The notes beneath the pieces were generated by a model. It was not told where the DNA came from, made no database searches, and saw only the letters and a program-made list of their open reading frames with translations. This document shows positions 1 to 64,000 of a DNA stretch of 64,000 bases, in pieces. Position 1 is the stretch's first letter. Every line of letters begins with the position of its first letter. Both the position numbers and the translations under genes were made by a program. Source of the stretch: Arthrobacter yangruifuii (GTDB lineage Bacteria; Actinomycetota; Actinomycetes; Actinomycetales; Micrococcaceae); the NCBI RefSeq assembly GCF_009192775.1, contig NZ_VTFX01000004.1, positions 372,001 through 436,000 of the forward strand. Direction: 5' to 3'.

Positions 1-290
1 GAGCAGACGTACTCGAAGTGCGGGGTGCCGCCGCGGATCACGACGCCGAGGGCCACCACCGCGTCATAGTGCGGTGCCAGCCGGGCAGCAGCAACGGGCA
101 GTTCGAAGCTGCCGGGAACCCGGATCAGCTTCGGTTCCAGTCCGCCTTCTTCGACGGCGCGCAGGGCCCCGGCGATGAGTCCGTCCATGATTTCGGTGTG
201 CCAGCTGGCGGCAACGATGGCCAGCCGAACGGGTATGCCCGCCAACTTGATACCGCTGAGGTTGGTGGCAGGGGCGCCGTGTCCACTCAT
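1..290 (-). CDS. ribH: 6,7-dimethyl-8-ribityllumazine synthase, partial (C-terminus off the left edge)
   Basis: The reverse strand encodes the N-terminal 96 or so residues of lumazine synthase, which joins the 5-amino-6-ribitylaminouracil ring to 3,4-dihydroxy-2-butanone 4-phosphate in the penultimate step of riboflavin synthesis. Visible family features are the substrate-loop segment [13 protein letters not shown], the PGSFELP motif and the [20 protein letters not shown] strand. The ATG at 288-290 gives the expected short N-terminus. It is the last gene of the rib operon, separated from ribA by 125 bp. About 60 residues should lie beyond the left edge. Confidence 0.95.
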
Positions 291-415
291 GATGCTGCTC
301 CTTGGTGTTGGGGTCGGGGGTGTTTTGATGCCGGGGATGTTCCCGGGTTACGACTGCTCCCGGGAGCGTGGGGGCCCCGGGATTTCCGGGAACGGGGTCA
401 GTCGAAAGATCTCAT

Positions 416-1075
416 TCAGCTCTGCCGCACGGGCTTGGTGCGCAGCAGGGTGAGGTGATGGTCCATCCGGTCCCGCTTGGTCTGCAGGTACCGTTCATTC
501 TCGGCACGGACGGGCACCTCGGAAGGCACCATGGCCTCCACCTCCACCCCGTAACGGCGCATCCAGTCCCGCTTCGCCGGGTTGTTGGTCAGCAGCCGGA
601 TCCGGTGCAGGCCCAGCTGGTGCAGGATCTCGGCAGCAGCCTGGTAGTCACGGGCGTCCACAGGCAGGCCAAGCTGTTCGTTGGCCTCCACAGTGTCCGC
701 ACCGGCTTCCTGCAGAGCATAGGCGCGCAGCTTATTGGCCAGCCCGATCCCCCGGCCTTCCTGGCCGCGCAGGTACACAATGGTTCCGCCGTACAGTGCT
801 ACCAGTTCCATGGCCTGCTCCAGCTGTTCTCCGCAGTCGCAGCGGAAGGATCCGAACACGTCTCCGGTGAGGCATTCCGAATGCAGCCGGACCAAAGGCG
901 CTCCCTCGCCCAGAGTGCCGGATTGTTCGGTTGACGTGCCGGGCGCAGAAAGGGTCAGATGTTCGACGCCGGTGCGGGAGTCAGTCCAGGCGATGGCAGT
1001 GAAGTCTCCGGCCGCGGTGGGCAGATGCACTGCGGGCCCGGGCAGAACCGGCGAGGTGGCTGCGGCTTCGCTCAT
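416..1075 (-). CDS. ribA: GTP cyclohydrolase II
   Basis: Converts GTP to 2,5-diamino-6-ribosylamino-4(3H)-pyrimidinone 5'-phosphate, formate and pyrophosphate, the first committed step toward riboflavin. The 219-residue protein has the zinc ligands in a C-x10-C-x-C array (Cys68, Cys79, Cys81), followed by the GRGIGLANK segment and the [12 protein letters not shown] nucleotide-binding region. Its ATG overlaps the ribB stop by 4 bp, so the two are probably translationally coupled. In many actinobacteria this enzyme is fused to RibB as RibBA; here the two are separate proteins. Confidence 0.95.
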
Positions 1076-1707
1076 GCGCCGGCCCTCCGCTCCTGGACGT
1101 ACTGGACCAGGTCCTCGATGGAGACCAGCGGAATCCCGTGGGTATCCGCGAACGTGCGAAGCGCAGGCAGGCGCATCATCTCGCCGTCATCATGCACGAG
1201 TTCGGCAATGACGCCCACCGGAGCGCAGCCGGCCAGCCCGGCCAGCTCCACGGCAGCTTCGGTATGGCCGCGGCGTTCGCGCACGCCGCCGTCGGCAGCG
1301 CGCAGGGGAAAGACATGTCCGGGGCGGTGCAGATCGCCCGGCCCGGCAGCAGGATCAGCCAGCACCCGGGCGGTGAGGGCACGGTCCGAGGCGCTGACCC
1401 CGGTGCTGGTGCCCTCCGCGGCGTCGCAGGAGACGGTGTAGGCGGTGCCTTTCGCGTCCTGGTTGACCGCCGTCATGGGCGGCAGCTCCAGCCGGTCCGC
1501 ATAGCTGCGGGGAAGCGGCACGCAGACAACACCGGAGCTGTAGCGGATGGTCCACCCCATCAGCGCCGGGGTGGCATGCTGGGCGGCAAAGACGATGTCG
1601 CCCTCGTTCTCACGGTCTGCATCATCCACAACGACGACGGCCCGGCCGGCCGCAATCGCTTCGACGGCTTCGGAGACGGGGTTCAAAACAATGGCGGGAG
1701 CGTTCAT
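1072..1707 (-). CDS. ribB: 3,4-dihydroxy-2-butanone 4-phosphate synthase
   Basis: Makes the four-carbon unit of riboflavin from ribulose 5-phosphate. The acidic metal and substrate motif [10 protein letters not shown] lies at residues 28-37, and the [10 protein letters not shown] motif is in the second half. Length (211 residues) is normal for a stand-alone RibB. The gene overlaps ribE upstream and ribA downstream by 4 bp each, inside the FMN-riboswitch-controlled operon. Ribulose 5-phosphate is also the product or substrate of the rpe enzyme encoded just upstream of the riboswitch. Confidence 0.95.
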
Positions 1708-2483
1708 TGAGCCTCCTTCGCAGAGCTGTTGGACGGGGTGGCGTCGGACAGGGCGCCGTCGGACGAGGTCCCCCCGGATGCAGCGCCGTCAGACAAGGAT
1801 CCCCCGGATGCAGCGCCGTCGGACAAGGTCCCCCCGGATCCGGCACCGGCAGACGAACCGGGCGTACGCGGACCGGCGAACGCGAGCAGCCGTTCGGCGT
1901 ACTTGGCCAGCACGTCCACCTCCAGGTTCACCTGGCTGCCCGGCACCAGTGCCCCGAGCCCGGTTTCAGCCAGCGTGGTGGGGATCAGGCCCACCTCGAA
2001 CCAGTGCTGTTCCGCGTCGGCAGGACTGACGGCGGTGACCGTCAGGGAGACGCCGTCCACGGCGATGGACCCCTTTTCCGCGACATACTTCGCCAGCCCG
2101 GCAGGCACGGAGAACCGCAGCCGGTCCCAGGTGCCCAGCGACTTCCGTTCGAGCAGCTCGCCCACACCGTCCACATGGCCCTGGACCACATGTCCGTCCA
2201 GCCGTCCGCCGGCAGGAACGCAGCGCTCCAGGTTCACCTTGGCGCCGGGCGTCAACCCGCCGATGGTGGTGCGCGTCAGAGTTTCACCCATGACGTCCAC
2301 GCTCACGGCACCGTCCCGAAGTTCGGTTGCGGTGAGGCACACGCCGTTGACGGCTATCGAGCCGCCCAGCCCGAGGCCGGTACTCGTGGCCGGAGCGATG
2401 ATTTCCAGTACCGCGCCGTCACCGGCAGGGTTCGGAAGCAGCCTAACCACGCTGCCCTGTTCAGCAACGATTCCAGTGAACAT
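1704..2483 (-). CDS. ribE: riboflavin synthase, alpha chain, with a repetitive tail
   Basis: Dismutates two molecules of 6,7-dimethyl-8-ribityllumazine to riboflavin plus the RibH substrate. Starts with the family hallmark [10 protein letters not shown], and the two homologous beta-barrel lumazine-binding halves are present ([11 protein letters not shown], then [11 protein letters not shown]). The last ~50 residues are low-complexity Gly/Ser/Ala/Asp, built from three ten-residue repeats (GGxxSDGAAS), which is not part of the core fold and makes the protein longer (259) than the typical ~200-215. The start codon directly abuts the ribD stop. Confidence 0.93.
1755..1844 (-). repeat. three tandem 30-bp units inside ribE
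   Basis: Three consecutive in-frame 30-bp units at 1755-1784, 1785-1814 and 1815-1844 (plus-strand unit begins gccgtcggac). They encode the decapeptide repeat in the tail of riboflavin synthase. Units differ at only a few bases, which suggests recent slippage. Confidence 0.85.
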
Positions 2484-3560
2484 TTATCCGTCCTTCGTTT
2501 CGTCGTCGAAAGGTGGAGGGACCGGTTCCAGCCGCAGCCTCAGGTCCGCCCCAAGATGCATCACAGCGCCTCCGCCCGCCGTGTCCCAGCGCCAGCGGGG
2601 AGCGTCGGAAAGGGTCGCCACCCCCAGTCCCGTGACGGAGCCGAGGCCCGCGCCGAGCAGCAGCGGCGCGGTGTACACCACCAGTTCATCCACCAGGCCG
2701 GCACGGAGGAAGGCACTGGCCAGGGTGGAGCCGCCTTCCACCAGCAGGTGCCGGACGCCGCGCCCGAACAGGTCCGCGGCAGCCACGGCAGGATCGTGCG
2801 TGTCCAGCTGGACGAACCGCCCGTCGCGGCCCCGGACGGCAGCATCCGCGGGAACAGGCCGGCGGCCGACGACGACGCGCAGCGGCTGCCGCTCCGCTTC
2901 GGCGCCGTCCGGGGTACGGGCGGTCAGCCGCGGGTTATCAGCCAGTGCCGTGCCGGTGCCGACCAGGATGGCGTCCACCCGGGAGCGGATCGCCTGTCCG
3001 TCCTGCCGGGCCTGGGCGCCGGTGATCCACTGGCTGGTGCCGTCCTCGGCAGCGATCCGCCCGTCCAGGCTGGAGGCGATCTTCAGTGTGACGAAGGGCC
3101 GCCGCTGGTCCGCGGCCAAAGCCCACCGGGCGTTCAGCTCCATGGCAGCTCCGGCCCCCAGCCCGGAGGCCACCTCGATCCCGGCGGCGCGCAGGGCAGC
3201 AGCTCCCCCGGCCGCGGCATCAGTAGTGTCTGCGGCGGCGAACACCACGCGGCCCAGGCCGGCGTCGATGATGGCACGGGAGCACGGTCCGGTGCGGCCG
3301 GTATGGTTACACGGTTCCAGGGTCACCACCATCGTGGCGCCGGTGACGACTGCGTGGGTGGCCCGGGCGTTGGCCAAAGCATCGGCTTCGGCATGGGGCG
3401 TTCCGGCGCCGCGGTGGTAGCCGGTGGCCAGGGTGGCGCCGTCGGCGTCGAGAATCACCGCCCCAACCAGCGGGTTGGCACCGCGCACTCCCCGGGAGGC
3501 CAGGTCCAGGGCTTGATCCATGGCCGAGACCTCGCCGGGAGTGAAGGTTTCGGTGCCCAT
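2484..3560 (-). CDS. ribD: bifunctional pyrimidine deaminase / uracil reductase RibD
   Basis: Carries out the second and third steps of riboflavin synthesis: deamination of the pyrimidinone and NADPH reduction of its ribosyl side chain. The N-terminal cytidine-deaminase-like domain has the zinc ligands His56, Cys84 and Cys93 with catalytic Glu58 (PHAEA, EPCNHTGRTGPC). The C-terminal dihydrofolate-reductase-like domain begins near residue 150 (PFVTLKIASSLDGRIA) and contains LLVEGGSTLA. Length 358 is normal. The stop lies just before the ribE start and the ATG is 2 bp from the ribM stop. Confidence 0.95.
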   Translation of the reverse strand: MGTETFTPGEVSAMDQALDLASRGVRGANPLVGAVILDADGATLATGYHRGAGTPHAEADALANARATHAVVTGATMVVTLEPCNHTGRTGPCSRAIIDAGLGRVVFAAADTTDAAAGGAAALRAAGIEVASGLGAGAAMELNARWALAADQRRPFVTLKIASSLDGRIAAEDGTSQWITGAQARQDGQAIRSRVDAILVGTGTALADNPRLTARTPDGAEAERQPLRVVVGRRPVPADAAVRGRDGRFVQLDTHDPAVAAADLFGRGVRHLLVEGGSTLASAFLRAGLVDELVVYTAPLLLGAGLGSVTGLGVATLSDAPRWRWDTAGGGAVMHLGADLRLRLEPVPPPFDDETKDG

Positions 3561-3562
3561 GG

Positions 3563-4246
3563 TCAGCGCGTCCGGATATCCGGCATCAGGACCTCAACCT
3601 GCGGCTTTTCGTTCCTTTTGGCCTTCCACCAGACAAAGAAGCCGGCCAGGGTGAAGCCGCCGTAGAAGAGGTACATAAACGCGGTGGCGTAGTAGCCGGC
3701 ACTGAACAGCAGCGGCACGCCCACAATGTCCACGGCCACCCAGATGAGCCAGAACTCCACCCAGCCCTTGGCCATGCCGTAGGTGGCCAGCAGCGATCCG
3801 ACGAAGGTCCAGGCATCCGCCCATACCGGTTCGTAGGAGCCCAGCCGGGCGAAGACGGGAGTCAGGGCAACAGTGCCCAGGACCATGATGGTGACCAGCC
3901 CTATCCGTTCCCGGCCGGAGGCCCACTGCGGAGTCACGGCCGCGCCGCCGTTGGTTTTGGCCTGACGCCAGCGGCGCCAGCCGTAGACGGATACGGCAAT
4001 GAACATGATCTGCCGGCCGGCCTGGCCCAGCAGCGTGGCGGTGTCCGCGTCGCCGAAGATGGAGCCGAGGAAGACGGTCAGCAGGAGCAGGTTGCCCAGG
4101 ATGCCGACGGGCCAGGCCCAGACCTTGCGCCGCATGCCCCCGAGGGCGCTGAGCAGTCCGAAGATGTTGCCGAGAAGTTCGCGCACCAGCAGCGAGCTTG
4201 AGCCCACCGGTATCTGTGCATCAAAGAGCCACCGCAGAATATCCAT
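3563..4246 (-). CDS. ribM: PnuC-family riboflavin transporter (RibM/PnuX type)
   Basis: A 227-residue membrane protein with about seven hydrophobic segments and the PnuC-type core (WPVGILGNLLLL; GYYATAFMYLFYGGFTLAGFFVWW). PnuC proteins classically move nicotinamide riboside, but the actinobacterial branch found next to rib genes under FMN riboswitches (RibM/PnuX of Corynebacterium and Streptomyces) is a riboflavin facilitator. Position as first gene after an FMN riboswitch supports riboflavin import. The start ATG has AAAGGA six bases upstream. Nicotinamide riboside specificity cannot be excluded from sequence alone. Confidence 0.85.
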   Translation of the reverse strand: MDILRWLFDAQIPVGSSSLLVRELLGNIFGLLSALGGMRRKVWAWPVGILGNLLLLTVFLGSIFGDADTATLLGQAGRQIMFIAVSVYGWRRWRQAKTNGGAAVTPQWASGRERIGLVTIMVLGTVALTPVFARLGSYEPVWADAWTFVGSLLATYGMAKGWVEFWLIWVAVDIVGVPLLFSAGYYATAFMYLFYGGFTLAGFFVWWKAKRNEKPQVEVLMPDIRTR

Positions 4247-4350
4247 GTCGTCCTTTTATCCCTAAGCTGCTGCTCCGGGGGGGGGTACGACAGGCGTACG
4301 GCAGTGGGTGCATCGCCGGCAGCGGACCAACCTCACGGGGAATCCGCACC

Positions 4351-4369
4351 GGCCCCGTTTAGCGGGGCC
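4351..4369 (-). other. GC hairpin in the riboswitch-ribM leader
   Basis: A perfect 7-bp inverted repeat (ggccccg / cggggcc, 5-nt loop) between the FMN aptamer and the ribM start. Together with the overlapping repeats of the 'ggaccc/gggtcc' type at about 4376-4410 it is a candidate part of the expression platform. No run of U follows, so a classical terminator is not evident. A run of nine G (4277-4285) lies between it and the start codon. Confidence 0.4.
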
Positions 4370-4447
4370 CGGAACGGACCCTCGCCTCGGGTCCCGAAAC
4401 GGGTCCCCTTGGAAGGGTCGGCAAAGCCGGCGGAACAACAAACTGCA

Positions 4448-4592
4448 CGTGCTTCTCCCATCCAGACTTTAACTGTCGGTATCGGAATTTCACCGATTCA
4501 ACCGCACCGCTTCCCCGAGGTTCTCGGATCAGCAGTGCGGGTCGCGGACTATAACCGCCGGTTCGGAATTACACCGACCCCGGAGCACGTTT
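4448..4592 (-). promoter_or_regulatory. FMN riboswitch (RFN element)
   Basis: Read on the minus strand, the segment has the conserved RFN blocks: GGGTCGGTGTAATTCCGAAC, the CCGGCGGTTATAGTCCGCGA block, a variable arm, then GGTGAAATTCCGATACCGAC, AGTTAAAGTCTGGATGGGAG and the closing AGAAGCACG that pairs with CGTGCTCC at the 5' end. FMN binding normally shuts off riboflavin genes in cis. It stands between rpe and ribM, with ~200 nt of GC-rich leader downstream. Confidence 0.97.
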
Positions 4593-4606
4593 GTTGCTAA
4601 CTATTC

Positions 4607-5269
4607 TTACACAGCCGCTTCGGCTGCGGCGCGCAGTTTGCGGATAGCGTCATTAGGATCACCGGCGCCGTACACGGCGGACCCGGCCACGAACACATTC
4701 GCGCCGGCCTCGGCGGCCCGTTCGATGGTCTCCGGAGAGATCCCGCCGTCCACCTGGATGGCCAGCGGCAGCCCGGAACCCCGGACGGCCTCGGCGGCCC
4801 GGCGGATCTTGGGCAGCGTGACATCCAGGAACTTCTGCCCGCCGAAACCGGGTTCCACCGTCATGATCAGCAGCATGTCCAGTTCGGGCAGCATGTCCAG
4901 GTACGGCTCCACCGGGGTGGCCGGGCGCAGGGCCATGCCGGCCTTGGCACCGCGCTCCCGCAGGTCGCGGGCGAGCTTGATCGGCGCCGTCGACGCTTCC
5001 ACATGGAACGTGACCGAGGCGAGGCCCGCCTCGGCGTACAGCGGAGCCCAGCGGTCGACGTCGGCGATCATCAGATGCGCGTCCAGCGGCAGCGCGGACA
5101 CCTGCTGGATCCGTTCCACCACGGGCAGCCCGATGGTCAGGTTCGGCACGAAGTGGTTGTCCATGACATCCACGTGCACGGCGTCCGCGGCGCTGATCCG
5201 CTGCAGCTCGGCTTCGAGGTTCACGAAGTCGGCCGAGAGGATGCTCGGGTTGATGCAGCACTTGCTCAC
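4607..5269 (-). CDS. rpe: ribulose-phosphate 3-epimerase
   Basis: Interconverts ribulose 5-phosphate and xylulose 5-phosphate in the pentose phosphate pathway. The 220-residue TIM barrel shows the family blocks [23 protein letters not shown] (metal-binding His/Asp), [12 protein letters not shown] and VDGGI near the phosphate site. Start is GTG at 5267-5269 with GGAG seven bases upstream. It follows rsmB by 10 bp and is the last gene before the FMN riboswitch, so read-through into the rib operon is possible. Confidence 0.96.
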
Positions 5270-5279
5270 GAAGGGTCTC

Positions 5280-6782
5280 CTAGATCTTGCGGCGGATCAG
5301 CGCCAGGAACATGGCGTCGGTGGCGTGGATATGCGGCCACAGCTGCGCGGTGTTTTCATGCCCGGCCTCCAGCGCGCCGGGCAGGCTGACCGCGTCCAGT
5401 GCGGCGCCGGCGTCGAGCAGTTCCAGGTCGTTGCGCTTGCGCATGACGTCGGCGACGACGGCGGTGGTCTCCGCCGGGTGCGGCGAGCAGGTCACGTAGG
5501 CCACCACGCCTCCGGGCTTCACCGCGTCCACGGCGGTGGTGAGGAGTTCGCGCTGCAGGATGCCGAGTTCGCCGACGTCGGACGGCTGGCGGCGCCAGCG
5601 CGATTCGGGCCGGCGGCGCAGGGCGCCGAGACCGGTGCAGGGTGCGTCCACGAGAATCCGGTCGAAGGTTTCCGGGTAGTCCTCGGCGATGGTGCGGCCG
5701 TCGCCGGTACGCACGTTCCAGGTCTCCCCCGGCACTGCTTCCAGTGCCTGGCGGACCAGCTGGGCGCGGTGCGGAGCGGGTTCGTTGGCGAGCAGCACGG
5801 CTCCGGACTCGTGGGCGAGGGCGGCGAGCAGTGCGGCCTTGCCGCCGGGGCCGGCGCACATGTCCAGCCACTTTTCCACGCCGTCCTCATCGAGGGATGA
5901 GCCGTCCAGCTTCAGTTCGGCCAGGGCGCGGGCCACCAGCTGCGAGCCGGCGTCCTGCACCCGGGTGGTGCCGGCGCGGACCGAGTCCAGCCGGCCGACG
6001 TCGCCGGCGGAGAAGAGTGCGGAGTCCTTTACGAGTTCGCCGTCCACCGCGCCGGCGGCACGGGCTTCGTCGAGGTTCCCGAGCCCGGGCAGGGCCACGA
6101 GGTTCACCACGGGGGCGTCATTGTCGGCGCGCAGCAGGTCGGTGATTTCCTCGACGCTGCGTCCGTGGGCCACCAGGGACTGGCGCAGGGCGCGGACGAT
6201 CCATTCCGGATGGGAGTATTCCACGGCCGAACGTTTCACGGCGTCGGCTTCCCCGGCAGTGAGCATTTCCACCCACTCATCCAGGCTGCGGGCGGAGACC
6301 TTGCGCAGCACCGCGTTGATCAGCGCGGACGGACCGGCACCGATGACGGCGCGGGCCAGGCCGACGGTCTGGTCCAGGGCGGCGTGGGCGGGCACGCGCA
6401 TGGCCAGGAGCTGGTGCGTGCCGATCCGCAGGGCATCCAGGACGGCAGGGTCCAGGCGTTCCAGCGGACGGTCCACACACGTGGCGAGGATGGCGTCATA
6501 GGTTCCCTGGCCGCGCAGTGCGCCGTAAGCCAATTCGGTGGCGAAGCCGGCGTCACGCTTGTCCAGCCGGTGCTTGCGGATGCTCTTGGGCAGCACGAGG
6601 TTGGCGTAGGCGTCCTCGCCGGAGACGGCGCGGAGGACTTCGAAGGCAACCAGCCGGGCCGGATCCGCAGCACGGGTGCGCTGGCCGGGAGCGGCGGCGG
6701 TGCGGGTTTTGACGGCGGCGCGGCGGCGTTCGTGGCCCTTGTCGTTGCGGTGTTTGTTGGGCTGGTCGGGCTGGGGGGTCAT
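5280..6782 (-). CDS. rsmB: 16S rRNA (cytosine-C5)-methyltransferase RsmB
   Basis: SAM-dependent enzyme that methylates C967 of 16S rRNA. The first ~170 residues, after a basic disordered leader of ~35, form the NusB-like RNA-binding domain ([19 protein letters not shown]). The C-terminal Rossmann domain has the SAM motif [14 protein letters not shown], the motif [20 protein letters not shown] and motif [12 protein letters not shown] with the catalytic cysteine. Length 500 fits actinobacterial RsmB. Its ATG overlaps the fmt stop by 4 bp, so it is part of def-fmt-rsmB-rpe. Confidence 0.95.
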
Positions 6783-7714
6783 TCGAAGACCACGTCCTCA
6801 CGGTTGGCGAGGCCGCGGGCCCAGTCGGCCCCCGGCATCATTTTCTTGCCTGCGGGCTGGACACGCAGCAGTTCGAGTCCGTGTGAGCCGGTACCCACGA
6901 CGGCGGCGGCATCAGCGCCGCCGGTAAAGCGCACCTGGCCGGGAGCCAGGTCGGTGACATCGGAGCGCAGCTTGGCCGCCCCGATCTTGAACCGGGCGCC
7001 GTCCCAGGTAGTCCAGGCGCCGGGTTCGGGGGTGACGCCGTTGATCCGGCGGCGGATGGCGAGGGCGGGCTGCTGCCAGTCCACGCGGGCGTCGTCAATG
7101 CTGAGCTTTGGCGCCAGGGTGATGTCACCCTGCTGTGGTACCGGCACGGCCGCACCGGCGTCGACAGCGCCCAAGGTCTGGGCCAGCAGCACGGCACCGG
7201 AATGCGAGAGGCGTTCCAGCAGATCGCCGCTGGTGTCCTCGGGCCGCACCGTTTCGGTGAGCGTGCCGAAGACCGGGCCGGTGTCCAGCCCGGTTTCGAG
7301 CAGGAACGTGGAGGCACCGGTGATGTCGTCTCCGGCCATCACGGCGTGCTGCACGGGGGCGGCGCCGCGCCAGGCGGGCAGCAGGGAGAAGTGCAGGTTG
7401 ATCCAGCCCTGCTTCGGCACGGTGAGGGCACGGGCCGGGACCAGGGCGCCGTACGCCACGATGGCGGCGACGTCGGGATCCAGCGCGGCGATGGCGGCAA
7501 TGGCCTCATCATCCACCTTCGCTGCGCGGATCACCGGCAGGCCCAGCTCCTGGGCTCGGGCGGCCACCGGCGACGGCGTCAGGACCTTCTTGCGGCCCAG
7601 CGGCGCGTCCGGACGGGTAAGAACACCGACGACGTCGAATCCGGCGTCAATCAGTGCGTTCAGGGACGGCACGGCCACCGCGGGGGTGCCGGCGAACAGG
7701 ACTCGCAGTGTCAC
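6779..7714 (-). CDS. fmt: methionyl-tRNA formyltransferase
   Basis: Formylates Met-tRNA(fMet) using 10-formyltetrahydrofolate, for translation initiation. The formyl-transfer domain begins LRVLFAGTPAVAVPSL, and the catalytic HxSLLPxxRG element is present as HFSLLPAWRG, followed by a TGASTFLLETGLDTGPV segment. The C-terminal OB-like domain follows from about residue 205. The start is GTG at 7714. It lies 6 bp downstream of def, the usual functional pair: Fmt adds the formyl group and Def removes it. Confidence 0.95.
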   Translation of the reverse strand: MTLRVLFAGTPAVAVPSLNALIDAGFDVVGVLTRPDAPLGRKKVLTPSPVAARAQELGLPVIRAAKVDDEAIAAIAALDPDVAAIVAYGALVPARALTVPKQGWINLHFSLLPAWRGAAPVQHAVMAGDDITGASTFLLETGLDTGPVFGTLTETVRPEDTSGDLLERLSHSGAVLLAQTLGAVDAGAAVPVPQQGDITLAPKLSIDDARVDWQQPALAIRRRINGVTPEPGAWTTWDGARFKIGAAKLRSDVTDLAPGQVRFTGGADAAAVVGTGSHGLELLRVQPAGKKMMPGADWARGLANREDVVFE

Positions 7715-7720
7715 GCTTGC

Positions 7721-8293
7721 CTAAGCTCCGGTCCGGGTGCCGAAGGTGCCGAAGCTGGAGCCGACGTTCTGGGCGCGCTGGGCTACGGTGCGGTCCGCGA
7801 TGGCGTCGTATTCCCGCTGGCGGATGGCGCGCAGGGCCTCCTTGCGGTGTTCGCCTTCGAGCCGGTCGATGTAGAGCGACCCGTTCAGGTGGTCGGTCTC
7901 GTGCTGGAAGCAGCGGGCGAGCATTCCTTCGCCCTCGATGCTGATCGGGTTGCCGTGCAGGTCGACGCCGGTGACCCGGGCCCAGCGGAAACGCGGGGCC
8001 GGGTAGCCGAGGCCGGGGATGGACAGGCAGCCCTCCAAGTGGTCCGGCTGGAGGTCTTCGCTGAGTTCCAGGACCGGGTTCACCACGTGGCCGGCCTGGC
8101 CGTCCACGCGGTAGGTGAAGACGCGCAGGCTGACGCCGACCTGCGGAGCAGCCAGACCGGCGCCCTCAACGTCCTCCATGGTTTCCTCCATGTCCGCTAC
8201 CAGCTTCGCCAGTTCGGGGCCGAAGTCGGTCACGTCTTCGGCGCGGGTCCGCAGGACCGGGTCGCCGAGCGTGCGGATAGTCAGGATGGCCAT
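7721..8293 (-). CDS. def: peptide deformylase
   Basis: Removes the N-formyl group from nascent proteins. All three metalloprotease motifs are present: GAGLAAPQVG, EGCLSIPG (metal-ligand Cys) and QHETDHLNG (HExxH-type metal site). Length 190 is normal. It is the promoter-proximal gene of the minus-strand operon def-fmt-rsmB-rpe. The ATG at 8291-8293 is preceded by GGAAC, a weak ribosome-binding site. Confidence 0.96.
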   Translation of the reverse strand: MAILTIRTLGDPVLRTRAEDVTDFGPELAKLVADMEETMEDVEGAGLAAPQVGVSLRVFTYRVDGQAGHVVNPVLELSEDLQPDHLEGCLSIPGLGYPAPRFRWARVTGVDLHGNPISIEGEGMLARCFQHETDHLNGSLYIDRLEGEHRKEALRAIRQREYDAIADRTVAQRAQNVGSSFGTFGTRTGA

Positions 8294-8367
8294 TGGAGTT
8301 TCGTTCCTTACTGTTGCTGCATGGGATCGGAATCCAGTCTAGTTGGCTCCGCCGCTGACCGGGACGA

Positions 8368-9312
8368 TTAGGGCCGGGGAGCACCTGCCGGCACCGAAGT
8401 CTGCGGATCGGCAGTCTCCGGGCCGGGGGCTTCCGGAGGCACAGCCTGCGGGGCAGGGGTTTCGTGTGCACCCACAGGAGGCGGCGGCACGGGCAGCAGG
8501 GCCCGGCCGGCGGCCACTGCATCAATGCTGGTCTGCCAGACACGGCGCAGCGCGCAGAACTTGAACCAGTGCTGGGGAAGCACATCCGGGTTGGCCCGCA
8601 TGGGCCGCACCTCGGTCTGCCCCACTGCGACGCCCAGCAGAAGCGGGCTCTGACCGTAGGCCCACGGCTCCCAGATGCCGGCACCGGCGTCCACCAGCGA
8701 TTCCTGCGCCTTCATCCCGGCGACCAGCTGCATCACCACCTTGTCATCCAGCTGCTTGACCTGGCCGTCGCGGTCAGTGTTCTTGGTCTTGTAATCGATC
8801 AGGCACAGCCGGCCGCCAATCCGTGCCACCAGGTCCAGGGTGCCGGCGTAGCCCAGCTCCGCGTTCCACACGGTGATTTCCGGGGCGAGGGGCTGTACGT
8901 CGTAGAGCTTCCACCATTCGTCGAACCGGTCAGCGAACTGGTGCTCGCCGCGGGCGGAAAGCTCTTCACGTGCGCGTTCGACCTCGTGCGGCCGGTCCAG
9001 GGCACGCAGTGCCACCTGCTCGCAGTAGTAGTGGACGCGGGTACCGCGCTGGGCCGCGGCGTCCCGGTAGCGTTCGGAGGCCGAGGAGGCTTCCTTCACC
9101 ACGGAACGCAGCTGTGAGGGGCTGCCGAGTGCCGCAGTCAGTTTGGGATCCTTGACCACGGCGGAGGCCGCCATGTAGCTGTGCCATCCGTCGAGGGACG
9201 TGGACCCCTGGGAGATCACCGTAGTGATGGACGGGACCGTGGGCGGCTCGGAAAGCGACCGCGAGTACATCCGGCCGTATTCGGTGGCGTGTGCCAATGC
9301 TGGTTCAGTCAT
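8368..9312 (-). CDS. PD-(D/E)XK (RecB-like) nuclease-fold protein
   Basis: A 314-residue protein whose middle carries the nuclease core: a conserved His-rich helix (RGTRVHYYCEQVAL, ~88-101), then Glu...GTLDLVARIGG and LIDYKTKN (~168-190), which match the D...(D/E)xK pattern with Gln helix (KQLDDKVVMQLVAG). Such RecB-type domains cut DNA in repair enzymes or act in mobile elements, but the role of this stand-alone actinobacterial form is unknown to me. The last ~45 residues are Pro/Ala-rich and probably disordered. It stands alone upstream of def. Confidence 0.75.
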   Translation of the reverse strand: MTEPALAHATEYGRMYSRSLSEPPTVPSITTVISQGSTSLDGWHSYMAASAVVKDPKLTAALGSPSQLRSVVKEASSASERYRDAAAQRGTRVHYYCEQVALRALDRPHEVERAREELSARGEHQFADRFDEWWKLYDVQPLAPEITVWNAELGYAGTLDLVARIGGRLCLIDYKTKNTDRDGQVKQLDDKVVMQLVAGMKAQESLVDAGAGIWEPWAYGQSPLLLGVAVGQTEVRPMRANPDVLPQHWFKFCALRRVWQTSIDAVAAGRALLPVPPPPVGAHETPAPQAVPPEAPGPETADPQTSVPAGAPRP

Positions 9313-9369
9313 GTTTCCAGTCTGCCACCCGGCGGTGACAGTCTGCTGCTCGGCACCGTGCGCCCGCTG

Positions 9370-10035
9370 CTAGCGGCTTCCACCCCCGTGAACCCTGCGG
9401 ATAATAGCGTCGATGCGGTCGCGGATCTCGCCCGGGGTCCTGACCAATCCATAGGAGGGGCCGTCTTCCGTGGTCCCCCAGGGGACGAGGACGTCAAAGT
9501 CGAGATCGCGGACCAGTGCAAGGCTGTCCAGGTAGTCACCGCGAAGGTGCTCCTCAAGGACCACGGCTTTCCATTCCCCGTGGTCAATCCAAATGAAATC
9601 TCCGGTGAAGAGAAACCGGCGGTCCCCGTTGTCCCAGAGGTAACTTGTGGTCCCCGCGGTGTGGCCCGGCGTCGGGATAACCTCCAGATCGCGGCCGATC
9701 ATCTGATGCCCCGTAAAGACTCCGGCCACCGGAAGCGAAGATTCCACCGCTGCCCGGTCCAGTTGGTGGACATATGTATCGACGTCGATCTCCGGTGGAC
9801 CGTACATGGCCTCATGCTCGTGGTTGATCAACAGCCCCGCGGCGCCGCCGAGCTCCCCAATTGCCTCCCCGGAACCGGTCACGCCCGGGGAGTTGTAGAT
9901 GATCAGGTTGCCTTCCTGACGTTCGAGGACGAAGGAGCGCAGGAGCACATCATGCTGGTACGGCAGACGCACCGCGGAGGTGGCAAGCAGGCCGTCTACC
10001 GGCGTTTCCAAAGGGCTGGACTGCGGATGGGACAC
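9370..10035 (-). CDS. metallo-beta-lactamase-fold protein, degenerate metal site
   Basis: A 221-residue protein with the fold's landmarks: a LLINHEHEA strand end where HxHxDH is expected, PTPGHTAGTTSYLW (third ligand His) and FLFTGDFIW (bridging Asp). The Asp-His half of the first motif is missing and no clear final His is seen, so it may bind one metal or have altered chemistry. I chose GTG at 10033-10035 because GGAG lies 7 bases upstream; a longer frame up to 10119 would run into a tRNA terminator. Substrate unknown. Confidence 0.7.
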   Translation of the reverse strand: MSHPQSSPLETPVDGLLATSAVRLPYQHDVLLRSFVLERQEGNLIIYNSPGVTGSGEAIGELGGAAGLLINHEHEAMYGPPEIDVDTYVHQLDRAAVESSLPVAGVFTGHQMIGRDLEVIPTPGHTAGTTSYLWDNGDRRFLFTGDFIWIDHGEWKAVVLEEHLRGDYLDSLALVRDLDFDVLVPWGTTEDGPSYGLVRTPGEIRDRIDAIIRRVHGGGSR

Positions 10036-10118
10036 GGTTTGCTCCGATCGCCGGAGGGCATAGCCAGGGATGCAGGCCTCCTGACTACACCTCACAGCGA
10101 ATAACCGCCAGAAGGACA

Positions 10119-10159
10119 CAAAAAAGGCCGCCGCTTTCGCAAGGAAAGCAACGGCCTTT
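10119..10159 (-). terminator. terminator of tRNA-Val(CAC)
   Basis: On the minus strand, AAAGGCCGTTGCTTTCC / GAAAGCGGCGGCCTTTTTTG forms a long hairpin ending in a T run directly after the tRNA gene. It also isolates the downstream metallo-beta-lactamase gene. Confidence 0.85.
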
Positions 10160-10164
10160 GAGGG

Positions 10165-10236
10165 TGGGCGATACTGGGTTCGAACCAGTGACCTCTTCGG
10201 TGTGAACGAAGCGCGCTACCACTGCGCCAATCGCCC
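10165..10236 (-). tRNA. tRNA-Val (anticodon CAC)
   Basis: 72-nt cloverleaf on the minus strand: acceptor GGGCGAT / ATCGCCC, anticodon stem CTTCG/CGAAG around loop TTCACAC (anticodon CAC), and T-arm GGTTCGAACCC. No encoded CCA. Body nearly identical to the two Val-GAC genes on the other strand. Confidence 0.95.
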
Positions 10237-10276
10237 CGACTTGCTGGTGCGCCCGGAAGCACTCCAACGAGTAAAG

Positions 10277-10305
10277 ATGCTAGCCCAGATCTGCCGCGAG
10301 TCCAA
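10277..10305 (-). promoter_or_regulatory. promoter of tRNA-Val(CAC)
   Basis: On the minus strand, -35 TTGGAC and -10 TAGCAT are separated by exactly 17 bases, about 40 bases upstream of the tRNA. Close to the housekeeping sigma consensus. Confidence 0.65.
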
Positions 10306-10328
10306 ACCAGCGCCGTTTCCGGGGCCGA

Positions 10329-10356
10329 TTGGACGAACCCGCAAACGTCCTATAGA
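10329..10356 (+). promoter_or_regulatory. promoter of the plus-strand tRNA cluster
   Basis: -35 TTGGAC, 16-base spacer, -10 TATAGA, about 80 bases upstream of the first tRNA-Gly. It forms a divergent pair with the Val-CAC promoter. Confidence 0.6.
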
Positions 10357-10438
10357 GTTTTTCTTCGTTGGAAAGCGGGGGTTCGCCGCGGAAAGCGCAA
10401 GCAATCCAGAGGCAAATAACCCACACCTTCTTCAACGT

Positions 10439-10512
10439 GCGGACGTAGCTCAGCTGGCTAGAGCACCACCTTGCCAAGGTGGATGTCGCGGGTTCGAATC
10501 CCGTCGTCCGCT
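10439..10512 (+). tRNA. tRNA-Gly (anticodon GCC), copy 1
   Basis: 74-nt cloverleaf: acceptor GCGGACG / CGTCCGC plus T, anticodon stem CCACC/GGTGG around TTGCCAA (anticodon GCC), T-arm GGGTTCGAATCCC. Identical to copies 2 and 3. CCA not encoded. Confidence 0.96.
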
Positions 10513-10578
10513 CGCAAGTCACTGTACAAGCTGCCCCGGTTTCCGGGTCGGTTCTCCAAAGCTTTATGCGGCGGTTAC

Positions 10579-10649
10579 GGTGGGGTGGCCGAGAGGCGAG
10601 GCAGCGGCCTGCAAAGCCGTATACGCGGGTTCGAATCCCGTCCCCACCT
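10579..10649 (+). tRNA. tRNA-Cys (anticodon GCA)
   Basis: 71-nt cloverleaf: acceptor GGTGGGG / CCCCACC plus T, anticodon loop CTGCAAA (GCA), T-arm GGGTTCGAATCCC. It is followed by an encoded CCA at 10650-10652, unlike its neighbours. Confidence 0.95.
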
Positions 10650-10679
10650 CCACAGTGGATTGTAATGACCCATTTATGG

Positions 10680-10751
10680 GCGCGATTGGCGCAGCGGTAG
10701 CGCGCTTCCCTGACACGGAAGAGGTCACTGGTTCGATCCCAGTATCGCGCA
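10680..10751 (+). tRNA. tRNA-Val (anticodon GAC), copy 1
   Basis: 72-nt cloverleaf: acceptor GCGCGAT / ATCGCGC plus A, anticodon stem CTTCC/GGAAG around CTGACAC (GAC), T-arm GGTTCGATCCC. Identical to the copy at 10908. Confidence 0.96.
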
Positions 10752-10779
10752 CGAACAGTACTGTTTCAGTGCTTTTCTT

Positions 10780-10853
10780 GCGGACGTAGCTCAGCTGGCT
10801 AGAGCACCACCTTGCCAAGGTGGATGTCGCGGGTTCGAATCCCGTCGTCCGCT
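10780..10853 (+). tRNA. tRNA-Gly (anticodon GCC), copy 2
   Basis: Base-for-base copy of the tRNA-Gly at 10439, 28 bases after tRNA-Val copy 1. Confidence 0.96.
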
Positions 10854-10907
10854 CTCCCTGCTGCCTAAGGTTTTCCAGGAGTTATCCTGAACGGGCCGGG
10901 CAGTCGG

Positions 10908-10979
10908 GCGCGATTGGCGCAGCGGTAGCGCGCTTCCCTGACACGGAAGAGGTCACTGGTTCGATCCCAGTATCGCGCA
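10908..10979 (+). tRNA. tRNA-Val (anticodon GAC), copy 2
   Basis: Same sequence as the tRNA-Val at 10680; start of a second Val-Gly unit about 228 bp after the first. Confidence 0.96.
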
Positions 10980-11004
10980 CGGACAGTTTCGATTGTCTTC
11001 TTTT

Positions 11005-11078
11005 GCGGACGTAGCTCAGCTGGCTAGAGCACCACCTTGCCAAGGTGGATGTCGCGGGTTCGAATCCCGTCGTCCGCT
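11005..11078 (+). tRNA. tRNA-Gly (anticodon GCC), copy 3
   Basis: Identical to copies 1 and 2. Last tRNA of the cluster, followed 29 bases later by a strong terminator. Confidence 0.96.
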
Positions 11079-11107
11079 CTCCCCCGGCCCTAACAGCCGG
11101 CTAAGAA

Positions 11108-11139
11108 GGAACAGGTTTTCGCCTGTTCCTTTTTTGTTT
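11108..11139 (+). terminator. Rho-independent terminator of the tRNA cluster
   Basis: Perfect 8-bp stem GGAACAGG / CCTGTTCC with a TTTTCG loop, followed by six T. Confidence 0.93.
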
Positions 11140-11185
11140 AAGCGTTTCCTCCACCAGGGCGACACCCGGGGCGCCATATGTAAGC

Positions 11186-11214
11186 TTGCTTATTAGTTGT
11201 CCTACGCATAAAGT
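11186..11214 (+). promoter_or_regulatory. promoter candidate for the small membrane protein
   Basis: TTGCTT, 17 bases, TAAAGT, about 93 bases upstream of the ATG at 11308. Local sequence is unusually AT-rich for this genome. Confidence 0.5.
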
Positions 11215-11307
11215 CTCTGCAGTAGAGAAAATGTCGACATGGTTTCAGTAGCGGGATCAAAGTTGCATGGCCGCCAGGCCGCTCACACCACTACTTAGGA
11301 GACCCAC

Positions 11308-11592
11308 ATGGCGAATACGCAGACTCACAACGATCACAACACCACCACCGTTCGCAACGCCAACGACATCAAGGTATCCACGCGGACCCTCGAATTCGCC
11401 GTATACGTCCTGGCGGTTATCGCCACGATCATCACGGCTGCGGTTGTCGGCGACAACGCCAGCGAAAACGGCCTTGACGCGTTCAACGCCGCGCAGGCAA
11501 TGGAATACATCACCTTCCTCACGGTTGGCCTGATGGTTGCCCGTGGCCTAGCCAAGTCCGGCCACCGCGGACACAGCAACAACAACGCGTAA
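11308..11592 (+). CDS. small two-helix membrane protein, unknown function
   Basis: A 94-residue protein with a polar Asn/Thr/His-rich N-terminus, two hydrophobic segments (about 29-48, FAVYVLAVIATIITAAVVG, and 66-81, EYITFLTVGLMVARGLA) and a His/Asn-rich C-terminus. Start is ATG with AGGAG seven bases upstream and a plausible promoter, so it is very likely expressed. The sequence between the helices is acidic (DNASENGLDAF). I do not recognise the family. It lies alone between the tRNA cluster and a GNAT gene. Confidence 0.7.
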   Translation: MANTQTHNDHNTTTVRNANDIKVSTRTLEFAVYVLAVIATIITAAVVGDNASENGLDAFNAAQAMEYITFLTVGLMVARGLAKSGHRGHSNNNA

Positions 11593-11646
11593 CCAGCGCT
11601 GACCGGCCCTGTGCCGGAAGTGTTTTAACTGCCTAGAGTGTCGTCC

Positions 11647-12624
11647 ATGGACATCCGCCCGCTGGACCTCTCTGATGACGCCGACATGGCCGCTGCGTAC
11701 CGCGTTGAGTGCGCAGCTAACCAATATGTCCGGACCGGATGGACCCCGCTCGGCCGGGAAGCACGCATTCTCGGGTGGCGCACACCCAACGGCTGGCAGA
11801 ATCACCTCGTCGGTGCCTGGGACGGGACGACACTGCTTGGCTTTGCTGCCGGGATGAATTCAGCAGACACCCCGGACACAGCGTGGATATTCGTCTGGGT
11901 TGATCCTGCCCACCAGAACACGGGAGTTGGGTCCGCCCTGGCCCGTGCAGCGGAAGATGCGAGTCCGGCGTCGACCGCACGGTTCGTGGCAAGCGCCTAC
12001 CGCTCCACCACAGCCGAAATCGCTGCGCTCACCCGGAAGTTCGCCTCCCCGCTGGGCTATGCCGCGGCGACCACCGAGACCGTCGTCGAACTTGACCTCC
12101 GCGATGCCCGGCTGACCGGCCCGACGGCGGCGCCGGGCTACGAGATCTCGACGTACGTCAACGGCGTCCCGGAACGGTTCCGGGAACAAGTGGGACAGAT
12201 CAAAGGCCTGGTGGACGCCGAGGCCCCCAACGGTGAGCTCGGCTGGGGCGAGACCCCGGTCTCCCCCGCTGAATACGCGGAGGAAATCGACTTGTGGGTG
12301 GCCCAGGGACACACGGTCATTGAATCCATTGCCCTGGACCTGAACGCAAATGTGGCGGCCTGGACCTGTCTGCTTGCCGCGGCCGACCCCGACCGCCCGG
12401 CGCAGATTGAAGGAACGCTTGTGGTTACCGGACACCGCGGCCACGGACTCGGGGCTGCCGTGAAGCTCGCGTCGCTGCACCGTGCTGTTGAGAATGGAAA
12501 TGTCTCCAGGGTCCGGACGAGCAGCGATGATCAGAATGCCTGGATGCGTTCCATCAACACCCGGCTTGGTTTCATGCCCGTCGAGACCGAGATCATCCTG
12601 CAGAAGAAAAACATCAGGACCTGA
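11647..12624 (+). CDS. tandem GNAT-domain acetyltransferase
   Basis: About 325 residues with two GNAT folds. The N-terminal domain has the acetyl-CoA motif region WIFVWVDPAHQNTGVGSALA (about 84-103); the C-terminal domain has GTLVVTGHRGHGLGAAVKLA (R/Q-x-x-G-x-G type). The two-domain plan resembles mycothiol synthase and related actinobacterial enzymes, but MshD itself is not implied. I prefer ATG at 11647; GTG at 11638 is an alternative. The 3' end overlaps the convergent gene at 12614 by 11 bp. Substrate unknown. Confidence 0.75.
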   Translation: MDIRPLDLSDDADMAAAYRVECAANQYVRTGWTPLGREARILGWRTPNGWQNHLVGAWDGTTLLGFAAGMNSADTPDTAWIFVWVDPAHQNTGVGSALARAAEDASPASTARFVASAYRSTTAEIAALTRKFASPLGYAAATTETVVELDLRDARLTGPTAAPGYEISTYVNGVPERFREQVGQIKGLVDAEAPNGELGWGETPVSPAEYAEEIDLWVAQGHTVIESIALDLNANVAAWTCLLAAADPDRPAQIEGTLVVTGHRGHGLGAAVKLASLHRAVENGNVSRVRTSSDDQNAWMRSINTRLGFMPVETEIILQKKNIRT

Positions 12625-13096
12625 GTGCCTCCGCCAGGTCCTCGGCCGCAGAGAGATCCGCCAGCACCACCTGGTAGCGGTGTCCACCGGCGTCGGAGAA
12701 TGTCACGGCACCGGCGCCGCCCAGGTTCAGCCTCGTCAGGGAACCGCGTGCATGCCGTGTGACCGGCCAGTTCACCAACCCGGTATTCAGGCCGTGATCT
12801 TTGGCCACCGTGATGTCCTGTATGTTTTGGCGCTGAATGGCGCGCTTCCACAGGGGTCCTCTCAGGGTGGCGGCTTGCTGGTTCACCGCGACCGTGATCC
12901 GCGCAAGGAAGCACCACCAGCCGGCGGCGAGCAGGAGTCCTGCGGCGGCTAAATACAGCGGCCAGACCGAATCGGCGGATGCCCCGGCGGCTAACGCGCC
13001 CCCAACGGCCGCCAGGAAGGCACCGCCTCCCCACCGAAGCCAACCGGGAGGGCGCTCTGTGAACCTGACGCCCCCAGCCAATCTCCGCGAATACAT
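12614..13096 (-). CDS. small membrane protein with PH-like C-terminus (DUF3093-like)
   Basis: About 160 residues: a short cytosolic start, two hydrophobic helices (about 20-39 and 43-65), then a soluble beta-rich part with NWPVTRHARGSLTRLNL and HRYQVVLADLSAAEDLAEAL, the layout of bacterial PH-like/DUF3093-type membrane proteins. Start ATG at 13094-13096 was chosen because AAGGGGG lies 5-6 bases upstream; the open frame extends further but without a ribosome-binding site. Function unknown. Confidence 0.65.
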   Translation of the reverse strand: MYSRRLAGGVRFTERPPGWLRWGGGAFLAAVGGALAAGASADSVWPLYLAAAGLLLAAGWWCFLARITVAVNQQAATLRGPLWKRAIQRQNIQDITVAKDHGLNTGLVNWPVTRHARGSLTRLNLGGAGAVTFSDAGGHRYQVVLADLSAAEDLAEALRS

Positions 13097-13263
13097 GGTG
13101 CCCCCTTCTGCGTTCTGCGTGGCCGGCTGCCGGCTGCCGGCTGTCGATATGCAAACGCTACCGTTCACTTGCCTCGCTGGCGACGTAGGCAGCGGCGTCC
13201 TAGTCTGTCACCGACTCCTGCAGCCGGGCTTGGCATTCGGGACTTCATTGAAAGGAACTACCC

Positions 13264-14121
13264 ATGAATGTTGCCATCTTCGGTGCCACCGGACAGCTCG
13301 GCGGCCTCACCATCGACTCCCTGATCGAACGCGGCACCGCCCCGGGGAACATCCTTGCCCTGGGCCGAAACCGGGACCGATTGGCCGAGCTTGCCGGCCG
13401 CGGCCTGCGTACGGCAAGGGTTGACCTCAACGACGCCGCCACCGCAGCCGGCGTACTGGACGGCGTCGAAAAGGTCCTGCTTATTTCCATGAGCGAACCG
13501 GGACGGCGTGTGCCGCAGCACGCTGCCGCCGTGGAAGCGGCGAAGAATGCCGGGGTCCGCCAGCTGGCCTACACATCGGTTCTTGACGCGCCGACGACGG
13601 TGCTCGCCCTCGCTCCGGAGCATCGGGCCACGGAGGAACTTATCACCGCCTCCGGCATACCGTCGACCTTTCTGCGCCACGGCTGGTACACGGAAAACCA
13701 CCGGCAGGAGTTCGACGCCGCACGCCGGACGGGCGTCATTGCCAACAGTGTGGGTTCAGGCCGCATTGCCAGCGCTCCGCGCCGGGACTATGCCGAGGCG
13801 GGCGCCGTCGTGCTGAGCACTCCGGGCCATGATGGCAAGGCCTATGAGCTGTCCGGGGACACGGCCTGGACCTACACGGAGTTCGCGGCTGCCGCGCAGG
13901 AGGTGCTTGGCATCCCCGTCCGCTACGAGGTCCTGACACCGGCGAAGGAACAGAAACAACTGATCGGCCTCGGACTCGATGAAGGGACCGCTGGATTCCT
14001 GGGCACGCTCAATGCCAACATGCGCGACGGCGCTCTGGCTCCAGCGCCGGGAGAGCTCTCCAAGCTGATCGGCAGGCCTACCGGGCCGCTGATCGACACG
14101 ATGCGTTCCTGGATCGGCTGA
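13264..14121 (+). CDS. NmrA/QorB-like NAD(P)-binding oxidoreductase
   Basis: A 285-residue atypical short-chain dehydrogenase. The dinucleotide-binding motif GATGQLGG lies at residues 7-14, followed by the family segments VRQLAYTSVLDA and FLRHGWYTENH. This matches the YtfG/QorB quinone-oxidoreductase branch, which reduces quinones with NAD(P)H. GAAAGGA sits seven bases before the ATG. It is followed by the QacA-type exporter operon but has its own spacing of 76 bp. The substrate is not predictable from sequence. Confidence 0.8.
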   Translation: MNVAIFGATGQLGGLTIDSLIERGTAPGNILALGRNRDRLAELAGRGLRTARVDLNDAATAAGVLDGVEKVLLISMSEPGRRVPQHAAAVEAAKNAGVRQLAYTSVLDAPTTVLALAPEHRATEELITASGIPSTFLRHGWYTENHRQEFDAARRTGVIANSVGSGRIASAPRRDYAEAGAVVLSTPGHDGKAYELSGDTAWTYTEFAAAAQEVLGIPVRYEVLTPAKEQKQLIGLGLDEGTAGFLGTLNANMRDGALAPAPGELSKLIGRPTGPLIDTMRSWIG

Positions 14122-14166
14122 GCAGCGTCTTATGCCGACGTGCGGCGGCCGCCTGACATCCACGGC

Positions 14167-14186
14167 AACGAACCATATGGTTTGTT
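14167..14186. promoter_or_regulatory. TetR-type operator candidate
   Basis: A 20-bp palindrome AACGAACCAT/ATGGTTTGTT with one mismatch, overlapping the promoter and ending 11 bp before the exporter ATG at 14198. The TetR gene at the end of the same operon is the obvious candidate binder. Confidence 0.65.
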
Positions 14187-14197
14187 AGCCTAGGGGC

Positions 14198-15727
14198 ATG
14201 AGCACGTACCCCCACATCTCTCCGGCCAAGGCGGGGCGCAAGGAATGGCTCGCGCTCATCGTCCTGATCCTGGCCGTGACCCTGCTGGCCATTGATGGAA
14301 CCGTCCTCTACATGGCTGTCCCCGCACTGACTGCCGAGCTTGCGCCTACCGCGACACAGATCCTCTGGATCGGTGACATTTATTCGTTTGTCCTGGCCGG
14401 GCTGCTGGTAACCATGGGCAACCTCGCGGACCGGATCGGCCGTAAACGGCTCCTGATGATCGGGAGCATCGCGTTCGGCGGCGCCTCTCTGCTGGCGGCC
14501 TTCGCGCCTTCCGCGGAGATCCTGATTGCAGCCCGCGCTTTGCTGGGTATTGCCGGCGCGACCATCATGCCGTCAACCCTGTCGATCATCCGCAACCTGT
14601 TCCACGATCCGATCCAGCGGACGCGGGCCATAGCTATTTGGTCTGCCGGAGCAATGGCAGGCGGCGCGGTCGGGCCGCTGGTAGGCGGCGCCCTGCTGGA
14701 ATTCTTCTGGTGGGGTTCGGTCTTCCTGATCAACGTTCCGGTGATCGCCCTCATCGTGGTCCTTGGCATTTGGCTCCTCCCCGAGTCGCGCAATCCCGAC
14801 GCCGGAAGAATCGACCTCGTTTCCGCCGTGCTTTCCGTACTGGCCATTGTGCCGGTGGTCTATGCCGTCAAGCAGGTGGTCGGTCACGGGATCGATGGGT
14901 CCGTCTTCCCGGGCCTCATCCTTGGTCTGGCCGCCGGGTGGGTTTTCGTCCGTCGGCAGCAAAGGCTGGAAACACCCCTGGTCGACATCAGCCTGTTCCG
15001 CATTCCAGCCTTCGGCGGAGCGGTTGCCGCCAACGCGCTTTCCATCTTTGCCTTCTTCGGACTGCTGTTCTTCTTCTCCCAATACCTGCAATTGGTCCGC
15101 GGATACTCCCCCTTCTGGGCCGGCATGGCCGAAATGCCCGCGACGGTTGCTTCCCTGGCCGTTGTAGGTGTGGTCGGGTTCGCCTTGTCCAAGCTGGGCT
15201 TGGGCCGTGCCATTGCAACCGGCCTGCTTATTGGCGCTGTGGGGCTGACGTTGCTCGGCGCGACGGAAGGACTGCCCAGTTACACGGGCATCGGCATTGC
15301 GCTGGCAGTAATCGGCCTGGGGACGGGCCTGGCCATGACACTGTCCACGGATGCCGTGGTGGCTGCGGCTCCGCCGGCACGTGCCGGTGCCGCATCCTCT
15401 ATCGCCGAGACGGCCTATGAGCTCGGTGTTGCCCTGGGCATCGGTGTCCTCGGATCGGTCCAGACCGCCCTCTACCGGGCGGAGCTGGAGGTTCCCGCCG
15501 GCACCCCGCCCGAAGCGGCGGCGGCGTTGCAGGATTCCCTGGCCAGCGCCGCCGGCGAACTGGGCGGAACCGATGACGCATTGCTGGCCCTGGCGCAGCA
15601 GGCGTTCACGCACGGCATGCAGGTGACATCGTTTATTGCTGCCGCGCTGCTGGTGGTGGCCGCGGTTATCGCCTGGCAGCTCATCCCGTCGGACCAGAAC
15701 ACCGGAGAACCTCATGGAACCCGCTGA
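14198..15727 (+). CDS. MFS drug exporter, DHA2 family (QacA/SmvA-like)
   Basis: A 509-residue membrane protein with 14 predicted helices. Helix 1 carries LAIDGTVLYMAVPAL and the loop 2-3 motif A is GNLADRIGRKRLL; motif C-like glycines lie in helix 5. These are typical of proton-driven exporters of quaternary ammonium and other cationic compounds. The gene overlaps a TetR regulator by 14 bp and has a palindromic operator in front of it, so induction by the exported compound is likely. Confidence 0.9.
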   Translation: MSTYPHISPAKAGRKEWLALIVLILAVTLLAIDGTVLYMAVPALTAELAPTATQILWIGDIYSFVLAGLLVTMGNLADRIGRKRLLMIGSIAFGGASLLAAFAPSAEILIAARALLGIAGATIMPSTLSIIRNLFHDPIQRTRAIAIWSAGAMAGGAVGPLVGGALLEFFWWGSVFLINVPVIALIVVLGIWLLPESRNPDAGRIDLVSAVLSVLAIVPVVYAVKQVVGHGIDGSVFPGLILGLAAGWVFVRRQQRLETPLVDISLFRIPAFGGAVAANALSIFAFFGLLFFFSQYLQLVRGYSPFWAGMAEMPATVASLAVVGVVGFALSKLGLGRAIATGLLIGAVGLTLLGATEGLPSYTGIGIALAVIGLGTGLAMTLSTDAVVAAAPPARAGAASSIAETAYELGVALGIGVLGSVQTALYRAELEVPAGTPPEAAAALQDSLASAAGELGGTDDALLALAQQAFTHGMQVTSFIAAALLVVAAVIAWQLIPSDQNTGEPHGTR

Positions 15728-16277
15728 ATCGATAGCAACGCGCGACAAGGAACGGACCCGGCGAGCAATTATCGACGCCGCGTCCCGAATGTTCCACACG
15801 CACGGCGCGAACGTCAGCCTGGCTGACATTGCGGCAGCAGCCGGAGTGTCCAAGGGTGCGTTGACCCACCACTTCACCACCAGAAGCGCCCTTGAAGAAG
15901 CAATCCTGGTGGACGTGTCACAGCGCTTCCGGGACGCGGTCCACGAGCGCTTGGATTTATCAGAGGACCGGCCGGGCAGGCTGCTCCGCGCGTACATCCG
16001 GACTTTGACCGACGACGACGCCGCAGCACGAGACGTCTTCTCGGCCGGTTCGCTCCTGCTCATTATCGGGAGTGACCAGACCGGCCAGGAGGTGCTTAAG
16101 GCAGATGCGGAGAAATGGCGGAAAGCCTTCGACGCCGACGGTATCGATTCCGTCCTGTCGTTGATTATCCGCTATGCGGCTGAAGGACTCGCGGCCTCTG
16201 TCGGAACCCCCTACCTGACTGCGGCTGAACTCAAAGCCGCCCGCGCCCGCCTCCTTGCGATGGCCGAACAAGACTAA
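15714..16277 (+). CDS. TetR-family repressor of the exporter
   Basis: 187 residues. The N-terminal helix-turn-helix domain (about 12-58) includes ASRMFHTHGANVSLADIAAA and GVSKGALTHHFTTRSALEEA. The remaining alpha-helical part binds ligand and dimerises. The ATG at 15714 (GGAGAACCTC upstream) lies inside the end of the exporter gene, giving a 14-bp overlap. It most probably binds the palindrome at 14167-14186 and represses both genes. The 3' end overlaps the convergent CPBP gene by 4 bp. Confidence 0.9.
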   Translation: MEPAESIATRDKERTRRAIIDAASRMFHTHGANVSLADIAAAAGVSKGALTHHFTTRSALEEAILVDVSQRFRDAVHERLDLSEDRPGRLLRAYIRTLTDDDAAARDVFSAGSLLLIIGSDQTGQEVLKADAEKWRKAFDADGIDSVLSLIIRYAAEGLAASVGTPYLTAAELKAARARLLAMAEQD

Positions 16278-17242
16278 GGGGATGCAGTGCCTTCGTTTGC
16301 AGCGCCGGTTCGACCGGCCCGGCGCTCCAACCGCCGCCGTATGGCTACGAAGACAATGCCGGCAAGGACTATGTGCACCAGGACGAGGACGATCGCATCC
16401 GGCTCGACCCACGCGATGGCCCATCCCGAGTCGAGCCAGCCTGTTCCGCCCAGGACCGTGCGGGTGACCGTCAGCTGCGTCCAGTGGAATGCAACCGCCA
16501 CCAGCAACGCCCCGGACAGAGGGATTCGGCGGGCCGCTATGAGCGCCAGCCCGAACAGCACCAGCTGCACGATATAGACAACCGGGTCATTGCCTGCCGG
16601 GAACACCTCGATGTGCCCGCCGTCGCCCCCGAGCACCGTGGTGACAGCCCACCGGACCGGACCAACCACCACTCCAATGAACGGGAACAGGGCCGTGGTC
16701 ACCAGCGTCGCGACCGCGGTCCCCCAGCCATCCCGCAGGTTCGTCCAGACATACCCCCGCAGGGCCAGTTCCTCCGGAAACGCCTCGTAGAGGGCCAGCA
16801 CCACGCCGTTCAAGAGGAGGAAGCCCAGGAAAGCGGCGACGTCGACCTGTTCCACACGTATCCACCCGGCCAGACCGGCGGGCAGCCAGACGAGAAGTCC
16901 GGTCACGGCGCCGACGGCGACGCCCAGGGTCAGCGGGCGGACGACTGACCGGCTGACGCCGAGCCCGTCCAGACCGCGGTGGTCCAGCCTACGACGCAGC
17001 GCCACGATGCCCGGCACCACAATGGCGGTCATCAGGAGTGCCTGCAGCAGGACTTCAGCCAGCCGCCCCCAGCCAAAAGACTGACCCAGGGCTTCCGAGA
17101 TTCCGATCGCCACACCTAGGCCGAGTCCAAGGAACACCCAACCGACGACCGCCGTCACAGCTGCCCGTCCATGCGGAATTGGCCGGCGGGTGTGCTCCGG
17201 CAGCGGGGACGGGTCCCCGGGGGTCAACGTGTGTGCAGGCAT
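16274..17242 (-). CDS. CPBP-family intramembrane metalloprotease (Abi/CAAX)
   Basis: 322 residues with about eight hydrophobic segments. The CPBP signature is present: EEx3R as FPEELALRGYVW, and a later F-x-x-H as VAFHWTQL, supplying the zinc ligands. Members of this family cleave prenylated or other membrane proteins, or act in bacteriocin immunity. The ATG at 17240-17242 was chosen from a GAGGACC site and from the start of recognisable sequence; the frame stays open further upstream. Substrate unknown. Confidence 0.8.
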   Translation of the reverse strand: MPAHTLTPGDPSPLPEHTRRPIPHGRAAVTAVVGWVFLGLGLGVAIGISEALGQSFGWGRLAEVLLQALLMTAIVVPGIVALRRRLDHRGLDGLGVSRSVVRPLTLGVAVGAVTGLLVWLPAGLAGWIRVEQVDVAAFLGFLLLNGVVLALYEAFPEELALRGYVWTNLRDGWGTAVATLVTTALFPFIGVVVGPVRWAVTTVLGGDGGHIEVFPAGNDPVVYIVQLVLFGLALIAARRIPLSGALLVAVAFHWTQLTVTRTVLGGTGWLDSGWAIAWVEPDAIVLVLVHIVLAGIVFVAIRRRLERRAGRTGAANEGTASP

Positions 17243-17561
17243 CGATCGGTCCTCGTGCGTGGGCGGTAGGGCATCGATGATATGGCCCCAGTGAACCACC
17301 CGAAACCCCAGGACCTCTGGAGCCACGCCCGCCCGGTGGACAGCACCTCGAGCCAGGCATGCAGCCGGAATACTCGCATAGGCACCGCGGGGACTACTTG
17401 GTTTTTCTGAACGCCGAGCCGGCCCATGTGCAAAAGCTACGTGTTCGCGGCACTCAGCCGCCCCTAGGCTTTCACTGCCTCGGCAGGGGGCGTGGAGGGG
17501 AAACCACGGGAGGCCCGGAGGCAAGTCTCGCATTGCACACACCAATGCTGAGGAGAACACC
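17243..17561. other. divergent intergenic region
   Basis: 319 bp between the divergent CPBP and ScyD-like genes. It must carry promoters for both. AGGAGAACACC directly before 17562 is a good ribosome-binding site for the ScyD-like gene. I see no convincing -35/-10 pair, hairpin or small gene. Confidence 0.5.
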
Positions 17562-18827
17562 GTGAAGAAATCATCACCCGCACTCGCCGTCCTCGCCGCA
17601 GCCGCAGCTCTGGGGCTCATGGCCTCACCTGCGTCCGCCGGAGGCCGGCACCACCCGCCATCACCACCGCCCGTTCCCGCTGCCGGGGAGGTAACCACCG
17701 TCGCCGGCGGGCTGGCCGGCCCCCTGAGCTTCGCCGTCGGCCGTGGGGGCACCATTGACGTAGCCCAGTCTTTCGCCGGGATCGTCAGCCGGGTCACCAA
17801 CGGCGGCGGAACTGAACTCCTTGCTGCGGCACCGCAGGACCAGCCGTATGGCACCGCTTCCGTCTCCCGCACACGCGGCACCACTTACTTCTCGGTGAGT
17901 GCCGGGCAGGACTCGCGGGATCCGGCAACAAACATCGGGCTGCTGCAGTCCGTTGACCGGAACGGCACCGTTCGGACAGTCGCCGACATTGCCGGCTATG
18001 AATATGCTGCAAACCCGGACGGCATCAATACCTACGGCTTCGAGGAAGCGGTTCCCGCCGATTGTGCCGCTCAGCTGCCGGAAGGCATCCAACCTGCGCC
18101 TTACACCGGCCTGCGGGACTCCAACCCGGTTGCTTCCCTGCCGGGCCGGAACGGAATAGTCGTGGCCGACGCCGGGATGAATGCCCTGGTGCTGGCCGGT
18201 TACGACGGCAGTGTCTCCACGGTTGCCGTGCTGCCGCCGATTCCGTTTACCTTCCCTGCGGGCCTCGGGTTTCCCGAGTGCATCGGCGGACTCACCTACC
18301 AGGCGGAACCCGTCCCGACCGACGTCGAACGCGGACCCGACGGCGCCCTGTACGTGACTTCGCTGCCGGGGGCGTTTGACGCCGGCGCCCCCGGATCGGT
18401 CTACCGAATCAATCCGGTGACGGGCACGCCGGAGCTGGTGGCCTCAGGATTCGTCGGGGCAACCGGACTGGCGGTGAACGACAACGGGGACATCTTCGTG
18501 GCAGAACTATTCGGCAACCGGATTTCCGTGGTGCCCGCCGGGACAGGCACCCCCCAGCTGTTCCTGGAGGTCAACCAGCCGGCCGCCCTGGAACTGCGCG
18601 GGGACAGCCTGTATGCGTCCGTGGATGTGCTGGCCGGAGGCGCACCGCAGGAGCCGGGCGCGGAGGAACCGCCGGTCACAGAGCCGCCGGCCGAACCCGC
18701 GCCGCCGGCCAGCAGCATCATCCGGATCGAACTGGATGACAACTGCCGCGGCTACCACCATCACCACCGCGGCGGACATCACGGGCACGCCGACAACGGC
18801 GGCCTTAACGACGGGTCGGAGGACTAG
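17562..18827 (+). CDS. secreted ScyD/ScyE-like beta-propeller protein
   Basis: A 421-residue exported protein. Residues 1-26 are a signal peptide (MKK, hydrophobic core, ASPASA-GG cleavage). The body repeats propeller-like strands such as [32 protein letters not shown] and [18 protein letters not shown], matching the ScyD/ScyE family, whose cyanobacterial members neighbour scytonemin genes but which is widespread in actinobacteria with unknown function. The C-terminus has a Pro/Glu-rich linker and a strongly His-rich tail ([18 protein letters not shown]), suggesting metal binding. Start is GTG. Confidence 0.75.
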
Positions 18828-18834
18828 CTATGCC

Positions 18835-18860
18835 GGTAGAGGAAAGATCTTTCCTCTACC
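18835..18860. other. perfect 26-bp palindrome
   Basis: GGTAGAGGAAAGA is followed immediately by its exact reverse complement, 7 bp after the ScyD-like stop. There is no T tract. It may act as a hairpin terminator or as a protein-binding site for the next gene. Confidence 0.7.
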
Positions 18861-18927
18861 CCGCGCCCGGCCTACGATTGACGGGAACGGGAAACGAGCG
18901 GGTTTCCCCTGTGAAAGGAGGTGATCC

Positions 18928-19182
18928 GTGTCTGTATTTGACGAGCTCAAGGGCAGGGCCGGTGAGCTGAAGGAAAAGGCCACCGGATTTGTCGGTCAGA
19001 ATGCCGACAAGATCAAGGGCGGCATTGATCAGGCAGGGAACTTCGTGGACCAGAAGACCGGCCGCAAGTACTCCAGCAAGATCGATGGTTTCCAGAGCAA
19101 GGTCTCCGAAGCGGTGGATAAGACCAACCGCAGCGGCGGTCCGGGCGCCGGCAACGGTCCCGAACAGACGCCTCCGGCCTAA
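18928..19182 (+). CDS. Rv0909/MT0933-like antitoxin-family small protein
   Basis: 84 residues, lysine-rich and amphipathic: FDELKGRAGELKEKATGFV, then NADKIKGGIDQAGNFVDQKTG. This matches the MT0933-type antitoxin family, common as single genes in actinobacteria. No toxin gene is adjacent: the neighbours are a secreted propeller and zapE. The GTG start is preceded at 18913-18926 by GAAAGGAGGTGATC, complementary over 14 bases to the 3' end of 16S rRNA, so translation should be very efficient. An antitoxin role is a family label, not shown here. Confidence 0.75.
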   Translation: MSVFDELKGRAGELKEKATGFVGQNADKIKGGIDQAGNFVDQKTGRKYSSKIDGFQSKVSEAVDKTNRSGGPGAGNGPEQTPPA

Positions 19183-19261
19183 TCAGCCCTCCGGGCACGA
19201 CAAGGGGAAGCGCCGGTCCCGCCGCGAGGCGGCACCGGCGCTTTCGCCTTTTAAGGGGTGT

Positions 19262-20299
19262 TTAGGATTCCTCGCCGGTCTGGCCTTCACGGGCCAGGGC
19301 GGTCAGGCGGGAGACGGCACGGAAATACTTCTTCATGTAGCCGCCGCCCATCATTTCCTTCGTGAACAGCTGATCGAAGGGCACCCCGCTGGCCAGGATC
19401 GGCACGTCCTTGTCGTAGAGGCGGTCCGCCAGCACCACAAACCGCAGTGCCACGGACTGTTCGGTGATGGTCTGCACGTTGTGCCAGACGACGGCGTCCA
19501 CACCGTCAATGAGCTGCCGGTAGCGGCTCGGGTGAACGCTGGAGAGATGGGAGATCAGTGCGGAGAAGTCATCGGCCGCTACGGTCTTGCCGCTGAACTC
19601 GGTTTCCATCCGCTGTTCCAGCTCGGCGTCCTCCAACGGCGCCGGGGACTCCGGCAGGCCGCGGTGGCGGTAATCCTCGCCGTCAATGCGGACGACGTCG
19701 AACTGGTCCGCCAGGACCTGAATCTCACGCTGGAAATCGACGGCGGCAAAGCGGCCCTCACCCAGGGAACCCGGCAGGGTGTTGGACGTGGCAGCAAGCT
19801 TGACGCCGGCGTCGGCCAGTTCCCGCATCAGGCGGGACATGAGCACGGTGTCGCCCGGATCGTCGAGCTCGAACTCGTCAATACAGACGAGCTTGTACGC
19901 GCTCAGGGCGTCCACGGTCTTGCGGAACGTCATTGCGCCCACCAGGTTGGTGTACTCCACGAACGTACCGAAGGCCTTGGGACCTTCCACGGCGTGCCAC
20001 AGCGAGGCCAGCAGGTGGGTCTTGCCGACGCCGAAGCCGCCGTCCAGATAAAATCCGGCCTTGGCCTGGGGCTTTTTGCCGCCGAAGAACTTCCGCAGTC
20101 CGCTGGGCTCGGGCGTATCGACGCCGACGGCGAACCCGCGCATCGCTTCTACGGCCTGCGCCTGCGAGGGCTGTGCCGGATCGGGCCGGTAGGAATCAAA
20201 GGACACGCTGCCGAACCTCGGGGACGGATAGAACCCCTTCAGCAGCTCGTCTACCGATACCTGGGGAGTCCGCTCTGTCAGGTGCTCCAGTTGTGCCAC
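19262..20299 (-). CDS. zapE: ZapE/AFG1-family ATPase
   Basis: A 345-residue AAA-like ATPase. Walker A is GGFGVGKTHLL and Walker B is YKLVCIDEFEL; RYRQLIDGVDAV and SGVPFDQLF follow. ZapE acts at the division septum with FtsZ in proteobacteria; the actinobacterial role is inferred by homology only. I chose GTG at 20297-20299 because homologues start just before the PRFGSVSFDSYRPDPAQPSQ segment; the frame stays open to 20434. Confidence 0.88.
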   Translation of the reverse strand: MAQLEHLTERTPQVSVDELLKGFYPSPRFGSVSFDSYRPDPAQPSQAQAVEAMRGFAVGVDTPEPSGLRKFFGGKKPQAKAGFYLDGGFGVGKTHLLASLWHAVEGPKAFGTFVEYTNLVGAMTFRKTVDALSAYKLVCIDEFELDDPGDTVLMSRLMRELADAGVKLAATSNTLPGSLGEGRFAAVDFQREIQVLADQFDVVRIDGEDYRHRGLPESPAPLEDAELEQRMETEFSGKTVAADDFSALISHLSSVHPSRYRQLIDGVDAVVWHNVQTITEQSVALRFVVLADRLYDKDVPILASGVPFDQLFTKEMMGGGYMKKYFRAVSRLTALAREGQTGEES

Positions 20300-20470
20300 T
20301 TCGCGTTGTCCGTCCGTTCCCTGCCCGGCCGGCAAGGGGTCTGCCGGTTCTGATGCTCTTGTCTGGCGGTGTTTTGCCGCCCTGCACACGATACGCCACC
20401 GCGACCGGGAATCAGATTTTCCAGCACCCGCCAAGGAGCGGCGAATACGTACTGTTCAGCAGGACCCTGC

Positions 20471-21454
20471 CTAAGGCTTCACAGCGGATTCCCGGCCCGC
20501 CGGCACCGTTGCTGCCCGGTGGCGTGTTTCGGCCCGCAGCCCCAGATAGGTCCCGGTAATGATGAGTGCGGCACCGATAACGCCCAGCACGGTGAGGGTT
20601 TCCCGGCCGATGGTGATCCCGATGAGGACGGCCCAGATAGGTTCGGTGCCCATGAGCAGGCTCGCCCGGGAGGCCGAGGTCTGTTGAATGGCCCAGGTCT
20701 GGACGAGGAACGCAAACACGCTGCACGCCACCCCAAGGTAGAGCACGCCCAGCCATTGGCCCGCGTCGAAACCGTGCACTGCCCGAAGCACACCCTGGTA
20801 ATCGGCGAGGGTATAAACGACGGCGCAGACCGCGCTTTGGGTCAGGGTCAGATGCAGCGCACTGTAACCGCGCCCCCGGGTCAGGGCGGAGACTGCCGTG
20901 ACATGGATGGATCGTACTGCGGCAGCTGCCAGCACGAGCAGGTCTCCAAGGGTCGGGGCAGCAAATCCGTCGCCGGAGACGAGCAGGCACACGCCCACCA
21001 CCGCTGTAACCGCTGCGACGAATAGCATCCGCGGCAGCCGTACGTGGAAGGCAACGCTTTCGGTGAAGGGGGTGAAAACAATGACGAGGCTGATGATCAG
21101 TCCGGCATTCGTGGCGCTGGTGCCGGAGATCCCCTGGGTTTCGAGGAGAAGTACCGCCGCCTGCGTGAAACCCAGGATGACACCGGTCACGAGTTCGCGG
21201 CGTCCGGCCCGGCGGCGGTTCCCGATCAGCCAGATCAGTGCCAGTGCCAGCGTGGTGATGAGGAAACGCAGCGAGAGGATGACGGTGACTCCCACCGTCC
21301 CGGTCAGGGTTTTGGCTGCAAGGTAGCTGCTGCCCCAGGCGACGGCGACCAATAGAAGCAGGAGATCCACCCTGCGTGCAGCAAGCAGCGAAGACAACCG
21401 GCGTTGTGGTTCAGTCCGGATTCGCGGGGAGGGGGTCAGGGATGATGAGGGCAC
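20471..21454 (-). CDS. EamA/DMT-family transporter
   Basis: A 327-residue membrane protein with ten predicted helices in two EamA repeats (about 29-150 and 170-310; LLLLLVAVAWGSSYLAAKTL at the start of the first, and LLMGTEPIWAVLIGITIGRE in the second). These carriers usually export amino acids or small metabolites. The GTG start at 21454 has no clear ribosome-binding site. It is divergent from a LysR regulator, with repeats in the 72-bp gap, so the LysR protein probably controls it. Confidence 0.85.
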   Translation of the reverse strand: MPSSSLTPSPRIRTEPQRRLSSLLAARRVDLLLLLVAVAWGSSYLAAKTLTGTVGVTVILSLRFLITTLALALIWLIGNRRRAGRRELVTGVILGFTQAAVLLLETQGISGTSATNAGLIISLVIVFTPFTESVAFHVRLPRMLFVAAVTAVVGVCLLVSGDGFAAPTLGDLLVLAAAAVRSIHVTAVSALTRGRGYSALHLTLTQSAVCAVVYTLADYQGVLRAVHGFDAGQWLGVLYLGVACSVFAFLVQTWAIQQTSASRASLLMGTEPIWAVLIGITIGRETLTVLGVIGAALIITGTYLGLRAETRHRAATVPAGRESAVKP

Positions 21455-21461
21455 CCGACAA

Positions 21462-21500
21462 GTCTTATGGCACTTAACCGATAAGACGAGAGGGCACTTA
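21462..21500. promoter_or_regulatory. LysR-type operator candidate
   Basis: GTCTTAT (21462-21468) and ATAAGAC (21481-21487) form a perfect 7-bp inverted repeat with a 12-base gap, interleaved with a direct repeat GGCACTTA at 21469-21476 and 21493-21500. It sits between the divergent transporter and LysR starts. Confidence 0.6.
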
Positions 21501-21526
21501 GTGAATTAATAGTTTAGATTGCCCTT

Positions 21527-22453
21527 ATGGATCTTCATCAGTTGCAGTTGCTTCGGGAGTTGGGCGAACGCGGCAGCCTTGCCGCCGTCGCCCGCGCGCT
21601 CCACGTCTCCGCCTCTGCCGTGTCGCAGCAACTGTCGGCGCTGCAACGCCGGGTCGAGGCTCCCCTCACCGAACGGCGGGGACGCAATCTCGTCCTCACC
21701 GGTGCCGGTCAGGCCCTGGCCCGCGCCGCCGTCGACATCAGCGTTGCAATGCGCTCCGCCGAGCAGGCCGTCAGCCAGTATCTCCAGGACCCCCGGGCAA
21801 CGGTGAGCCTCTGCGCGTTCAACAGTGCCGGCCTGACCTACTTCGGACCCCTGGTGCAGGCCCTGGCCGGAGAGGGGAAACCGGGCATCGTCTGCAGCGA
21901 CAGGGACGTGGGACAGGAAGATTTTCCTGCCCTGACTGCCGATTACGATCTGGTCATAGCGCACCGCCTCGAGCACAGTCCGCCGTGGCCCGAATCCATC
22001 ACCGTGCTGCCATTGGTGCGGGAGCCCCTGGACGTCGCTATGTCAGTGCGGCACCGGCTTGCCGACGCACCCAGCGTCGGTATCGCCGACCTCATCGACG
22101 AAGAATGGGTTTCTGTCCAGCACGGCTTCCCGCTCGTGCCTGCCCTCCAGGCAATTGCCGTCCATGCCGGTCAGCCCCTTAAGGTCACACACCGGATCAA
22201 CGAGTTCTTTATTGCCGCCGCGATCGTCTCCGCTGGACCCGCCGTCGCACTCATGCCCCGCCACACCGCATCCCCGCCTGCCGGCAGCGGAATTGTCCTC
22301 AAACCCATCCGCGATCTGCCGCTGGCCAGGCGCGTTGACGTCCTCTGCCGTCCGGAAGCCCTCCAACGGGCAGCGGTCTTGGAAGTCCTCCATACTCTCC
22401 GAAGGATTTCACCGCCAATCCATTCGTCGTCGCATGCCGACAATGTCCACTGA
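21527..22453 (+). CDS. LysR-family transcriptional regulator
   Basis: 308 residues. The N-terminal winged helix-turn-helix (1-60: LHQLQLLRELGERGSLAAVA, then SASAVSQQLSALQRR) is followed by a periplasmic-binding-protein-like effector domain. The ATG lies about six bases after a TTTAGAT -10 element with no ribosome-binding site, so the mRNA may be leaderless. Divergence from the EamA transporter indicates it regulates that gene and itself; the effector is unknown. Confidence 0.9.
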   Translation: MDLHQLQLLRELGERGSLAAVARALHVSASAVSQQLSALQRRVEAPLTERRGRNLVLTGAGQALARAAVDISVAMRSAEQAVSQYLQDPRATVSLCAFNSAGLTYFGPLVQALAGEGKPGIVCSDRDVGQEDFPALTADYDLVIAHRLEHSPPWPESITVLPLVREPLDVAMSVRHRLADAPSVGIADLIDEEWVSVQHGFPLVPALQAIAVHAGQPLKVTHRINEFFIAAAIVSAGPAVALMPRHTASPPAGSGIVLKPIRDLPLARRVDVLCRPEALQRAAVLEVLHTLRRISPPIHSSSHADNVH

Positions 22454-22531
22454 CCCTTCTTGAGGAGCCACCCGGCAGGCCCCGACCCTCTGCCTCTGGA
22501 CGCCCGCCATAACGCGGCCAATACTCGACTC

Positions 22532-22939
22532 ATGACTCCTCGGCGCAGCCGTGCAGAACGAACCCTGCTCGGCCTGGAATTCGGCACGGCTGCCGCTGCG
22601 CTGGGCGGCGGCATCCTCCTGGCGGTGCGTCCCGACGGCGCCTTCCTGCACGCGGACCCGCACGTCCTGCGGCGCACCCCCTTTACGGACTGGCGGCTTC
22701 CCGGACTCCTCCTGGCCGCCGGCTGCGGCGGAGGGTATCTGGCCACCGGGCTGCTGCAGCTGCGCCGGCACCGGGCGGCCCGGCCGCTGGCCGTCGCGGC
22801 CGGGGCAGGCCTGGTGGGCCTGGAAGTATGGGAAACGGCCGTTATCGAGTTCCAGCCGTTGGAGGCCCTGTTCGCCGTCGTCGGGGCCGCCGTCGTGGTC
22901 CTGGCACTGCGCCTGCCGCCCGGTGCCGCCACAGGTTAG
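22532..22939 (+). CDS. hypothetical four-helix membrane protein
   Basis: 135 residues with about four hydrophobic segments (GLEFGTAAAALGGGILLAV; LPGLLLAAGCGGGYLATGLL; PLAVAAGAGLVGLEVWE; LFAVVGAAVVVLALRL). The ATG at 22532 follows AATACTCGACTC and may be leaderless; the frame is open upstream but without a better start. I do not recognise the family. It sits 78 bp after the LysR gene and 77 bp before a rhodanese operon. Confidence 0.6.
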   Translation: MTPRRSRAERTLLGLEFGTAAAALGGGILLAVRPDGAFLHADPHVLRRTPFTDWRLPGLLLAAGCGGGYLATGLLQLRRHRAARPLAVAAGAGLVGLEVWETAVIEFQPLEALFAVVGAAVVVLALRLPPGAATG

Positions 22940-23016
22940 GCAGGCATTGGAAGTTTTCGTCCTCCGGCGTCGTTAGGCTTAGAAGAAGCCCATAGCCGAG
23001 GAAAGAAGCCCTACGT

Positions 23017-23925
23017 ATGTCGATCGCCGCTGACCATAACCCCAAGTTCGCCGCCTACGCGCACCCGGAGCGCCTGGTGTCCACGCAGTGGCTCGCGGAA
23101 CGCGTGGAATCGCAGGACCTGGACAAGCTGGTGGTCCTGGAATCCAACGAGGACATCCTGCTCTACGAAACCGGCCACATTCCCGGCGCGCGGAAAATCG
23201 ACTGGCACACCGACCTCAACGACACCGACACCCGCGACTTCGTGGACGGGGCCGCCTTCGCCGACCTGATGTCCCGGAAGGGAATCACCCGCGATTCCAC
23301 CGTGGTGATTTACGGCGACAAGAGCAACTGGTGGGCCGCCTATGCCCTGTGGGTCTTCACCCTGTTCGGCCACGAAGATGTCCGCCTGCTGGACGGCGGC
23401 CGGGACAAGTGGATTGCAGAAGGCCGGCCGATGACCACGGACAAGGTCTCCGTTCAGCCCACCGACTACCCCGTGGTGGAACGGCGCGACGAAGAGATCC
23501 GCGCATTCCTGCCCGACGTCGTCGGACACCTGGGCAAGGGACCGCTCATCGATGTGCGCTCCCCCGCCGAGTACACCGGCGAACGCACGCACATGCCCGA
23601 TTACCTGGACGAAGGCGCCATGAAGGGCGGGCACATTCCCACCGCCAAGTCCGTGCCGTGGGGCAAGGCCGCCGCCGAAGACGGCACCTTCCGCACCCGT
23701 GAGGAACTCGAGGCACTCTACAAGGACGGTGCCGGCCTGAAGGAGGGCGACGACGTCGTGGCCTACTGCCGTATCGGCGAACGTTCCAGCCACACCTGGT
23801 TTGTGCTCAAGCACCTGCTCGGCTTCGACTCCGTGCGTAACTATGACGGATCCTGGACCGAGTGGGGCAACGCCGTGCGCGTTCCGATTGCCCGCGGCGA
23901 AGAGCCCGGCAACGCACCCCGCTGA
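23017..23925 (+). CDS. thiosulfate/3-mercaptopyruvate sulfurtransferase (tandem rhodanese)
   Basis: 302 residues with two rhodanese domains. The N-terminal one is inactive-like; the C-terminal one carries the catalytic cysteine in the loop [10 protein letters not shown] (about residue 250), which fits a thiosulfate sulfurtransferase of the actinobacterial SseA/CysA type. [13 protein letters not shown] marks the start of the second domain. GAGGAAAG precedes the ATG. It is followed 29 bp later by a SufE protein, so the sulfur carried on the cysteine may be handed to it. Confidence 0.92.
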
Positions 23926-23954
23926 TTTCCACTGCATCAAGAAAGAACCGCCTT

Positions 23955-24419
23955 ATGACTGCCACTCCCGATACCGCCGTCCCGGACTCCCTGGCCGAGA
24001 TCATTGATGATTTCCAGGCGATGGAGGAGGCCGAGCGGCTTGAGCTGCTGCTGGAATTCTCCCTCGGCCTGCCGGACCTGCCCCCTGACATTGCCGACCG
24101 GCCCGAGCTGCTGGAACAGGTGGTGGAATGCCAGTCGCCGGTATTCCTGAGCCTGGACGTGGACGACTCCCCCGAGCACCTGGTCACGCTGTTCTTCAAG
24201 GCACCGCGGGAGGCACCCACCACCCGCGGCTTCGCCGGCGTGCTGTACGAAGGGCTGAACGGGCTGCCCGCGGCGCAGATCCTCGCCGTGCCGGCCGATG
24301 TTCCTGACCGGCTTGGCCTCACCCGCGCCATCACTCCGCTGCGCATGCGGGGAATGTCCGCCATGCTGGGACGTATCAAGCGCCGGCTTGCCCAGCACGA
24401 GAAACTCGCGCAGGAATAA
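23955..24419 (+). CDS. SufE-family sulfur acceptor protein
   Basis: 154 residues with the SufE fold: LAEIIDDFQAMEEAERLELLLEF at the start, the sulfur-accepting cysteine in VVECQSPVFL (about residue 57) and LTRAITPLRMRGMSAMLGRI at the end. SufE proteins accept persulfide sulfur from cysteine desulfurases for iron-sulfur assembly. Here the gene is paired with a rhodanese instead of sufS, a common actinobacterial arrangement that suggests sulfur transfer from thiosulfate. ATG at 23955 was chosen over an upstream extension overlapping the previous gene. Confidence 0.9.
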   Translation: MTATPDTAVPDSLAEIIDDFQAMEEAERLELLLEFSLGLPDLPPDIADRPELLEQVVECQSPVFLSLDVDDSPEHLVTLFFKAPREAPTTRGFAGVLYEGLNGLPAAQILAVPADVPDRLGLTRAITPLRMRGMSAMLGRIKRRLAQHEKLAQE

Positions 24420-24466
24420 CCGGCTCCCTCCAGCTCCTCAATCCCTCGCAGCGGAAGGCATCAGTG

Positions 24467-24976
24467 ATGGCAGGAAACCGGGACAAGCATTCGGGCAAGG
24501 GCGCGACGCCGGCCACGCGGCTGCTCGATCAGGCCAAGGTCGCGTACACCGTGCGTCACTATGAGCACGATGCCGGAGCGCCCTCCTACGGGCTGGAAGC
24601 GGCGGAGAAGCTTCAGCTGCCGCCGGAGTCCGTCTACAAAACCCTGATGGTGGATCTGGGCGGGCATCTGGCCGTGGCCATGGTGCCGGTGGCACTGAAC
24701 CTGGACCTGAAGAAGTTCGCCGCCCTGATGGGTGCACGCAAGGCCGTCATGGCGGACCGGCATGAGGCGGAGAAACGCACCGGCTACGTGGTGGGCGGCA
24801 TTTCCCCGCTCGGGCAGAAACATTCCTCCCCTGCCGGAATCGATAACCGGGTGGAGCTGCTGGACACCGTGTATGTGTCGGGCGGGCGGCGGGGGCTGCA
24901 GATCGGGCTGTCTCCCTTTGACCTGATCCGGCTGACCCATGCCATCACCGCTCCGATTGCTGCCGTGCCTGCCTAG
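24467..24976 (+). CDS. ybaK: Cys-tRNA(Pro) deacylase YbaK
   Basis: 169 residues of the YbaK/EbsC family, which hydrolyses Cys-tRNA(Pro) made by mistake. Visible blocks are LLDQAKVAYTVRHYEHD, VYKTLMVDLGGHLAVAMVP (catalytic-Lys region), TGYVVGGISPLGQKHSSP and SGGRRGLQIGLSP. The ATG at 24467 sits directly after an in-frame GTG (24464) and behind a GGAAGG site. Third gene of the probable rhodanese-sufE-ybaK operon. Confidence 0.92.
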   Translation: MAGNRDKHSGKGATPATRLLDQAKVAYTVRHYEHDAGAPSYGLEAAEKLQLPPESVYKTLMVDLGGHLAVAMVPVALNLDLKKFAALMGARKAVMADRHEAEKRTGYVVGGISPLGQKHSSPAGIDNRVELLDTVYVSGGRRGLQIGLSPFDLIRLTHAITAPIAAVPA

Positions 24977-25716
24977 CGGCGGTTCGGCTCTCCTTTGGAG
25001 AGGTGGTGCAGGGCGTAGCCGTAGCTGAGCCGGGTCCGTCCCGGGTTCCGGGCAACCCAGCCGGCCCCGGTGCCGTCGGGGAATTCCATCCGGAGGACAT
25101 CTGCGAGGTCCTCCGGCCGGTCGAAGGTCCAACTGCTCATCACTGTCGTGGTGGATGCGCCCCTTTCCTTCCACCAGGCGGCAATGTACCCGCCGTCGCC
25201 CTGACCGGCGGCCGCGTTGGCGGCGTCGAGCAGGTCCGCAAACTCGCCGTCGTTCTGGTCATTGTCGATCACCACCAGGGATCCGCCCGGCCGCAGCACG
25301 CGCAGGACTTCGGCCAGGCCTGCGGAGCAGTTATTCTGCGGCGACGGGAAGAAGTACGCGAACCGGGCATGGACAACGTCCACCGAATTATCCGGAAGGG
25401 GGATGTGCTCTGCCGAGCCGTGCAGCACGGAGGCGCCGCCGGGCCGGGACCGCGCCGCGGCCAGCAGTTCAGGGTCCGGTTCGACGCCGATCACCGAGGC
25501 GGCCAGCTCCGCGTAACGCGGCAGCCAGAACCCGGTGCCGCAGCCCAGGTCCAGGAGAATCCGGTCCTCCCAGGGCGCGAGCCGGACAAGGGCGGCCCAG
25601 ACATGCCCCTCCCGGTCCAGGGCACGGTTTTCACTTTCGTACAGGTCCGGATGCAGCCCCTGGTTCCAGGCACGGAAGAAGTCGGCCGGCAGTCCGGCCT
25701 GGTCATGGTTCAGCAT
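24973..25716 (-). CDS. class I SAM-dependent methyltransferase
   Basis: 247 residues. The SAM-binding Rossmann motif is ILLDLGCGTGFWL (about 53-65), followed by VIGVEPDPELLAAA, the HIPLPDNSVDVVHARFAYFF post-II region and VLRVLRPGGSLVVID. This is a Methyltransf_11/25-type enzyme of unknown substrate. It starts 3 bp after the stop of the MFS gene upstream and is probably translated from the same mRNA, so it may act on the compound handled by that exporter or be regulated with it. Confidence 0.85.
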   Translation of the reverse strand: MLNHDQAGLPADFFRAWNQGLHPDLYESENRALDREGHVWAALVRLAPWEDRILLDLGCGTGFWLPRYAELAASVIGVEPDPELLAAARSRPGGASVLHGSAEHIPLPDNSVDVVHARFAYFFPSPQNNCSAGLAEVLRVLRPGGSLVVIDNDQNDGEFADLLDAANAAAGQGDGGYIAAWWKERGASTTTVMSSWTFDRPEDLADVLRMEFPDGTGAGWVARNPGRTRLSYGYALHHLSKGEPNRR

Positions 25717-25719
25717 TGG

Positions 25720-27081
25720 TCACGTCTCAGCATTGGGTCCCCCATCGGTACGGCTGTGCTTCACCGAAGATACAGGTTCCTCAGGAGATACCTGCCCGGA
25801 AGGGTCCTCGTCCGGAAGGTGCCGCATCCCGCGCAGCGGTGACAGGAGAACCGGAAGGAAGGCCAGGCAGGCCAGGGCACCCGCAATCCAGAGCGCGGCC
25901 CGCGCTCCGTAGGCCTGCCCCAGCACTCCGCCGAGGACCGCACCGACTGGCTGGGTGCCCCAGACCAGAAACCGCATGGTGGCATTCATCCGTCCGAGCA
26001 GCCGGTCGGGGGTCACCCGTTGGCGGAAACTGACCTGCGCAATGTTGTAGATCACGACACCGAAACTCGCGACCCCCAGGCCTGCCGCCCCCAGCCAGAT
26101 GGACCAGCCGTTCGTAGCTGTCGGCCAGAGCAGGGCGAAAGGGGCCGTTGCCGCCACCGTGATCCAGATGGCAGGGCCCTCGCCCAGCCACACGGTTACC
26201 CGCTTCGCGGCCAGGGCCCCCAGCAGCCCGCCGATCCCCAGCACCGAAAAGACGAGCCCCATTTGCCCTGATCCCAGACCCATCTCGCGGGGAAGAAAAA
26301 AGATCAGCATCGCCATGTAGGCGGAGAACGCCAGGTTAAACAGGGCGCTGGACCCGGCGATGGCGCGCAGCAGGGGGTTGGCCAGAACAAAGCGGAGACC
26401 CTCCGCGATATCCGCGAAAAGCTTCGACCCGGGCTCCCGCTCCGGTTTGGCCTGCGGTTTCCGGATCCGGAAGACGAAGAGCGCCGACAAACCCATGGCC
26501 AGGGCATCCAGAGCCAGCGCGACGGGCGCGGTGAGCCAGGCAATGAGCTGTCCGGCCACCGCGGGGCCGCTCAGCTGGGCTACGGACCGCACGGTTTCCA
26601 GGCTGGCGTTGCCGTCCACCAGCCGGCTGCGGCCGATCAGATGCGGAAGGCAGCTCTGATATGCCACGTCGAAGAAGACGCTGAAGATGCCGGTGACCAG
26701 CGCCACCGCGTAAAGCTGCCAGATGGACAGCACTCCCAGCCACCAGGCCAGTGGAATCGTCAGCAGGATCACGGCCCGGATGACGTCGGAGAGAATCAGG
26801 ACGTGCCGGTACCGGAGCCGGTCCACCCAGACGCCTGCCGGCAGTCCGACCAGCAGGAACGCCACGCTGCTCATCGCAGCCAGCAGGCCCACTTCCAGCT
26901 CGCCGGCGTTCAACGAGAGCACAGCCACCAGCGGAAGCGCCAGGCCGGAGACCTCCTGCCCGAATCTGCTCAGTGCCGTGGAGTAAAAGAGGCTGCGGAA
27001 GTCGTGCTCCCGCAGCACCCCGCGGCCTGCCCGTGCCGGGGTACCCGCGTCCGTGTTTGCCGCATTCTCATCCGATGTCAT
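25720..27081 (-). CDS. MFS transporter (EntS/macrolide-type, 12 helices)
   Basis: 453 residues, 12 predicted helices, of the MFS_3 group that includes EntS and MefA-like exporters: DFRSLFYSTALSRFGQEVSG, AAMSSVAFLLVGLPAGVWVDRLRYR (motif A region) and GIFSVFFDVAYQSCLP. The charged N- and C-termini are cytosolic. The gene is divergent from an ArsR-type regulator, with a symmetrical palindrome in the 77-bp gap, which predicts ligand-relieved repression. Exported compound unknown. Confidence 0.88.
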   Translation of the reverse strand: MTSDENAANTDAGTPARAGRGVLREHDFRSLFYSTALSRFGQEVSGLALPLVAVLSLNAGELEVGLLAAMSSVAFLLVGLPAGVWVDRLRYRHVLILSDVIRAVILLTIPLAWWLGVLSIWQLYAVALVTGIFSVFFDVAYQSCLPHLIGRSRLVDGNASLETVRSVAQLSGPAVAGQLIAWLTAPVALALDALAMGLSALFVFRIRKPQAKPEREPGSKLFADIAEGLRFVLANPLLRAIAGSSALFNLAFSAYMAMLIFFLPREMGLGSGQMGLVFSVLGIGGLLGALAAKRVTVWLGEGPAIWITVAATAPFALLWPTATNGWSIWLGAAGLGVASFGVVIYNIAQVSFRQRVTPDRLLGRMNATMRFLVWGTQPVGAVLGGVLGQAYGARAALWIAGALACLAFLPVLLSPLRGMRHLPDEDPSGQVSPEEPVSSVKHSRTDGGPNAET

Positions 27082-27101
27082 GCCATGTCCGTCGTCATGC
27101 G

Positions 27102-27135
27102 ATTGACTTTGAACAATCGATTGAGATTTGTCAAT
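27102..27135. promoter_or_regulatory. symmetrical operator between MFS and ArsR genes
   Basis: A nested palindrome: ATTGAC, 6 bases, the perfect 10-bp palindrome CAATCGATTG, 6 bases, GTCAAT. The symmetry over 34 bp is exact in spacing. It lies between the divergent starts at 27081 and 27159. Confidence 0.75.
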
Positions 27136-27158
27136 GGGTGTCTGGTAGTCTGCCTCTC

Positions 27159-27707
27159 ATGACGCAAGAGCCCCGCCCGGCCCCGCGGCGCGCGCCCACG
27201 GAGGAAGAAGCCAAAGCCCTCGCCTCCGCAATACGGCTCCGGATCCTCCGGCTCTGTTTCAAGGAACAGCTCACCAACAAGGAAATCGCCACCCGGCTGG
27301 GGGCCAACCCCGCCACGGTGCTCTACCACGTCCGTAAACTCGTCGCCACCGGCTTCGTCGAGGCACAGGAGGCCCGGTCCGGCCCCAGCGGAGCGTACGA
27401 GGTCCCCTATCTGGCCACCGAAAAGTCATGGCGGCTGGAGCAGGACGGGCATGACCTGGATGTCCGCCAGGCCGTGATCGGCGCCTTCGTCGATGAAATG
27501 GGGCAGGTCCCGGCCTCGGAGGAGGTCCTGATCTCCCGACTGGCGGTGCAGCTGACCAAGGAAGGACACGACCGGTTCCTGGAACGGGTCATGGGCATCC
27601 TGGAGGAGATCAAGGCAGAGGAAACGGACGAGGAAGCAGACAGCACCAGGTATTCGATCTTCCTGGCCGTGCACCCCGAGAAGGGGTCCGGCCCGGTCCG
27701 GGGATAG
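27159..27707 (+). CDS. ArsR-type winged-helix regulator
   Basis: 182 residues. The N-terminal DNA-binding domain (about 15-75) shows EEEAKALASAIRLRILRLCF, the recognition region NKEIATRLGANPATVLYHVR and the wing. The C-terminal ~90 residues are helical and acidic. It is the HTH_20/ArsR type without an obvious metal-binding cysteine set, so the signal is probably organic. A TGGTAGTCT element seven bases before the ATG and no ribosome-binding site suggest a leaderless mRNA. It likely binds the palindrome at 27102-27135. Confidence 0.87.
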   Translation: MTQEPRPAPRRAPTEEEAKALASAIRLRILRLCFKEQLTNKEIATRLGANPATVLYHVRKLVATGFVEAQEARSGPSGAYEVPYLATEKSWRLEQDGHDLDVRQAVIGAFVDEMGQVPASEEVLISRLAVQLTKEGHDRFLERVMGILEEIKAEETDEEADSTRYSIFLAVHPEKGSGPVRG

Positions 27708-27721
27708 GCGCGGACGGCATC

Positions 27722-27785
27722 GATGCGCTCAGTTAGAGATGCGCTGCGTTAGAGATGCGCTGTGTTAGAGATGCGCCGTGTCATT
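27722..27785. repeat. 16-bp tandem repeat duplicating a gene's stop codon
   Basis: Units at 27722-27737, 27738-27753, 27754-27769 and a decayed one at 27770-27785 (unit gatgcgctgcgttaga). The repeat begins inside the 3' end of the histidine phosphatase gene, so CTAA stop-containing ends follow one another. Confidence 0.85.
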
Positions 27786-28382
27786 CAGGGAAACCACCTG
27801 CCGGTCGTGGAAGACATCGTCCTCGCGCAGGTGCGTAATGCTGCCGGGTGAGATCTGGAACTTCACATAGCCGGCGGCTTCGAGGGGAAGACCGATCCAC
27901 GCTGCAACAAGATAGGTTGCCGTACCTCCGTGGGTGACCGCCACGGTGTCCTGCGCCCCGGCTGCCAGCATCCGATGGAGGGCGGTGTAGGCCCGGCCCG
28001 CCAATTGGAACCTCATCTCGGAGCCGGCATTCCCGTCCCAGTGGTGCATCCGGTCCCCGTGCGGCGGCGGGGGCAGATACGGCGTGGACCCGGCAGGGGT
28101 GCCGTCCGCGATGCCGTAGGTCTGTTCGCGAAGATTCCGGTCCTGATGAACTGACAGGCCCAGCCGCTGGCCGATCGGGTCCGCCGTCTGGCGCGTGCGC
28201 CGAAGGTCCGAGGAAAAAAGCAGTGCCGTCTCCCGTCTGGGAATCCGTTCGCCCAGGTCCGCCGCGATCCGCTGCGCCGCGACGATCCCGCGGTCCGTCA
28301 GGGCCGAGTCGTACCACCCGCCCACCAGCTTCCGGACATGGTGGTCAGCCTCCGGATGGGTGACAACGTACAGGTTCCGCAT
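27765..28382 (-). CDS. histidine phosphatase superfamily protein
   Basis: 205 residues. The N-terminal phosphohistidine motif is variant: YVVTHPEADHH replaces the usual RHGET, keeping the histidine. The second catalytic His is in VAVTHGGTATYLV (about residue 150), and the phosphate-binding SSDLRRTRQTA segment is intact. The variant group is known in actinobacteria; substrate unknown. ATG at 28382 chosen because the family starts there; the frame is open 96 bp more. Its 3' end lies in a 16-bp tandem repeat. Confidence 0.8.
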   Translation of the reverse strand: MRNLYVVTHPEADHHVRKLVGGWYDSALTDRGIVAAQRIAADLGERIPRRETALLFSSDLRRTRQTADPIGQRLGLSVHQDRNLREQTYGIADGTPAGSTPYLPPPPHGDRMHHWDGNAGSEMRFQLAGRAYTALHRMLAAGAQDTVAVTHGGTATYLVAAWIGLPLEAAGYVKFQISPGSITHLREDDVFHDRQVVSLNDTAHL

Positions 28383-28518
28383 ACGCGCCAGTCTCGCATG
28401 TGCGGCTCCGGGTACAACGACGCCGGGCACCCCGACCGGCATCACCGGCATCAGGAGCATCAGTGTCACCTGCACCATTCACTGGCGCTGATAGGCATTT
28501 CCGTTGTTGGATACAAAA

Positions 28519-28918
28519 ATGCCAACCGTCGAAATCCGCCGCAGCACCGAAAACGACATGCCGGCCGTCGGGCTGGTGCATGTCTCCGCCTGGCAATGGG
28601 CATATCGCGGCCTGATGCCGGATGCCGTTCTCGACGCAATGGATCCCGTCCGCCGGCCCGCAGGTCGGTGAGGTCACCTCCCTGTACCTCCGGGAAGGGT
28701 ACGTCGGCTCGGGCATCGGGCGCCTCCTGTGGGAGGCAGCACTGGCTCAGCTGCGCGAAAGCGGGCACACCTCCGTCCGTGTCTGGGTGCTGGAGACCAA
28801 TAGCCGCGGACGGACCTTCTATGAACGAAGGGGGCTCAGCCCGGACGGCGCCGTCAAAACAGAGATGCTTCGCGGATCCCCGCTGACCGAGGTCCGCTAC
28901 GGCTGCCCGCTGGCTTGA
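28519..28918 (+). pseudogene. GNAT acetyltransferase gene with internal deletion and frameshift
   Basis: The reading frame from ATG 28519 encodes a GNAT start (VEIRRSTENDMPAVGLVHVS, AWQWAYRGLMPDAVLDAMDP) and stops at 28671. The GNAT C-terminal half continues in another frame from about 28660: GEVTSLYLREGYVGSGIGRL, with the acetyl-CoA site, then VRVWVLETNSRGRTFYERRG. The two halves overlap in one another's frames and the 40-50 residues normally between them are missing. A deletion with loss of frame is the simplest reading; a sequencing error alone would not explain the missing middle. Confidence 0.8.
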
Positions 28919-28919
28919 G

Positions 28920-30179
28920 TTACTCCGCCGTGCGGTGCTCCGAGGGATGCCTGGTGCGGCTCAGCGCATCCGTGAGCCAGCCCAGCACTACGCGCTCCCA
29001 CCGCTCGGGATCCACGTTGTATTCCTTGGTGTGACCCGCCCGGGTAAAGGGCTCGAAGGTGATGACGTCCGGGTTCTTTTCCGCCAGTTCCGCCGACGGC
29101 CCGTACGGCACAAAGTCGTCATCCTTGCTGTGCAGGATGAGCGTCGGAATACGGATTTCCTCCGCACGGGTGACCCAGTCCATGCTCTTGAGGTCCAGCG
29201 GAGCGGCAAGGCCCGTAAGCGCCCGGCCTGCCGCGTTGGAGATCAGCCATTGGCCCAGCCGGCCGGCCTGCGCCGGAATCCGGTTGACCCGGGCATGGTG
29301 GGACAGGACATTCAGCCAGTTGATCACCGGACCGTCCAGCACCATGGCACGGATGTGGCGGCGCAGCGGCGAGCGGTCCGCCGCCTGCAGGCTGATGGCT
29401 CCGCCCATCGACCAGCCGAACAGCACCACGTCGCTGGCCCCGTGGTCCAGTGCGTACTGGATGGCGGCTTCCACGTCCTGCCACTCGGTCAGGCCCAGTC
29501 CGTAGCGGCCGTCCGGCGCGTAGGGGGCCTCGCCGTCGTTGCGGTAGGAAATCACCAGGCTGGTCAGGCCGGCTTCACGGGCGGTGCGCAGTGCCCGCAG
29601 GCATTCCGTACGCCTGGCGCCGCGGCCGTGGACCATGACCGCCCATGTCTGCGCCCCGGGCGTCCGTACCAGCCAGGCCGGTGCTTCGCCGCCTTCCACG
29701 GGAATGGAGACTTCCTCTTCCGGCAGCCCGACGGCGGCAGGCGAGGGATAGATGGAACCGCTCCACCAGCCGCGCCGGGCCTTGCTGAGGTCACCGCTGT
29801 ACACCTCTTCCACGTCCCGCTGCACGGTACCCTCGCGCGGCACATAGGAGCGGATGGCACCAATCCGGGCGTGCCCGTCGCCGCCGTCGAAATACAGGCT
29901 GTAGGTGCCCTCAACCGTGGTGTCCAGGTTCGCCGGGAGAATGACCTGCCGGCCGTGCTCGCTGTCGGTGACCGCCAGGATCTCCAGGTTCGCGTCACGC
30001 GTACGGGCCGGCGTGACTACCTGGCGGGCAAAATAAATGCCCAGACCGGAGGCGGCGGCCAGGACCGCGGTGGATGCCGCAGCACCGACGCCGGCACCGA
30101 ACGCCGTCCACCGGACCCACGGAACCGACATAACCGGGGTGCCGGCGGCGGATGCATCAGAAGGAACGGAGATAGCCAT
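28920..30179 (-). CDS. membrane-anchored alpha/beta hydrolase
   Basis: 419 residues. A hydrophobic helix near residues 26-50 (GAGVGAAASTAVLAAASGLG) probably anchors the protein. The hydrolase domain follows: oxyanion region VMVHGRGARR, nucleophile elbow FGWSMGGA, Asp in LILHSKDDDFVPYG and catalytic His in RAGHTKEY. It resembles prolyl-oligopeptidase/BAAT-type bacterial hydrolases with an N-terminal beta-rich part. ATG at 30179 gives a complete anchor. Single gene; substrate unknown. Confidence 0.82.
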   Translation of the reverse strand: MAISVPSDASAAGTPVMSVPWVRWTAFGAGVGAAASTAVLAAASGLGIYFARQVVTPARTRDANLEILAVTDSEHGRQVILPANLDTTVEGTYSLYFDGGDGHARIGAIRSYVPREGTVQRDVEEVYSGDLSKARRGWWSGSIYPSPAAVGLPEEEVSIPVEGGEAPAWLVRTPGAQTWAVMVHGRGARRTECLRALRTAREAGLTSLVISYRNDGEAPYAPDGRYGLGLTEWQDVEAAIQYALDHGASDVVLFGWSMGGAISLQAADRSPLRRHIRAMVLDGPVINWLNVLSHHARVNRIPAQAGRLGQWLISNAAGRALTGLAAPLDLKSMDWVTRAEEIRIPTLILHSKDDDFVPYGPSAELAEKNPDVITFEPFTRAGHTKEYNVDPERWERVVLGWLTDALSRTRHPSEHRTAE

Positions 30180-30276
30180 AGGAACATTTTTACCGGATGG
30201 GCACCCGCTCCGTGTAACGGCGGGCCGGTGCGGCCCCGATGAGCCCTTGCGGGACGGGCGTACTAGGCTGGTGCGC

Positions 30277-30768
30277 ATGACTTCGACAATTGTGGTGCTG
30301 ACGGAAGAATCGCTGGTTGACCGCGATATTGAGAACCTGCGTTCCCTGGTGGGTGACACCCCGGTGCGCTTCGATGTGCTGGTGCCGGCCGATCCGGGGC
30401 GGAACCTGCTGGTGGACGTGCTGGACAACCTCAGCCTGCTGGATTTTGCGCAGGCGTTCCGGGACCTCACCGGCGGCCGCCCGTCCAAGGCCGATGAGGT
30501 GAAGGAAGCGGTGACATCGCTGGCGGAATCCCTCGAACAGCTGAAGGCCGCCGGACTGGAGGCCACGGGCACGGTCACCGGTGAAGACCCGGTGGCCGCC
30601 GTCGTCGAGACCGCAAAGCGCACCTCCGCGGACCAGGTGGTGGTGATTACCCGGCCGCATGCCGTCGAGGACACATTCCGCACCGACTGGGCCAATGAGG
30701 CGCAGCACCGGCTGGGCGTGCCCGTGCTGCACCTGTACACCGGCTCGGGATTTATTGGCGAGTCTTAA
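30277..30768 (+). CDS. UspA-like alpha/beta protein of unknown function
   Basis: 163 residues with alternating strands and helices: TSTIVVLTEESLVDRDIENL, then VRFDVLVPADPGRN, AVVETAKRTSADQVVVITRP and FRTDWANEAQHRLGVPVLHLYTG. The layout (strand, helix, DQVVVITRP, LGVPVLHLY) resembles universal-stress-type nucleotide-binding folds, but the G-x2-G-x9-G motif is not evident. A TACTAG element ten bases before the ATG suggests a near-leaderless mRNA. It is 14 bp upstream of msrB and probably cotranscribed. Confidence 0.6.
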   Translation: MTSTIVVLTEESLVDRDIENLRSLVGDTPVRFDVLVPADPGRNLLVDVLDNLSLLDFAQAFRDLTGGRPSKADEVKEAVTSLAESLEQLKAAGLEATGTVTGEDPVAAVVETAKRTSADQVVVITRPHAVEDTFRTDWANEAQHRLGVPVLHLYTGSGFIGES

Positions 30769-30782
30769 GCGTTGACCCGGAT

Positions 30783-31220
30783 ATGACTACCGAAGAGAAC
30801 ACCGGAACCATCCCGGTCCAGAAGACCGACGAACAGTGGCGCGAGGAACTCACCCCGCAGGAATTCGCCGTGCTCCGCCAGGCCGGCACGGAACGGCCGT
30901 ACACGGGCGAGTACTGGGACACCAAGACCGCCGGCACCTACCAGTGCCGTGCCTGCGGAAGCGATCTGTTTACCAGCAGCGAAAAGTTCGATTCGCACTG
31001 CGGCTGGCCGTCCTTCTTCGCCCCGCTGGCCGAGGGCAAAGTGCGCTACCTGCATGACCGCAGCATGGGCATGGACCGCATCGAGGTCCGCTGCGCCAAC
31101 TGTGATTCGCATATGGGCCACCTGTTCGAGGGCGAAGGGTTCGACACGCCCACCGACCAGCGGTTCTGCATCAACTCCATCTCGGTGAAGCTGGTCCCGG
31201 CCGACGCCGCCGCAGAGTAG
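30783..31220 (+). CDS. msrB: peptide-methionine (R)-S-oxide reductase
   Basis: Reduces methionine-R-sulfoxide in proteins. The 145-residue MsrB domain has two zinc-binding CxxC pairs (CRAC at ~56-59 and CANC at ~107-110) and the catalytic cysteine in RFCINSISVKL. HCGWPSFF and MGHLFEGEGF are conserved. It follows the UspA-like gene by 14 bp and precedes a flavin reductase by 5 bp. Confidence 0.95.
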   Translation: MTTEENTGTIPVQKTDEQWREELTPQEFAVLRQAGTERPYTGEYWDTKTAGTYQCRACGSDLFTSSEKFDSHCGWPSFFAPLAEGKVRYLHDRSMGMDRIEVRCANCDSHMGHLFEGEGFDTPTDQRFCINSISVKLVPADAAAE

Positions 31221-31225
31221 GAACC

Positions 31226-31774
31226 GTGGAGCACGGAGTTTTCCCGGGCGATACCGTCACCGGACCGGACGTCCCGGAGGAAGTCACTGACCGGTACCGC
31301 GAGCTGAGCGCGGACATCGCCTCCGGCGTCGGCGTGGTGTCCACCCGGCTGCGCGGACGCGACTATGCGGCCACCGTCAGCGGGTTCCTCTCCGTCTCCT
31401 ACGATCCGCCCACCCTCCTGGTGAGCCTGTACGCCGACGCGCGCATTGCCGAAGCCGTGGTTGACGCCGGCAGCTGGGTCCTGAGCCTGCTGCCGGCGCG
31501 GCTGCGCGGCACCGCCAACTGGCTTGCCAGCCCGGGATCGCCCCTCGAAGGGCTGCTGACCCAGGTTGACTACGGGCGCGCGCCCGAGACCGGTTCCGTC
31601 ATCATCGAAGACTCGATCGCCTGGTTCGAGGTTCGCACCACGCAGGTCACGACGGCGGCCACACACCTTTTGATCGTGGGCGAAGTGGTGTCCATGGGCC
31701 GCCGGGCCGACGCCGACGACGAGGCGGACCCGCTGCTGCACTTCGCCTCCGCATACGCCCGTCTGGCGCGCTGA
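31226..31774 (+). CDS. flavin reductase family protein
   Basis: 182 residues with an FMN-binding split barrel: SGVGVVSTRLRGRDYAATVSG, SVSYDPPTLLVSLYADAR and LLIVGEVVSMG. Such enzymes reduce free FMN/FAD with NAD(P)H or hold FMN as a cofactor. Start is GTG with a short GGAACC site. Cotranscription with msrB suggests a redox role, but no specific partner monooxygenase is present. Confidence 0.85.
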   Translation: MEHGVFPGDTVTGPDVPEEVTDRYRELSADIASGVGVVSTRLRGRDYAATVSGFLSVSYDPPTLLVSLYADARIAEAVVDAGSWVLSLLPARLRGTANWLASPGSPLEGLLTQVDYGRAPETGSVIIEDSIAWFEVRTTQVTTAATHLLIVGEVVSMGRRADADDEADPLLHFASAYARLAR

Positions 31775-31792
31775 CCCAGGCCTCTCCTTCCT

Positions 31793-31818
31793 CCCCGGCC
31801 GCCGCGTTGCGGCCGGGG
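31793..31818 (+). terminator. hairpin terminator after the flavin reductase
   Basis: Perfect 10-bp stem CCCCGGCCGC / GCGGCCGGGG with a 6-base loop, 19 bp after the stop. Only a short T-containing segment follows (attgttt). Confidence 0.6.
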
Positions 31819-31919
31819 ACCATTGTTTCCCCACCACGTCCCACGTAACGTCGATGCACGGGCAATCGTTCTGCGGCGCACACGGACACGGCGTAACCTC
31901 CGGTCCTCAGGAGAGGCAC

Positions 31920-32009
31920 ATGGGCACTGATCAGTACCAACTCCCTGCTAAAACCCGTACCTCTCCATGCATGTGCGCCAGTCCCGCCGAGGAAGCCTCC
32001 GCCGACTAA
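31920..32009 (+). CDS. 29-residue small ORF upstream of the ATPase operon (leader peptide candidate)
   Basis: A 30-codon frame with a strong ribosome-binding site (AGGAGAGGCAC directly before the ATG) and an ordinary TAA stop, ending 36 bp before the first ATPase gene. The peptide is hydrophilic, with a Cys-Met-Cys motif (residues 17-19) flanked by Ser-Pro. Its Shine-Dalgarno and position suggest a leader peptide or a small protein; the sequence is not one I recognise. It could also be chance. Confidence 0.45.
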   Translation: MGTDQYQLPAKTRTSPCMCASPAEEASAD

Positions 32010-32045
32010 CCCATTCCTTCGTTCCTCCGCTCAGGGAGGTGCCGC

Positions 32046-32489
32046 ATGGCACGCAACAGCCTGCTGGACCGTTTCCGTCCCGTCGGAGCGCCAGGGCCCG
32101 CCGGCCCCGCCGGTGTCCCGGCCGCTGACGATCAAGGGGTAGCCGCCGAGCTCATCCCGGTCTTCGAAGCCCTCGACGCCACCATCAACGACACCCGTGA
32201 GCGAACCGAAGCCGCCGCTGACCAGGCCCAGCACACCGTTGCGGCGGCGCGCCGGCAGGCGGCCGCCCTGGTGGAGCAGGCCAGAATCAACAGCGCGGCA
32301 GTACGCGCCGACGCCGCGGCGCGGGTCTCCGCCGACGCAGCGCAGGAGGACCAGCGGCTGCTGGACGAGGCAACCGAGGAGGCCGCCGCGCTGCGCAGCC
32401 GGGGTGAAGCCCGGGTACCGGAGCTGGCTTCCGCCATCGTGGCGGACCTGGTGCAGGATCTTCTGGGCCGCGGAACGGGTACCGGCTGA
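32046..32489 (+). CDS. V/A-type ATPase peripheral-stalk subunit G/H
   Basis: 147 residues. After a Pro/Gly-rich start (~1-35), residues ~37-125 form one long Ala/Glu/Arg/Gln coiled coil (TINDTRERTEAAADQAQHTV, then ARRQAAALVEQARINSAA), the design of the G/H subunit that pairs with subunit E as peripheral stalk. First gene of the nine-gene operon; its TGA shares a base with the ATG of subunit C. Assignment rests on fold and position, since this subunit is poorly conserved. Confidence 0.75.
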   Translation: MARNSLLDRFRPVGAPGPAGPAGVPAADDQGVAAELIPVFEALDATINDTRERTEAAADQAQHTVAAARRQAAALVEQARINSAAVRADAAARVSADAAQEDQRLLDEATEEAAALRSRGEARVPELASAIVADLVQDLLGRGTGTG

Positions 32490-33518
32490 TGCGGGCGGAT
32501 TGGGTGGCCGCTTCGGTGCGGGCACGGTCCATGGCGCAGCGGCGGCTGGGTGCCGGCACCTGCCGCGACCTGTCTGTGCTGCCCAGCCTTCCGGCCGCCG
32601 TCGACGCATTGGACGGCTCGGTGTACGCGGACCAGCTGTCCGCAGCCCGGACCCTCGGCGCAGCCCAGCTGGCCACCCGGCGCACCGTGTTGTGGCAGCT
32701 GCGTGTCCTGGCCGGCTGGCTGCCGACCGGTGGGACACCGCTGGTCCGTGCCGCTGCGGCACGGTTCGAGGCGGACAACATCATTGCCCTCGCCGCGGCA
32801 CTCCGGGCAGGCTCCCGTGCCGATGGCCCCGCCGCCGGAGACGCCGGCGACGCCGGCCAGGCCGGACCGGATTCCCCCGCAGGCGCAGGCACCCGCGGCG
32901 GCGGCACAGGCGCTGCCGGACCCGGCCCGGCCTTTCCCCCGCCGGCACCGGCGTTCGACCTCGGCGGGCTGGCTACGGCCTGGCCACGCCTGAGCACCGC
33001 CGACTCCCCCCAGACACTGCTGGCCATGCTCGCCGCTTCCCCGTGGGGGGACCCGGGCACCGCTGCGGCACTTCCGGACACGCTTACAGCCGTCTGGCTG
33101 CGCCGGCTGGCCTCCGCTGCCCCGGCTGCACGCCCCTGGGCCGTGGCCGGCGCCGTGCTGATTGCCGCCCGCCTCCTGCTGGTGGACAACGCCCGTCCAC
33201 CGGAGCGGCTGTCCTCCCTGCTGCGTCCCCTGATAGGCACGGGCTGGACCGAGGCGGCCACTCTGACCGAGCTGACCGCCAGCCTGGGCCCGGCTGCGGC
33301 CCAGGTCCTGGCCGACGTGCAGGAACCCCACGAACTATGGCAGGCCGAGGCACGCCTCGCCGCCCGAGTGGAGGCAGACGGATTCAACCTGCTTCGGGCC
33401 GGGCTTCCCGGCCCCGACGTGGTGCTCGGGGCCATGGCGGTCCTGGCCGCGGATGCCTGGCGGGTCCGGGCTGCGCTGGCCGCTGCGGCCGCGGGGGCCG
33501 GGAGAAGCGAGGTGCTTG

Positions 33519-33532
<14 letters not shown>
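32489..33532 (+). CDS. atpC: V/A-type ATPase subunit C (AC39/d-type)
   Basis: 347 residues, the socket that joins the central stalk to the membrane ring. Mostly helical; ARFEADNIIALAAALRAG is the family's hallmark segment (phenylalanine-x-Asp-Asn-Ile). An Ala/Gly/Pro-rich insertion of about 50 residues (~105-155) is unusual and suggests a flexible loop. Overall conservation is low, as is normal for the family. It overlaps subunit G/H by 1 bp and subunit I by 14 bp. Confidence 0.85.
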
Positions 33533-35501
<1,969 letters not shown>

Positions 35502-35505
<4 letters not shown>

Positions 35506-36029
35506 CCCGGTTGCCGCAGGGCGCCGAAGCCGCCCTGGAGCCGGTGCGCCTGGCACTGCGGCAGGATGCCGAAACGGCAGCGGCCAGGTCCGAGGCAGAA
35601 GCCCGGCAGCAGGCAGCGGATCTGCTCGGCAGGGCCCAGGCCGAGGCTGACACCATCCACCGCACCGCGCAGCGCGAAGGTGAGGAAGCGGCCCGCGCCG
35701 AAGCCGCGGCCTCCTCCGCCCGTGCCCGACGGCAGGCTCGGCGGACGGTGCTGGCCGAGCAGGAACACCTGCGCACCCTCCTGGCCGAGCAGGTGCAGGA
35801 GCAGGTCCGTGAAGTGCGGCGGGATCCCCGCTATCCGCAGATCCTGCAGCGGTTGACGGCGCAGGCGGACCGGGTCCTGGGTCCGATGGCATCAGTCACC
35901 GAAAGCCACAAGGGCGGCGTTATCGGCACGGCCGGCAAGCGGCGGCTGGACCTGTCGCTGTCCACCCTGGCGGAGCAGGCACTCGAGGACTCTGCCGGGG
36001 AGGTGCAGCGGTTATGGCACAACGCGTAG
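35502..36029 (+). CDS. atpE: V/A-type ATPase subunit E (peripheral stalk)
   Basis: 175 residues. A long N-terminal coiled coil (~15-110: RQDAETAAARSEAEARQQAA, then RAQAEADTIHRTAQREGEEA) is followed by a globular end with RDPRYPQILQRLTAQADRVL and KRRLDLSLSTLAEQALED, the subunit E pattern. It pairs with subunit G/H in the peripheral stalk. It overlaps subunit F by 4 bp and subunit A by 16 bp. Confidence 0.88.
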
Positions 36030-37804
36030 GCACGCCCCATCCGGCGGAATCAGGCGGCCGCATCACCCGGGTGAGCGGACCGCTCGTGGAAATCAGCGGG
36101 CTGCCGGGGTTGTCCATGCTCGAGGTGGTCAACATCGGGCCCGACGGCATTGCCGCGCAGGCCGTGTCCATCAACGGAGACGAAGCCACCCTGCAGGCCT
36201 ACGAATACACGGGCGGGCTGAAGGCCGGCGACCGCGCCGAGCGGACCGGACACCAGCTGGCCGGGCTGCTGGGGCCTGGGCTGCTGGGCACCGTCTTCGA
36301 CGGGCTGCTGCGTCCGCTCTCCTCCGCTCCCCTGTGGCTGACGCAGGAGCGGCAGAGTTCGGCCGAAGACCCGGCGGTGCTGGAGACCCGGTGGGAGTTC
36401 GAACCGTCCGTCGCGGTCGGAGACACCGTGCACGCCGGGCAGGTCCTCGGCACCGTGCCGGGGGCGGGAACCGTGGAGTTCCGGGTGATGGCCCCGCCGT
36501 CGGTCTCCGGCGAGGTGAGCTGGCTCGCCGAGGGCAAGGTGCGGCCGCTGGATCCCGTAGCCCGGATCGGCGGCGTCGACGTTCCGCTGGCGCAGCGCTG
36601 GCCGGTGCATCGTCCAAGGCCCTTCCGCGAGCGCATCACCGAACTGGCTCCCCTGCAGACCGGACAGCGCGTGCTGGACCTTCTCTTCCCCGTTCCCCGC
36701 GGTGCGGCGGCAGCGGTTCCCGGCGGCTTCGGCACCGGGAAGACCCTCACCCTGCAGCAGATTGCCAAGTGGTCCAACGCGGACGTGATTGTCTACGTGG
36801 GCTGCGGCGAGCGCGGCAATGAGATGGCGGACGTGCTGGACGGACTCTCCGGGCTGGATGATCCCCGCACCGGCGGCAAGCTGATTGACCGCACCGTCAT
36901 CATCGCCAACACCTCCAACATGCCCATGATGGCGCGGGAAGCATCCATCGCCACCGGAGTCACCGTGGCGGAGTTCTTCCGCGACATGGGCTACGACGCC
37001 GTGGTGATTGCCGATTCCACCTCCCGCTGGGCCGAGGCACTGCGGGAGTTCGCCAACCGCAACGGGGACCTCCCCGCCGAGGAAGGCTATCCGGCCTCCC
37101 TCGCCAGCGAGCTCGCCGCGTTCTACGAGCGGGCCGCCCGGGTACGCACCTTGGGCGGGGCGACGGCGTCGGTCACTGTGATCGGGGCTGTCTCCCCTCC
37201 GGGCGGGGACATGAGCGAGCCGGTCACCACCGGCACCCAGCGCTTTGTCCGCTCCCTGTGGCTGCTCGACCGGGACCTGGCCTACTCGCGGCACTACCCT
37301 GCGGTCAGTTGGCGCGGTTCCTTCTCCCGCGACGCCGAGTCCCTGGGGCGCTGGTACGCCGCCCACGGTGATCCGCAGTGGGCGCAGCGCCGGGCACAGG
37401 CCTCCCTGCTCCTGGCCGAAGCGGACCGGCTGACCGCCCTGGCGGAGATCATCGGTGCCTCTTCCCTTCCCGGCCACGAGCAGATGGTCCTGCTGGGCGG
37501 GCGGCTGCTGCGGGACGGGGTGCTGCTGCAGAACGCCCTCAGCCCCAATGACGGCTACAGTTCCGCCGGCAAGGGCGCCGCCCTGCTGCAGGCGGTGCTG
37601 GACGTGGTGGACACCTGCCAGACCCTGGTGGCGCGCGGTGTGCCGCCGGCCGACGTCGACCAGTATGACTTCACTCCCGTGCTTCGGCTGCGGGAGGACA
37701 CCGGGCCCACCGATGCCGACGGTGTGCAGGAACGGGGCCGGGCCTTTGTACGGCAGCTGACCGAGTCCCTGGACCGGCCGCAGACAGGAGATGCGAATGG
37801 CTAG
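36014..37804 (+). CDS. atpA: V/A-type ATPase catalytic subunit A
   Basis: 596 residues, normal for catalytic subunit A. The order is beta-barrel (ITRVSGPLVEISGLPG), the non-homologous insert, then the nucleotide-binding domain with Walker A GGFGTGKTLT (~236-245), GERGNEMADVLDG, the catalytic-loop region and VVIADSTSRWAEALREF (Walker B/arginine region). It closes with YDFTPVLRLREDTGPT. All landmarks for ATP turnover are intact. It overlaps subunit B by 8 bp. Confidence 0.97.
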   Translation: MAQRVGTPHPAESGGRITRVSGPLVEISGLPGLSMLEVVNIGPDGIAAQAVSINGDEATLQAYEYTGGLKAGDRAERTGHQLAGLLGPGLLGTVFDGLLRPLSSAPLWLTQERQSSAEDPAVLETRWEFEPSVAVGDTVHAGQVLGTVPGAGTVEFRVMAPPSVSGEVSWLAEGKVRPLDPVARIGGVDVPLAQRWPVHRPRPFRERITELAPLQTGQRVLDLLFPVPRGAAAAVPGGFGTGKTLTLQQIAKWSNADVIVYVGCGERGNEMADVLDGLSGLDDPRTGGKLIDRTVIIANTSNMPMMAREASIATGVTVAEFFRDMGYDAVVIADSTSRWAEALREFANRNGDLPAEEGYPASLASELAAFYERAARVRTLGGATASVTVIGAVSPPGGDMSEPVTTGTQRFVRSLWLLDRDLAYSRHYPAVSWRGSFSRDAESLGRWYAAHGDPQWAQRRAQASLLLAEADRLTALAEIIGASSLPGHEQMVLLGGRLLRDGVLLQNALSPNDGYSSAGKGAALLQAVLDVVDTCQTLVARGVPPADVDQYDFTPVLRLREDTGPTDADGVQERGRAFVRQLTESLDRPQTGDANG

Positions 37805-39200
37805 CAGCAACCGGGCGCGGGTAGGCCACAGCGATGTGCGGGAACTGCGTGGACCGTTGCTGGTCCTCGGAGACACGGAGGGGGTAGGCTGGGACGAGTT
37901 CGCCACGGTTGACGTCTCCGGGGCAGCGCCGCGGCACGGGCTGGTGCTGGAGGTCGACGGGGACGAAACCACCCTGCAGGTCCTCGAAGGCACCGAAGGC
38001 ATGTCCCTGGGCGGCGTGGAGGTCCGGTTCTCCGGCCGGCCGCTGGCCGTTCCGGTGGGCACCGGCTGGCTGGGACGGGTCTGCAACGGGCGGGGCGAGC
38101 CGCTCGACGGCGGCCCTCCGGTCACGGCGGAGCGCAGCTCCCCGGTCAGCGGCTGGCCGTTGAACCCGGTCTACCGGGAACCGCCGCAGGACCCGGTGAT
38201 CACCGGCATCTCCGTGGTGGACGCCCTGACCACCCTGGTCCGCGGACAGAAGCTGCCGATCTTCTCCATCCCCGGACTGCCGCACCTGACCCTCGCCACC
38301 CAGATAGCGGCCCAGGCCACCACATCCTCCGGCAGGGCCTTCCGGGTGGTGTTCGCCGCCATGGGCATGACCCACGCCGATATCAGCTACATCCGGGACC
38401 GGCTGGAGGAACGCTCCGCCGCCGGGGAACTGGTGCTGCTGTTGAACGCCGCCGATGATCCGGTGATCGAACGCATCCTCACTCCGCGGATAGCGCTCAC
38501 CATTGCCGAGTCCCTGGCCTTTGACGACGGCTCGGACGTGCTGGTGGTGATGTCGGATATGACCAGCTACGCCGAAGCAGTGCGCGAGGTCTCCGCCGCG
38601 CGCCGTGAGATTCCGGCACGGCGCGGCTACCCCGGGTACCTCTACAGCGACCTCGCGGAACTGTACGAGCGCTGCGGGCGCGTCCGGGGGCAGGAAGGTT
38701 CGGTGACCATTGTGCCGGTGCTGACCATGCCGGCCGGAGACATCACCCATCCGGTGCCGGACCTCACCGGGTACATCACCGAAGGGCAGGTGGTGCTCGA
38801 CGGCGACATCGACGCCCGCAACATCTACCCGCCGGTGGACGTGCTCTCCTCCCTGTCCCGTCTCATGCGCAGCGGCGCCGGGAAGGGGCGCACCAGGGAG
38901 GACCACCTCGACGTCGCGGCCCAGGTGCTCTCCGCCATGGCCCGCGCCCGGTCCGCCTCGGAGCTGGCAGAGTTGGTGGGTGCCGCGGCGCTGAGTGAAA
39001 CCGATAAGGCCTATATCGAATTCCGGACGGTGGTGGAACGGGAACTGCTCAACCAGGGACGGGATGAGCTGCGCACCCTCGAGCAGACACTGGATCTGGC
39101 CTGGCAGGCGTTGTCCCTGCTGCCCCGGCGGGAACTGACCATGCTCTCCGGGGAGTTCCTGGACCGGTACCTGCCCGACGTGGGGGCCGCAACGCCATGA
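37797..39200 (+). CDS. atpB: V/A-type ATPase subunit B (non-catalytic)
   Basis: 467 residues. The nucleotide-binding fold has the degenerate P-loop of subunit B (FSIPGLPHLTLATQIA) instead of Walker A, then FAAMGMTHADISYIRDRLEE and VVMSDMTSYAEAVREVSAARRE. The ATG at 37797 was chosen over one at 37791 because AGGAG then sits 7 bases upstream. It forms the A3B3 head with subunit A, overlapping it by 8 bp, and is 13 bp from subunit D. Confidence 0.97.
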   Translation: MASSNRARVGHSDVRELRGPLLVLGDTEGVGWDEFATVDVSGAAPRHGLVLEVDGDETTLQVLEGTEGMSLGGVEVRFSGRPLAVPVGTGWLGRVCNGRGEPLDGGPPVTAERSSPVSGWPLNPVYREPPQDPVITGISVVDALTTLVRGQKLPIFSIPGLPHLTLATQIAAQATTSSGRAFRVVFAAMGMTHADISYIRDRLEERSAAGELVLLLNAADDPVIERILTPRIALTIAESLAFDDGSDVLVVMSDMTSYAEAVREVSAARREIPARRGYPGYLYSDLAELYERCGRVRGQEGSVTIVPVLTMPAGDITHPVPDLTGYITEGQVVLDGDIDARNIYPPVDVLSSLSRLMRSGAGKGRTREDHLDVAAQVLSAMARARSASELAELVGAAALSETDKAYIEFRTVVERELLNQGRDELRTLEQTLDLAWQALSLLPRRELTMLSGEFLDRYLPDVGAATP

Positions 39201-39213
39201 GCAGAGCCCGGCG

Positions 39214-39813
39214 ATGAGCGGGTTCCGGTCCGGCGGCAGCCGGGCCGAACGGTCCGAGGTGCAGCGGCGGCTCGCCACTGCCCGGCGCGGGGCCGAGCTG
39301 CTGGACCGCAAGCAGCGCATCCTGCAGGCTGCCATCGACGGACTGCAGGAGCGTGCTGAGGAGGGCACCCGTGCCTGGGAAACCGCGGCCCGGGCCGCAG
39401 CCCGGTGGCTGCAGCGAACTACCGGGCTGGACGGTGCGGACAGGCTGCTGGAGGCCGCCCCGGCGGACGCCGCCTCCGCCGTCGTGCAGTGGGGCGGCTC
39501 CATGGGCATTTCCTATCCGGAGTCCGCGTCCTGCACGGTGCCGGCCGCTCCGCCGCCGGGCGGCAGTTCCGCCCTGGCCTACGCCGCCACGGCTCACCGT
39601 ACAGCTTTGGAGGCAGCCGTATCAGCGGCTGCAGCGCAGCGTGCCCTGTTGCTGGTGTCGGAGGAACTTGCCGCCACGCGCACCCGGCAGCGGGCCGTGG
39701 AAAACCGGTGGATTCCGCGGCTGGAGGAGCAGCTGGGTGCCATCGAACGCCGGATCGCCGAGCAGGAGCTGGAGGAAAGCCTGCGGCTGCGCTGGGCTGC
39801 GGGGCTGATGTGA
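39214..39813 (+). CDS. atpD: V/A-type ATPase central-stalk subunit D
   Basis: 199 residues, mostly two long antiparallel helices: LATARRGAELLDRKQRILQA at the N-terminus and RTRQRAVENRWIPRLEEQLG at the C-terminus, the conserved parts of subunit D, which rotates inside A3B3. A Gly/Pro-rich loop lies between. An ATG slightly upstream (39196) is in another frame and terminates at once. It is the last ATPase gene. Confidence 0.92.
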   Translation: MSGFRSGGSRAERSEVQRRLATARRGAELLDRKQRILQAAIDGLQERAEEGTRAWETAARAAARWLQRTTGLDGADRLLEAAPADAASAVVQWGGSMGISYPESASCTVPAAPPPGGSSALAYAATAHRTALEAAVSAAAAQRALLLVSEELAATRTRQRAVENRWIPRLEEQLGAIERRIAEQELEESLRLRWAAGLM

Positions 39814-39941
39814 GGTGCAGGGCTGATCTGTGGTGCCGGGTGAACAGAGCCGCGCGTGGACATGGCCTGCGCCTGCGGCTCTTTCGGGGTTCCTTCGCGT
39901 AGATTTCTGCCCGGCGGCACAGTGCGCCAAGGGAAGGAAAA

Positions 39942-40970
39942 ATGGGGATCTTTTCGCGCAGAGTCGATCAGCCGGTACCGATGCATCCCGTCACGGCGTT
40001 TTGGCAGTGGTGGAGCCTGGAAGGAGCAGACCGCTTCACCGCCGCGGCCGATACCGGGCAATGGGACAGTCCTGCCCGGGAGATGGGGGAACACCTTGCT
40101 GCGGTCCATCCGGATCTGGCCTGGGACACCGCCGCCGGACGCAGTGCCCGTCACCTGCTTGCCGTCAGCTCCGGAGGTGATGCCGCCCTGCGGCGGATTG
40201 CGGAACAGTGGCTGCGGGCGGCTCCGGCGCCGGACGGAATCTGGGAGTATGCGGCCGCCCGGCAACCAGTCGCGGACATAGGCAGCAAGGCACTGACCAT
40301 TGAGGACCGGACCGTCGATTTTCGGGATCTCCGGTTCGACATCACGGAAGATCCCGGCGGTGCGCGCCTCCATGTGGACGTCTGCCACCCGGAATTTCCG
40401 CGGCTGGGTGACCGCGGCGCCCAGCAGGTTGCCTTCCTGGCCCTCGACTGGACCCTAGGCGAGGACGGGGTGGAGCGTTGGGTTGGCGGCGTCCGGACGA
40501 GCGGCAGCGCAGCAACGGCCACAGCCTCCGTGTCCGATCTCAGCGCAGCAGCCGCGGGCCTTGCGGCCCGGGAACGGGAGGGCTCCTGGGTCCTGATGGA
40601 GGCAGCTGGACCGGCCGGGGAAAGGATCATTGCCAAAGCCCGCCGGCCCCTGCGCTGGATCGACTATCCGCTCCTGGACCTGCATACCGAAGTGCACCTG
40701 TCCTATGGCAGCAGGCAGGAAGACGGCCTGCCCGCGCAGGACGCCCTGGACGGACTCCGCCGGATCGAGGACGGTATCTCTGCCGCGCTGGGGCCGCGCG
40801 GAATCCTGGTGGCCCAGGAGACTGCCGGCGGCACCAGGGTGCTGCACTATTACTCCGACTCCGAAGACGCCAACGGCGGCGGGGCCCTCGAGGCGGCGGC
40901 CCGTGCGGCAGGCGGGGAGGCCCGCCACACCCCGGACCCCGGCTGGAAACGGGTGCGCCGGTTCTCCTGA
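39942..40970 (+). CDS. hypothetical protein, possible DUF695-type C-terminus
   Basis: 342 residues, cytosolic. The N-terminus has an aromatic motif (AFWQWWSLEGADRF), typical of uncharacterised bacterial proteins of this kind. The C-terminal ~90 residues (LDGLRRIEDGISAALGPRGI, then ETAGGTRVLHYYSDSED) look like DUF695-type, but I am not sure. AAGGGAAGG precedes the ATG. It stands alone after the ATPase operon, with a 128-bp gap. Confidence 0.6.
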   Translation: MGIFSRRVDQPVPMHPVTAFWQWWSLEGADRFTAAADTGQWDSPAREMGEHLAAVHPDLAWDTAAGRSARHLLAVSSGGDAALRRIAEQWLRAAPAPDGIWEYAAARQPVADIGSKALTIEDRTVDFRDLRFDITEDPGGARLHVDVCHPEFPRLGDRGAQQVAFLALDWTLGEDGVERWVGGVRTSGSAATATASVSDLSAAAAGLAAREREGSWVLMEAAGPAGERIIAKARRPLRWIDYPLLDLHTEVHLSYGSRQEDGLPAQDALDGLRRIEDGISAALGPRGILVAQETAGGTRVLHYYSDSEDANGGGALEAAARAAGGEARHTPDPGWKRVRRFS

Positions 40971-41030
40971 TGGTGCGGAAATCGGTGGCTGCCCAGCCGT
41001 GCCGGGAGCGGCGGCAGCGCACCCGGCGGG

Positions 41031-41699
41031 TCAGGGCCGCCAGGCCACGGCCCGCACCGGTGACCCGTCCAGCCCTTCCAGCTTCAGGGGCAGTGCCGAG
41101 AACCGCGGTTCCGGCCAAACCACCTTCTCCAGGTTGGTCAGGTTCTCGACGATCCCTCCCCCGGCGCCCAGGAACGCATCGTGGAACGGCAGGGCCGTTC
41201 CACCCGGGGTTTGTCCGGGTTGCGCCGGTCCGGGAGTCGGATCCGGGTTGAGGGTATCGACGCCGACCAGCCGCACCCCCGCTGCCACGAGCTGTTCGGC
41301 AATGCCCGCGTCAAGCGTCGGATGCTGCAGGTAGGCGGGGGTGCCGAAATGCCGGGACCATCCCGTGCAGAACAGCACAATGGTTCCGGGCTGCAGCCCT
41401 TCCAGCTGTCCGCCCACCTCCGTCCAGCGGACGACGGCGTTGGCAGCCGCCCCGGGCACGGCCACGATCCGCGCAGGGCCCATCAGGGTCTCCAACACCA
41501 TGGTGTCCACGGATCCGCCGCCCTCAACGGTATGCAGCGGGGCATCCAGATGGGTTCCGGAATGGCTGCCGAGGTGAAGCTCCGCCACGGCAAACCCGTC
41601 CGCAGCAACGGTGGCGGCAGAACGGAGGGTGACGGACGGATCGCCCGGGAAAACCTGCATTCCGCAGCGGACCGGATGGCTGAGGTCAACAACCTGCAT
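41031..41699 (-). CDS. cyclase-family metal-dependent hydrolase
   Basis: 222 residues. The metal-binding signature HxGTHxDxPxH is present as HSGTHLDAPLH (about residues 45-55), with FPGDPSVTL before it. The family includes kynurenine formamidase, isatin hydrolase and other cyclic-amide or lactone hydrolases. It is the last gene of an operon with an NCS1 permease and an NTF2-like protein, 3 bp after the permease, so it probably acts on an imported cyclic compound. Confidence 0.85.
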   Translation of the reverse strand: MQVVDLSHPVRCGMQVFPGDPSVTLRSAATVAADGFAVAELHLGSHSGTHLDAPLHTVEGGGSVDTMVLETLMGPARIVAVPGAAANAVVRWTEVGGQLEGLQPGTIVLFCTGWSRHFGTPAYLQHPTLDAGIAEQLVAAGVRLVGVDTLNPDPTPGPAQPGQTPGGTALPFHDAFLGAGGGIVENLTNLEKVVWPEPRFSALPLKLEGLDGSPVRAVAWRP

Positions 41700-41702
41700 G
41701 GA

Positions 41703-43118
41703 CTAGCCCGCCCCTCCCGCAGCCGGGGCCGGAACGGCCTCGCTCAGGTGAAGGGACTTCGGCCGGCCCGAAACCATGCGGCCGGTTACCGCGCACCAGC
41801 CGAGGTACAGCACAAAGGTGAGCGCAAAGGTGGGGATGGTGGCCCCGAGCGGACTGGGCACCACATAGGTCAGCAGCACGGAGGCACCGGCACCCACCAG
41901 CCAGGCCACCAGCGCCGCGGCGTTGATGCCGCCCCGGAACCAGTACCGTCCCCCGTCCCCGCGCAGGATGTCCGGAGTGTAGGACCGCTTCTGCACCACG
42001 TAGTAGTCCGCGATCATCACCGCGAACACCGGAATGAACAGGGCACCGATGACTGTCAGGAAGGACGTGAAACTGTCCAGCAGGCCCAGCCAGGTGGACC
42101 CGAGGATGGACACGGCACCCAGCACCAGGGCGGTGGGGAGGAAACGGATCCGGCGGGACGGGACCATGTTCACCACGGAGGACACCATGCCGTACACCAC
42201 CATGGTGTTGGTGGCCATCACGGACAGGAAAATCACCACAGCCAGCGGAGCCCCGAAGATCCCCACAATCAGGGCGGGATCAAAGCCCACCGCTTCGCCG
42301 CCGTCGAGCACCACATAGCCGATGGCCGTGGCGCCCAGTGCCATGGCCAGAACGGTGGAGACCACGTAGCCGACGGCCGAGCCCGCCACGCCGGCGGTCT
42401 GCGACTTGGCCAGCCGGTTGAACTCGGCGGAAAGGACGGTCCAGGAAATGGCCGTGGCAATAACGACGTCGAGCACCGAGATTGCGGACATCCCGGCGCC
42501 GGCGTCCCGGGGAATGGCGGCGAAGTCCGCCACCGGGAATTCCCGGAACGCGACCGTGAAGATCCAGGCCATGATGGCCAGGATGACCAGTGCCAGCCAG
42601 GGCTCCACCCGGGCAATTCCCTTGTGCCCGAAGATGGCCAGCGCCACCACCAGCAGCTGGCAGAGTACCGAGAAGAGGACCGGGCTGGAGAAACCGGTGG
42701 CGCGTTCCACCAGGAAGTTCACGGTCACCCCGGCGAGCATTGCCTGCACCCAACTCCAGCCCATGAGGATGACCACGTTGGCGGCCACGGGCAGGAACGA
42801 GCCGCGCAGGCCGAAGGACCCCTTGGTCAGGGACATGGTGGGCAGACCGGTGCGGGTGCCCATGTTGCCCACGAGGACCAGCACGGCACCGCCGATGAGG
42901 GTGCCCAGAAGAATCATGCCCAGGGCCATGGGCCAGCTGACTCCGGGAACAAACAGGGTGCCGGTGAGCAGCGTGGTGACCACCAGGTTGGCGGCCAGCC
43001 AGATCATGCCGATGCGCCCGACGCCCAGGGTGCCGCGGAGCGGGCCGTACCCTTCGGCGTCCTCGTCGAGGCGGCGGGAGAGGCGGGTCCAGGCGGACGG
43101 CCGGGTATTCGCTGTCAT
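41703..43118 (-). CDS. NCS1-family permease (cytosine/purine-type)
   Basis: 471 residues, about 12 helices. Segments such as GPLRGTLGVGRIGMIWLAAN, LLGTLIGGAVLVLVGNMGTR and NVVILMGWSWVQAMLAG match the nucleobase-cation-symport-1 family, which imports cytosine, purines, hydantoins or allantoin. The ligand cannot be deduced from sequence. It lies between an NTF2-like protein and a cyclase-family hydrolase, suggesting import of the compound they degrade. Confidence 0.9.
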   Translation of the reverse strand: MTANTRPSAWTRLSRRLDEDAEGYGPLRGTLGVGRIGMIWLAANLVVTTLLTGTLFVPGVSWPMALGMILLGTLIGGAVLVLVGNMGTRTGLPTMSLTKGSFGLRGSFLPVAANVVILMGWSWVQAMLAGVTVNFLVERATGFSSPVLFSVLCQLLVVALAIFGHKGIARVEPWLALVILAIMAWIFTVAFREFPVADFAAIPRDAGAGMSAISVLDVVIATAISWTVLSAEFNRLAKSQTAGVAGSAVGYVVSTVLAMALGATAIGYVVLDGGEAVGFDPALIVGIFGAPLAVVIFLSVMATNTMVVYGMVSSVVNMVPSRRIRFLPTALVLGAVSILGSTWLGLLDSFTSFLTVIGALFIPVFAVMIADYYVVQKRSYTPDILRGDGGRYWFRGGINAAALVAWLVGAGASVLLTYVVPSPLGATIPTFALTFVLYLGWCAVTGRMVSGRPKSLHLSEAVPAPAAGGAG

Positions 43119-43127
43119 CGTCTTGCC

Positions 43128-43613
43128 TTAGGCGACGACGACGACGGGTGAGTCGGCGGAACCGGCGGCTGCGGCACCGGCCTCACCCACGGCGACCATG
43201 CCGGGCGCAGGCGCTGCGGAAAGGTGCTCGTGGACCGCGAGGATGCGGCCGCCGGAGCGGGTGAAAACGATGGTTTCCCGTTCCCGGGTGGTCTCCTCCG
43301 CACCCGGCGTGCCGGCGGTGGTAAGGACGGTATGGCTGAAAACGGCGCTGGTGCCGCACAGCTGGACCCGCGCGTCGGTGCTTTCGCACGCCGTGACGGA
43401 CCAGCCGACGGCAAGCCAGGACGCCCAGAGCTCTTCATACTCTGCCCGGCTTTCGAGCCGTGCCGGCTCGGTGTGGAAGACGAAGGTGGCCAGCGGATCG
43501 AAGGCGGCGAAGTACTCGGCCGTATCGGTGCGGGCGAACGCACCGACCAGGCGAGCTGCTGCTTCGAGGACTTCGTTTTCGGACAGGGACTGGGCCGGGG
43601 TGGGGGTCTCCAT
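43128..43613 (-). CDS. NTF2-like/SnoaL-fold protein
   Basis: 161 residues. The NTF2-like barrel is evident: AARLVGAFARTDTAEYFAAF, FVFHTEPARLESRAEYEEL, CGTSAVFSHTVLTT and GRILAVHEHLSAAPAP. Similar small proteins of ureide- and cyanurate-degrading operons (AtzH-like) are steroid-isomerase-type enzymes or accessory proteins. It is the first gene of the three-gene operon, with AAAGGCTGG before its ATG. Its exact reaction is unknown. Confidence 0.75.
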   Translation of the reverse strand: METPTPAQSLSENEVLEAAARLVGAFARTDTAEYFAAFDPLATFVFHTEPARLESRAEYEELWASWLAVGWSVTACESTDARVQLCGTSAVFSHTVLTTAGTPGAEETTRERETIVFTRSGGRILAVHEHLSAAPAPGMVAVGEAGAAAAGSADSPVVVVA

Positions 43614-43961
43614 GGGCCAGCCTTTCGGTACGGGCTGCGCACAGCGTAAGCGGATGGGGTGCTTTCCAACAGGGGCTTAGTCAACAACTGATGCGTATTG
43701 GAAAACAGCTTTAGTCTGGAGTGAGCCCGGTCACGTGTCAAACGGGGCCTCGGGAAACCCGCCGCCCGCTCTCCCGCCCTGTGCCCGCCGGAGAGGCCGT
43801 GCCCTCACCGCAGGTCCGGATGGATGAGCGCGCCTGAGCCGGAAATCCCCGCAGGGGGCCGCCGTCCGCTATCTTCGAGGAACGGGCCCGCCGGAGGCTC
43901 CGGAATGTCTCCGGGATGCCAGCGGGCCGGTGCGGATTGCGCCCCGATGGAAAGCGGATAG
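43614..43961. other. divergent intergenic region with an inverted repeat
   Basis: 348 bp between the NTF2-like (minus) and ROK (plus) genes. TTTCCAA at 43663-43669 and TTGGAAA at 43698-43704 form a perfect 7-bp inverted repeat with a 28-bp gap, about 50-90 bp upstream of the NTF2-like start, a candidate operator for the permease operon. The rest is GC-rich and shows no gene or tRNA. Confidence 0.55.
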
Positions 43962-45188
43962 ATGCGACGCGGAACCAATCTCCCGAAGATGGGGGACTTC
44001 AACCAGACCGTCATCCTGGATGCTATCCGGCGCTCCGGGCAGGGTCTGAGCAGGGTCGAGCTGGTGGGCGCCGTCGGGCTGGCCCCGCAGACCGTCTCCA
44101 ATATCGTCCGCCGCCTCCTGGACGCCGGCCTGGTGACGGAGGCCGGAAAGACCAGCGGCGGCGCGGGAAAGCCGAGAACAACCCTCCGGGTACATGCCGC
44201 GGGAAGCTACGCCGTCGGAGTCCAGCTGGATCCGGCCGTGACCACGTCGGTGCTGCTGGACCTGATGGGGAACGTGGTGGCCCGCCGGATAGCGGACACC
44301 CCGCACGGCAACAATCCTGCGCAGGTGCTGACGGCCATCACAAGCCAGGTAGCCTCCCTTCTCACCGAGACCGGGGTTGACCGGGGACGGGTTGCCGGCC
44401 TGGGCGTGGCCACACCGGGTCCCATCGACAGGGAGTCAGGTACGGTGCTGGATCCGCCCAACCTCCCCGGCTGGCACCGGGTGCCGCTTCGAAGCGGGCT
44501 GGCTTCCTCCACGGGACTGCCTGTCCTCATCGAAAAAGATGTCAGTGCCGCTGCCGCCGCCGAAATCTGGGTCAGCGGGCGGCGGAGCACGCCCAGCTTC
44601 CTCTTCGTCTACATCGGAACGGGCATCGGGTGTGCCGTGGCACTCGACGGTGAAGTGCTGCACGGTGTTTCCGGAAATGCCGGTGAGATCGGACATCTGG
44701 TCACGGATGCCTCGGGTCCGGAATGTTCCTGCGGACAGCGCGGGTGTGTGGCCGTGACCTGCACGCCGCGGAGCCTGGTCCGCGCAGCGCACGGGCCCGG
44801 ATCCGCGCCGGCGGTGCCGCCGGGAGCACCCGACTCCGCAATCACTGCGGCGTTCCTCGACATATGCCGGTCCGCAGTCTCCGGGGATGAGGCGGCGGCC
44901 CGGCTGGTGGACCGTGCCGCTGTCCGCACCGCCAATGCCGTGGCTACGCTCGCAGCCGTCTACGACGTCGACCGCGTCATCTTCGGCGGGCCCTTCTGGT
45001 CTCCGCTGTCCGCCCGCTATCTGGCGGCCGTTCCCGCGGCCTTGGCGGACCGGCCCGTGCCCGGCAGCCGGCCGATCGAAGTCAGTGCCACGGTGCTGGG
45101 CGAAGACGTGACGGCTGTCGGTGCGGCCTGTCTGGTCCTGGACCGCGCCCTTGGTCCCCGGCGGGAGCGGCTCCTGCTGGAGGGGTAG
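43962..45188 (+). CDS. ROK-family transcriptional regulator
   Basis: 408 residues. An N-terminal winged helix (about 12-70: NQTVILDAIRRSGQGLSRVE, then PQTVSNIVRRLLDAGLV) is followed by the ROK sugar-kinase-like domain with VYIGTGIGCAVALDGEV, the zinc signature CSCGQRGC and GNAGEIGHL. Several ROK regulators are relieved by a sugar; here the adjacent alpha-mannosidase and ABC importer suggest an alpha-mannoside or its breakdown product. GGAAAG precedes the ATG. Confidence 0.9.
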   Translation: MRRGTNLPKMGDFNQTVILDAIRRSGQGLSRVELVGAVGLAPQTVSNIVRRLLDAGLVTEAGKTSGGAGKPRTTLRVHAAGSYAVGVQLDPAVTTSVLLDLMGNVVARRIADTPHGNNPAQVLTAITSQVASLLTETGVDRGRVAGLGVATPGPIDRESGTVLDPPNLPGWHRVPLRSGLASSTGLPVLIEKDVSAAAAAEIWVSGRRSTPSFLFVYIGTGIGCAVALDGEVLHGVSGNAGEIGHLVTDASGPECSCGQRGCVAVTCTPRSLVRAAHGPGSAPAVPPGAPDSAITAAFLDICRSAVSGDEAAARLVDRAAVRTANAVATLAAVYDVDRVIFGGPFWSPLSARYLAAVPAALADRPVPGSRPIEVSATVLGEDVTAVGAACLVLDRALGPRRERLLLEG

Positions 45189-45222
45189 CATCCATGACGC
45201 TTTGGCTCCTTTGCCGGAACCA

Positions 45223-45251
45223 TTGAGTAAATCCATTCGATGTACTAGCCT
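45223..45251 (+). promoter_or_regulatory. promoter candidate for the mannoside importer
   Basis: TTGAGT, 17 bases, TAGCCT in the 121-bp gap between the ROK gene and the binding protein, about 59 bp before the ATG. Confidence 0.45.
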
Positions 45252-45309
45252 CGTGCCACCGAAGGGGCGCCGGTGCCTGCTCGGGGAAGTCGTGGATCAA
45301 AGGAGAACC

Positions 45310-46638
45310 ATGCGCGGCATGAAAAAGACGTTGATGGCATTTACGGTCGTGGGCCTGGCGCTCACCGGCTGCTCCGGCGATTCCGGCGGGGATGACTCCC
45401 AGACGCTGAAGATCGCCTACAAGAAAACCGATCCGGTGCTCGAATCCCTGATGGAAAACACCAAGGAGCAGTTCGAGGCGGCCAATGAAGGCGTCACGGT
45501 GGAGCTGAGCCCGATCGAGGGCAACGACGAGGACTATGCAACCAAGCTCGCGCTGTCGCAGCGTTCCCCGGACACCGCGCCGGATGTCTTCGTGGAGGAT
45601 TCGTTCAAACTGCGGGCCGACGTCGACGCCGGCTACGTCCTGGCGCTGGACGAGTACCTCGCCGACTGGGAGGACTGGGACACCTTCAACGAGACCGCCA
45701 AGCAGGCCGGCGTAGGCGACGACGAAGGCGGCACGTACGCGGTTCCGCTGGAAACAGACACCCGCGTCATCTGGTACAACCAGAACGTCCTGGGCGCCGC
45801 CGGCATCGAATCGCCGTGGCAGCCCGAAACCTGGGACGACCTCCTGGAGATGGCACGCACGGTCAAGGACTCCAATCCTGACGTAGTGCCCTTCAGCATG
45901 TACGCCGGCACCATGCAGAGCTTCTATGAACTGCTGTACGGCACCGAAGACGGCGCGCTGTATGACGAGGACGAACAGAAGTGGGTCACGGGCTCCCAGG
46001 GCTTCGTCGATTCCCTGGAATTCCTCAAGACCATCTACGACGAGGGGCTGGCTGTCACCCCGGCGCAGGCGCTGGACCCGAACATCTGGCAGGAGATCGT
46101 GGGCGAGATGCTGCCCCAGGACAAGATGGGCGCCACGGTCGAGGGCTCCTATGCGCCGCAGTTCTGGCAGGAAGGGGCGGACTATGAGTGGCCGGAATAC
46201 AGCGAAGTCATGGCCACCGCGCCGTTCCCCACCCAGGACGGGCAGGACCCCGGGGCCGTGAGCATGTCCGGCGGCTGGACCCTCGCCGTCGGAGCCGGAA
46301 GCGCGAACCCCGATCTGGCTGTGGAGTTCCTGAAAACGGCCATGAACAAGGACAACTCACTGGCCTACACGGTGGAGGCCTCCAAGATTGCCGTCCGCAC
46401 GGATGTGGCTGAAACCAGCGAATACCAGGAGATGAATCCCTTCGCCGGCGAGGTCACCGAGGTCCTGGACGTAAGCAACTACCGCCCGGCAACAGCCGAC
46501 TTCGCAGAGATCGATACGGCCGTGCTCACCGCCACCCAGGAAGTGGTGGCCGGCGGCAAAAGCCCTGAAGAGGCAGCAGCCACCTATGACGAGACACTGA
46601 AGCGGATCGTCGGCGAAGACAACGTCGTTGAAAAGTAG
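45310..46638 (+). CDS. sugar ABC transporter solute-binding lipoprotein
   Basis: 442 residues with a lipoprotein signal: MRGMKKTLMAFTVVGLALTGC, cysteine 21 of the lipobox, then Ser/Gly-rich linker. The body is a type-1 bacterial sugar-binding protein (cluster B) with WYNQNVLGAAGIESPWQPET and AVSMSGGWTLAVGAGS. AGGAGAACC lies just before the ATG. It supplies substrate to the two permeases that follow; its gene is the first of the operon. Confidence 0.92.
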   Translation: MRGMKKTLMAFTVVGLALTGCSGDSGGDDSQTLKIAYKKTDPVLESLMENTKEQFEAANEGVTVELSPIEGNDEDYATKLALSQRSPDTAPDVFVEDSFKLRADVDAGYVLALDEYLADWEDWDTFNETAKQAGVGDDEGGTYAVPLETDTRVIWYNQNVLGAAGIESPWQPETWDDLLEMARTVKDSNPDVVPFSMYAGTMQSFYELLYGTEDGALYDEDEQKWVTGSQGFVDSLEFLKTIYDEGLAVTPAQALDPNIWQEIVGEMLPQDKMGATVEGSYAPQFWQEGADYEWPEYSEVMATAPFPTQDGQDPGAVSMSGGWTLAVGAGSANPDLAVEFLKTAMNKDNSLAYTVEASKIAVRTDVAETSEYQEMNPFAGEVTEVLDVSNYRPATADFAEIDTAVLTATQEVVAGGKSPEEAAATYDETLKRIVGEDNVVEK

Positions 46639-47611
46639 CCCCGCATTGTCCGGCGCCTCCGTTGCCGGAACCGCCGGCGCTGCGGGGGCCCGCGGCCCGC
46701 GGAAGCAGGACAGCCAGACACCGGGAAGGCCCGCACCGCGGGTCCGGCTGCGGCGCGCCGCCCGCCTCCTGCCGCTGCTGCCGGCAGTCCTGCTTCTGCT
46801 GCTGTTCCTCGGCGGTCCCATCCTGTGGGCCTTCTACGGGTCCTTCACCGACGCCGGCCTGACCGGGGCCAGTGCCCGGAACCCGGATTGGATCGGGCTG
46901 GACAACTACCGCACGCTGTTCACCGATCCGCAGTTTCCCCGCTCCCTGTGGCTGACGTTCGTGTTTGTCCTGGGTTCGGCCGTCGTCGGGCAGAACTGCC
47001 TGGGGCTGGCGCTGGCCCTGGTCATGCAGCGGGCCAGCCGCGTGGTGGCTGCGATCGTGGGCACCTGTGTCGTGGCCGCGTGGGTACTGCCGGAAATCGT
47101 TGCCGCGTTCATCGCCTACGCGTTCTTCTTCCGGGACGGGATGCTGAACCAGCTCACTGCGCTTGCCGGGCTGCCCGGGGTGGACTGGCTCTACGAGTAC
47201 CCCATGCTGGCCCTGGTCCTGGCCAATATCTGGCGCGGCACGGCGTTCTCCATGATGAATTACCAGGCTGCACTGAACGACGTCCCGCCGGAGATCACCG
47301 AATCCGCAACCATTGACGGAGCCGGCGGACTGCAGCGCCTGCGGTTCATCACCCTGCCCATGATCAAGCGCAGCATCGCTACCAACCTCATGCTCATCAC
47401 GCTTCTGACCCTGGGCACCTTCACGCTGATCTACGTGGTCACCGGCGGCGGGCCGCTCAATGCGAGCACCACGCTGCCGATTATGGCGTACGAGCAGGCC
47501 TTCCAGTACGGAGATATTGGCTACGGCACCGCCATTGCCGTGGTGATGCTGTTTATCGGAGCGGTGTTCTCCATCGCCTATATCCGCATGCTGCGGGAAC
47601 GGAAGGACTAA
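46628..47611 (+). CDS. sugar ABC transporter permease 1
   Basis: 327 residues, MalF-like, with about six helices after a basic ~45-residue cytosolic start. The EAA-like cytosolic loop is present: ESATIDGAGGLQRLRFITLP. Start is TTG at 46628, overlapping the binding-protein stop by 11 bp. Partner of the next gene. Confidence 0.9.
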   Translation: MKSSPALSGASVAGTAGAAGARGPRKQDSQTPGRPAPRVRLRRAARLLPLLPAVLLLLLFLGGPILWAFYGSFTDAGLTGASARNPDWIGLDNYRTLFTDPQFPRSLWLTFVFVLGSAVVGQNCLGLALALVMQRASRVVAAIVGTCVVAAWVLPEIVAAFIAYAFFFRDGMLNQLTALAGLPGVDWLYEYPMLALVLANIWRGTAFSMMNYQAALNDVPPEITESATIDGAGGLQRLRFITLPMIKRSIATNLMLITLLTLGTFTLIYVVTGGGPLNASTTLPIMAYEQAFQYGDIGYGTAIAVVMLFIGAVFSIAYIRMLRERKD

Positions 47612-47614
47612 CCC

Positions 47615-48493
47615 ATGGCCGCCGTCGTCACCGCAGCCTCTGCCCAAGCCACCGCCAAAGGAGCCGGCAGGGGGGCCGGAAGAACCCGCAGCGCCCGCGC
47701 AGCCAATATCGTGCTGGTGCTCCTGGCAGCCTGTTTCCTGCTGCCGCTCAGCTGGCTGCTGGCCGCCTCCGTCAACGCCGATGCCACCTATGAGCTGGCC
47801 GTGCCGGCCACGCTGACCCTGGAGAACTTCCGCGCCATCATGACCGCGGAACAGACCTTCATCCCCCTGCTGAACAGCTTCATCCTCGCCGTCGGTTCCG
47901 CGCTGGTCACCGTCATAGCCGCAGTGCTCGCCGCCTATCCGCTGTCGCGTTACCAGATGCGGTTCAAACGTCCGTTCATGTACACCGTCCTGTTCGGTAC
48001 CTGCCTGCCGATCACCGCGATCATGGTGCCGGTCTACAGCCTCTTTGTGCAGCTGAACCTGCTGGATTCCCTGGCCGGCACCATCTTCTTCATGGGCGCC
48101 ACCTTCCTGCCCATCGCGATCTGGATGACCAAGAACTTCATGGATTCCGTACCGGTGTCCCTGGAGGAAGCCGCCTGGATTGACGGGGCCTCCTCCATGA
48201 AGGCGCTGCTGTACGTGGTACTGCCCCTGATGCGGCCGGGCCTGGCCGTGGTGTTCATCTTCGTGTTCCTGGAGGCCTGGGGAAACTTCTTTGTTCCCTT
48301 CATCCTTCTGTTCTCACCCGACAACCAGCCGGCTGCGGTGAGCATTTTCCGTTTCTTTGACGAGTACGGCGGCGTGGCCTACGGCGAGCTGGCTGCGTTC
48401 TCCGTCCTCTATTCACTGCCCGTGATTGTCCTCTACATCGTTTCCCGCGCGCTGGGCGGTTCCTTTGCCCTCAGCGGCGCGATGAAAGGCTAG
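47615..48493 (+). CDS. sugar ABC transporter permease 2
   Basis: 292 residues, MalG-like, about six helices. The EAA loop is LEEAAWIDGASSMKALLYVVLP. It begins 3 bp after permease 1. No ATP-binding gene is in this operon, which is usual in actinobacteria, where one MsiK-type ATPase serves many sugar importers. Confidence 0.92.
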   Translation: MAAVVTAASAQATAKGAGRGAGRTRSARAANIVLVLLAACFLLPLSWLLAASVNADATYELAVPATLTLENFRAIMTAEQTFIPLLNSFILAVGSALVTVIAAVLAAYPLSRYQMRFKRPFMYTVLFGTCLPITAIMVPVYSLFVQLNLLDSLAGTIFFMGATFLPIAIWMTKNFMDSVPVSLEEAAWIDGASSMKALLYVVLPLMRPGLAVVFIFVFLEAWGNFFVPFILLFSPDNQPAAVSIFRFFDEYGGVAYGELAAFSVLYSLPVIVLYIVSRALGGSFALSGAMKG

Positions 48494-48500
48494 GTGCCCG

Positions 48501-51500
48501 GTGCATGAGAACCGCGAACTAGTTGAAGCCCGCATCAGCCGGTTCCTCCGGGAACGGCTCGAACCGGCGAGGTGGCGGGACAGGCGCCCGCTGGACCTAG
48601 CCGCCTGGTCCGAACCGGGTGAACCTGTGCCCTTCGAGGAGGCAGTACGCCGGGAATTCCTCCCCTTCGAAGCCGGCCGGTCCTGGGGTGCTCCGTGGGA
48701 CACCACGTGGTTCCGGGTCGCCGGCACCGTACCCACGGACTGGACCGGGAACGACGGCGCCCGGCCCGAACTGGTTATCGATCTGGGCTTCAGCGGCGCA
48801 GGGCCGGGATTCCAGGCCGAGGCGCTGGTCTACACGGAGCACGGCTCCATCGTGAAGGCCGTGGAGCCGCGGAACCAACACGTCCCGCTCCCCCACCGGC
48901 CCGGGGAAACGTTCAGCTACTACATCGAGGCCGCCTCCAATCCGGACGTGATCGAGGGCTTCACCTACGCACCCACCCCGATGGGCGACCGGGCGACGGC
49001 GGGGCAGGCCCCGCTGTACGTCTTCCGTGCCGCGGACCTTGCCCTGCTGGATGTGCCGGCGTGGAACCTGGCGAGGGATTTCTGGACCCTGAACGGGCTC
49101 ATGCACGAGCTGCCCACGGACCTGCCCCGCCGGCACGAGATCCTTCGGGCCATGGAACGGGCCGTCGACGCCGTTGACCCCGCGGATATCACCGGGACCG
49201 CCGGCGCCGGCCGCGCCGCACTGGCTGCCGTACTCGCCAGTCCGGCGTACGCGAGCACACACCGGATCTCCGCCGTCGGGCACGCCCACATTGACAGCGC
49301 CTGGCTGTGGCCGGTGCGCGAAACCGTACGCAAGGTTGCCCGGACCTTCTCGAACGTGCTGGAGCTGATGGACTCCGACCCCGGCCTGATTTTCACCGCG
49401 TCGTCAGCCCAGCAGTACGCCTGGCTGAAGGAGTACTACCCGGAGCTTTTCGCGCGGGTGGCCGAGCGGGTGCGCGAAGGGCGGTTTGTCCCGACCGGCG
49501 GAATGTGGGTGGAGTCGGACACGAATATGCCCGGCGGTGAAGCGCTGGCCCGCCAGTTCCTCGCCGGGAAGCGCTTCTTCCAGGAGGAGTTCGGTGTGGA
49601 CCCCGCGGTGGTCTGGCTGCCCGATTCCTTCGGCTATTCCGCTGCACTGCCGCAGATTGCCCGGGCGGCCGGCGCCCGCTGGTTCCTCACGCAGAAGATC
49701 TCGTGGAACGAAACCAATACCATGCCGCATTCCACGTTCTTCTGGGAGGGCATCGACGGTACCCGCCTGTTTACCCACTTCCCTCCCGTGGACACGTACA
49801 ACTCGGAGCTTTCCGGCCAGGAACTGGCCCGTGCACAGCGCCAGTACGCCGAGAAAGGCTTCGCCAACAGTTCGCTGGTGCCGTTCGGATGGGGCGACGG
49901 CGGCGGCGGACCCACCCGGGAGATGCTCGCCGCGGCTGCCCGGACTGCGGATCTGGAAGGCTCACCGAAGGTGCAGCTGGCCGGCCCCGAGCAGTTCTTC
50001 ACCACGGCGGAGCAGGAGCTCGCGGAGCCGCCGGTATGGTCCGGGGAGCTCTACCTGGAGTTCCACCGCGGCACCTACACCAGCCAGGCCAACACCAAAA
50101 AGGGCAACCGGCGCAGCGAGCACCTGCTGCGGGAAGCAGAGTTGTGGGCCACCACTGCCACCATCCGCACGGGCGCCCCCTATCCTTACGACGCACTGGA
50201 CCGGGCCTGGCATACCGTCCTGCTCCAGCAGTTCCACGACATCCTTCCCGGCACCTCCATCGCGTGGGTGCACCAGGAAGCCGAGCGCAACTACGCCAGG
50301 GTGGCCGCGGACCTCGAGGCCCTGATTAACGGTGCCGCCCGGACCCTCCTGGGCGACGGCGGAACCTCCGCAGTACTCAACGCGGGACCCTATTCCCAGC
50401 AGGACGTGCCCGCGGGCGGTTCCGCCCCGGCGCCGGACCCCCGGGGCACCGAAGACGAAGTCCTCTGGGAACACACCGGCTCCGGCTGGCAGCTGTCCGG
50501 TCCGCACCTGCGGCTCACGGTCGACGACGCCGGTCTGTTCACCTCCCTGGTCGCCGGGGGACGGGAAATCTTCCTGCCGGGACGTCCGGGGAACTCGTTC
50601 CAGCTCTTCCGCGACACCCCCAACCAGTGGGACGCCTGGGACCTGGACGCGCACTACCGGTTCAGCAGCACGAACCTGATGGAACCGGACGCCATGGTGC
50701 TGGAGGAGGACGGACGGATCCTGCGCATCGAGCGGTCCTTCAGCGCGTCCACCCTGGTCCAGCGGATCGGATTCAGCCCGGACGGCAGGGCAGTGGACCT
50801 CACCGTTGATGTGGACTGGCACGAGCGGCAGAAGCTGCTCAAGCTGGCCTTTCCACTGGATGTGCATGCCGACCGTGCGGCGTCGGAAATCCAGTTCGGG
50901 CATCTTTACCGCCCCACCCATGCCAACACCTCGTGGGACGCTGCCCGCTTTGAAACGGTGGCGCACCGCTGGATCCATGTCGCGGAGCCGGGCTTCGGCG
51001 TCGCCGTGGCCAACGACAGGACCTACGGGCACGATACTGTCCGGGACGAAGTGGACGGACGGCCCTGCACCACGGTCCGGTTGTCCCTGCTGCGCTCTCC
51101 CGTGTTTCCGGATCCGCACACTGACCAGGGGCCCCACCGGTTCCGGTTTTCGCTGCGCCCTGGCGCGGGAATCCCGGAGGCGGTGGCGGAGGGATACCGG
51201 CTCAACCTGCCGTTGCGGGAGGTGGCCCAAGTTGGCGGAGGCGAGCTGGTTCCGCTGCTCGAGGTGGATTCCCCCGCGGTGGTGGTCGAGGCGGTCAAGC
51301 TGGCCCAGGACCGCAGCGGCGACGTCGTCGTGCGGCTGTATGAAGCGTTCGGCGGGCGGGCGGCGGCGCGGATCAGCACCGGATTCGGCTACTCGTCGGT
51401 AGTGGTGACGGACCTGCTGGAACGCCCGGTGGAGTCCGGGACCGTGGAGAAAACCGACGGCGGCGTTCAGGTGTCGCTGCGGCCCTTTGAGCTGATGACG

Positions 51501-51521
51501 CTGCGCTTCCGCGTCCAATGA
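48501..51521 (+). CDS. alpha-mannosidase, glycoside hydrolase family 38
   Basis: 1006 residues. The GH38 catalytic domain begins with VGHAHIDSAWLWPVRETVRK (metal-binding His-x-Asp, ~255-275); the nucleophile Asp is near residue 375 in WLPDSFGYS. The beta-rich domains typical of family 38 follow. No signal peptide is seen, so mannosides are probably imported by the ABC transporter and cleaved inside the cell. The GTG start follows the permease by 7 bp. The operon is probably controlled by the ROK protein. Confidence 0.93.
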   Translation: MHENRELVEARISRFLRERLEPARWRDRRPLDLAAWSEPGEPVPFEEAVRREFLPFEAGRSWGAPWDTTWFRVAGTVPTDWTGNDGARPELVIDLGFSGAGPGFQAEALVYTEHGSIVKAVEPRNQHVPLPHRPGETFSYYIEAASNPDVIEGFTYAPTPMGDRATAGQAPLYVFRAADLALLDVPAWNLARDFWTLNGLMHELPTDLPRRHEILRAMERAVDAVDPADITGTAGAGRAALAAVLASPAYASTHRISAVGHAHIDSAWLWPVRETVRKVARTFSNVLELMDSDPGLIFTASSAQQYAWLKEYYPELFARVAERVREGRFVPTGGMWVESDTNMPGGEALARQFLAGKRFFQEEFGVDPAVVWLPDSFGYSAALPQIARAAGARWFLTQKISWNETNTMPHSTFFWEGIDGTRLFTHFPPVDTYNSELSGQELARAQRQYAEKGFANSSLVPFGWGDGGGGPTREMLAAAARTADLEGSPKVQLAGPEQFFTTAEQELAEPPVWSGELYLEFHRGTYTSQANTKKGNRRSEHLLREAELWATTATIRTGAPYPYDALDRAWHTVLLQQFHDILPGTSIAWVHQEAERNYARVAADLEALINGAARTLLGDGGTSAVLNAGPYSQQDVPAGGSAPAPDPRGTEDEVLWEHTGSGWQLSGPHLRLTVDDAGLFTSLVAGGREIFLPGRPGNSFQLFRDTPNQWDAWDLDAHYRFSSTNLMEPDAMVLEEDGRILRIERSFSASTLVQRIGFSPDGRAVDLTVDVDWHERQKLLKLAFPLDVHADRAASEIQFGHLYRPTHANTSWDAARFETVAHRWIHVAEPGFGVAVANDRTYGHDTVRDEVDGRPCTTVRLSLLRSPVFPDPHTDQGPHRFRFSLRPGAGIPEAVAEGYRLNLPLREVAQVGGGELVPLLEVDSPAVVVEAVKLAQDRSGDVVVRLYEAFGGRAAARISTGFGYSSVVVTDLLERPVESGTVEKTDGGVQVSLRPFELMTLRFRVQ

Positions 51522-51562
51522 CGCTTACCGGTCCCCGGCACGTGCCGGGGACCGGTAAGCGT
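51521..51562. terminator. perfect 42-bp palindrome, terminator candidate
   Basis: ACGCTTACCGGTCCCCGGCA C, then its exact reverse complement, beginning in the mannosidase stop codon. It can form a 20-bp hairpin usable in both directions, between the convergent mannosidase and thiolase genes. There is no T tract. Confidence 0.75.
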
Positions 51563-51598
51563 GAAGCTCTGCGGGCGTGCGCCCCGGCCTCACGGCCC

Positions 51599-52765
51599 CT
51601 AGAGCCGGAAGCCCTCGTCCAGCCGCTCGATAATGGTGACGTTGGCCTGCCCGCCGCCCTCACACATGGTCTGCAGCCCGTAGCGGCCGCCCGTGCGCTC
51701 GAGTTCGTGCAGCAGCGTGGTCATGATCCGGGCACCGGTGGCCCCGATCGGGTGGCCCAGGGCAATGCCGCCGCCGTTGACGTTGACCTTGGCCATGTCC
51801 ACGCCGAGCTCACGCTGCCAGGCCAGCACCACCGAGGCGAAGGCCTCGTTGATTTCCAGCAGGTCCATGTCCTCGATGCTCATGCCGGTGCGCTTCAGCG
51901 CATGCCGGGTGGCTTCAATGGGTGCGCTGAGCATCATGACCGGATCATCCCCGCGGGCGGAGATGGAGTGGATCCGGGCACGCGGCTTCAGGCCGTACCG
52001 GCGCACGGCGTCCTCGGAGGCGATCAGCAGGACCGCAGCGGCGTCGGAAATCTGCGAGGACGTGGCTGCGGTGAGGGACCCGCCTTCGGCCAGCGGTGCG
52101 AGGGTGGCGATCTTTGCCCGGTTGGGGTCCCGCGGTCCCTCGTCCGCGGTGACGCCGTTCATCGGCAGGATCTCCCGGTCAAAGCGGCCTTCGGCCTGTG
52201 CGGCAATGGCACGGACATGGGATTCGACCGCGAAGTCCTCCATCTCCTCCCGGCTCAGCCCCCACTGCTTCACCATCATCTCGGCCCCGATGAACTGGGA
52301 AATCTGCTGGTCGCCGTAGCGCTTCTCCCAGCCGACGGACCCGGAGAACGGGTTCGGGAAGCCCAGGTCCCTGGCCGCGGTGTTGGCGAAGGACAACGGA
52401 ACGGAGGACATGCTCTGCACGCCGCCGGCAACCACCAGATCGCTGGTGCCGCTCATCACGGCCTGCGCTGCGTAGGAGATTGCCTGCTGGCCGGAGCCGC
52501 ACTGGCGCTCCACCGTGGTGCCGGGAACACGCTCCGACAGACCCGCAGCCAGCCAGGACGTGCGGGCAATGTCCATGGCCTGCGGTCCCACCTGGTCGAT
52601 GGCGCCCAGGATGACCTCGTCATATTCCTCGGAATCGATCCCCGCGCGCCGCACCGTTTCGGCAATGACGTGAGCGGCGAGGTCCGCCGGGTGAATGCTG
52701 CTCAGTCCCCCGTTGCGCTTGCCGACAGGGGTGCGGACGGCGTCGATAATGAACGCTTCAGCCAT
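51599..52765 (-). CDS. acetyl-CoA C-acyltransferase (thiolase)
   Basis: 388 residues. The thiolase catalytic set is present: Cys89 in ERQCGSGQQAISYA, the NEAFASV motif, GHPIGATGAR and the second Cys in TMCEGGGQANVTIIER. It carries out the last step of beta-oxidation or the reverse condensation. ATG at 52765 was chosen with AAAGG nine bases upstream. Convergent with the mannosidase gene; no other fatty-acid gene nearby. Confidence 0.93.
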   Translation of the reverse strand: MAEAFIIDAVRTPVGKRNGGLSSIHPADLAAHVIAETVRRAGIDSEEYDEVILGAIDQVGPQAMDIARTSWLAAGLSERVPGTTVERQCGSGQQAISYAAQAVMSGTSDLVVAGGVQSMSSVPLSFANTAARDLGFPNPFSGSVGWEKRYGDQQISQFIGAEMMVKQWGLSREEMEDFAVESHVRAIAAQAEGRFDREILPMNGVTADEGPRDPNRAKIATLAPLAEGGSLTAATSSQISDAAAVLLIASEDAVRRYGLKPRARIHSISARGDDPVMMLSAPIEATRHALKRTGMSIEDMDLLEINEAFASVVLAWQRELGVDMAKVNVNGGGIALGHPIGATGARIMTTLLHELERTGGRYGLQTMCEGGGQANVTIIERLDEGFRL

Positions 52766-53103
52766 TTGGAGGGCCTTTCGTCGTTGTAAGGCGGTTGGTC
52801 GCCGAGTCTTCGGGACCCGGGGCGGCACTCGATGCGCAAGGCATGTGCCGTGCACCACAATAAGCGATTCCGACGCGCGGGTAACCAGACCGGCGGTATG
52901 TGTCCGGCCGCGCACGCCCGGCCCCAGACGCGGATGACGGCGACGACGGCGACGCCGACGCCGGCACCGGCACCGACACACCCGTCCGGGTGCCCGGCAG
53001 AGGACGGGTAGAATGAAAAAGCTGTGTTCTGAGCAGCCGACTGCCCGGCAGCAAGCAGTTCCCCCGCCGGCAGTCCCACCCACCAGAGTCTGAAAGCAGC
53101 GGA
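52766..53103. other. intergenic region with GC-rich repeats and prfC promoter candidate
   Basis: 338 bp between thiolase (minus) and prfC (plus). Around 52935-52980 a run of GAC/GCC-type triplets forms a low-complexity tract. TAGAAT at 53009-53014 is a good -10 element about 90 bp before prfC. Nothing else is recognisable. Confidence 0.5.
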
Positions 53104-54735
53104 GTGTCCCAACAGGTTTCCACCACCGTCAGCGCCACCGCCACCAAAGAGATCCTCAAGGAGTCCGCGCGACGGCGCACCTTTGCCGTGATCTCCCACC
53201 CCGACGCCGGCAAGTCCACGCTCACCGAAGCGCTGGCCCTGCACGCCCGGGTGATCGGCACCGCCGGCGCCACCAACGGCAAGGAAAACCGCCGCGAGAC
53301 GGTTTCCGACTGGATGCAGATGGAGAAGGACCGCGGCATTTCCATCAGCTCCACGGCCCTGCAGTTCGCCTACCGGGACACCGTGATCAACCTGCTGGAC
53401 ACCCCCGGCCACGCCGACTTCTCCGAGGACACCTACCGCGTCCTTGCCGCGGTGGACTGCGCCGTGATGCTCGTGGATGCCGCGAAGGGCCTGGAAACCC
53501 AGACCATGAAGCTCTTCGAGGTCTGCCGCGCCCGGAACCTGCCGATCATCACCGTGATCAACAAATGGGACCGGCCCGGCCTGGATCCGCTGGCCCTGAT
53601 GGACGAAATCACCGAACGCACCGGCCTGGAACCCATGCCGCTGACCTGGGCCGTGGGCATCGCCGGCGACTTCCGCGGCGTGTGGGATCTGCAGAAGGAC
53701 GAATACGTCCACTTCGAACGGCAGAACTCCGGCGCCTCGCTGGCCAAGGAAGACCATTTCACCCCGGAGCAGGCCCTGGAACGCGAAGGCGATGTCTGGA
53801 CCGATTCCCTGGATGAGGCCGAGCTGGTGATTGACGGCCGCGAGTTTGACCGCAACAAGTTCCTGGACGCCAAGGCCACCCCCATCCTCTTCTCCTCCGC
53901 CGCGCTGAACTTCGGCGTGAAGCAGATCCTCGACGCCCTGGTGGACCTGGCGCCGTCGGCCTCCGCCCGCGAGGACAAGGACGGCGGCCTGCGCCCGGTC
54001 GAGGCACCGTTCTCCGGCTTCGTGTTCAAGGTCCAGGCCGGCATGAACCGCGCCCACCGCGACCACGTGGCCTTCATCCGCGTCTGCTCCGGCATCTTCG
54101 AACGCGGCATGGTGGTCACCCACTCCAACACGGGCAAGACCTTCGCCACCAAGTACGCCCAGCACCTGTTCGGCCGCGAACGCGAAGTGATTGACCAGGC
54201 CTACCCGGGCGACGTCGTCGGGCTGGTGAACGCCTCCGCCCTGCGCGTGGGCGACAGCCTCTATGTGGAGGAGCCGGTGGAGTACCCGCCCATCCCGTTC
54301 TTCTCCCCCGAGCACTTCCGCGTGGCCCGCTCCCAGGACCCCAGCCGGTACAAGCAGTTCCGCCGCGGCATCGACCAGCTCGAGCACGAAGGCATCATCC
54401 AGGTGCTGCGCTCGGACCGGCGCGGTGACCAGGCTCCGGTGCTTGCCGCCGTCGGCCCCATGCAGTTCGAGGTGGTGGAGGACCGCATGACGCAGGACTT
54501 CAACGCGCCCATGCGCTACGAGCAGCTTTCCTACTCGCTGGCCCGGCTGACCACCGCCGACGCGGCGGAAATCCTGTCCAACGTCCACGGCGCCGAGGTC
54601 CTGGTGCGTACCGACGGCGCGTACGTGGCCGTCTTCAACGATGTCTGGGCGCTGCGCCGGGTGGAAAAGAACCACCCGGAGGTATCCCTGACCGTCATCG
54701 GTACCGAATCCCCGAACAGCAGCCGCGGCTACTAG
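53104..54735 (+). CDS. prfC: peptide chain release factor 3
   Basis: GTPase that recycles RF1/RF2 from the ribosome. 543 residues with all G motifs: G1 SHPDAGKSTL (~32-41), switch II DTPGHADF, G4 NKWD, and an EF-G-like C-terminal half with LVRTDGAYVAVFND near the end. The start is GTG at 53104. It stands alone between thiolase and the DUF6421 operon. The family is not universal in actinobacteria but common in Arthrobacter-type genomes. Confidence 0.95.
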   Translation: MSQQVSTTVSATATKEILKESARRRTFAVISHPDAGKSTLTEALALHARVIGTAGATNGKENRRETVSDWMQMEKDRGISISSTALQFAYRDTVINLLDTPGHADFSEDTYRVLAAVDCAVMLVDAAKGLETQTMKLFEVCRARNLPIITVINKWDRPGLDPLALMDEITERTGLEPMPLTWAVGIAGDFRGVWDLQKDEYVHFERQNSGASLAKEDHFTPEQALEREGDVWTDSLDEAELVIDGREFDRNKFLDAKATPILFSSAALNFGVKQILDALVDLAPSASAREDKDGGLRPVEAPFSGFVFKVQAGMNRAHRDHVAFIRVCSGIFERGMVVTHSNTGKTFATKYAQHLFGREREVIDQAYPGDVVGLVNASALRVGDSLYVEEPVEYPPIPFFSPEHFRVARSQDPSRYKQFRRGIDQLEHEGIIQVLRSDRRGDQAPVLAAVGPMQFEVVEDRMTQDFNAPMRYEQLSYSLARLTTADAAEILSNVHGAEVLVRTDGAYVAVFNDVWALRRVEKNHPEVSLTVIGTESPNSSRGY

Positions 54736-54983
54736 CGCGCCGCTAGTCCTCCGTGGGCATCTCGGGGACGGCGCTGTCCATGCGCTCCGGTGTCGGCGAA
54801 TAATCCTGCCGAACGGAAGCGGAACCGCAGGAGTGATCCCGGCCACAGGGGGTCGAGCATAAGCGTTGCTAATCCATGGCTGTCAAACAGGTAAGCGTTA
54901 GGAATTTGTGAGTATGCTGGCCGGAATTACTCCGCCAGCCGATCCGGTTCATCCGGAAAAGCCCGTTCCGGAAGGCAAGCACC

Positions 54984-56393
54984 ATGTCCTCCCCCGCTTT
55001 TTCCTCGCTGTCCCGCCCCGTCTTCGCCGCCGTTGCGGCCGATGCCCGTCCCGCTGACAGCGAGGCCTGGGCAGCGCTGAAGCAGGCCGCCACGCACCTC
55101 CAGGGCCTGCAGAACAAAAACGGATCCGTGGATCCGGAGCACCACGGGCAGGCAGCCGAACTGATTGGAACGATTGCCGCAGCCGTCACGGCCCTGGCTC
55201 CGGCGTTCCCGCACGACGCCGAGTACCTGCGCCTGGTTGTGGAGGATTTCGAGCGCTGGGCAGCTGCCGGACTGGAAAAGGAACCCGATTTCCTCGATTC
55301 GCTCATGGCCTTCGCCCCTCAGCGGGACCGGGTCAACGGTCTGGCCCACCTCGTGGTCTTCCCCATGTACACGCAGAACGGCTCCACCTCCCGGCTGGTG
55401 GAAGCAGTGCTGATTGAAGTCATCTGGCCGGAATTCGTGGCCGAGCTGGAGGCCGGCGAGTACTCCAACGGCCTCTTCGTACCGATCCGCTTCCTGGACT
55501 TCACCCCCGGCTATGACACCAACTCCGCCGTCCTCTTCCCGGAAACCGTTGCCGTCCGCGAAACCCCCGCCTTCACTTGGGGCGCTATCTTCGCCGACCG
55601 CGAAGCGGCCCGCTTCCGCAAGGTGCTCGGCGCCGCAGCGGACATCACCTCGCTGCAGCTGCCGGCCGAGGCCGCCGAGCTGCTGCATGACCAGAAGCTC
55701 GCAGAGGAAACCTTCATCATGTGGGACCTCATCCATGACCGCACCCACATGCGCGGGGATCTGCCCTTTGATCCGTTCATGATCAAGCAGCGCATGCCGT
55801 ACTTCCTCTACTCGCTGGAAGAACTGCGCTGCGACCTCACCGCCTTCCGCGAGGCCGTGAAGATCCAGCGGAACGAGGAGGCTCCGGAGGAAACCCGCCG
55901 GCACGCCCGCCTGGTCCAGTACGCGGTGATCTTCGACCGCATCTTCCGCTTCGCCATCACCGGCAGCCGGGTGCGCAACTATGACGGACTGGGCGGCCAG
56001 CTGCTCTTCGCCTGGATGCACCAGAACCACGTGCTGCACTGGACCGACGGCAAGCTGAGCATCGACTGGGAGGAGACCGCCGACGTCGTGGTCCGGCTCG
56101 GCGCGGAAATCGAGGAGCTTTACTGGCGTTCCATCGACCGACCCAAGACGGCGCACTGGCTGGCGGCGTACGATCTGGTGGCAGGAACCCTGACGCCGAA
56201 CCCGGCATCGGTCTGGGCCGAAGGCCCCAAGGCCCTGCCGCTGGACGGACCGCCGCGCGGACTCACCGACCAGGTGCTCGACGACGAATTCCCGCTGTCC
56301 ATGTTCTACGAAGCCCTGTCCAAGAAGATGGCCCCGGTGATCGAATCCACCGCCGGGATCACCGGACACCGCACTGGAGGCACCCCCGAATGA
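54984..56393 (+). CDS. DUF6421-family protein
   Basis: 469 residues, cytosolic, of a conserved actinobacterial family of unknown function. Its most conserved region is MWDLIHDRTHMRGDLPFDPF, where the His-Asp-Arg-Thr-His set looks like a metal or active site, and the following FMIKQRMPYFLYSLEELRCD. It begins the operon with an SDR and a threonine aldolase, overlapping the SDR by 4 bp; the same trio recurs in Streptomyces and relatives, as far as I recall. No function can be given. Confidence 0.78.
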   Translation: MSSPAFSSLSRPVFAAVAADARPADSEAWAALKQAATHLQGLQNKNGSVDPEHHGQAAELIGTIAAAVTALAPAFPHDAEYLRLVVEDFERWAAAGLEKEPDFLDSLMAFAPQRDRVNGLAHLVVFPMYTQNGSTSRLVEAVLIEVIWPEFVAELEAGEYSNGLFVPIRFLDFTPGYDTNSAVLFPETVAVRETPAFTWGAIFADREAARFRKVLGAAADITSLQLPAEAAELLHDQKLAEETFIMWDLIHDRTHMRGDLPFDPFMIKQRMPYFLYSLEELRCDLTAFREAVKIQRNEEAPEETRRHARLVQYAVIFDRIFRFAITGSRVRNYDGLGGQLLFAWMHQNHVLHWTDGKLSIDWEETADVVVRLGAEIEELYWRSIDRPKTAHWLAAYDLVAGTLTPNPASVWAEGPKALPLDGPPRGLTDQVLDDEFPLSMFYEALSKKMAPVIESTAGITGHRTGGTPE

Positions 56394-57163
56394 GCACTGC
56401 ACCCGGCACCGCGCCCGCAGAAGACACCGGCGTCCTGAGCGGCCGAACCGTCCTCGTGGCCGGTGCCGGGAGCCCCTCGGGCACCGCCGTCTGCGAAGCC
56501 CTGAACACCGCGGGGGCCAAGGTGGTGGCCATCGGCCGCGACGCGGCACGGCTGGAGAACACCCTGTTCCGCCTGAACAACGCGGATCTGCGCACCTGCA
56601 ACCTCGACGACCCTGAGGAAGTGGCGGCCCTGGCGGCCGACATGCAGGAAATCTACGGTGGGATAGACGGCCTGATCCATCTGGTGGGCGGCTGGCGTGC
56701 CGGCACCGGGATCGGTTCGCAGACCGAGCAGGACTGGGATTTCCTGGAAACCAACATCCTGCGCACCCTCCGCAATGTCAGCCGCAGCTTCTATGACCAG
56801 CTTGCGGCGTCCCCGGTCGGACGCCTGGCCATCGTGTCCTCCACCTCCGTGGACACCCCCACCGCGGCCGGTGCCGGCTATGCCGCCGCCAAAGCCGCAG
56901 CCGAGGCCTGGGTGCGGGCCATCGCGCAGGGGTTCACCGGGGGCCAGTCCGGGCGGAAGGAAAACCCCGAACCCCAGCATTCAGCCGCCGTCGTTTTTGT
57001 GGTCAAGGCGTTGGTGGACGAACAGCAGCGCAAGGCCTCGCCGGAACGGAAGTTCCCCGGTTACACCGACGTCCGCGATTTGGCCGCCGCCGCCGTCCGG
57101 CTCTTCCAGCAGGATGCCGCTGAGATCAACGGGCAGCGGATTTCCCTCGTTCCGCCGAGGTGA
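56390..57163 (+). CDS. short-chain dehydrogenase/reductase
   Basis: 257 residues. The NAD(P)-binding motif is VAGAGSPSGTAVCEAL, an atypical form, and the catalytic Ser and Tyr-x3-Lys are in SSTSVDTP and GYAAAKAAAEAW (about residue 163). Second gene of the operon, overlapping DUF6421 by 4 bp, then 35 bp to the threonine aldolase. Substrate unknown, but the partners point to amino-alcohol or aldehyde metabolism. Confidence 0.88.
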   Translation: MSTAPGTAPAEDTGVLSGRTVLVAGAGSPSGTAVCEALNTAGAKVVAIGRDAARLENTLFRLNNADLRTCNLDDPEEVAALAADMQEIYGGIDGLIHLVGGWRAGTGIGSQTEQDWDFLETNILRTLRNVSRSFYDQLAASPVGRLAIVSSTSVDTPTAAGAGYAAAKAAAEAWVRAIAQGFTGGQSGRKENPEPQHSAAVVFVVKALVDEQQRKASPERKFPGYTDVRDLAAAAVRLFQQDAAEINGQRISLVPPR

Positions 57164-57198
57164 CCTGAACTACATCGAGGTAAGAGATACTAGGAACC

Positions 57199-58278
57199 GT
57201 GACTGACATTCTTCCCCTGCACGACAGTGCCATCCGGGCTTTTGCCTCCGACAACTACTCCGGCGTCCATCCGGAAATCCTCGCCGCGCTCACCGCAGCC
57301 AACCAGGGCCACCAGGTGGCCTACGGCGAAGACGTGTACACCGCCAAGCTGCGCGAAGTGATGACCGACCAGTTCGGCAAGCACATCCGCGCATTCCCCG
57401 TGTTCAACGGCACCGGGGCCAACGTCATCGCCCTGCAGTCACTCCTGCCGCGCTGGGGTGCCGTTATCTGCCCGACGACGGCGCACATCAACGTGGACGA
57501 GAACGGTGCTCCGGAACGCATCGGCGGCATGAAGCTGCTGGGCATCCCCACCGACGACGGCAAGCTCACCCCGGAATTGATCGACCGCGAGGCCTGGGGC
57601 TGGGGCGACGAGCACCGTGCCCAGCCGCTGGCCGTGTCCATCACGCAGTCCACCGAGCTCGGCACGTTGTACACGGTGGAGGAAATCGCCGCCATCGCGG
57701 ACCACATCCATGCCCGCGGCATGAAGCTGCATATGGACGGTGCACGCCTGGGCAACGCTGCGGCGGCCCTGGGCGTGTCCCTGAAGGAAATGACGGCCGA
57801 CGCCGGCGTGGACATCCTGTCCCTGGGCGGCACCAAGAACGGGATGATGTACGGCGAATGCATCATCACCTTCGACGCCGAAGCCTCCCCGGGCCTGGAC
57901 TACCTGCGCAAGATGAACATGCAGCTGGCCTCGAAGATGCGCTTCATTTCGGCGCAGTTCGTCACCCTGTACGGTACGGACCTGTGGCACCGTTCGGCGT
58001 CGCACGCCAACGCCATGGCGCAGCGCCTGCGCGCCGCCGTGGAGAAGATCGACGGCGTCGAAATCACCCAGCCCACCCAGGTCAATGCGGTCTTCGCCAA
58101 GCTGCCTGCCGGCGTCGCCGACCGGCTGCGCGCGGACTTCCGCTTCTATGACTGGGACCAGTCCACCGGCGAGGTGCGCTGGATGTGCACCTTCGACACC
58201 TCCCAAGATGACGTAGACGCCTTCGCCGCGGCCATTGCCCGGGAAATTGCCGCAGATCCGGCGCCCCTGGGAAACTAA
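57199..58278 (+). CDS. threonine aldolase-family PLP enzyme
   Basis: 359 residues, fold type I. SDNYSGVHPEILAALTAANQ at the start, PLP-binding lysine near residue 213 in SLGGTKNGMMYGE and the metal-less HMDGARLGNA segment match low-specificity L-threonine aldolase, which splits beta-hydroxy amino acids into glycine and an aldehyde. GTG start. The SDR next door could reduce the aldehyde, an inference from position. A strong terminator follows. Confidence 0.9.
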   Translation: MTDILPLHDSAIRAFASDNYSGVHPEILAALTAANQGHQVAYGEDVYTAKLREVMTDQFGKHIRAFPVFNGTGANVIALQSLLPRWGAVICPTTAHINVDENGAPERIGGMKLLGIPTDDGKLTPELIDREAWGWGDEHRAQPLAVSITQSTELGTLYTVEEIAAIADHIHARGMKLHMDGARLGNAAAALGVSLKEMTADAGVDILSLGGTKNGMMYGECIITFDAEASPGLDYLRKMNMQLASKMRFISAQFVTLYGTDLWHRSASHANAMAQRLRAAVEKIDGVEITQPTQVNAVFAKLPAGVADRLRADFRFYDWDQSTGEVRWMCTFDTSQDDVDAFAAAIAREIAADPAPLGN

Positions 58279-58302
58279 AATCCTTTAGTTCGCCAACACA
58301 CA

Positions 58303-58341
58303 AAGAGCGCGGTTCCGGAAACAATCCGGAACCGCGCTCTT
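58303..58341 (+). terminator. Rho-independent-type terminator after threonine aldolase
   Basis: Perfect 17-bp stem (AAGAGCGCGGTTCCGGA and its complement) with an AACAA loop, 25 bp after the stop, followed by TTCGTTTG. Isolates the operon from the chaperone-like system. Confidence 0.9.
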
Positions 58342-58572
58342 CGTTTGTGTATACGGATCCCGCAGGCCCCGGCCTGCACCCTCATTCCGGGTAGGTGACG
58401 ATTAGGCAACAATGAGGAACTGCACTATAGACGTGCCCTTTATGACTGCACAACCCTATATGCTCGCTATCGCACGTTGCCGCGTAATTCTTTGGAAACC
58501 TGCCATTCATCGGGTGCCAACCCCGTGGATTGTCTTTCAATAGTCCCTGCAATTCCCCGAGGAGCATCTTTG

Positions 58573-59337
58573 GTGAACGATCTTTCCTCCGGCCAGGCAA
58601 CCGGTTCCGCAGTTGAGGCAGAAAATCCGGAAGCCGAAATACCCGCGGACCAGGCGGTAATGACGGAAACAGAAGACAGTGCGGCGGAAACGGACGCCGC
58701 TCCAATTCCGGACGCGGCTGCAGGGCATGCCGGGAATGACGGAACCTCCCCGGCCGGGGAGATTCAGGATGAAGCCGCCGCAAATGCTGAGGCAGCCGGC
58801 GGCACAGGCCTCCCGGATGACGGGACGGTCCTGCTGAAACGCATTGATGCTGCCCTCGAGTCCTTCCACTCCAGGGCACAGCACTACGAAGAGACCAACC
58901 GGCTGCTGCATTCGCGCATTGAAAGCCTGCAGAGCGATCAGGTCCGGGTGCTCCTGAAGCCGGTCTTCGAACGGCTGGCCACCCTGCAGGCACAGGCGGC
59001 GGACGCGGCCGCCGACGCCCGGGACCGCGACCCCTCCAGCGCCGGGGATTTCGACTTCTTCGCCATCTCCATCGATGAGCTGCTGGCACTCTATGACGTC
59101 GAACCGGTCGGCGCTGCACCCGGAATCGCTTTTGACTCCAGGCTTCACCACGGCGCACGGATTGTTCCCACGGCCGACCCTGAACTGGATGGACGGATAC
59201 AACGCGTCCAGCGCCAGGGCTACAAATATGCCGGTGCCGACCGGGTAATGCTCCCTGCCCGGGTCAGCGTATACCGCCACACCGCACCGGATCCGGCCCC
59301 GGAAGCTGTGCCGGATTCCGAACAAACCATTAGCTGA
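58573..59337 (+). CDS. divergent GrpE-like nucleotide exchange factor
   Basis: 254 residues. The first ~80 are acidic low-complexity (Ala/Glu/Asp), then helices (LLKRIDAALESFHSRAQHYE; SLQSDQVRVLLKPVFERL) and a clear GrpE beta-wing: FDFFAISIDELLALYDVEPV, then FDSRLHHGARIV and GRIQRVQRQGYKYAGADRVM. The pattern FDxxLH...G..QxGY....R.L.PARV matches GrpE. Chosen start GTG at 58573 with GAGGAG eight bases upstream; an upstream frame is open but lacks signals. It probably serves the Hsp70 encoded 56 bp downstream rather than the housekeeping DnaK. Confidence 0.75.
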   Translation: MNDLSSGQATGSAVEAENPEAEIPADQAVMTETEDSAAETDAAPIPDAAAGHAGNDGTSPAGEIQDEAAANAEAAGGTGLPDDGTVLLKRIDAALESFHSRAQHYEETNRLLHSRIESLQSDQVRVLLKPVFERLATLQAQAADAAADARDRDPSSAGDFDFFAISIDELLALYDVEPVGAAPGIAFDSRLHHGARIVPTADPELDGRIQRVQRQGYKYAGADRVMLPARVSVYRHTAPDPAPEAVPDSEQTIS

Positions 59338-59393
59338 CTCCCGCGGATTCCCGCAGTCAAAGCACATCTCGGAGCAAAGGACCTTTGATTTAC

Positions 59394-60989
59394 ATGAATG
59401 ACAGCGTTTACGGCATCGACCTTGGCACCACCTACTCGGCCATCGCACGAATCAGCTCCCTGGGGGCTGCCGAGATCATTCCCAATTTCGAAGGCGAGCA
59501 GACAACTCCCTCAGTTGTTTACTTCGAAAGCCCGTCAAGCGCCATTGTGGGCTCTGAAGCCAAACGCGTCGCGATAACGGACCCGGACAACGCCTGCCTG
59601 CTGATCAAACGGCATATGGGAACGGAATACCCGCAGCATTTCCAGGGTGAGACATACTCGCCCGAAGCAGTTTCGGCACTAATCCTCAAGGAACTGGTCA
59701 CCGCCGCCAATAAGGAATCGGGCGCCGAGGCAACCAAGGTGGTTATTACCGTTCCGGCGTATTTCGGCGTCCAGGAACGCGAAGCCACGCGGCAGGCCGG
59801 GGCCATTGCAGGCCTGGAGGTCATCGGCATCGTCACGGAACCGGTGGCTGCTGCGCTGTCCCTGGGAATCAGCGGCGGCAGGGCCGAAACGATTATGGTC
59901 TATGACCTCGGCGGCGGCACATTCGATACCACCGTGATGCGGGTCGACTCCGGACGCGTTGAAGTGGTGGCCGTTGACGGCAACCGGAAGCTGGGCGGTG
60001 CGGACTGGGATTCGGCGCTGGTGGACCTGATCGTCGAGAAGTTCGTGGCACAGGCCGAACTGGGCGATGACGATCCGCGTTACGACGAAGAGTTCATGCT
60101 GGACCTGCGCCTCGGAGCCGAAGAAACCAAGAAGTCCCTGACAAAACGGGAAACGGCGACCATACGCTGCGCCTACGACGGCAAGAAGGCCAACATCGAG
60201 GTGACCCGGGCCGAGTTTGAGGCCGCCACCGAGCACCTCGTGAACCAGACCATCGAAATCTCCGCACGCACCCTCGAAGCGGCGACGGAAAAGGAAGCGG
60301 GCCTGTCCATCGACCGGGTGCTGCTGGTGGGCGGATCTTCGCGCATGCCCATGATCTCCGCCGCGCTCACGAACCGCCTGGGCTGGGATCCTCAGCCGAC
60401 CGATTTTGACCTGGCCGTCGCCAAGGGAGCGGCAATCTACGGCCAGTCGGCAGTCGACGAGGTCCTCCTGTCCGAAGGAGAGGAAGCCATGCCCGGCGAC
60501 GCTGCGAATGCGGCACCCCGACCGTTCCTCGCCGGGGCGACTTCCCTCACCATCGAAAACGTACTGGCCCGCGGTGTGGGGGTGAAGTTTGCCCGCGATG
60601 TCACTGACGAGATCGGGTACATCTCGTTCTTCGCCAGCGCCAACGATTCCATCCCCAAGACCCCGGAGCCCATCGGTGCCGCCACGCTCTCCGAGGGACA
60701 GCGCTCGGTCCAGATTGCCATCTTCGAACAGGGCGGCGAGCGTGAATCAGAGCTCCCCGCGGACAACCGGGAACTGAAGACCGCCGTTCTGCCGCTTCCG
60801 GCGGGGCTGCCCAAGGGATCCCCCATTGACATCACGGTCAATATCACCGGCGAAGGCATCGTGAAAATGATCGTGACCGATGACGTCAGCAAGGAGCAGA
60901 TTGAGCTCGAGGCCATGGTCTCGGTGCTCACCCAGGAACAGGTCGATGAGGAGACCGTGAAGGTCACCGCATTGGCTCTTCGCTCCTAG
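59394..60989 (+). CDS. Hsp70-family chaperone without lid domain
   Basis: 531 residues. The ATPase domain is complete: phosphate 1 YGIDLGTTYS (~6-15), phosphate 2 VYDLGGGTFDTTVM (~168), adenosine site VLLVGGSSRMP (~308). The usual hydrophobic linker (DVLLLDVTPLSLG) is replaced by an acidic stretch, and the beta substrate domain is followed by no alpha-helical lid. The protein is thus shorter than DnaK (~610-620). A TTG at 59385 is an alternative start with a closer AAAGGA. It belongs to the accessory system 58573-64000. Confidence 0.85.
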   Translation: MNDSVYGIDLGTTYSAIARISSLGAAEIIPNFEGEQTTPSVVYFESPSSAIVGSEAKRVAITDPDNACLLIKRHMGTEYPQHFQGETYSPEAVSALILKELVTAANKESGAEATKVVITVPAYFGVQEREATRQAGAIAGLEVIGIVTEPVAAALSLGISGGRAETIMVYDLGGGTFDTTVMRVDSGRVEVVAVDGNRKLGGADWDSALVDLIVEKFVAQAELGDDDPRYDEEFMLDLRLGAEETKKSLTKRETATIRCAYDGKKANIEVTRAEFEAATEHLVNQTIEISARTLEAATEKEAGLSIDRVLLVGGSSRMPMISAALTNRLGWDPQPTDFDLAVAKGAAIYGQSAVDEVLLSEGEEAMPGDAANAAPRPFLAGATSLTIENVLARGVGVKFARDVTDEIGYISFFASANDSIPKTPEPIGAATLSEGQRSVQIAIFEQGGERESELPADNRELKTAVLPLPAGLPKGSPIDITVNITGEGIVKMIVTDDVSKEQIELEAMVSVLTQEQVDEETVKVTALALRS

Positions 60990-61005
60990 GGCTGCGCGCA
61001 CACCG

Positions 61006-63705
61006 ATGGCAGGTTTTGACGCAAAGAAATACCGTGACACGGTCCTGAAACCCATGTCCAAGGGGGAAGGGTACGAGCAACTCCGGGAAGTCCTGGCCGA
61101 GCTGCGCCAGGATGAGCGGAGCACGTCCTATGCCCGGCTGGACCTCAATGTCCTGTATGACATTCCCAGTCCGGTCAAGGCGGAAGAGCTCAAGGCGTGG
61201 AAGGCGCAGATTGTCCCCGCCCTCAACAAGAGCGCCCAGCTGCCTTCGGCCCCCCTCCTCAAGGCGCTGCTGGACCTGTTGGAAAAGCAGGGACATGACC
61301 TGACCGAGCCTTCCTTCTGGGGCCGCCTTCAGGACCAGCGGCAGAAGCAGATCCGGACCAAGCTCGAAGAAGGCCTGCGCCAGTTACGCGTCGAATACCC
61401 GCTTGGCTTCGTGGAGAGCACCGAGCTGCTGTCCCGGCTCTCCACCGTGGGAATCACGGGCGTGACGGACAAGAGCATTTTCCACGTTGCCCGCGAACAG
61501 GGCCTGCAGGTCTTCACCAAACTGCAGCTTGATGCCACGGGGGTCCCGGACAAACTCAAGAGCGTCTGGCGCGCCGCGGCCAGGCATCCCGAGTACCGAT
61601 CCGTTCTGGACCTGCTGCTCCTGCACCGCAGCGAGGACATCAGGGACGTGCAGTTTCTTGACCAGCTGACCGCCGGCGGCGGGCCGTTCACCCTTGCCGA
61701 CCTCGACGCCGCCAGGAGCCAGAGTGAACGCGGGCAGGACACCGATGCCCTGCAGGACGCCCAGAAGTTCCTCGGCGCGGCCAAGGACGTCCTCCACTCA
61801 CAGGCGGACCTGCAGCAGCTGGTCCTGGGTACGGTCATCGAGTGGGCGGGCGGACAGCTGGGCCGGGGAAAACCGAAGCTGGAGGTCCGTGAGGACCTGG
61901 TGCGCCGGGGCTTCCACCTCGATGACGCTTCACGCCTGGTCAGCACCCTCAGCACCGGTGCCCACGCGGCCCGCACCGGTCTGGGGACGGTCCGGGACAA
62001 ACTCAGTGAGGGGCTGCTGGCAGAGGCGAGCGCGGCCCTCACCGCCCTGGTCCCGGCCGAGGACGAGGAGAACGAATACGGTATCCTCTCCGCACGGGTC
62101 GCCGAACTCATCGAGAAGAAGAAGGCCCTGCTCCAGAGCTACCACCGGTCCATGGCAGCAGGTGATTTCCCCTCCGCATTGGCTGCCGTGACGGAGGCCA
62201 TGCGGATTGACCGGGCGGATGACAACCTGGCCGCCCTGCAGGATTCCATCCCGCCGGCCGCGCCCGCGTCCCTGGCGGCGCGGGTTGAAGGGACCAGTGT
62301 GCTGCTGCGCTGGCCGCAGGTCGAGTCGCTGGAGTACACGGTGGTCCGGGAAGAGGGCAGCGTCCCCGCCACCCCGCAGGACGGCACCGTCCTGGCCACA
62401 CGGATCCGTGCCGGAAGTTATTCCGACACGGCAGCCCCGGCGGGCAAAACCGTCAATTACAGCGTGTTCGCCAGCCGGGACGGGAAGGTGTTCTCCGGTC
62501 CCCGAACCGATTCGATCGCTGTCCTTCCTGCGCCCACCGGCCTCACCGCCTCATCGGATCCCACCAGTGCCCTCATCACCTGGTCACGGCCTGCGCAGGC
62601 TGCCGGTGTCGTGGTGACCCGCTTGGGTCCGGACGGCAGCCGGATCGAAACCGAGCTGGCGAGCGGTTCGTCCTTCCGCGCCGCAGGACTCCGGACGGGG
62701 GCCAGCTACCGTTTCTCGGTCAAGGCCTATTACCTGCTGCCGGACGGACGGAAGTTCTCCGAGGACGCCTCCCTCGTCGTCATTCCCCGGGGCGAGGCCA
62801 CGGCCGTGGCTGATCTGCGCCTCACCGGCCCGGACTCCGACGGGATCATCCGGGCCACCTGGAATAGCGCTGACGGCTTCGACGTCGAGCTGTGGAGGTT
62901 CCCCCTCCTCAACGACCTGCCCCCGCACCGCATGACGCTGCAGGAGGCCAAGGCCCGGGGCGGGCAGCCCATCCCCCGCCTGCCCGGCGGCGGAAAATCC
63001 GGCAGCGAGACACGCATGCTGTTCAAGGCCTTCGCAGGAATCAACGCGGTAGTCCCCCTCACCGTGGACGATGCCGGTTTCCTCGTTGGCAACAGTGTCC
63101 TTTCGGGATCCGCGCCGCAGCCTACAGCCGTCCTCGCCGAAGCCTTCGGTGATGACCTTCGGGTGTCGTGGGAATGGCCGCAGGGCGACTACATCATGGA
63201 AGTCGCCTGGGAGGTTGCCGGAGTTCCGCGGACGCGCCGGGTGACCAGGGCCAGATACCGGGCGGACGGCGGCGTGAAGATCGTCAACGGTGCCGCGGCG
63301 GACAAGCTCACCATCGCCACCGTGATCACCGCCGACGGCGAACGGCTGGCGTCGAACCCCCTTCCGGTCCCGCTGCAGGCCCGCCCCCGGCTGACCGTCC
63401 GCTATGAAGTACGCATCAAGCGGGGTTTCACCGGGAACGTGGCGTGCGTGGTCTCGGCCGAATCCAGCGCCGCGGGTTCCGCAGTTGAGGCGGCCCTGGT
63501 GCTCAAACGCGGGTCCATCATGCCCACCAGCAGCGCTGAGGGTGAGCTGATTGAGAACCTCACCCTCGATTTCACCGCGGGCACCAGCTCGCGGCACGAG
63601 CTTTCCCTCGGCAAGGTCAAGTCGCCTTTCTGGCTGTCGTTGTTCACGCAGGACAACGGCGAAACCACTCTCATTGCCCCGCCGACTTCCCAATTGAAAG
63701 GCTGA
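61006..63705 (+). CDS. large helical protein with fibronectin type III domains
   Basis: 899 residues. About 1-410 are helical with repeated Leu/Glu/Gln segments (KYRDTVLKPMSKGEGYEQLR, AALTALVPAEDEENEYGI) in the style of TPR-like scaffolds. Residues ~416-505 and ~508-595 are two Fn3-type beta domains (PASLAARVEGTSVLLRWPQV; APTGLTASSDPTSALITWSR); ~600-690 and ~705 to the end are further beta-rich, Fn3-like parts (VADLRLTGPDSDGIIRATWN). No signal peptide, so it is probably cytosolic. It lies 17 bp after the Hsp70 gene. Function unknown; a scaffold or client-binding role is plausible. Confidence 0.75.
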   Translation: MAGFDAKKYRDTVLKPMSKGEGYEQLREVLAELRQDERSTSYARLDLNVLYDIPSPVKAEELKAWKAQIVPALNKSAQLPSAPLLKALLDLLEKQGHDLTEPSFWGRLQDQRQKQIRTKLEEGLRQLRVEYPLGFVESTELLSRLSTVGITGVTDKSIFHVAREQGLQVFTKLQLDATGVPDKLKSVWRAAARHPEYRSVLDLLLLHRSEDIRDVQFLDQLTAGGGPFTLADLDAARSQSERGQDTDALQDAQKFLGAAKDVLHSQADLQQLVLGTVIEWAGGQLGRGKPKLEVREDLVRRGFHLDDASRLVSTLSTGAHAARTGLGTVRDKLSEGLLAEASAALTALVPAEDEENEYGILSARVAELIEKKKALLQSYHRSMAAGDFPSALAAVTEAMRIDRADDNLAALQDSIPPAAPASLAARVEGTSVLLRWPQVESLEYTVVREEGSVPATPQDGTVLATRIRAGSYSDTAAPAGKTVNYSVFASRDGKVFSGPRTDSIAVLPAPTGLTASSDPTSALITWSRPAQAAGVVVTRLGPDGSRIETELASGSSFRAAGLRTGASYRFSVKAYYLLPDGRKFSEDASLVVIPRGEATAVADLRLTGPDSDGIIRATWNSADGFDVELWRFPLLNDLPPHRMTLQEAKARGGQPIPRLPGGGKSGSETRMLFKAFAGINAVVPLTVDDAGFLVGNSVLSGSAPQPTAVLAEAFGDDLRVSWEWPQGDYIMEVAWEVAGVPRTRRVTRARYRADGGVKIVNGAAADKLTIATVITADGERLASNPLPVPLQARPRLTVRYEVRIKRGFTGNVACVVSAESSAAGSAVEAALVLKRGSIMPTSSAEGELIENLTLDFTAGTSSRHELSLGKVKSPFWLSLFTQDNGETTLIAPPTSQLKG

Positions 63706-63706
63706 C

Positions 63707-64000
63707 ATGCTCTCGCTGTTTTCTTCCGCCAAGGCAACCGCCTGCCCCTATTGCTACGCCGAACTCAACGTGGGCAAAGTGGCCTTCCGCTGCAGCGGGC
63801 GCGGAGCCCCGGGCAGGACTCCCTGCAAGCCGGTTCCCGATCGGAAACGCGAAGAGGTCTTCTCCGACGGCACCCCGGTGCTTCCGGCGATCTCCGAGCC
63901 CGGGCAGCCGGAGGGACAGCGAAAGGACCTGCTGGGGAAATCCACGGTCACCTGCGGCGACTGCGGAGGCGAGAGCGGGATCCGCATGTGCCCGTCCTGC
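63707..64000 (+). CDS. zinc-ribbon N-terminus of a larger protein (GTPase-type candidate), partial
   Basis: The visible 98 codons have several cysteine pairs: CPYC (13-16), then a single Cys, a Cys in a Pro-rich loop, CGDC and CPSC at the window edge, the layout of N-terminal zinc ribbons. Proteins of this layout beside Hsp70 and Fn3 genes in actinobacteria are, to my knowledge, often TRAFAC-type GTPases; the GTPase part would lie beyond 64000, so this is inference. GAAAGG precedes the ATG, 1 bp after the previous stop. Confidence 0.6.
   Translation, partial: MLSLFSSAKATACPYCYAELNVGKVAFRCSGRGAPGRTPCKPVPDRKREEVFSDGTPVLPAISEPGQPEGQRKDLLGKSTVTCGDCGGESGIRMCPSC

What the first reader, a model, noticed from the sequence alone, without database searches (positions are those of the whole stretch)
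58573..64000. Accessory GrpE-Hsp70-Fn3-zinc-ribbon system running off the window
Four consecutive plus-strand genes follow a strong terminator: a divergent GrpE, a lidless Hsp70, a large helical/Fn3 protein and a zinc-ribbon protein. Seen in sequence: the motifs and the tight spacing. Known: bacterial conflict systems combining Hsp70-like chaperones, Fn3 proteins and zinc-ribbon GTPases have been described by comparative genomics. Inference: this is such a system, perhaps defending against phage or competing cells, and not a heat-shock operon, since DnaJ and the usual dnaK-grpE-dnaJ-hspR order are absent.
Basis: partly seen in the sequence, partly recalled or inferred. Interest (0 to 1): 0.8.

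Follow-up and report, generated by a model that had tools for sequence, protein, structure and literature searches.

The report
Accessory Hsp70–GTPase conflict operon with nuclease
An Arthrobacter-type bacterium carries an accessory operon that pairs a lidless Hsp70 and its exchange factor with two switch GTPases and ends in a predicted nuclease; it belongs to a class of bacterial conflict systems known from computer prediction, and what it really does is untested.

Summary
The zinc-ribbon gene starting at 63707 is a DO-GTPase (Pfam DO-GTPase2, 1e-8), followed by GAP1 (GAP1-N2 1e-24, GAP1-M 7e-12), a membrane DO-GTPase (4e-13), a 73-aa one-TM protein and a NERD nuclease (1e-5). This is the HSP70/GrpE theme of the GAP1-N2 systems predicted by Kaur et al. 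2020 (PMC7159879), not a heat-shock operon: dnaK, grpE and dnaJ lie elsewhere in the genome. It is accessory: 2 of 29 genus genomes have it, at one site; 24 of 29 have a short empty site, including the sister of the other carrier. The core order recurs in other families. After the core, 6 of 9 near-clade loci have a second Hsp70, with vWA, papain-fold deamidase-type or unassigned genes; the two Arthrobacter loci have NERD; two distant loci have a CHAT protease; 8 of 12 informative distant loci have no operon gene there. Best reading: a chaperone- and GTPase-gated, membrane-associated conflict system with NERD as effector. Identity is near certain; function is inferred. New member of a known kind.

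The parts
58303..58341 (+). Terminator-like hairpin between the upstream threonine aldolase-like gene and the operon
   Evidence: 17-pair stem, 11 G-C pairs, loop 5
58573..59337 (+). Divergent GrpE-like nucleotide exchange factor, 254 aa, GTG start with AGGAG upstream
   Evidence: Pfam GrpE 1.7e-9, 38 bits; sequence
59394..60989 (+). Lidless Hsp70, 531 aa
   Evidence: Pfam HSP70 4.9e-90; no helical lid in alignment with the genome's DnaK or with 2v7y
61006..63705 (+). 899-aa protein: N-terminal helical, partly TPR-like region and C-terminal beta/Fn3 region
   Evidence: fn3 8e-6; mainly helical AlphaFold2 model of residues 1-437, mean pLDDT 83; TPR_19 in 3 of 9 alignment members, not the window's own, best 0.00049
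63707..64000 (+). Start of the zinc-ribbon DO-GTPase, 402 aa in all; runs off the window. The rest of the operon lies beyond the window on L002 (window position = L002 + 55999): this gene 7708-8916; GAP1 8926-10956; membrane zinc-ribbon DO-GTPase 10959-12641; 73-aa one-TM protein 12638-12859; NERD nuclease 12850-13731; 59-aa two-TM protein 13824-14003; all + strand
   Evidence: DO-GTPase2 1e-8, GAP1-N2 1e-24, GAP1-M 6.6e-12, second DO-GTPase2 4.3e-13; NERD 1.1e-5, 26.3 bits against 22.1; motifs and hydrophobic stretches; NERD residues D162, D164, D177, K179 kept in both carriers; two-TM protein has a relative in L056, 36% over 58 aa

Best explanation
This is an accessory GAP1-N2 / DO-GTPase conflict system of the HSP70-GrpE theme. 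SHOWN: gene content and order; intact GTPase motifs in both GTPases; a lidless Hsp70 with its own GrpE-like protein in a genome that keeps a dnaK-grpE-dnaJ set elsewhere; insertion at a site that is empty in most genus members; purifying selection; core order kept in other families while the genes after it change. INFERRED mechanism: the membrane DO-GTPase and the one-TM protein anchor the complex at the inner face of the membrane; the soluble zinc-ribbon DO-GTPase pairs with it through GAP1; the helical/Fn3 protein is sensor and scaffold; Hsp70, cycled by its own GrpE, assembles the complex or holds it inactive and sets a threshold. A trigger such as phage entry or envelope damage flips the GTPases and releases the NERD nuclease onto DNA, of the invader or of the host cell.
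For: Matches above Pfam cut-offs for GrpE, HSP70, fn3, DO-GTPase2 (twice), GAP1-N2, GAP1-M and NERD. Agreement with the published description: two zinc ribbons on one GTPase, TM helices on the other, HSP70 and GrpE, FNIII protein. P-loop, DxxGE and [ST]KxD motifs in both GTPases. Accessory: GAP1-N2 in 2 of 29 genus and 8 of 395 family genomes; the Fn3-protein profile in 4 of 396 order genomes; all counts include the own genome. Gap of only 76-385 bp at the site in 24 of 29 genus genomes; G027 carries the operon, its sister G028 does not. dN/dS 0.06-0.19 for eight operon genes against A. zhaoxinii; three flanking genes 0.03-0.08. Conflict-type genes after the core: NERD in the two Arthrobacter loci; second Hsp70 in 6 of 9 near-clade loci, with vWA in two and a papain-fold glutamine-deamidase-type gene in one; CHAT in two distant loci, a TerF-like vWA gene in one.
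Against: No functional data. No PADLOC match to the operon proteins beyond a weak one to Hsp70. No GAP1 relative in the phage or plasmid collections, so no direct sign of carriage by mobile elements. GC of the insert is only slightly lower than the window's (0.648 against 0.670). NERD sits in this slot in only two genomes, so its link rests on overlapping genes and conservation. In 8 of 12 informative distant loci the next coding-looking gene after the last core gene is on the other strand, so a downstream effector is not a constant part. The paper ties GAP1-N2 systems to organisms with a multicellular habit; Arthrobacter is not usually counted as one (recalled).
Confidence: 0.6

Rival explanations
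1. Accessory envelope or protein quality-control module: the GTPases, Hsp70/GrpE and Fn3 protein form a membrane-linked chaperone that handles misfolded or mislocalised proteins; no invader is involved and NERD is a side gene.
For: Hsp70 and GrpE are chaperone parts; purifying selection on the core genes; in 8 of 12 informative distant relatives the operon ends at the last core gene; a paper on PSP envelope stress cites a DO-GTPase family protein as predicted to act in membrane-related stresses (passage).
Against: Patchy presence and presence/absence between sister genomes; a separate dnaK-grpE-dnaJ set; downstream genes of conflict type in several relatives: CHAT, papain-fold deamidase type, vWA, NERD.
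Confidence: 0.25
2. Core conflict system as published, but NERD and the two-TM gene are unrelated passengers that landed behind it; the real effector is another part (GAP1 C-terminal region, Fn3 protein or membrane GTPase).
For: NERD in this slot in 2 genomes only; a relative sits on an Arthrobacter plasmid with no GTPase, GAP1 or Hsp70 gene listed within 8 kb (38.7% over 67% of the query); most informative distant loci have no gene in the slot.
Against: NERD start overlaps the stop of the one-TM gene, which overlaps the membrane GTPase stop; NERD dN/dS 0.17, like its operon mates; 82% identity between the carriers with the D-x-D...D-x-K residues kept.
Confidence: 0.3
3. A paralogous heat-shock operon, with the downstream genes unrelated.
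For: Contains GrpE-like and Hsp70 genes.
Against: Hsp70 lacks the lid, no DnaJ, and the Hsp70-Fn3-GTPase-GAP1 linkage recurs in other families.
Confidence: 0.03

Closest known systems
[quoted passage not shown]
   Same: HSP70 and GrpE; FNIII protein; DO-GTPase with N-terminal zinc ribbons; second DO-GTPase with TM segments; GAP1 with GAP1-N2 and GAP1-M
   Different: No second Hsp70 and no DnaJ domain found on the Fn3 protein; a NERD nuclease in the slot. NERD is not mentioned in the main text of the paper (0 occurrences); its source-data file was not seen.
GAP1-N2 tubulin-theme systems (same paper)
   Same: DO-GTPase and GAP1-N2 core
   Different: Tubulin genes with vWA proteins instead of HSP70/GrpE; in actinobacteria an HRDC-FNIII protein
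Canonical dnaK-grpE-dnaJ set of this genome
   Same: Hsp70 and GrpE proteins
   Different: DnaK with lid, DnaJ close by, on contig C1
bNACHT25 with host DnaJ (PMC12169576; abstract and outline seen)
   Same: A chaperone takes part in sensing a phage in a bacterial defence system
   Different: Uses the host's own DnaJ and a NACHT protein; no GTPase/GAP1 parts named in the abstract
SNIPE (PMC13190303; abstract and outline seen)
   Same: Membrane-located nuclease used against phage DNA; an analogy only
   Different: The nuclease itself is at the membrane; no chaperone or GTPase operon in the abstract

Membership tests
GAP1-N2 GTPase-centric system (Kaur 2020) | GAP1 with GAP1-N2 and GAP1-M domains | tested here: met
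   1e-24 and 6.6e-12, both above cut-off
GAP1-N2 GTPase-centric system (Kaur 2020) | TRAFAC DO-GTPase with conserved glutamate in Walker B | tested here: met
   DO-GTPase2 matches above cut-off; DTAGE and DAAGE motifs; that this glutamate is the one meant is my reading
GAP1-N2 GTPase-centric system (Kaur 2020) | GTPase with two N-terminal zinc ribbons; second GTPase with TM helices | tested here: met
   CxxC at 13, 83 and 95 in the first; hydrophobic stretches 5-23 and 138-182 plus CxxC at 209 and 268 in the second; the helix count of the paper (4 N- and 1 C-terminal) not confirmed
GAP1-N2 GTPase-centric system (Kaur 2020) | FNIII-repeat protein | tested here: met
   fn3 26.4 bits against 25, one stretch
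HSP70/GrpE theme of GAP1-N2 systems | Genes for HSP70 and GrpE | tested here: met
   4.9e-90 and 1.7e-9
HSP70/GrpE theme of GAP1-N2 systems | Second HSP70 gene without the peptide-binding domain (a subset only) | tested here: not met
   Only one Hsp70 in this operon; a second Hsp70 gene is in 6 of 9 near-clade loci
HSP70/GrpE theme of GAP1-N2 systems | FNIII protein typically fused to DnaJ or TPR | tested here: inconclusive
   No DnaJ match, hhalign with the genome's J domains 0.4%, no J-domain structure among 42 hits; TPR_19 in 3 of 9 alignment members, not the window's own; weak TPR-superhelix hits, best E 0.037
Conflict / defence system | Patchy, accessory distribution | tested here: met
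   2 of 29, 8 of 395, 4 of 396 genomes; empty site
Conflict / defence system | Protects against phage, plasmid or competitor | not testable with these tools
   Needs an experiment
Heat-shock (dnaK) operon | DnaK with lid, DnaJ linked | tested here: not met
   Lid absent; DnaJ elsewhere
NERD nuclease | NERD domain with PD-(D/E)xK-type residues | tested here: met
   26.3 bits against 22.1; D162, D164, D177, K179 kept in both carriers; reading of these as catalytic is recalled; activity untested

The most novel reading that the evidence does not exclude
A membrane-bound immune switch in which a dedicated lidless Hsp70 with its own GrpE, paired GTPases and a Fn3/helical scaffold form a constant control unit, followed by a slot into which different effectors are swapped between lineages: NERD nuclease here, second Hsp70 with vWA or other domains, papain-fold deamidase, or CHAT protease elsewhere. 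If so, Hsp70 would act as a gate of immunity and not as a folding machine.
Probability: 0.35. Interest if true: 0.72.

Novelty: new member of a known kind. Interest (0 to 1): 0.45.

Why it matters
GAP1/DO-GTPase systems are a predicted class. In the held library three papers hold any of four family terms; in the parts that I saw of two of them there is no experiment on such a system, and the third, on alignment methods, was seen only in the listing. A compact member in a culturable genus, with a nuclease as the likely effector and an empty-site sister genome as control, would make the class testable: one removable gene set, one candidate active site to assay, and the open question of what a lidless Hsp70 does in a conflict system.

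Tried and rejected
Heat-shock operon: rejected, see above. J domain hidden in the helical N-terminus: positions 50-104 of the profile align in register with J domains but with 0.4% probability; the invariant N74-K75 stands near where HPD would be; the 135-aa AlphaFold2 model (mean pLDDT 82) has no J-domain hit (best E 1.9). Not claimed. Helical part 1-437 against PDB: weak TPR-superhelix hits, none at E <= 0.001. Solved relatives of the NERD protein and of the first GTPase: only hits at E 0.13 or worse. PHROGs: no hit for 7 proteins. PADLOC: a weak PDC-M61B hit to the Hsp70 and weak BovA hits to the CHAT protein of L097. NCBIfam: GrpE and DnaK models below their cut-offs. Mobile carriage: no GAP1 hit in plasmids or phages. 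A wider census of the NERD subfamily failed. The automatic walk missed genes that other calls show (NERD in L002; the slot genes of L111), so counts of empty slots rest. Not examined: L049 (G003 insert) and L051; 7 of the 27 non-own matches were not fetched with flanks; L053-L055 share only the GTPase by BLAST and L057 gave no BLAST match, so these four are left out of the Hsp70-type counts.
Full report
OBSERVATION. The window is contig C4, 372001-436000, of a 3.54-Mb, nine-contig genome. A 17-pair terminator-like hairpin at 58303-58341 separates them from the threonine aldolase-like gene upstream (gene name recalled from the sequence). The Hsp70 stops after the beta part of its substrate-binding domain; the C-terminal lid region of the genome's own DnaK has no counterpart.

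BEYOND THE WINDOW. I fetched the next bases of the contig (L002, window position = L002 + 55999). The zinc-ribbon gene encodes a 402-aa DO-GTPase (DO-GTPase2 1e-8). Then come GAP1 of 676 aa (GAP1-N2 1e-24, GAP1-M 6.6e-12), a 560-aa membrane zinc-ribbon DO-GTPase (4.3e-13), a 73-aa one-TM protein (L002 12638-12859), a 293-aa NERD protein (L002 12850-13731; 1.1e-5) and, 92 bp on, a 59-aa two-TM protein. Up to NERD the genes are 1 to 56 bp apart or overlap. DUF3000 (6.7e-68) and an RNase D-like gene (name recalled; not scanned) follow. Both GTPases keep the P-loop, a DxxGE motif and an [ST]KxD motif.

WHAT IT IS. Kaur et al. 2020 (eLife 9:e52696; abstract, section 29 whole and passages read) predict GTPase-centric conflict systems. 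Their GAP1-N2 type has an FNIII protein, usually a GTPase with two zinc ribbons, and, if there are two GTPases, one with TM helices. About 14% of its neighbourhoods carry HSP70 and GrpE, a subset with a second HSP70 gene without the peptide-binding domain, and the FNIII protein is typically fused to DnaJ or TPR. Each core feature that I tested is met. The J domain is not found; TPR is weakly supported (TPR_19 in 3 of 9 alignment members, not the window's own, best 0.00049; weak TPR structure hits).

IT IS ACCESSORY. GAP1-N2 is in 2 of 29 genomes of the genus: this one and G027, whose contig length equals that of Arthrobacter zhaoxinii zg-Y108 (873359). All 29 have DUF3000. In 24 of 29 the gap from threonine aldolase to DUF3000 is 76-385 bp; G019 has 1291 bp and G002 and G003 more than 1.4 kb of other DNA (an FAD-type oxidoreductase-like gene in G002, a lipoprotein-like gene in G019, both named by eye; G003 not examined); the two carriers have the operon. 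A DNA tree of the DUF3000-RNase D stretch groups the own genome with G027 and G028 (96/97), and G027 with G028 (100/100); G028 has a 114-bp gap, like the other relatives printed. So the label needs two changes: two gains, a gain and a loss, or exchange by recombination. Elsewhere: GAP1-N2 in 8 of 395 family genomes, 7 over the cut-off; the Fn3-protein profile at E <= 1e-20 in 26 of 394 class genomes and 4 of 396 order genomes, and at 1e-80 in 3 of 35 genomes of the family of G626. All but the last include the own genome; samples overlap. DnaK, GrpE and DnaJ matches lie together on contig C1.

SELECTION. Between the own genome and A. zhaoxinii eight operon genes have dN/dS 0.06-0.19 (Hsp70 0.056, first GTPase 0.073, second GTPase 0.150, Fn3 0.159, GrpE 0.166, NERD 0.169, GAP1 0.180, one-TM 0.186); the 59-aa gene has 0.038 and three flanking genes 0.030-0.083. 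This is purifying selection throughout, and six of the eight are above the three flanks.

COMPARISON. I fetched 20 of the 27 non-own matches, six family loci and two order loci. Of the 20, 16 have an Hsp70 gene before the Fn3 gene and 12 a GrpE found by BLAST before that (L103 has a GrpE-like gene on the other strand); L093, L098, L102 and L104 show no Hsp70 by BLAST. The nearest set is nine loci: own, L011, L052, L056, L086, L087, L088, L110, L111. Seven of the nine have the membrane GTPase and all seven have the one-TM protein after it; the two without that GTPase (L056, L110) show none. Six of nine carry a second Hsp70 (in L087 and L111 cut by the end of the stretch); the two Arthrobacter loci have NERD instead; L110 shows neither. 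After the second Hsp70 come vWA genes (L052, L056) or genes without a good Pfam match (L086, L088) that share an N-terminal peptide with the vWA genes. L111 has a zinc-ribbon/TM gene, a papain-fold glutamine-deamidase-type gene (5.9e-17) and a HerA-like ATPase between the one-TM gene and the second Hsp70. Thirteen of the 16 Hsp70-bearing loci are more distant. One (L091) ends with its contig. Of the other 12, three go on with a same-strand conflict-type gene: CHAT in L097 (5.7e-54, after an 81-aa ORF) and L089 (1.3e-55, after a 213-aa gene), a TerF-like vWA gene 180 bp on in L090; L101 is unclear (a 227-aa ORF without Pfam match, then a phosphotriesterase-like gene); and in eight (L092, L094, L095, L096, L099, L100, L103, L105) the next coding-looking gene is on the other strand (judged by third-position GC). 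So variable conflict-type genes are real but not constant.

HOW IT MAY WORK. Shown steps are listed in the best explanation. Inferred: membrane anchoring by the second GTPase and the one-TM protein; GAP1 as coupler of the two GTPases; Fn3/helical protein as sensor and scaffold; Hsp70-GrpE as a nucleotide-driven gate; NERD as the nuclease that acts once released. Precedents for parts, not for the whole: host DnaJ needed for phage sensing by bNACHT25 (PMC12169576, abstract) and a membrane nuclease that cuts phage DNA on entry (PMC13190303, abstract). I saw no experiment on a DO-GTPase/GAP1 system in the listings; the library lacks most subscription journals and bioRxiv preprints.

NOVELTY. A new member of a published, predicted class. 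Apparently new details: NERD in the slot; the one-TM protein that follows the membrane GTPase in 7 of 7 near loci; the short N-terminal peptide shared by different slot proteins. The main text of the paper has no mention of NERD, nor of CHAT or deamidase; its source data were not available, so 'new' is provisional.

Noticed in passing
L052:18253-18879 and 19588-20000, L056:5748-6374, L086:5212-5925, L088:4781-5479: Genes after the second Hsp70 begin with a similar short peptide (about RKxFxSxGxTEYPxGPxLxRL) followed by different domains (vWA in two, no good Pfam match in two, the fifth cut off): a possible adaptor that docks swappable effectors. Seen in the translations and in BLAST matches; not seen by eye in the NERD protein.
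   Followed up: partly
L002:12638-12859; L011:12731-12952; L052:16454-16663; L086:7532-7741; L087:459-668; L088:7043-7336; L111:6443-6649: A small one-TM protein (68-97 aa with the longest starts) directly follows the membrane DO-GTPase in all seven near loci that have that GTPase, and was not found in the two that lack it.
   Followed up: partly
   Followed up: no
L097:13324-16479 and L089:2502-5657: 1051-aa CHAT-domain proteins shortly after the membrane DO-GTPase, linking caspase-like proteases to HSP70-theme systems.
   Followed up: no
L048:6293-7468 and L050:2295-2927: The same threonine aldolase-DUF3000 gap holds other extra genes in G002 (FAD-type oxidoreductase-like) and G019 (lipoprotein-like), so the site seems prone to insertions (gene names by eye).
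   Followed up: partly
L056:4754-5425 and L110:12512-13150: Similar Pro/Gly-rich N-termini in genes downstream of the two near-clade systems that lack the membrane GTPase, perhaps substitute membrane anchors (by eye; no Pfam match for the first).
   Followed up: no
window 10163-11079: Cluster of seven tRNA genes: three Gly, three Val, one Cys.
   Followed up: no
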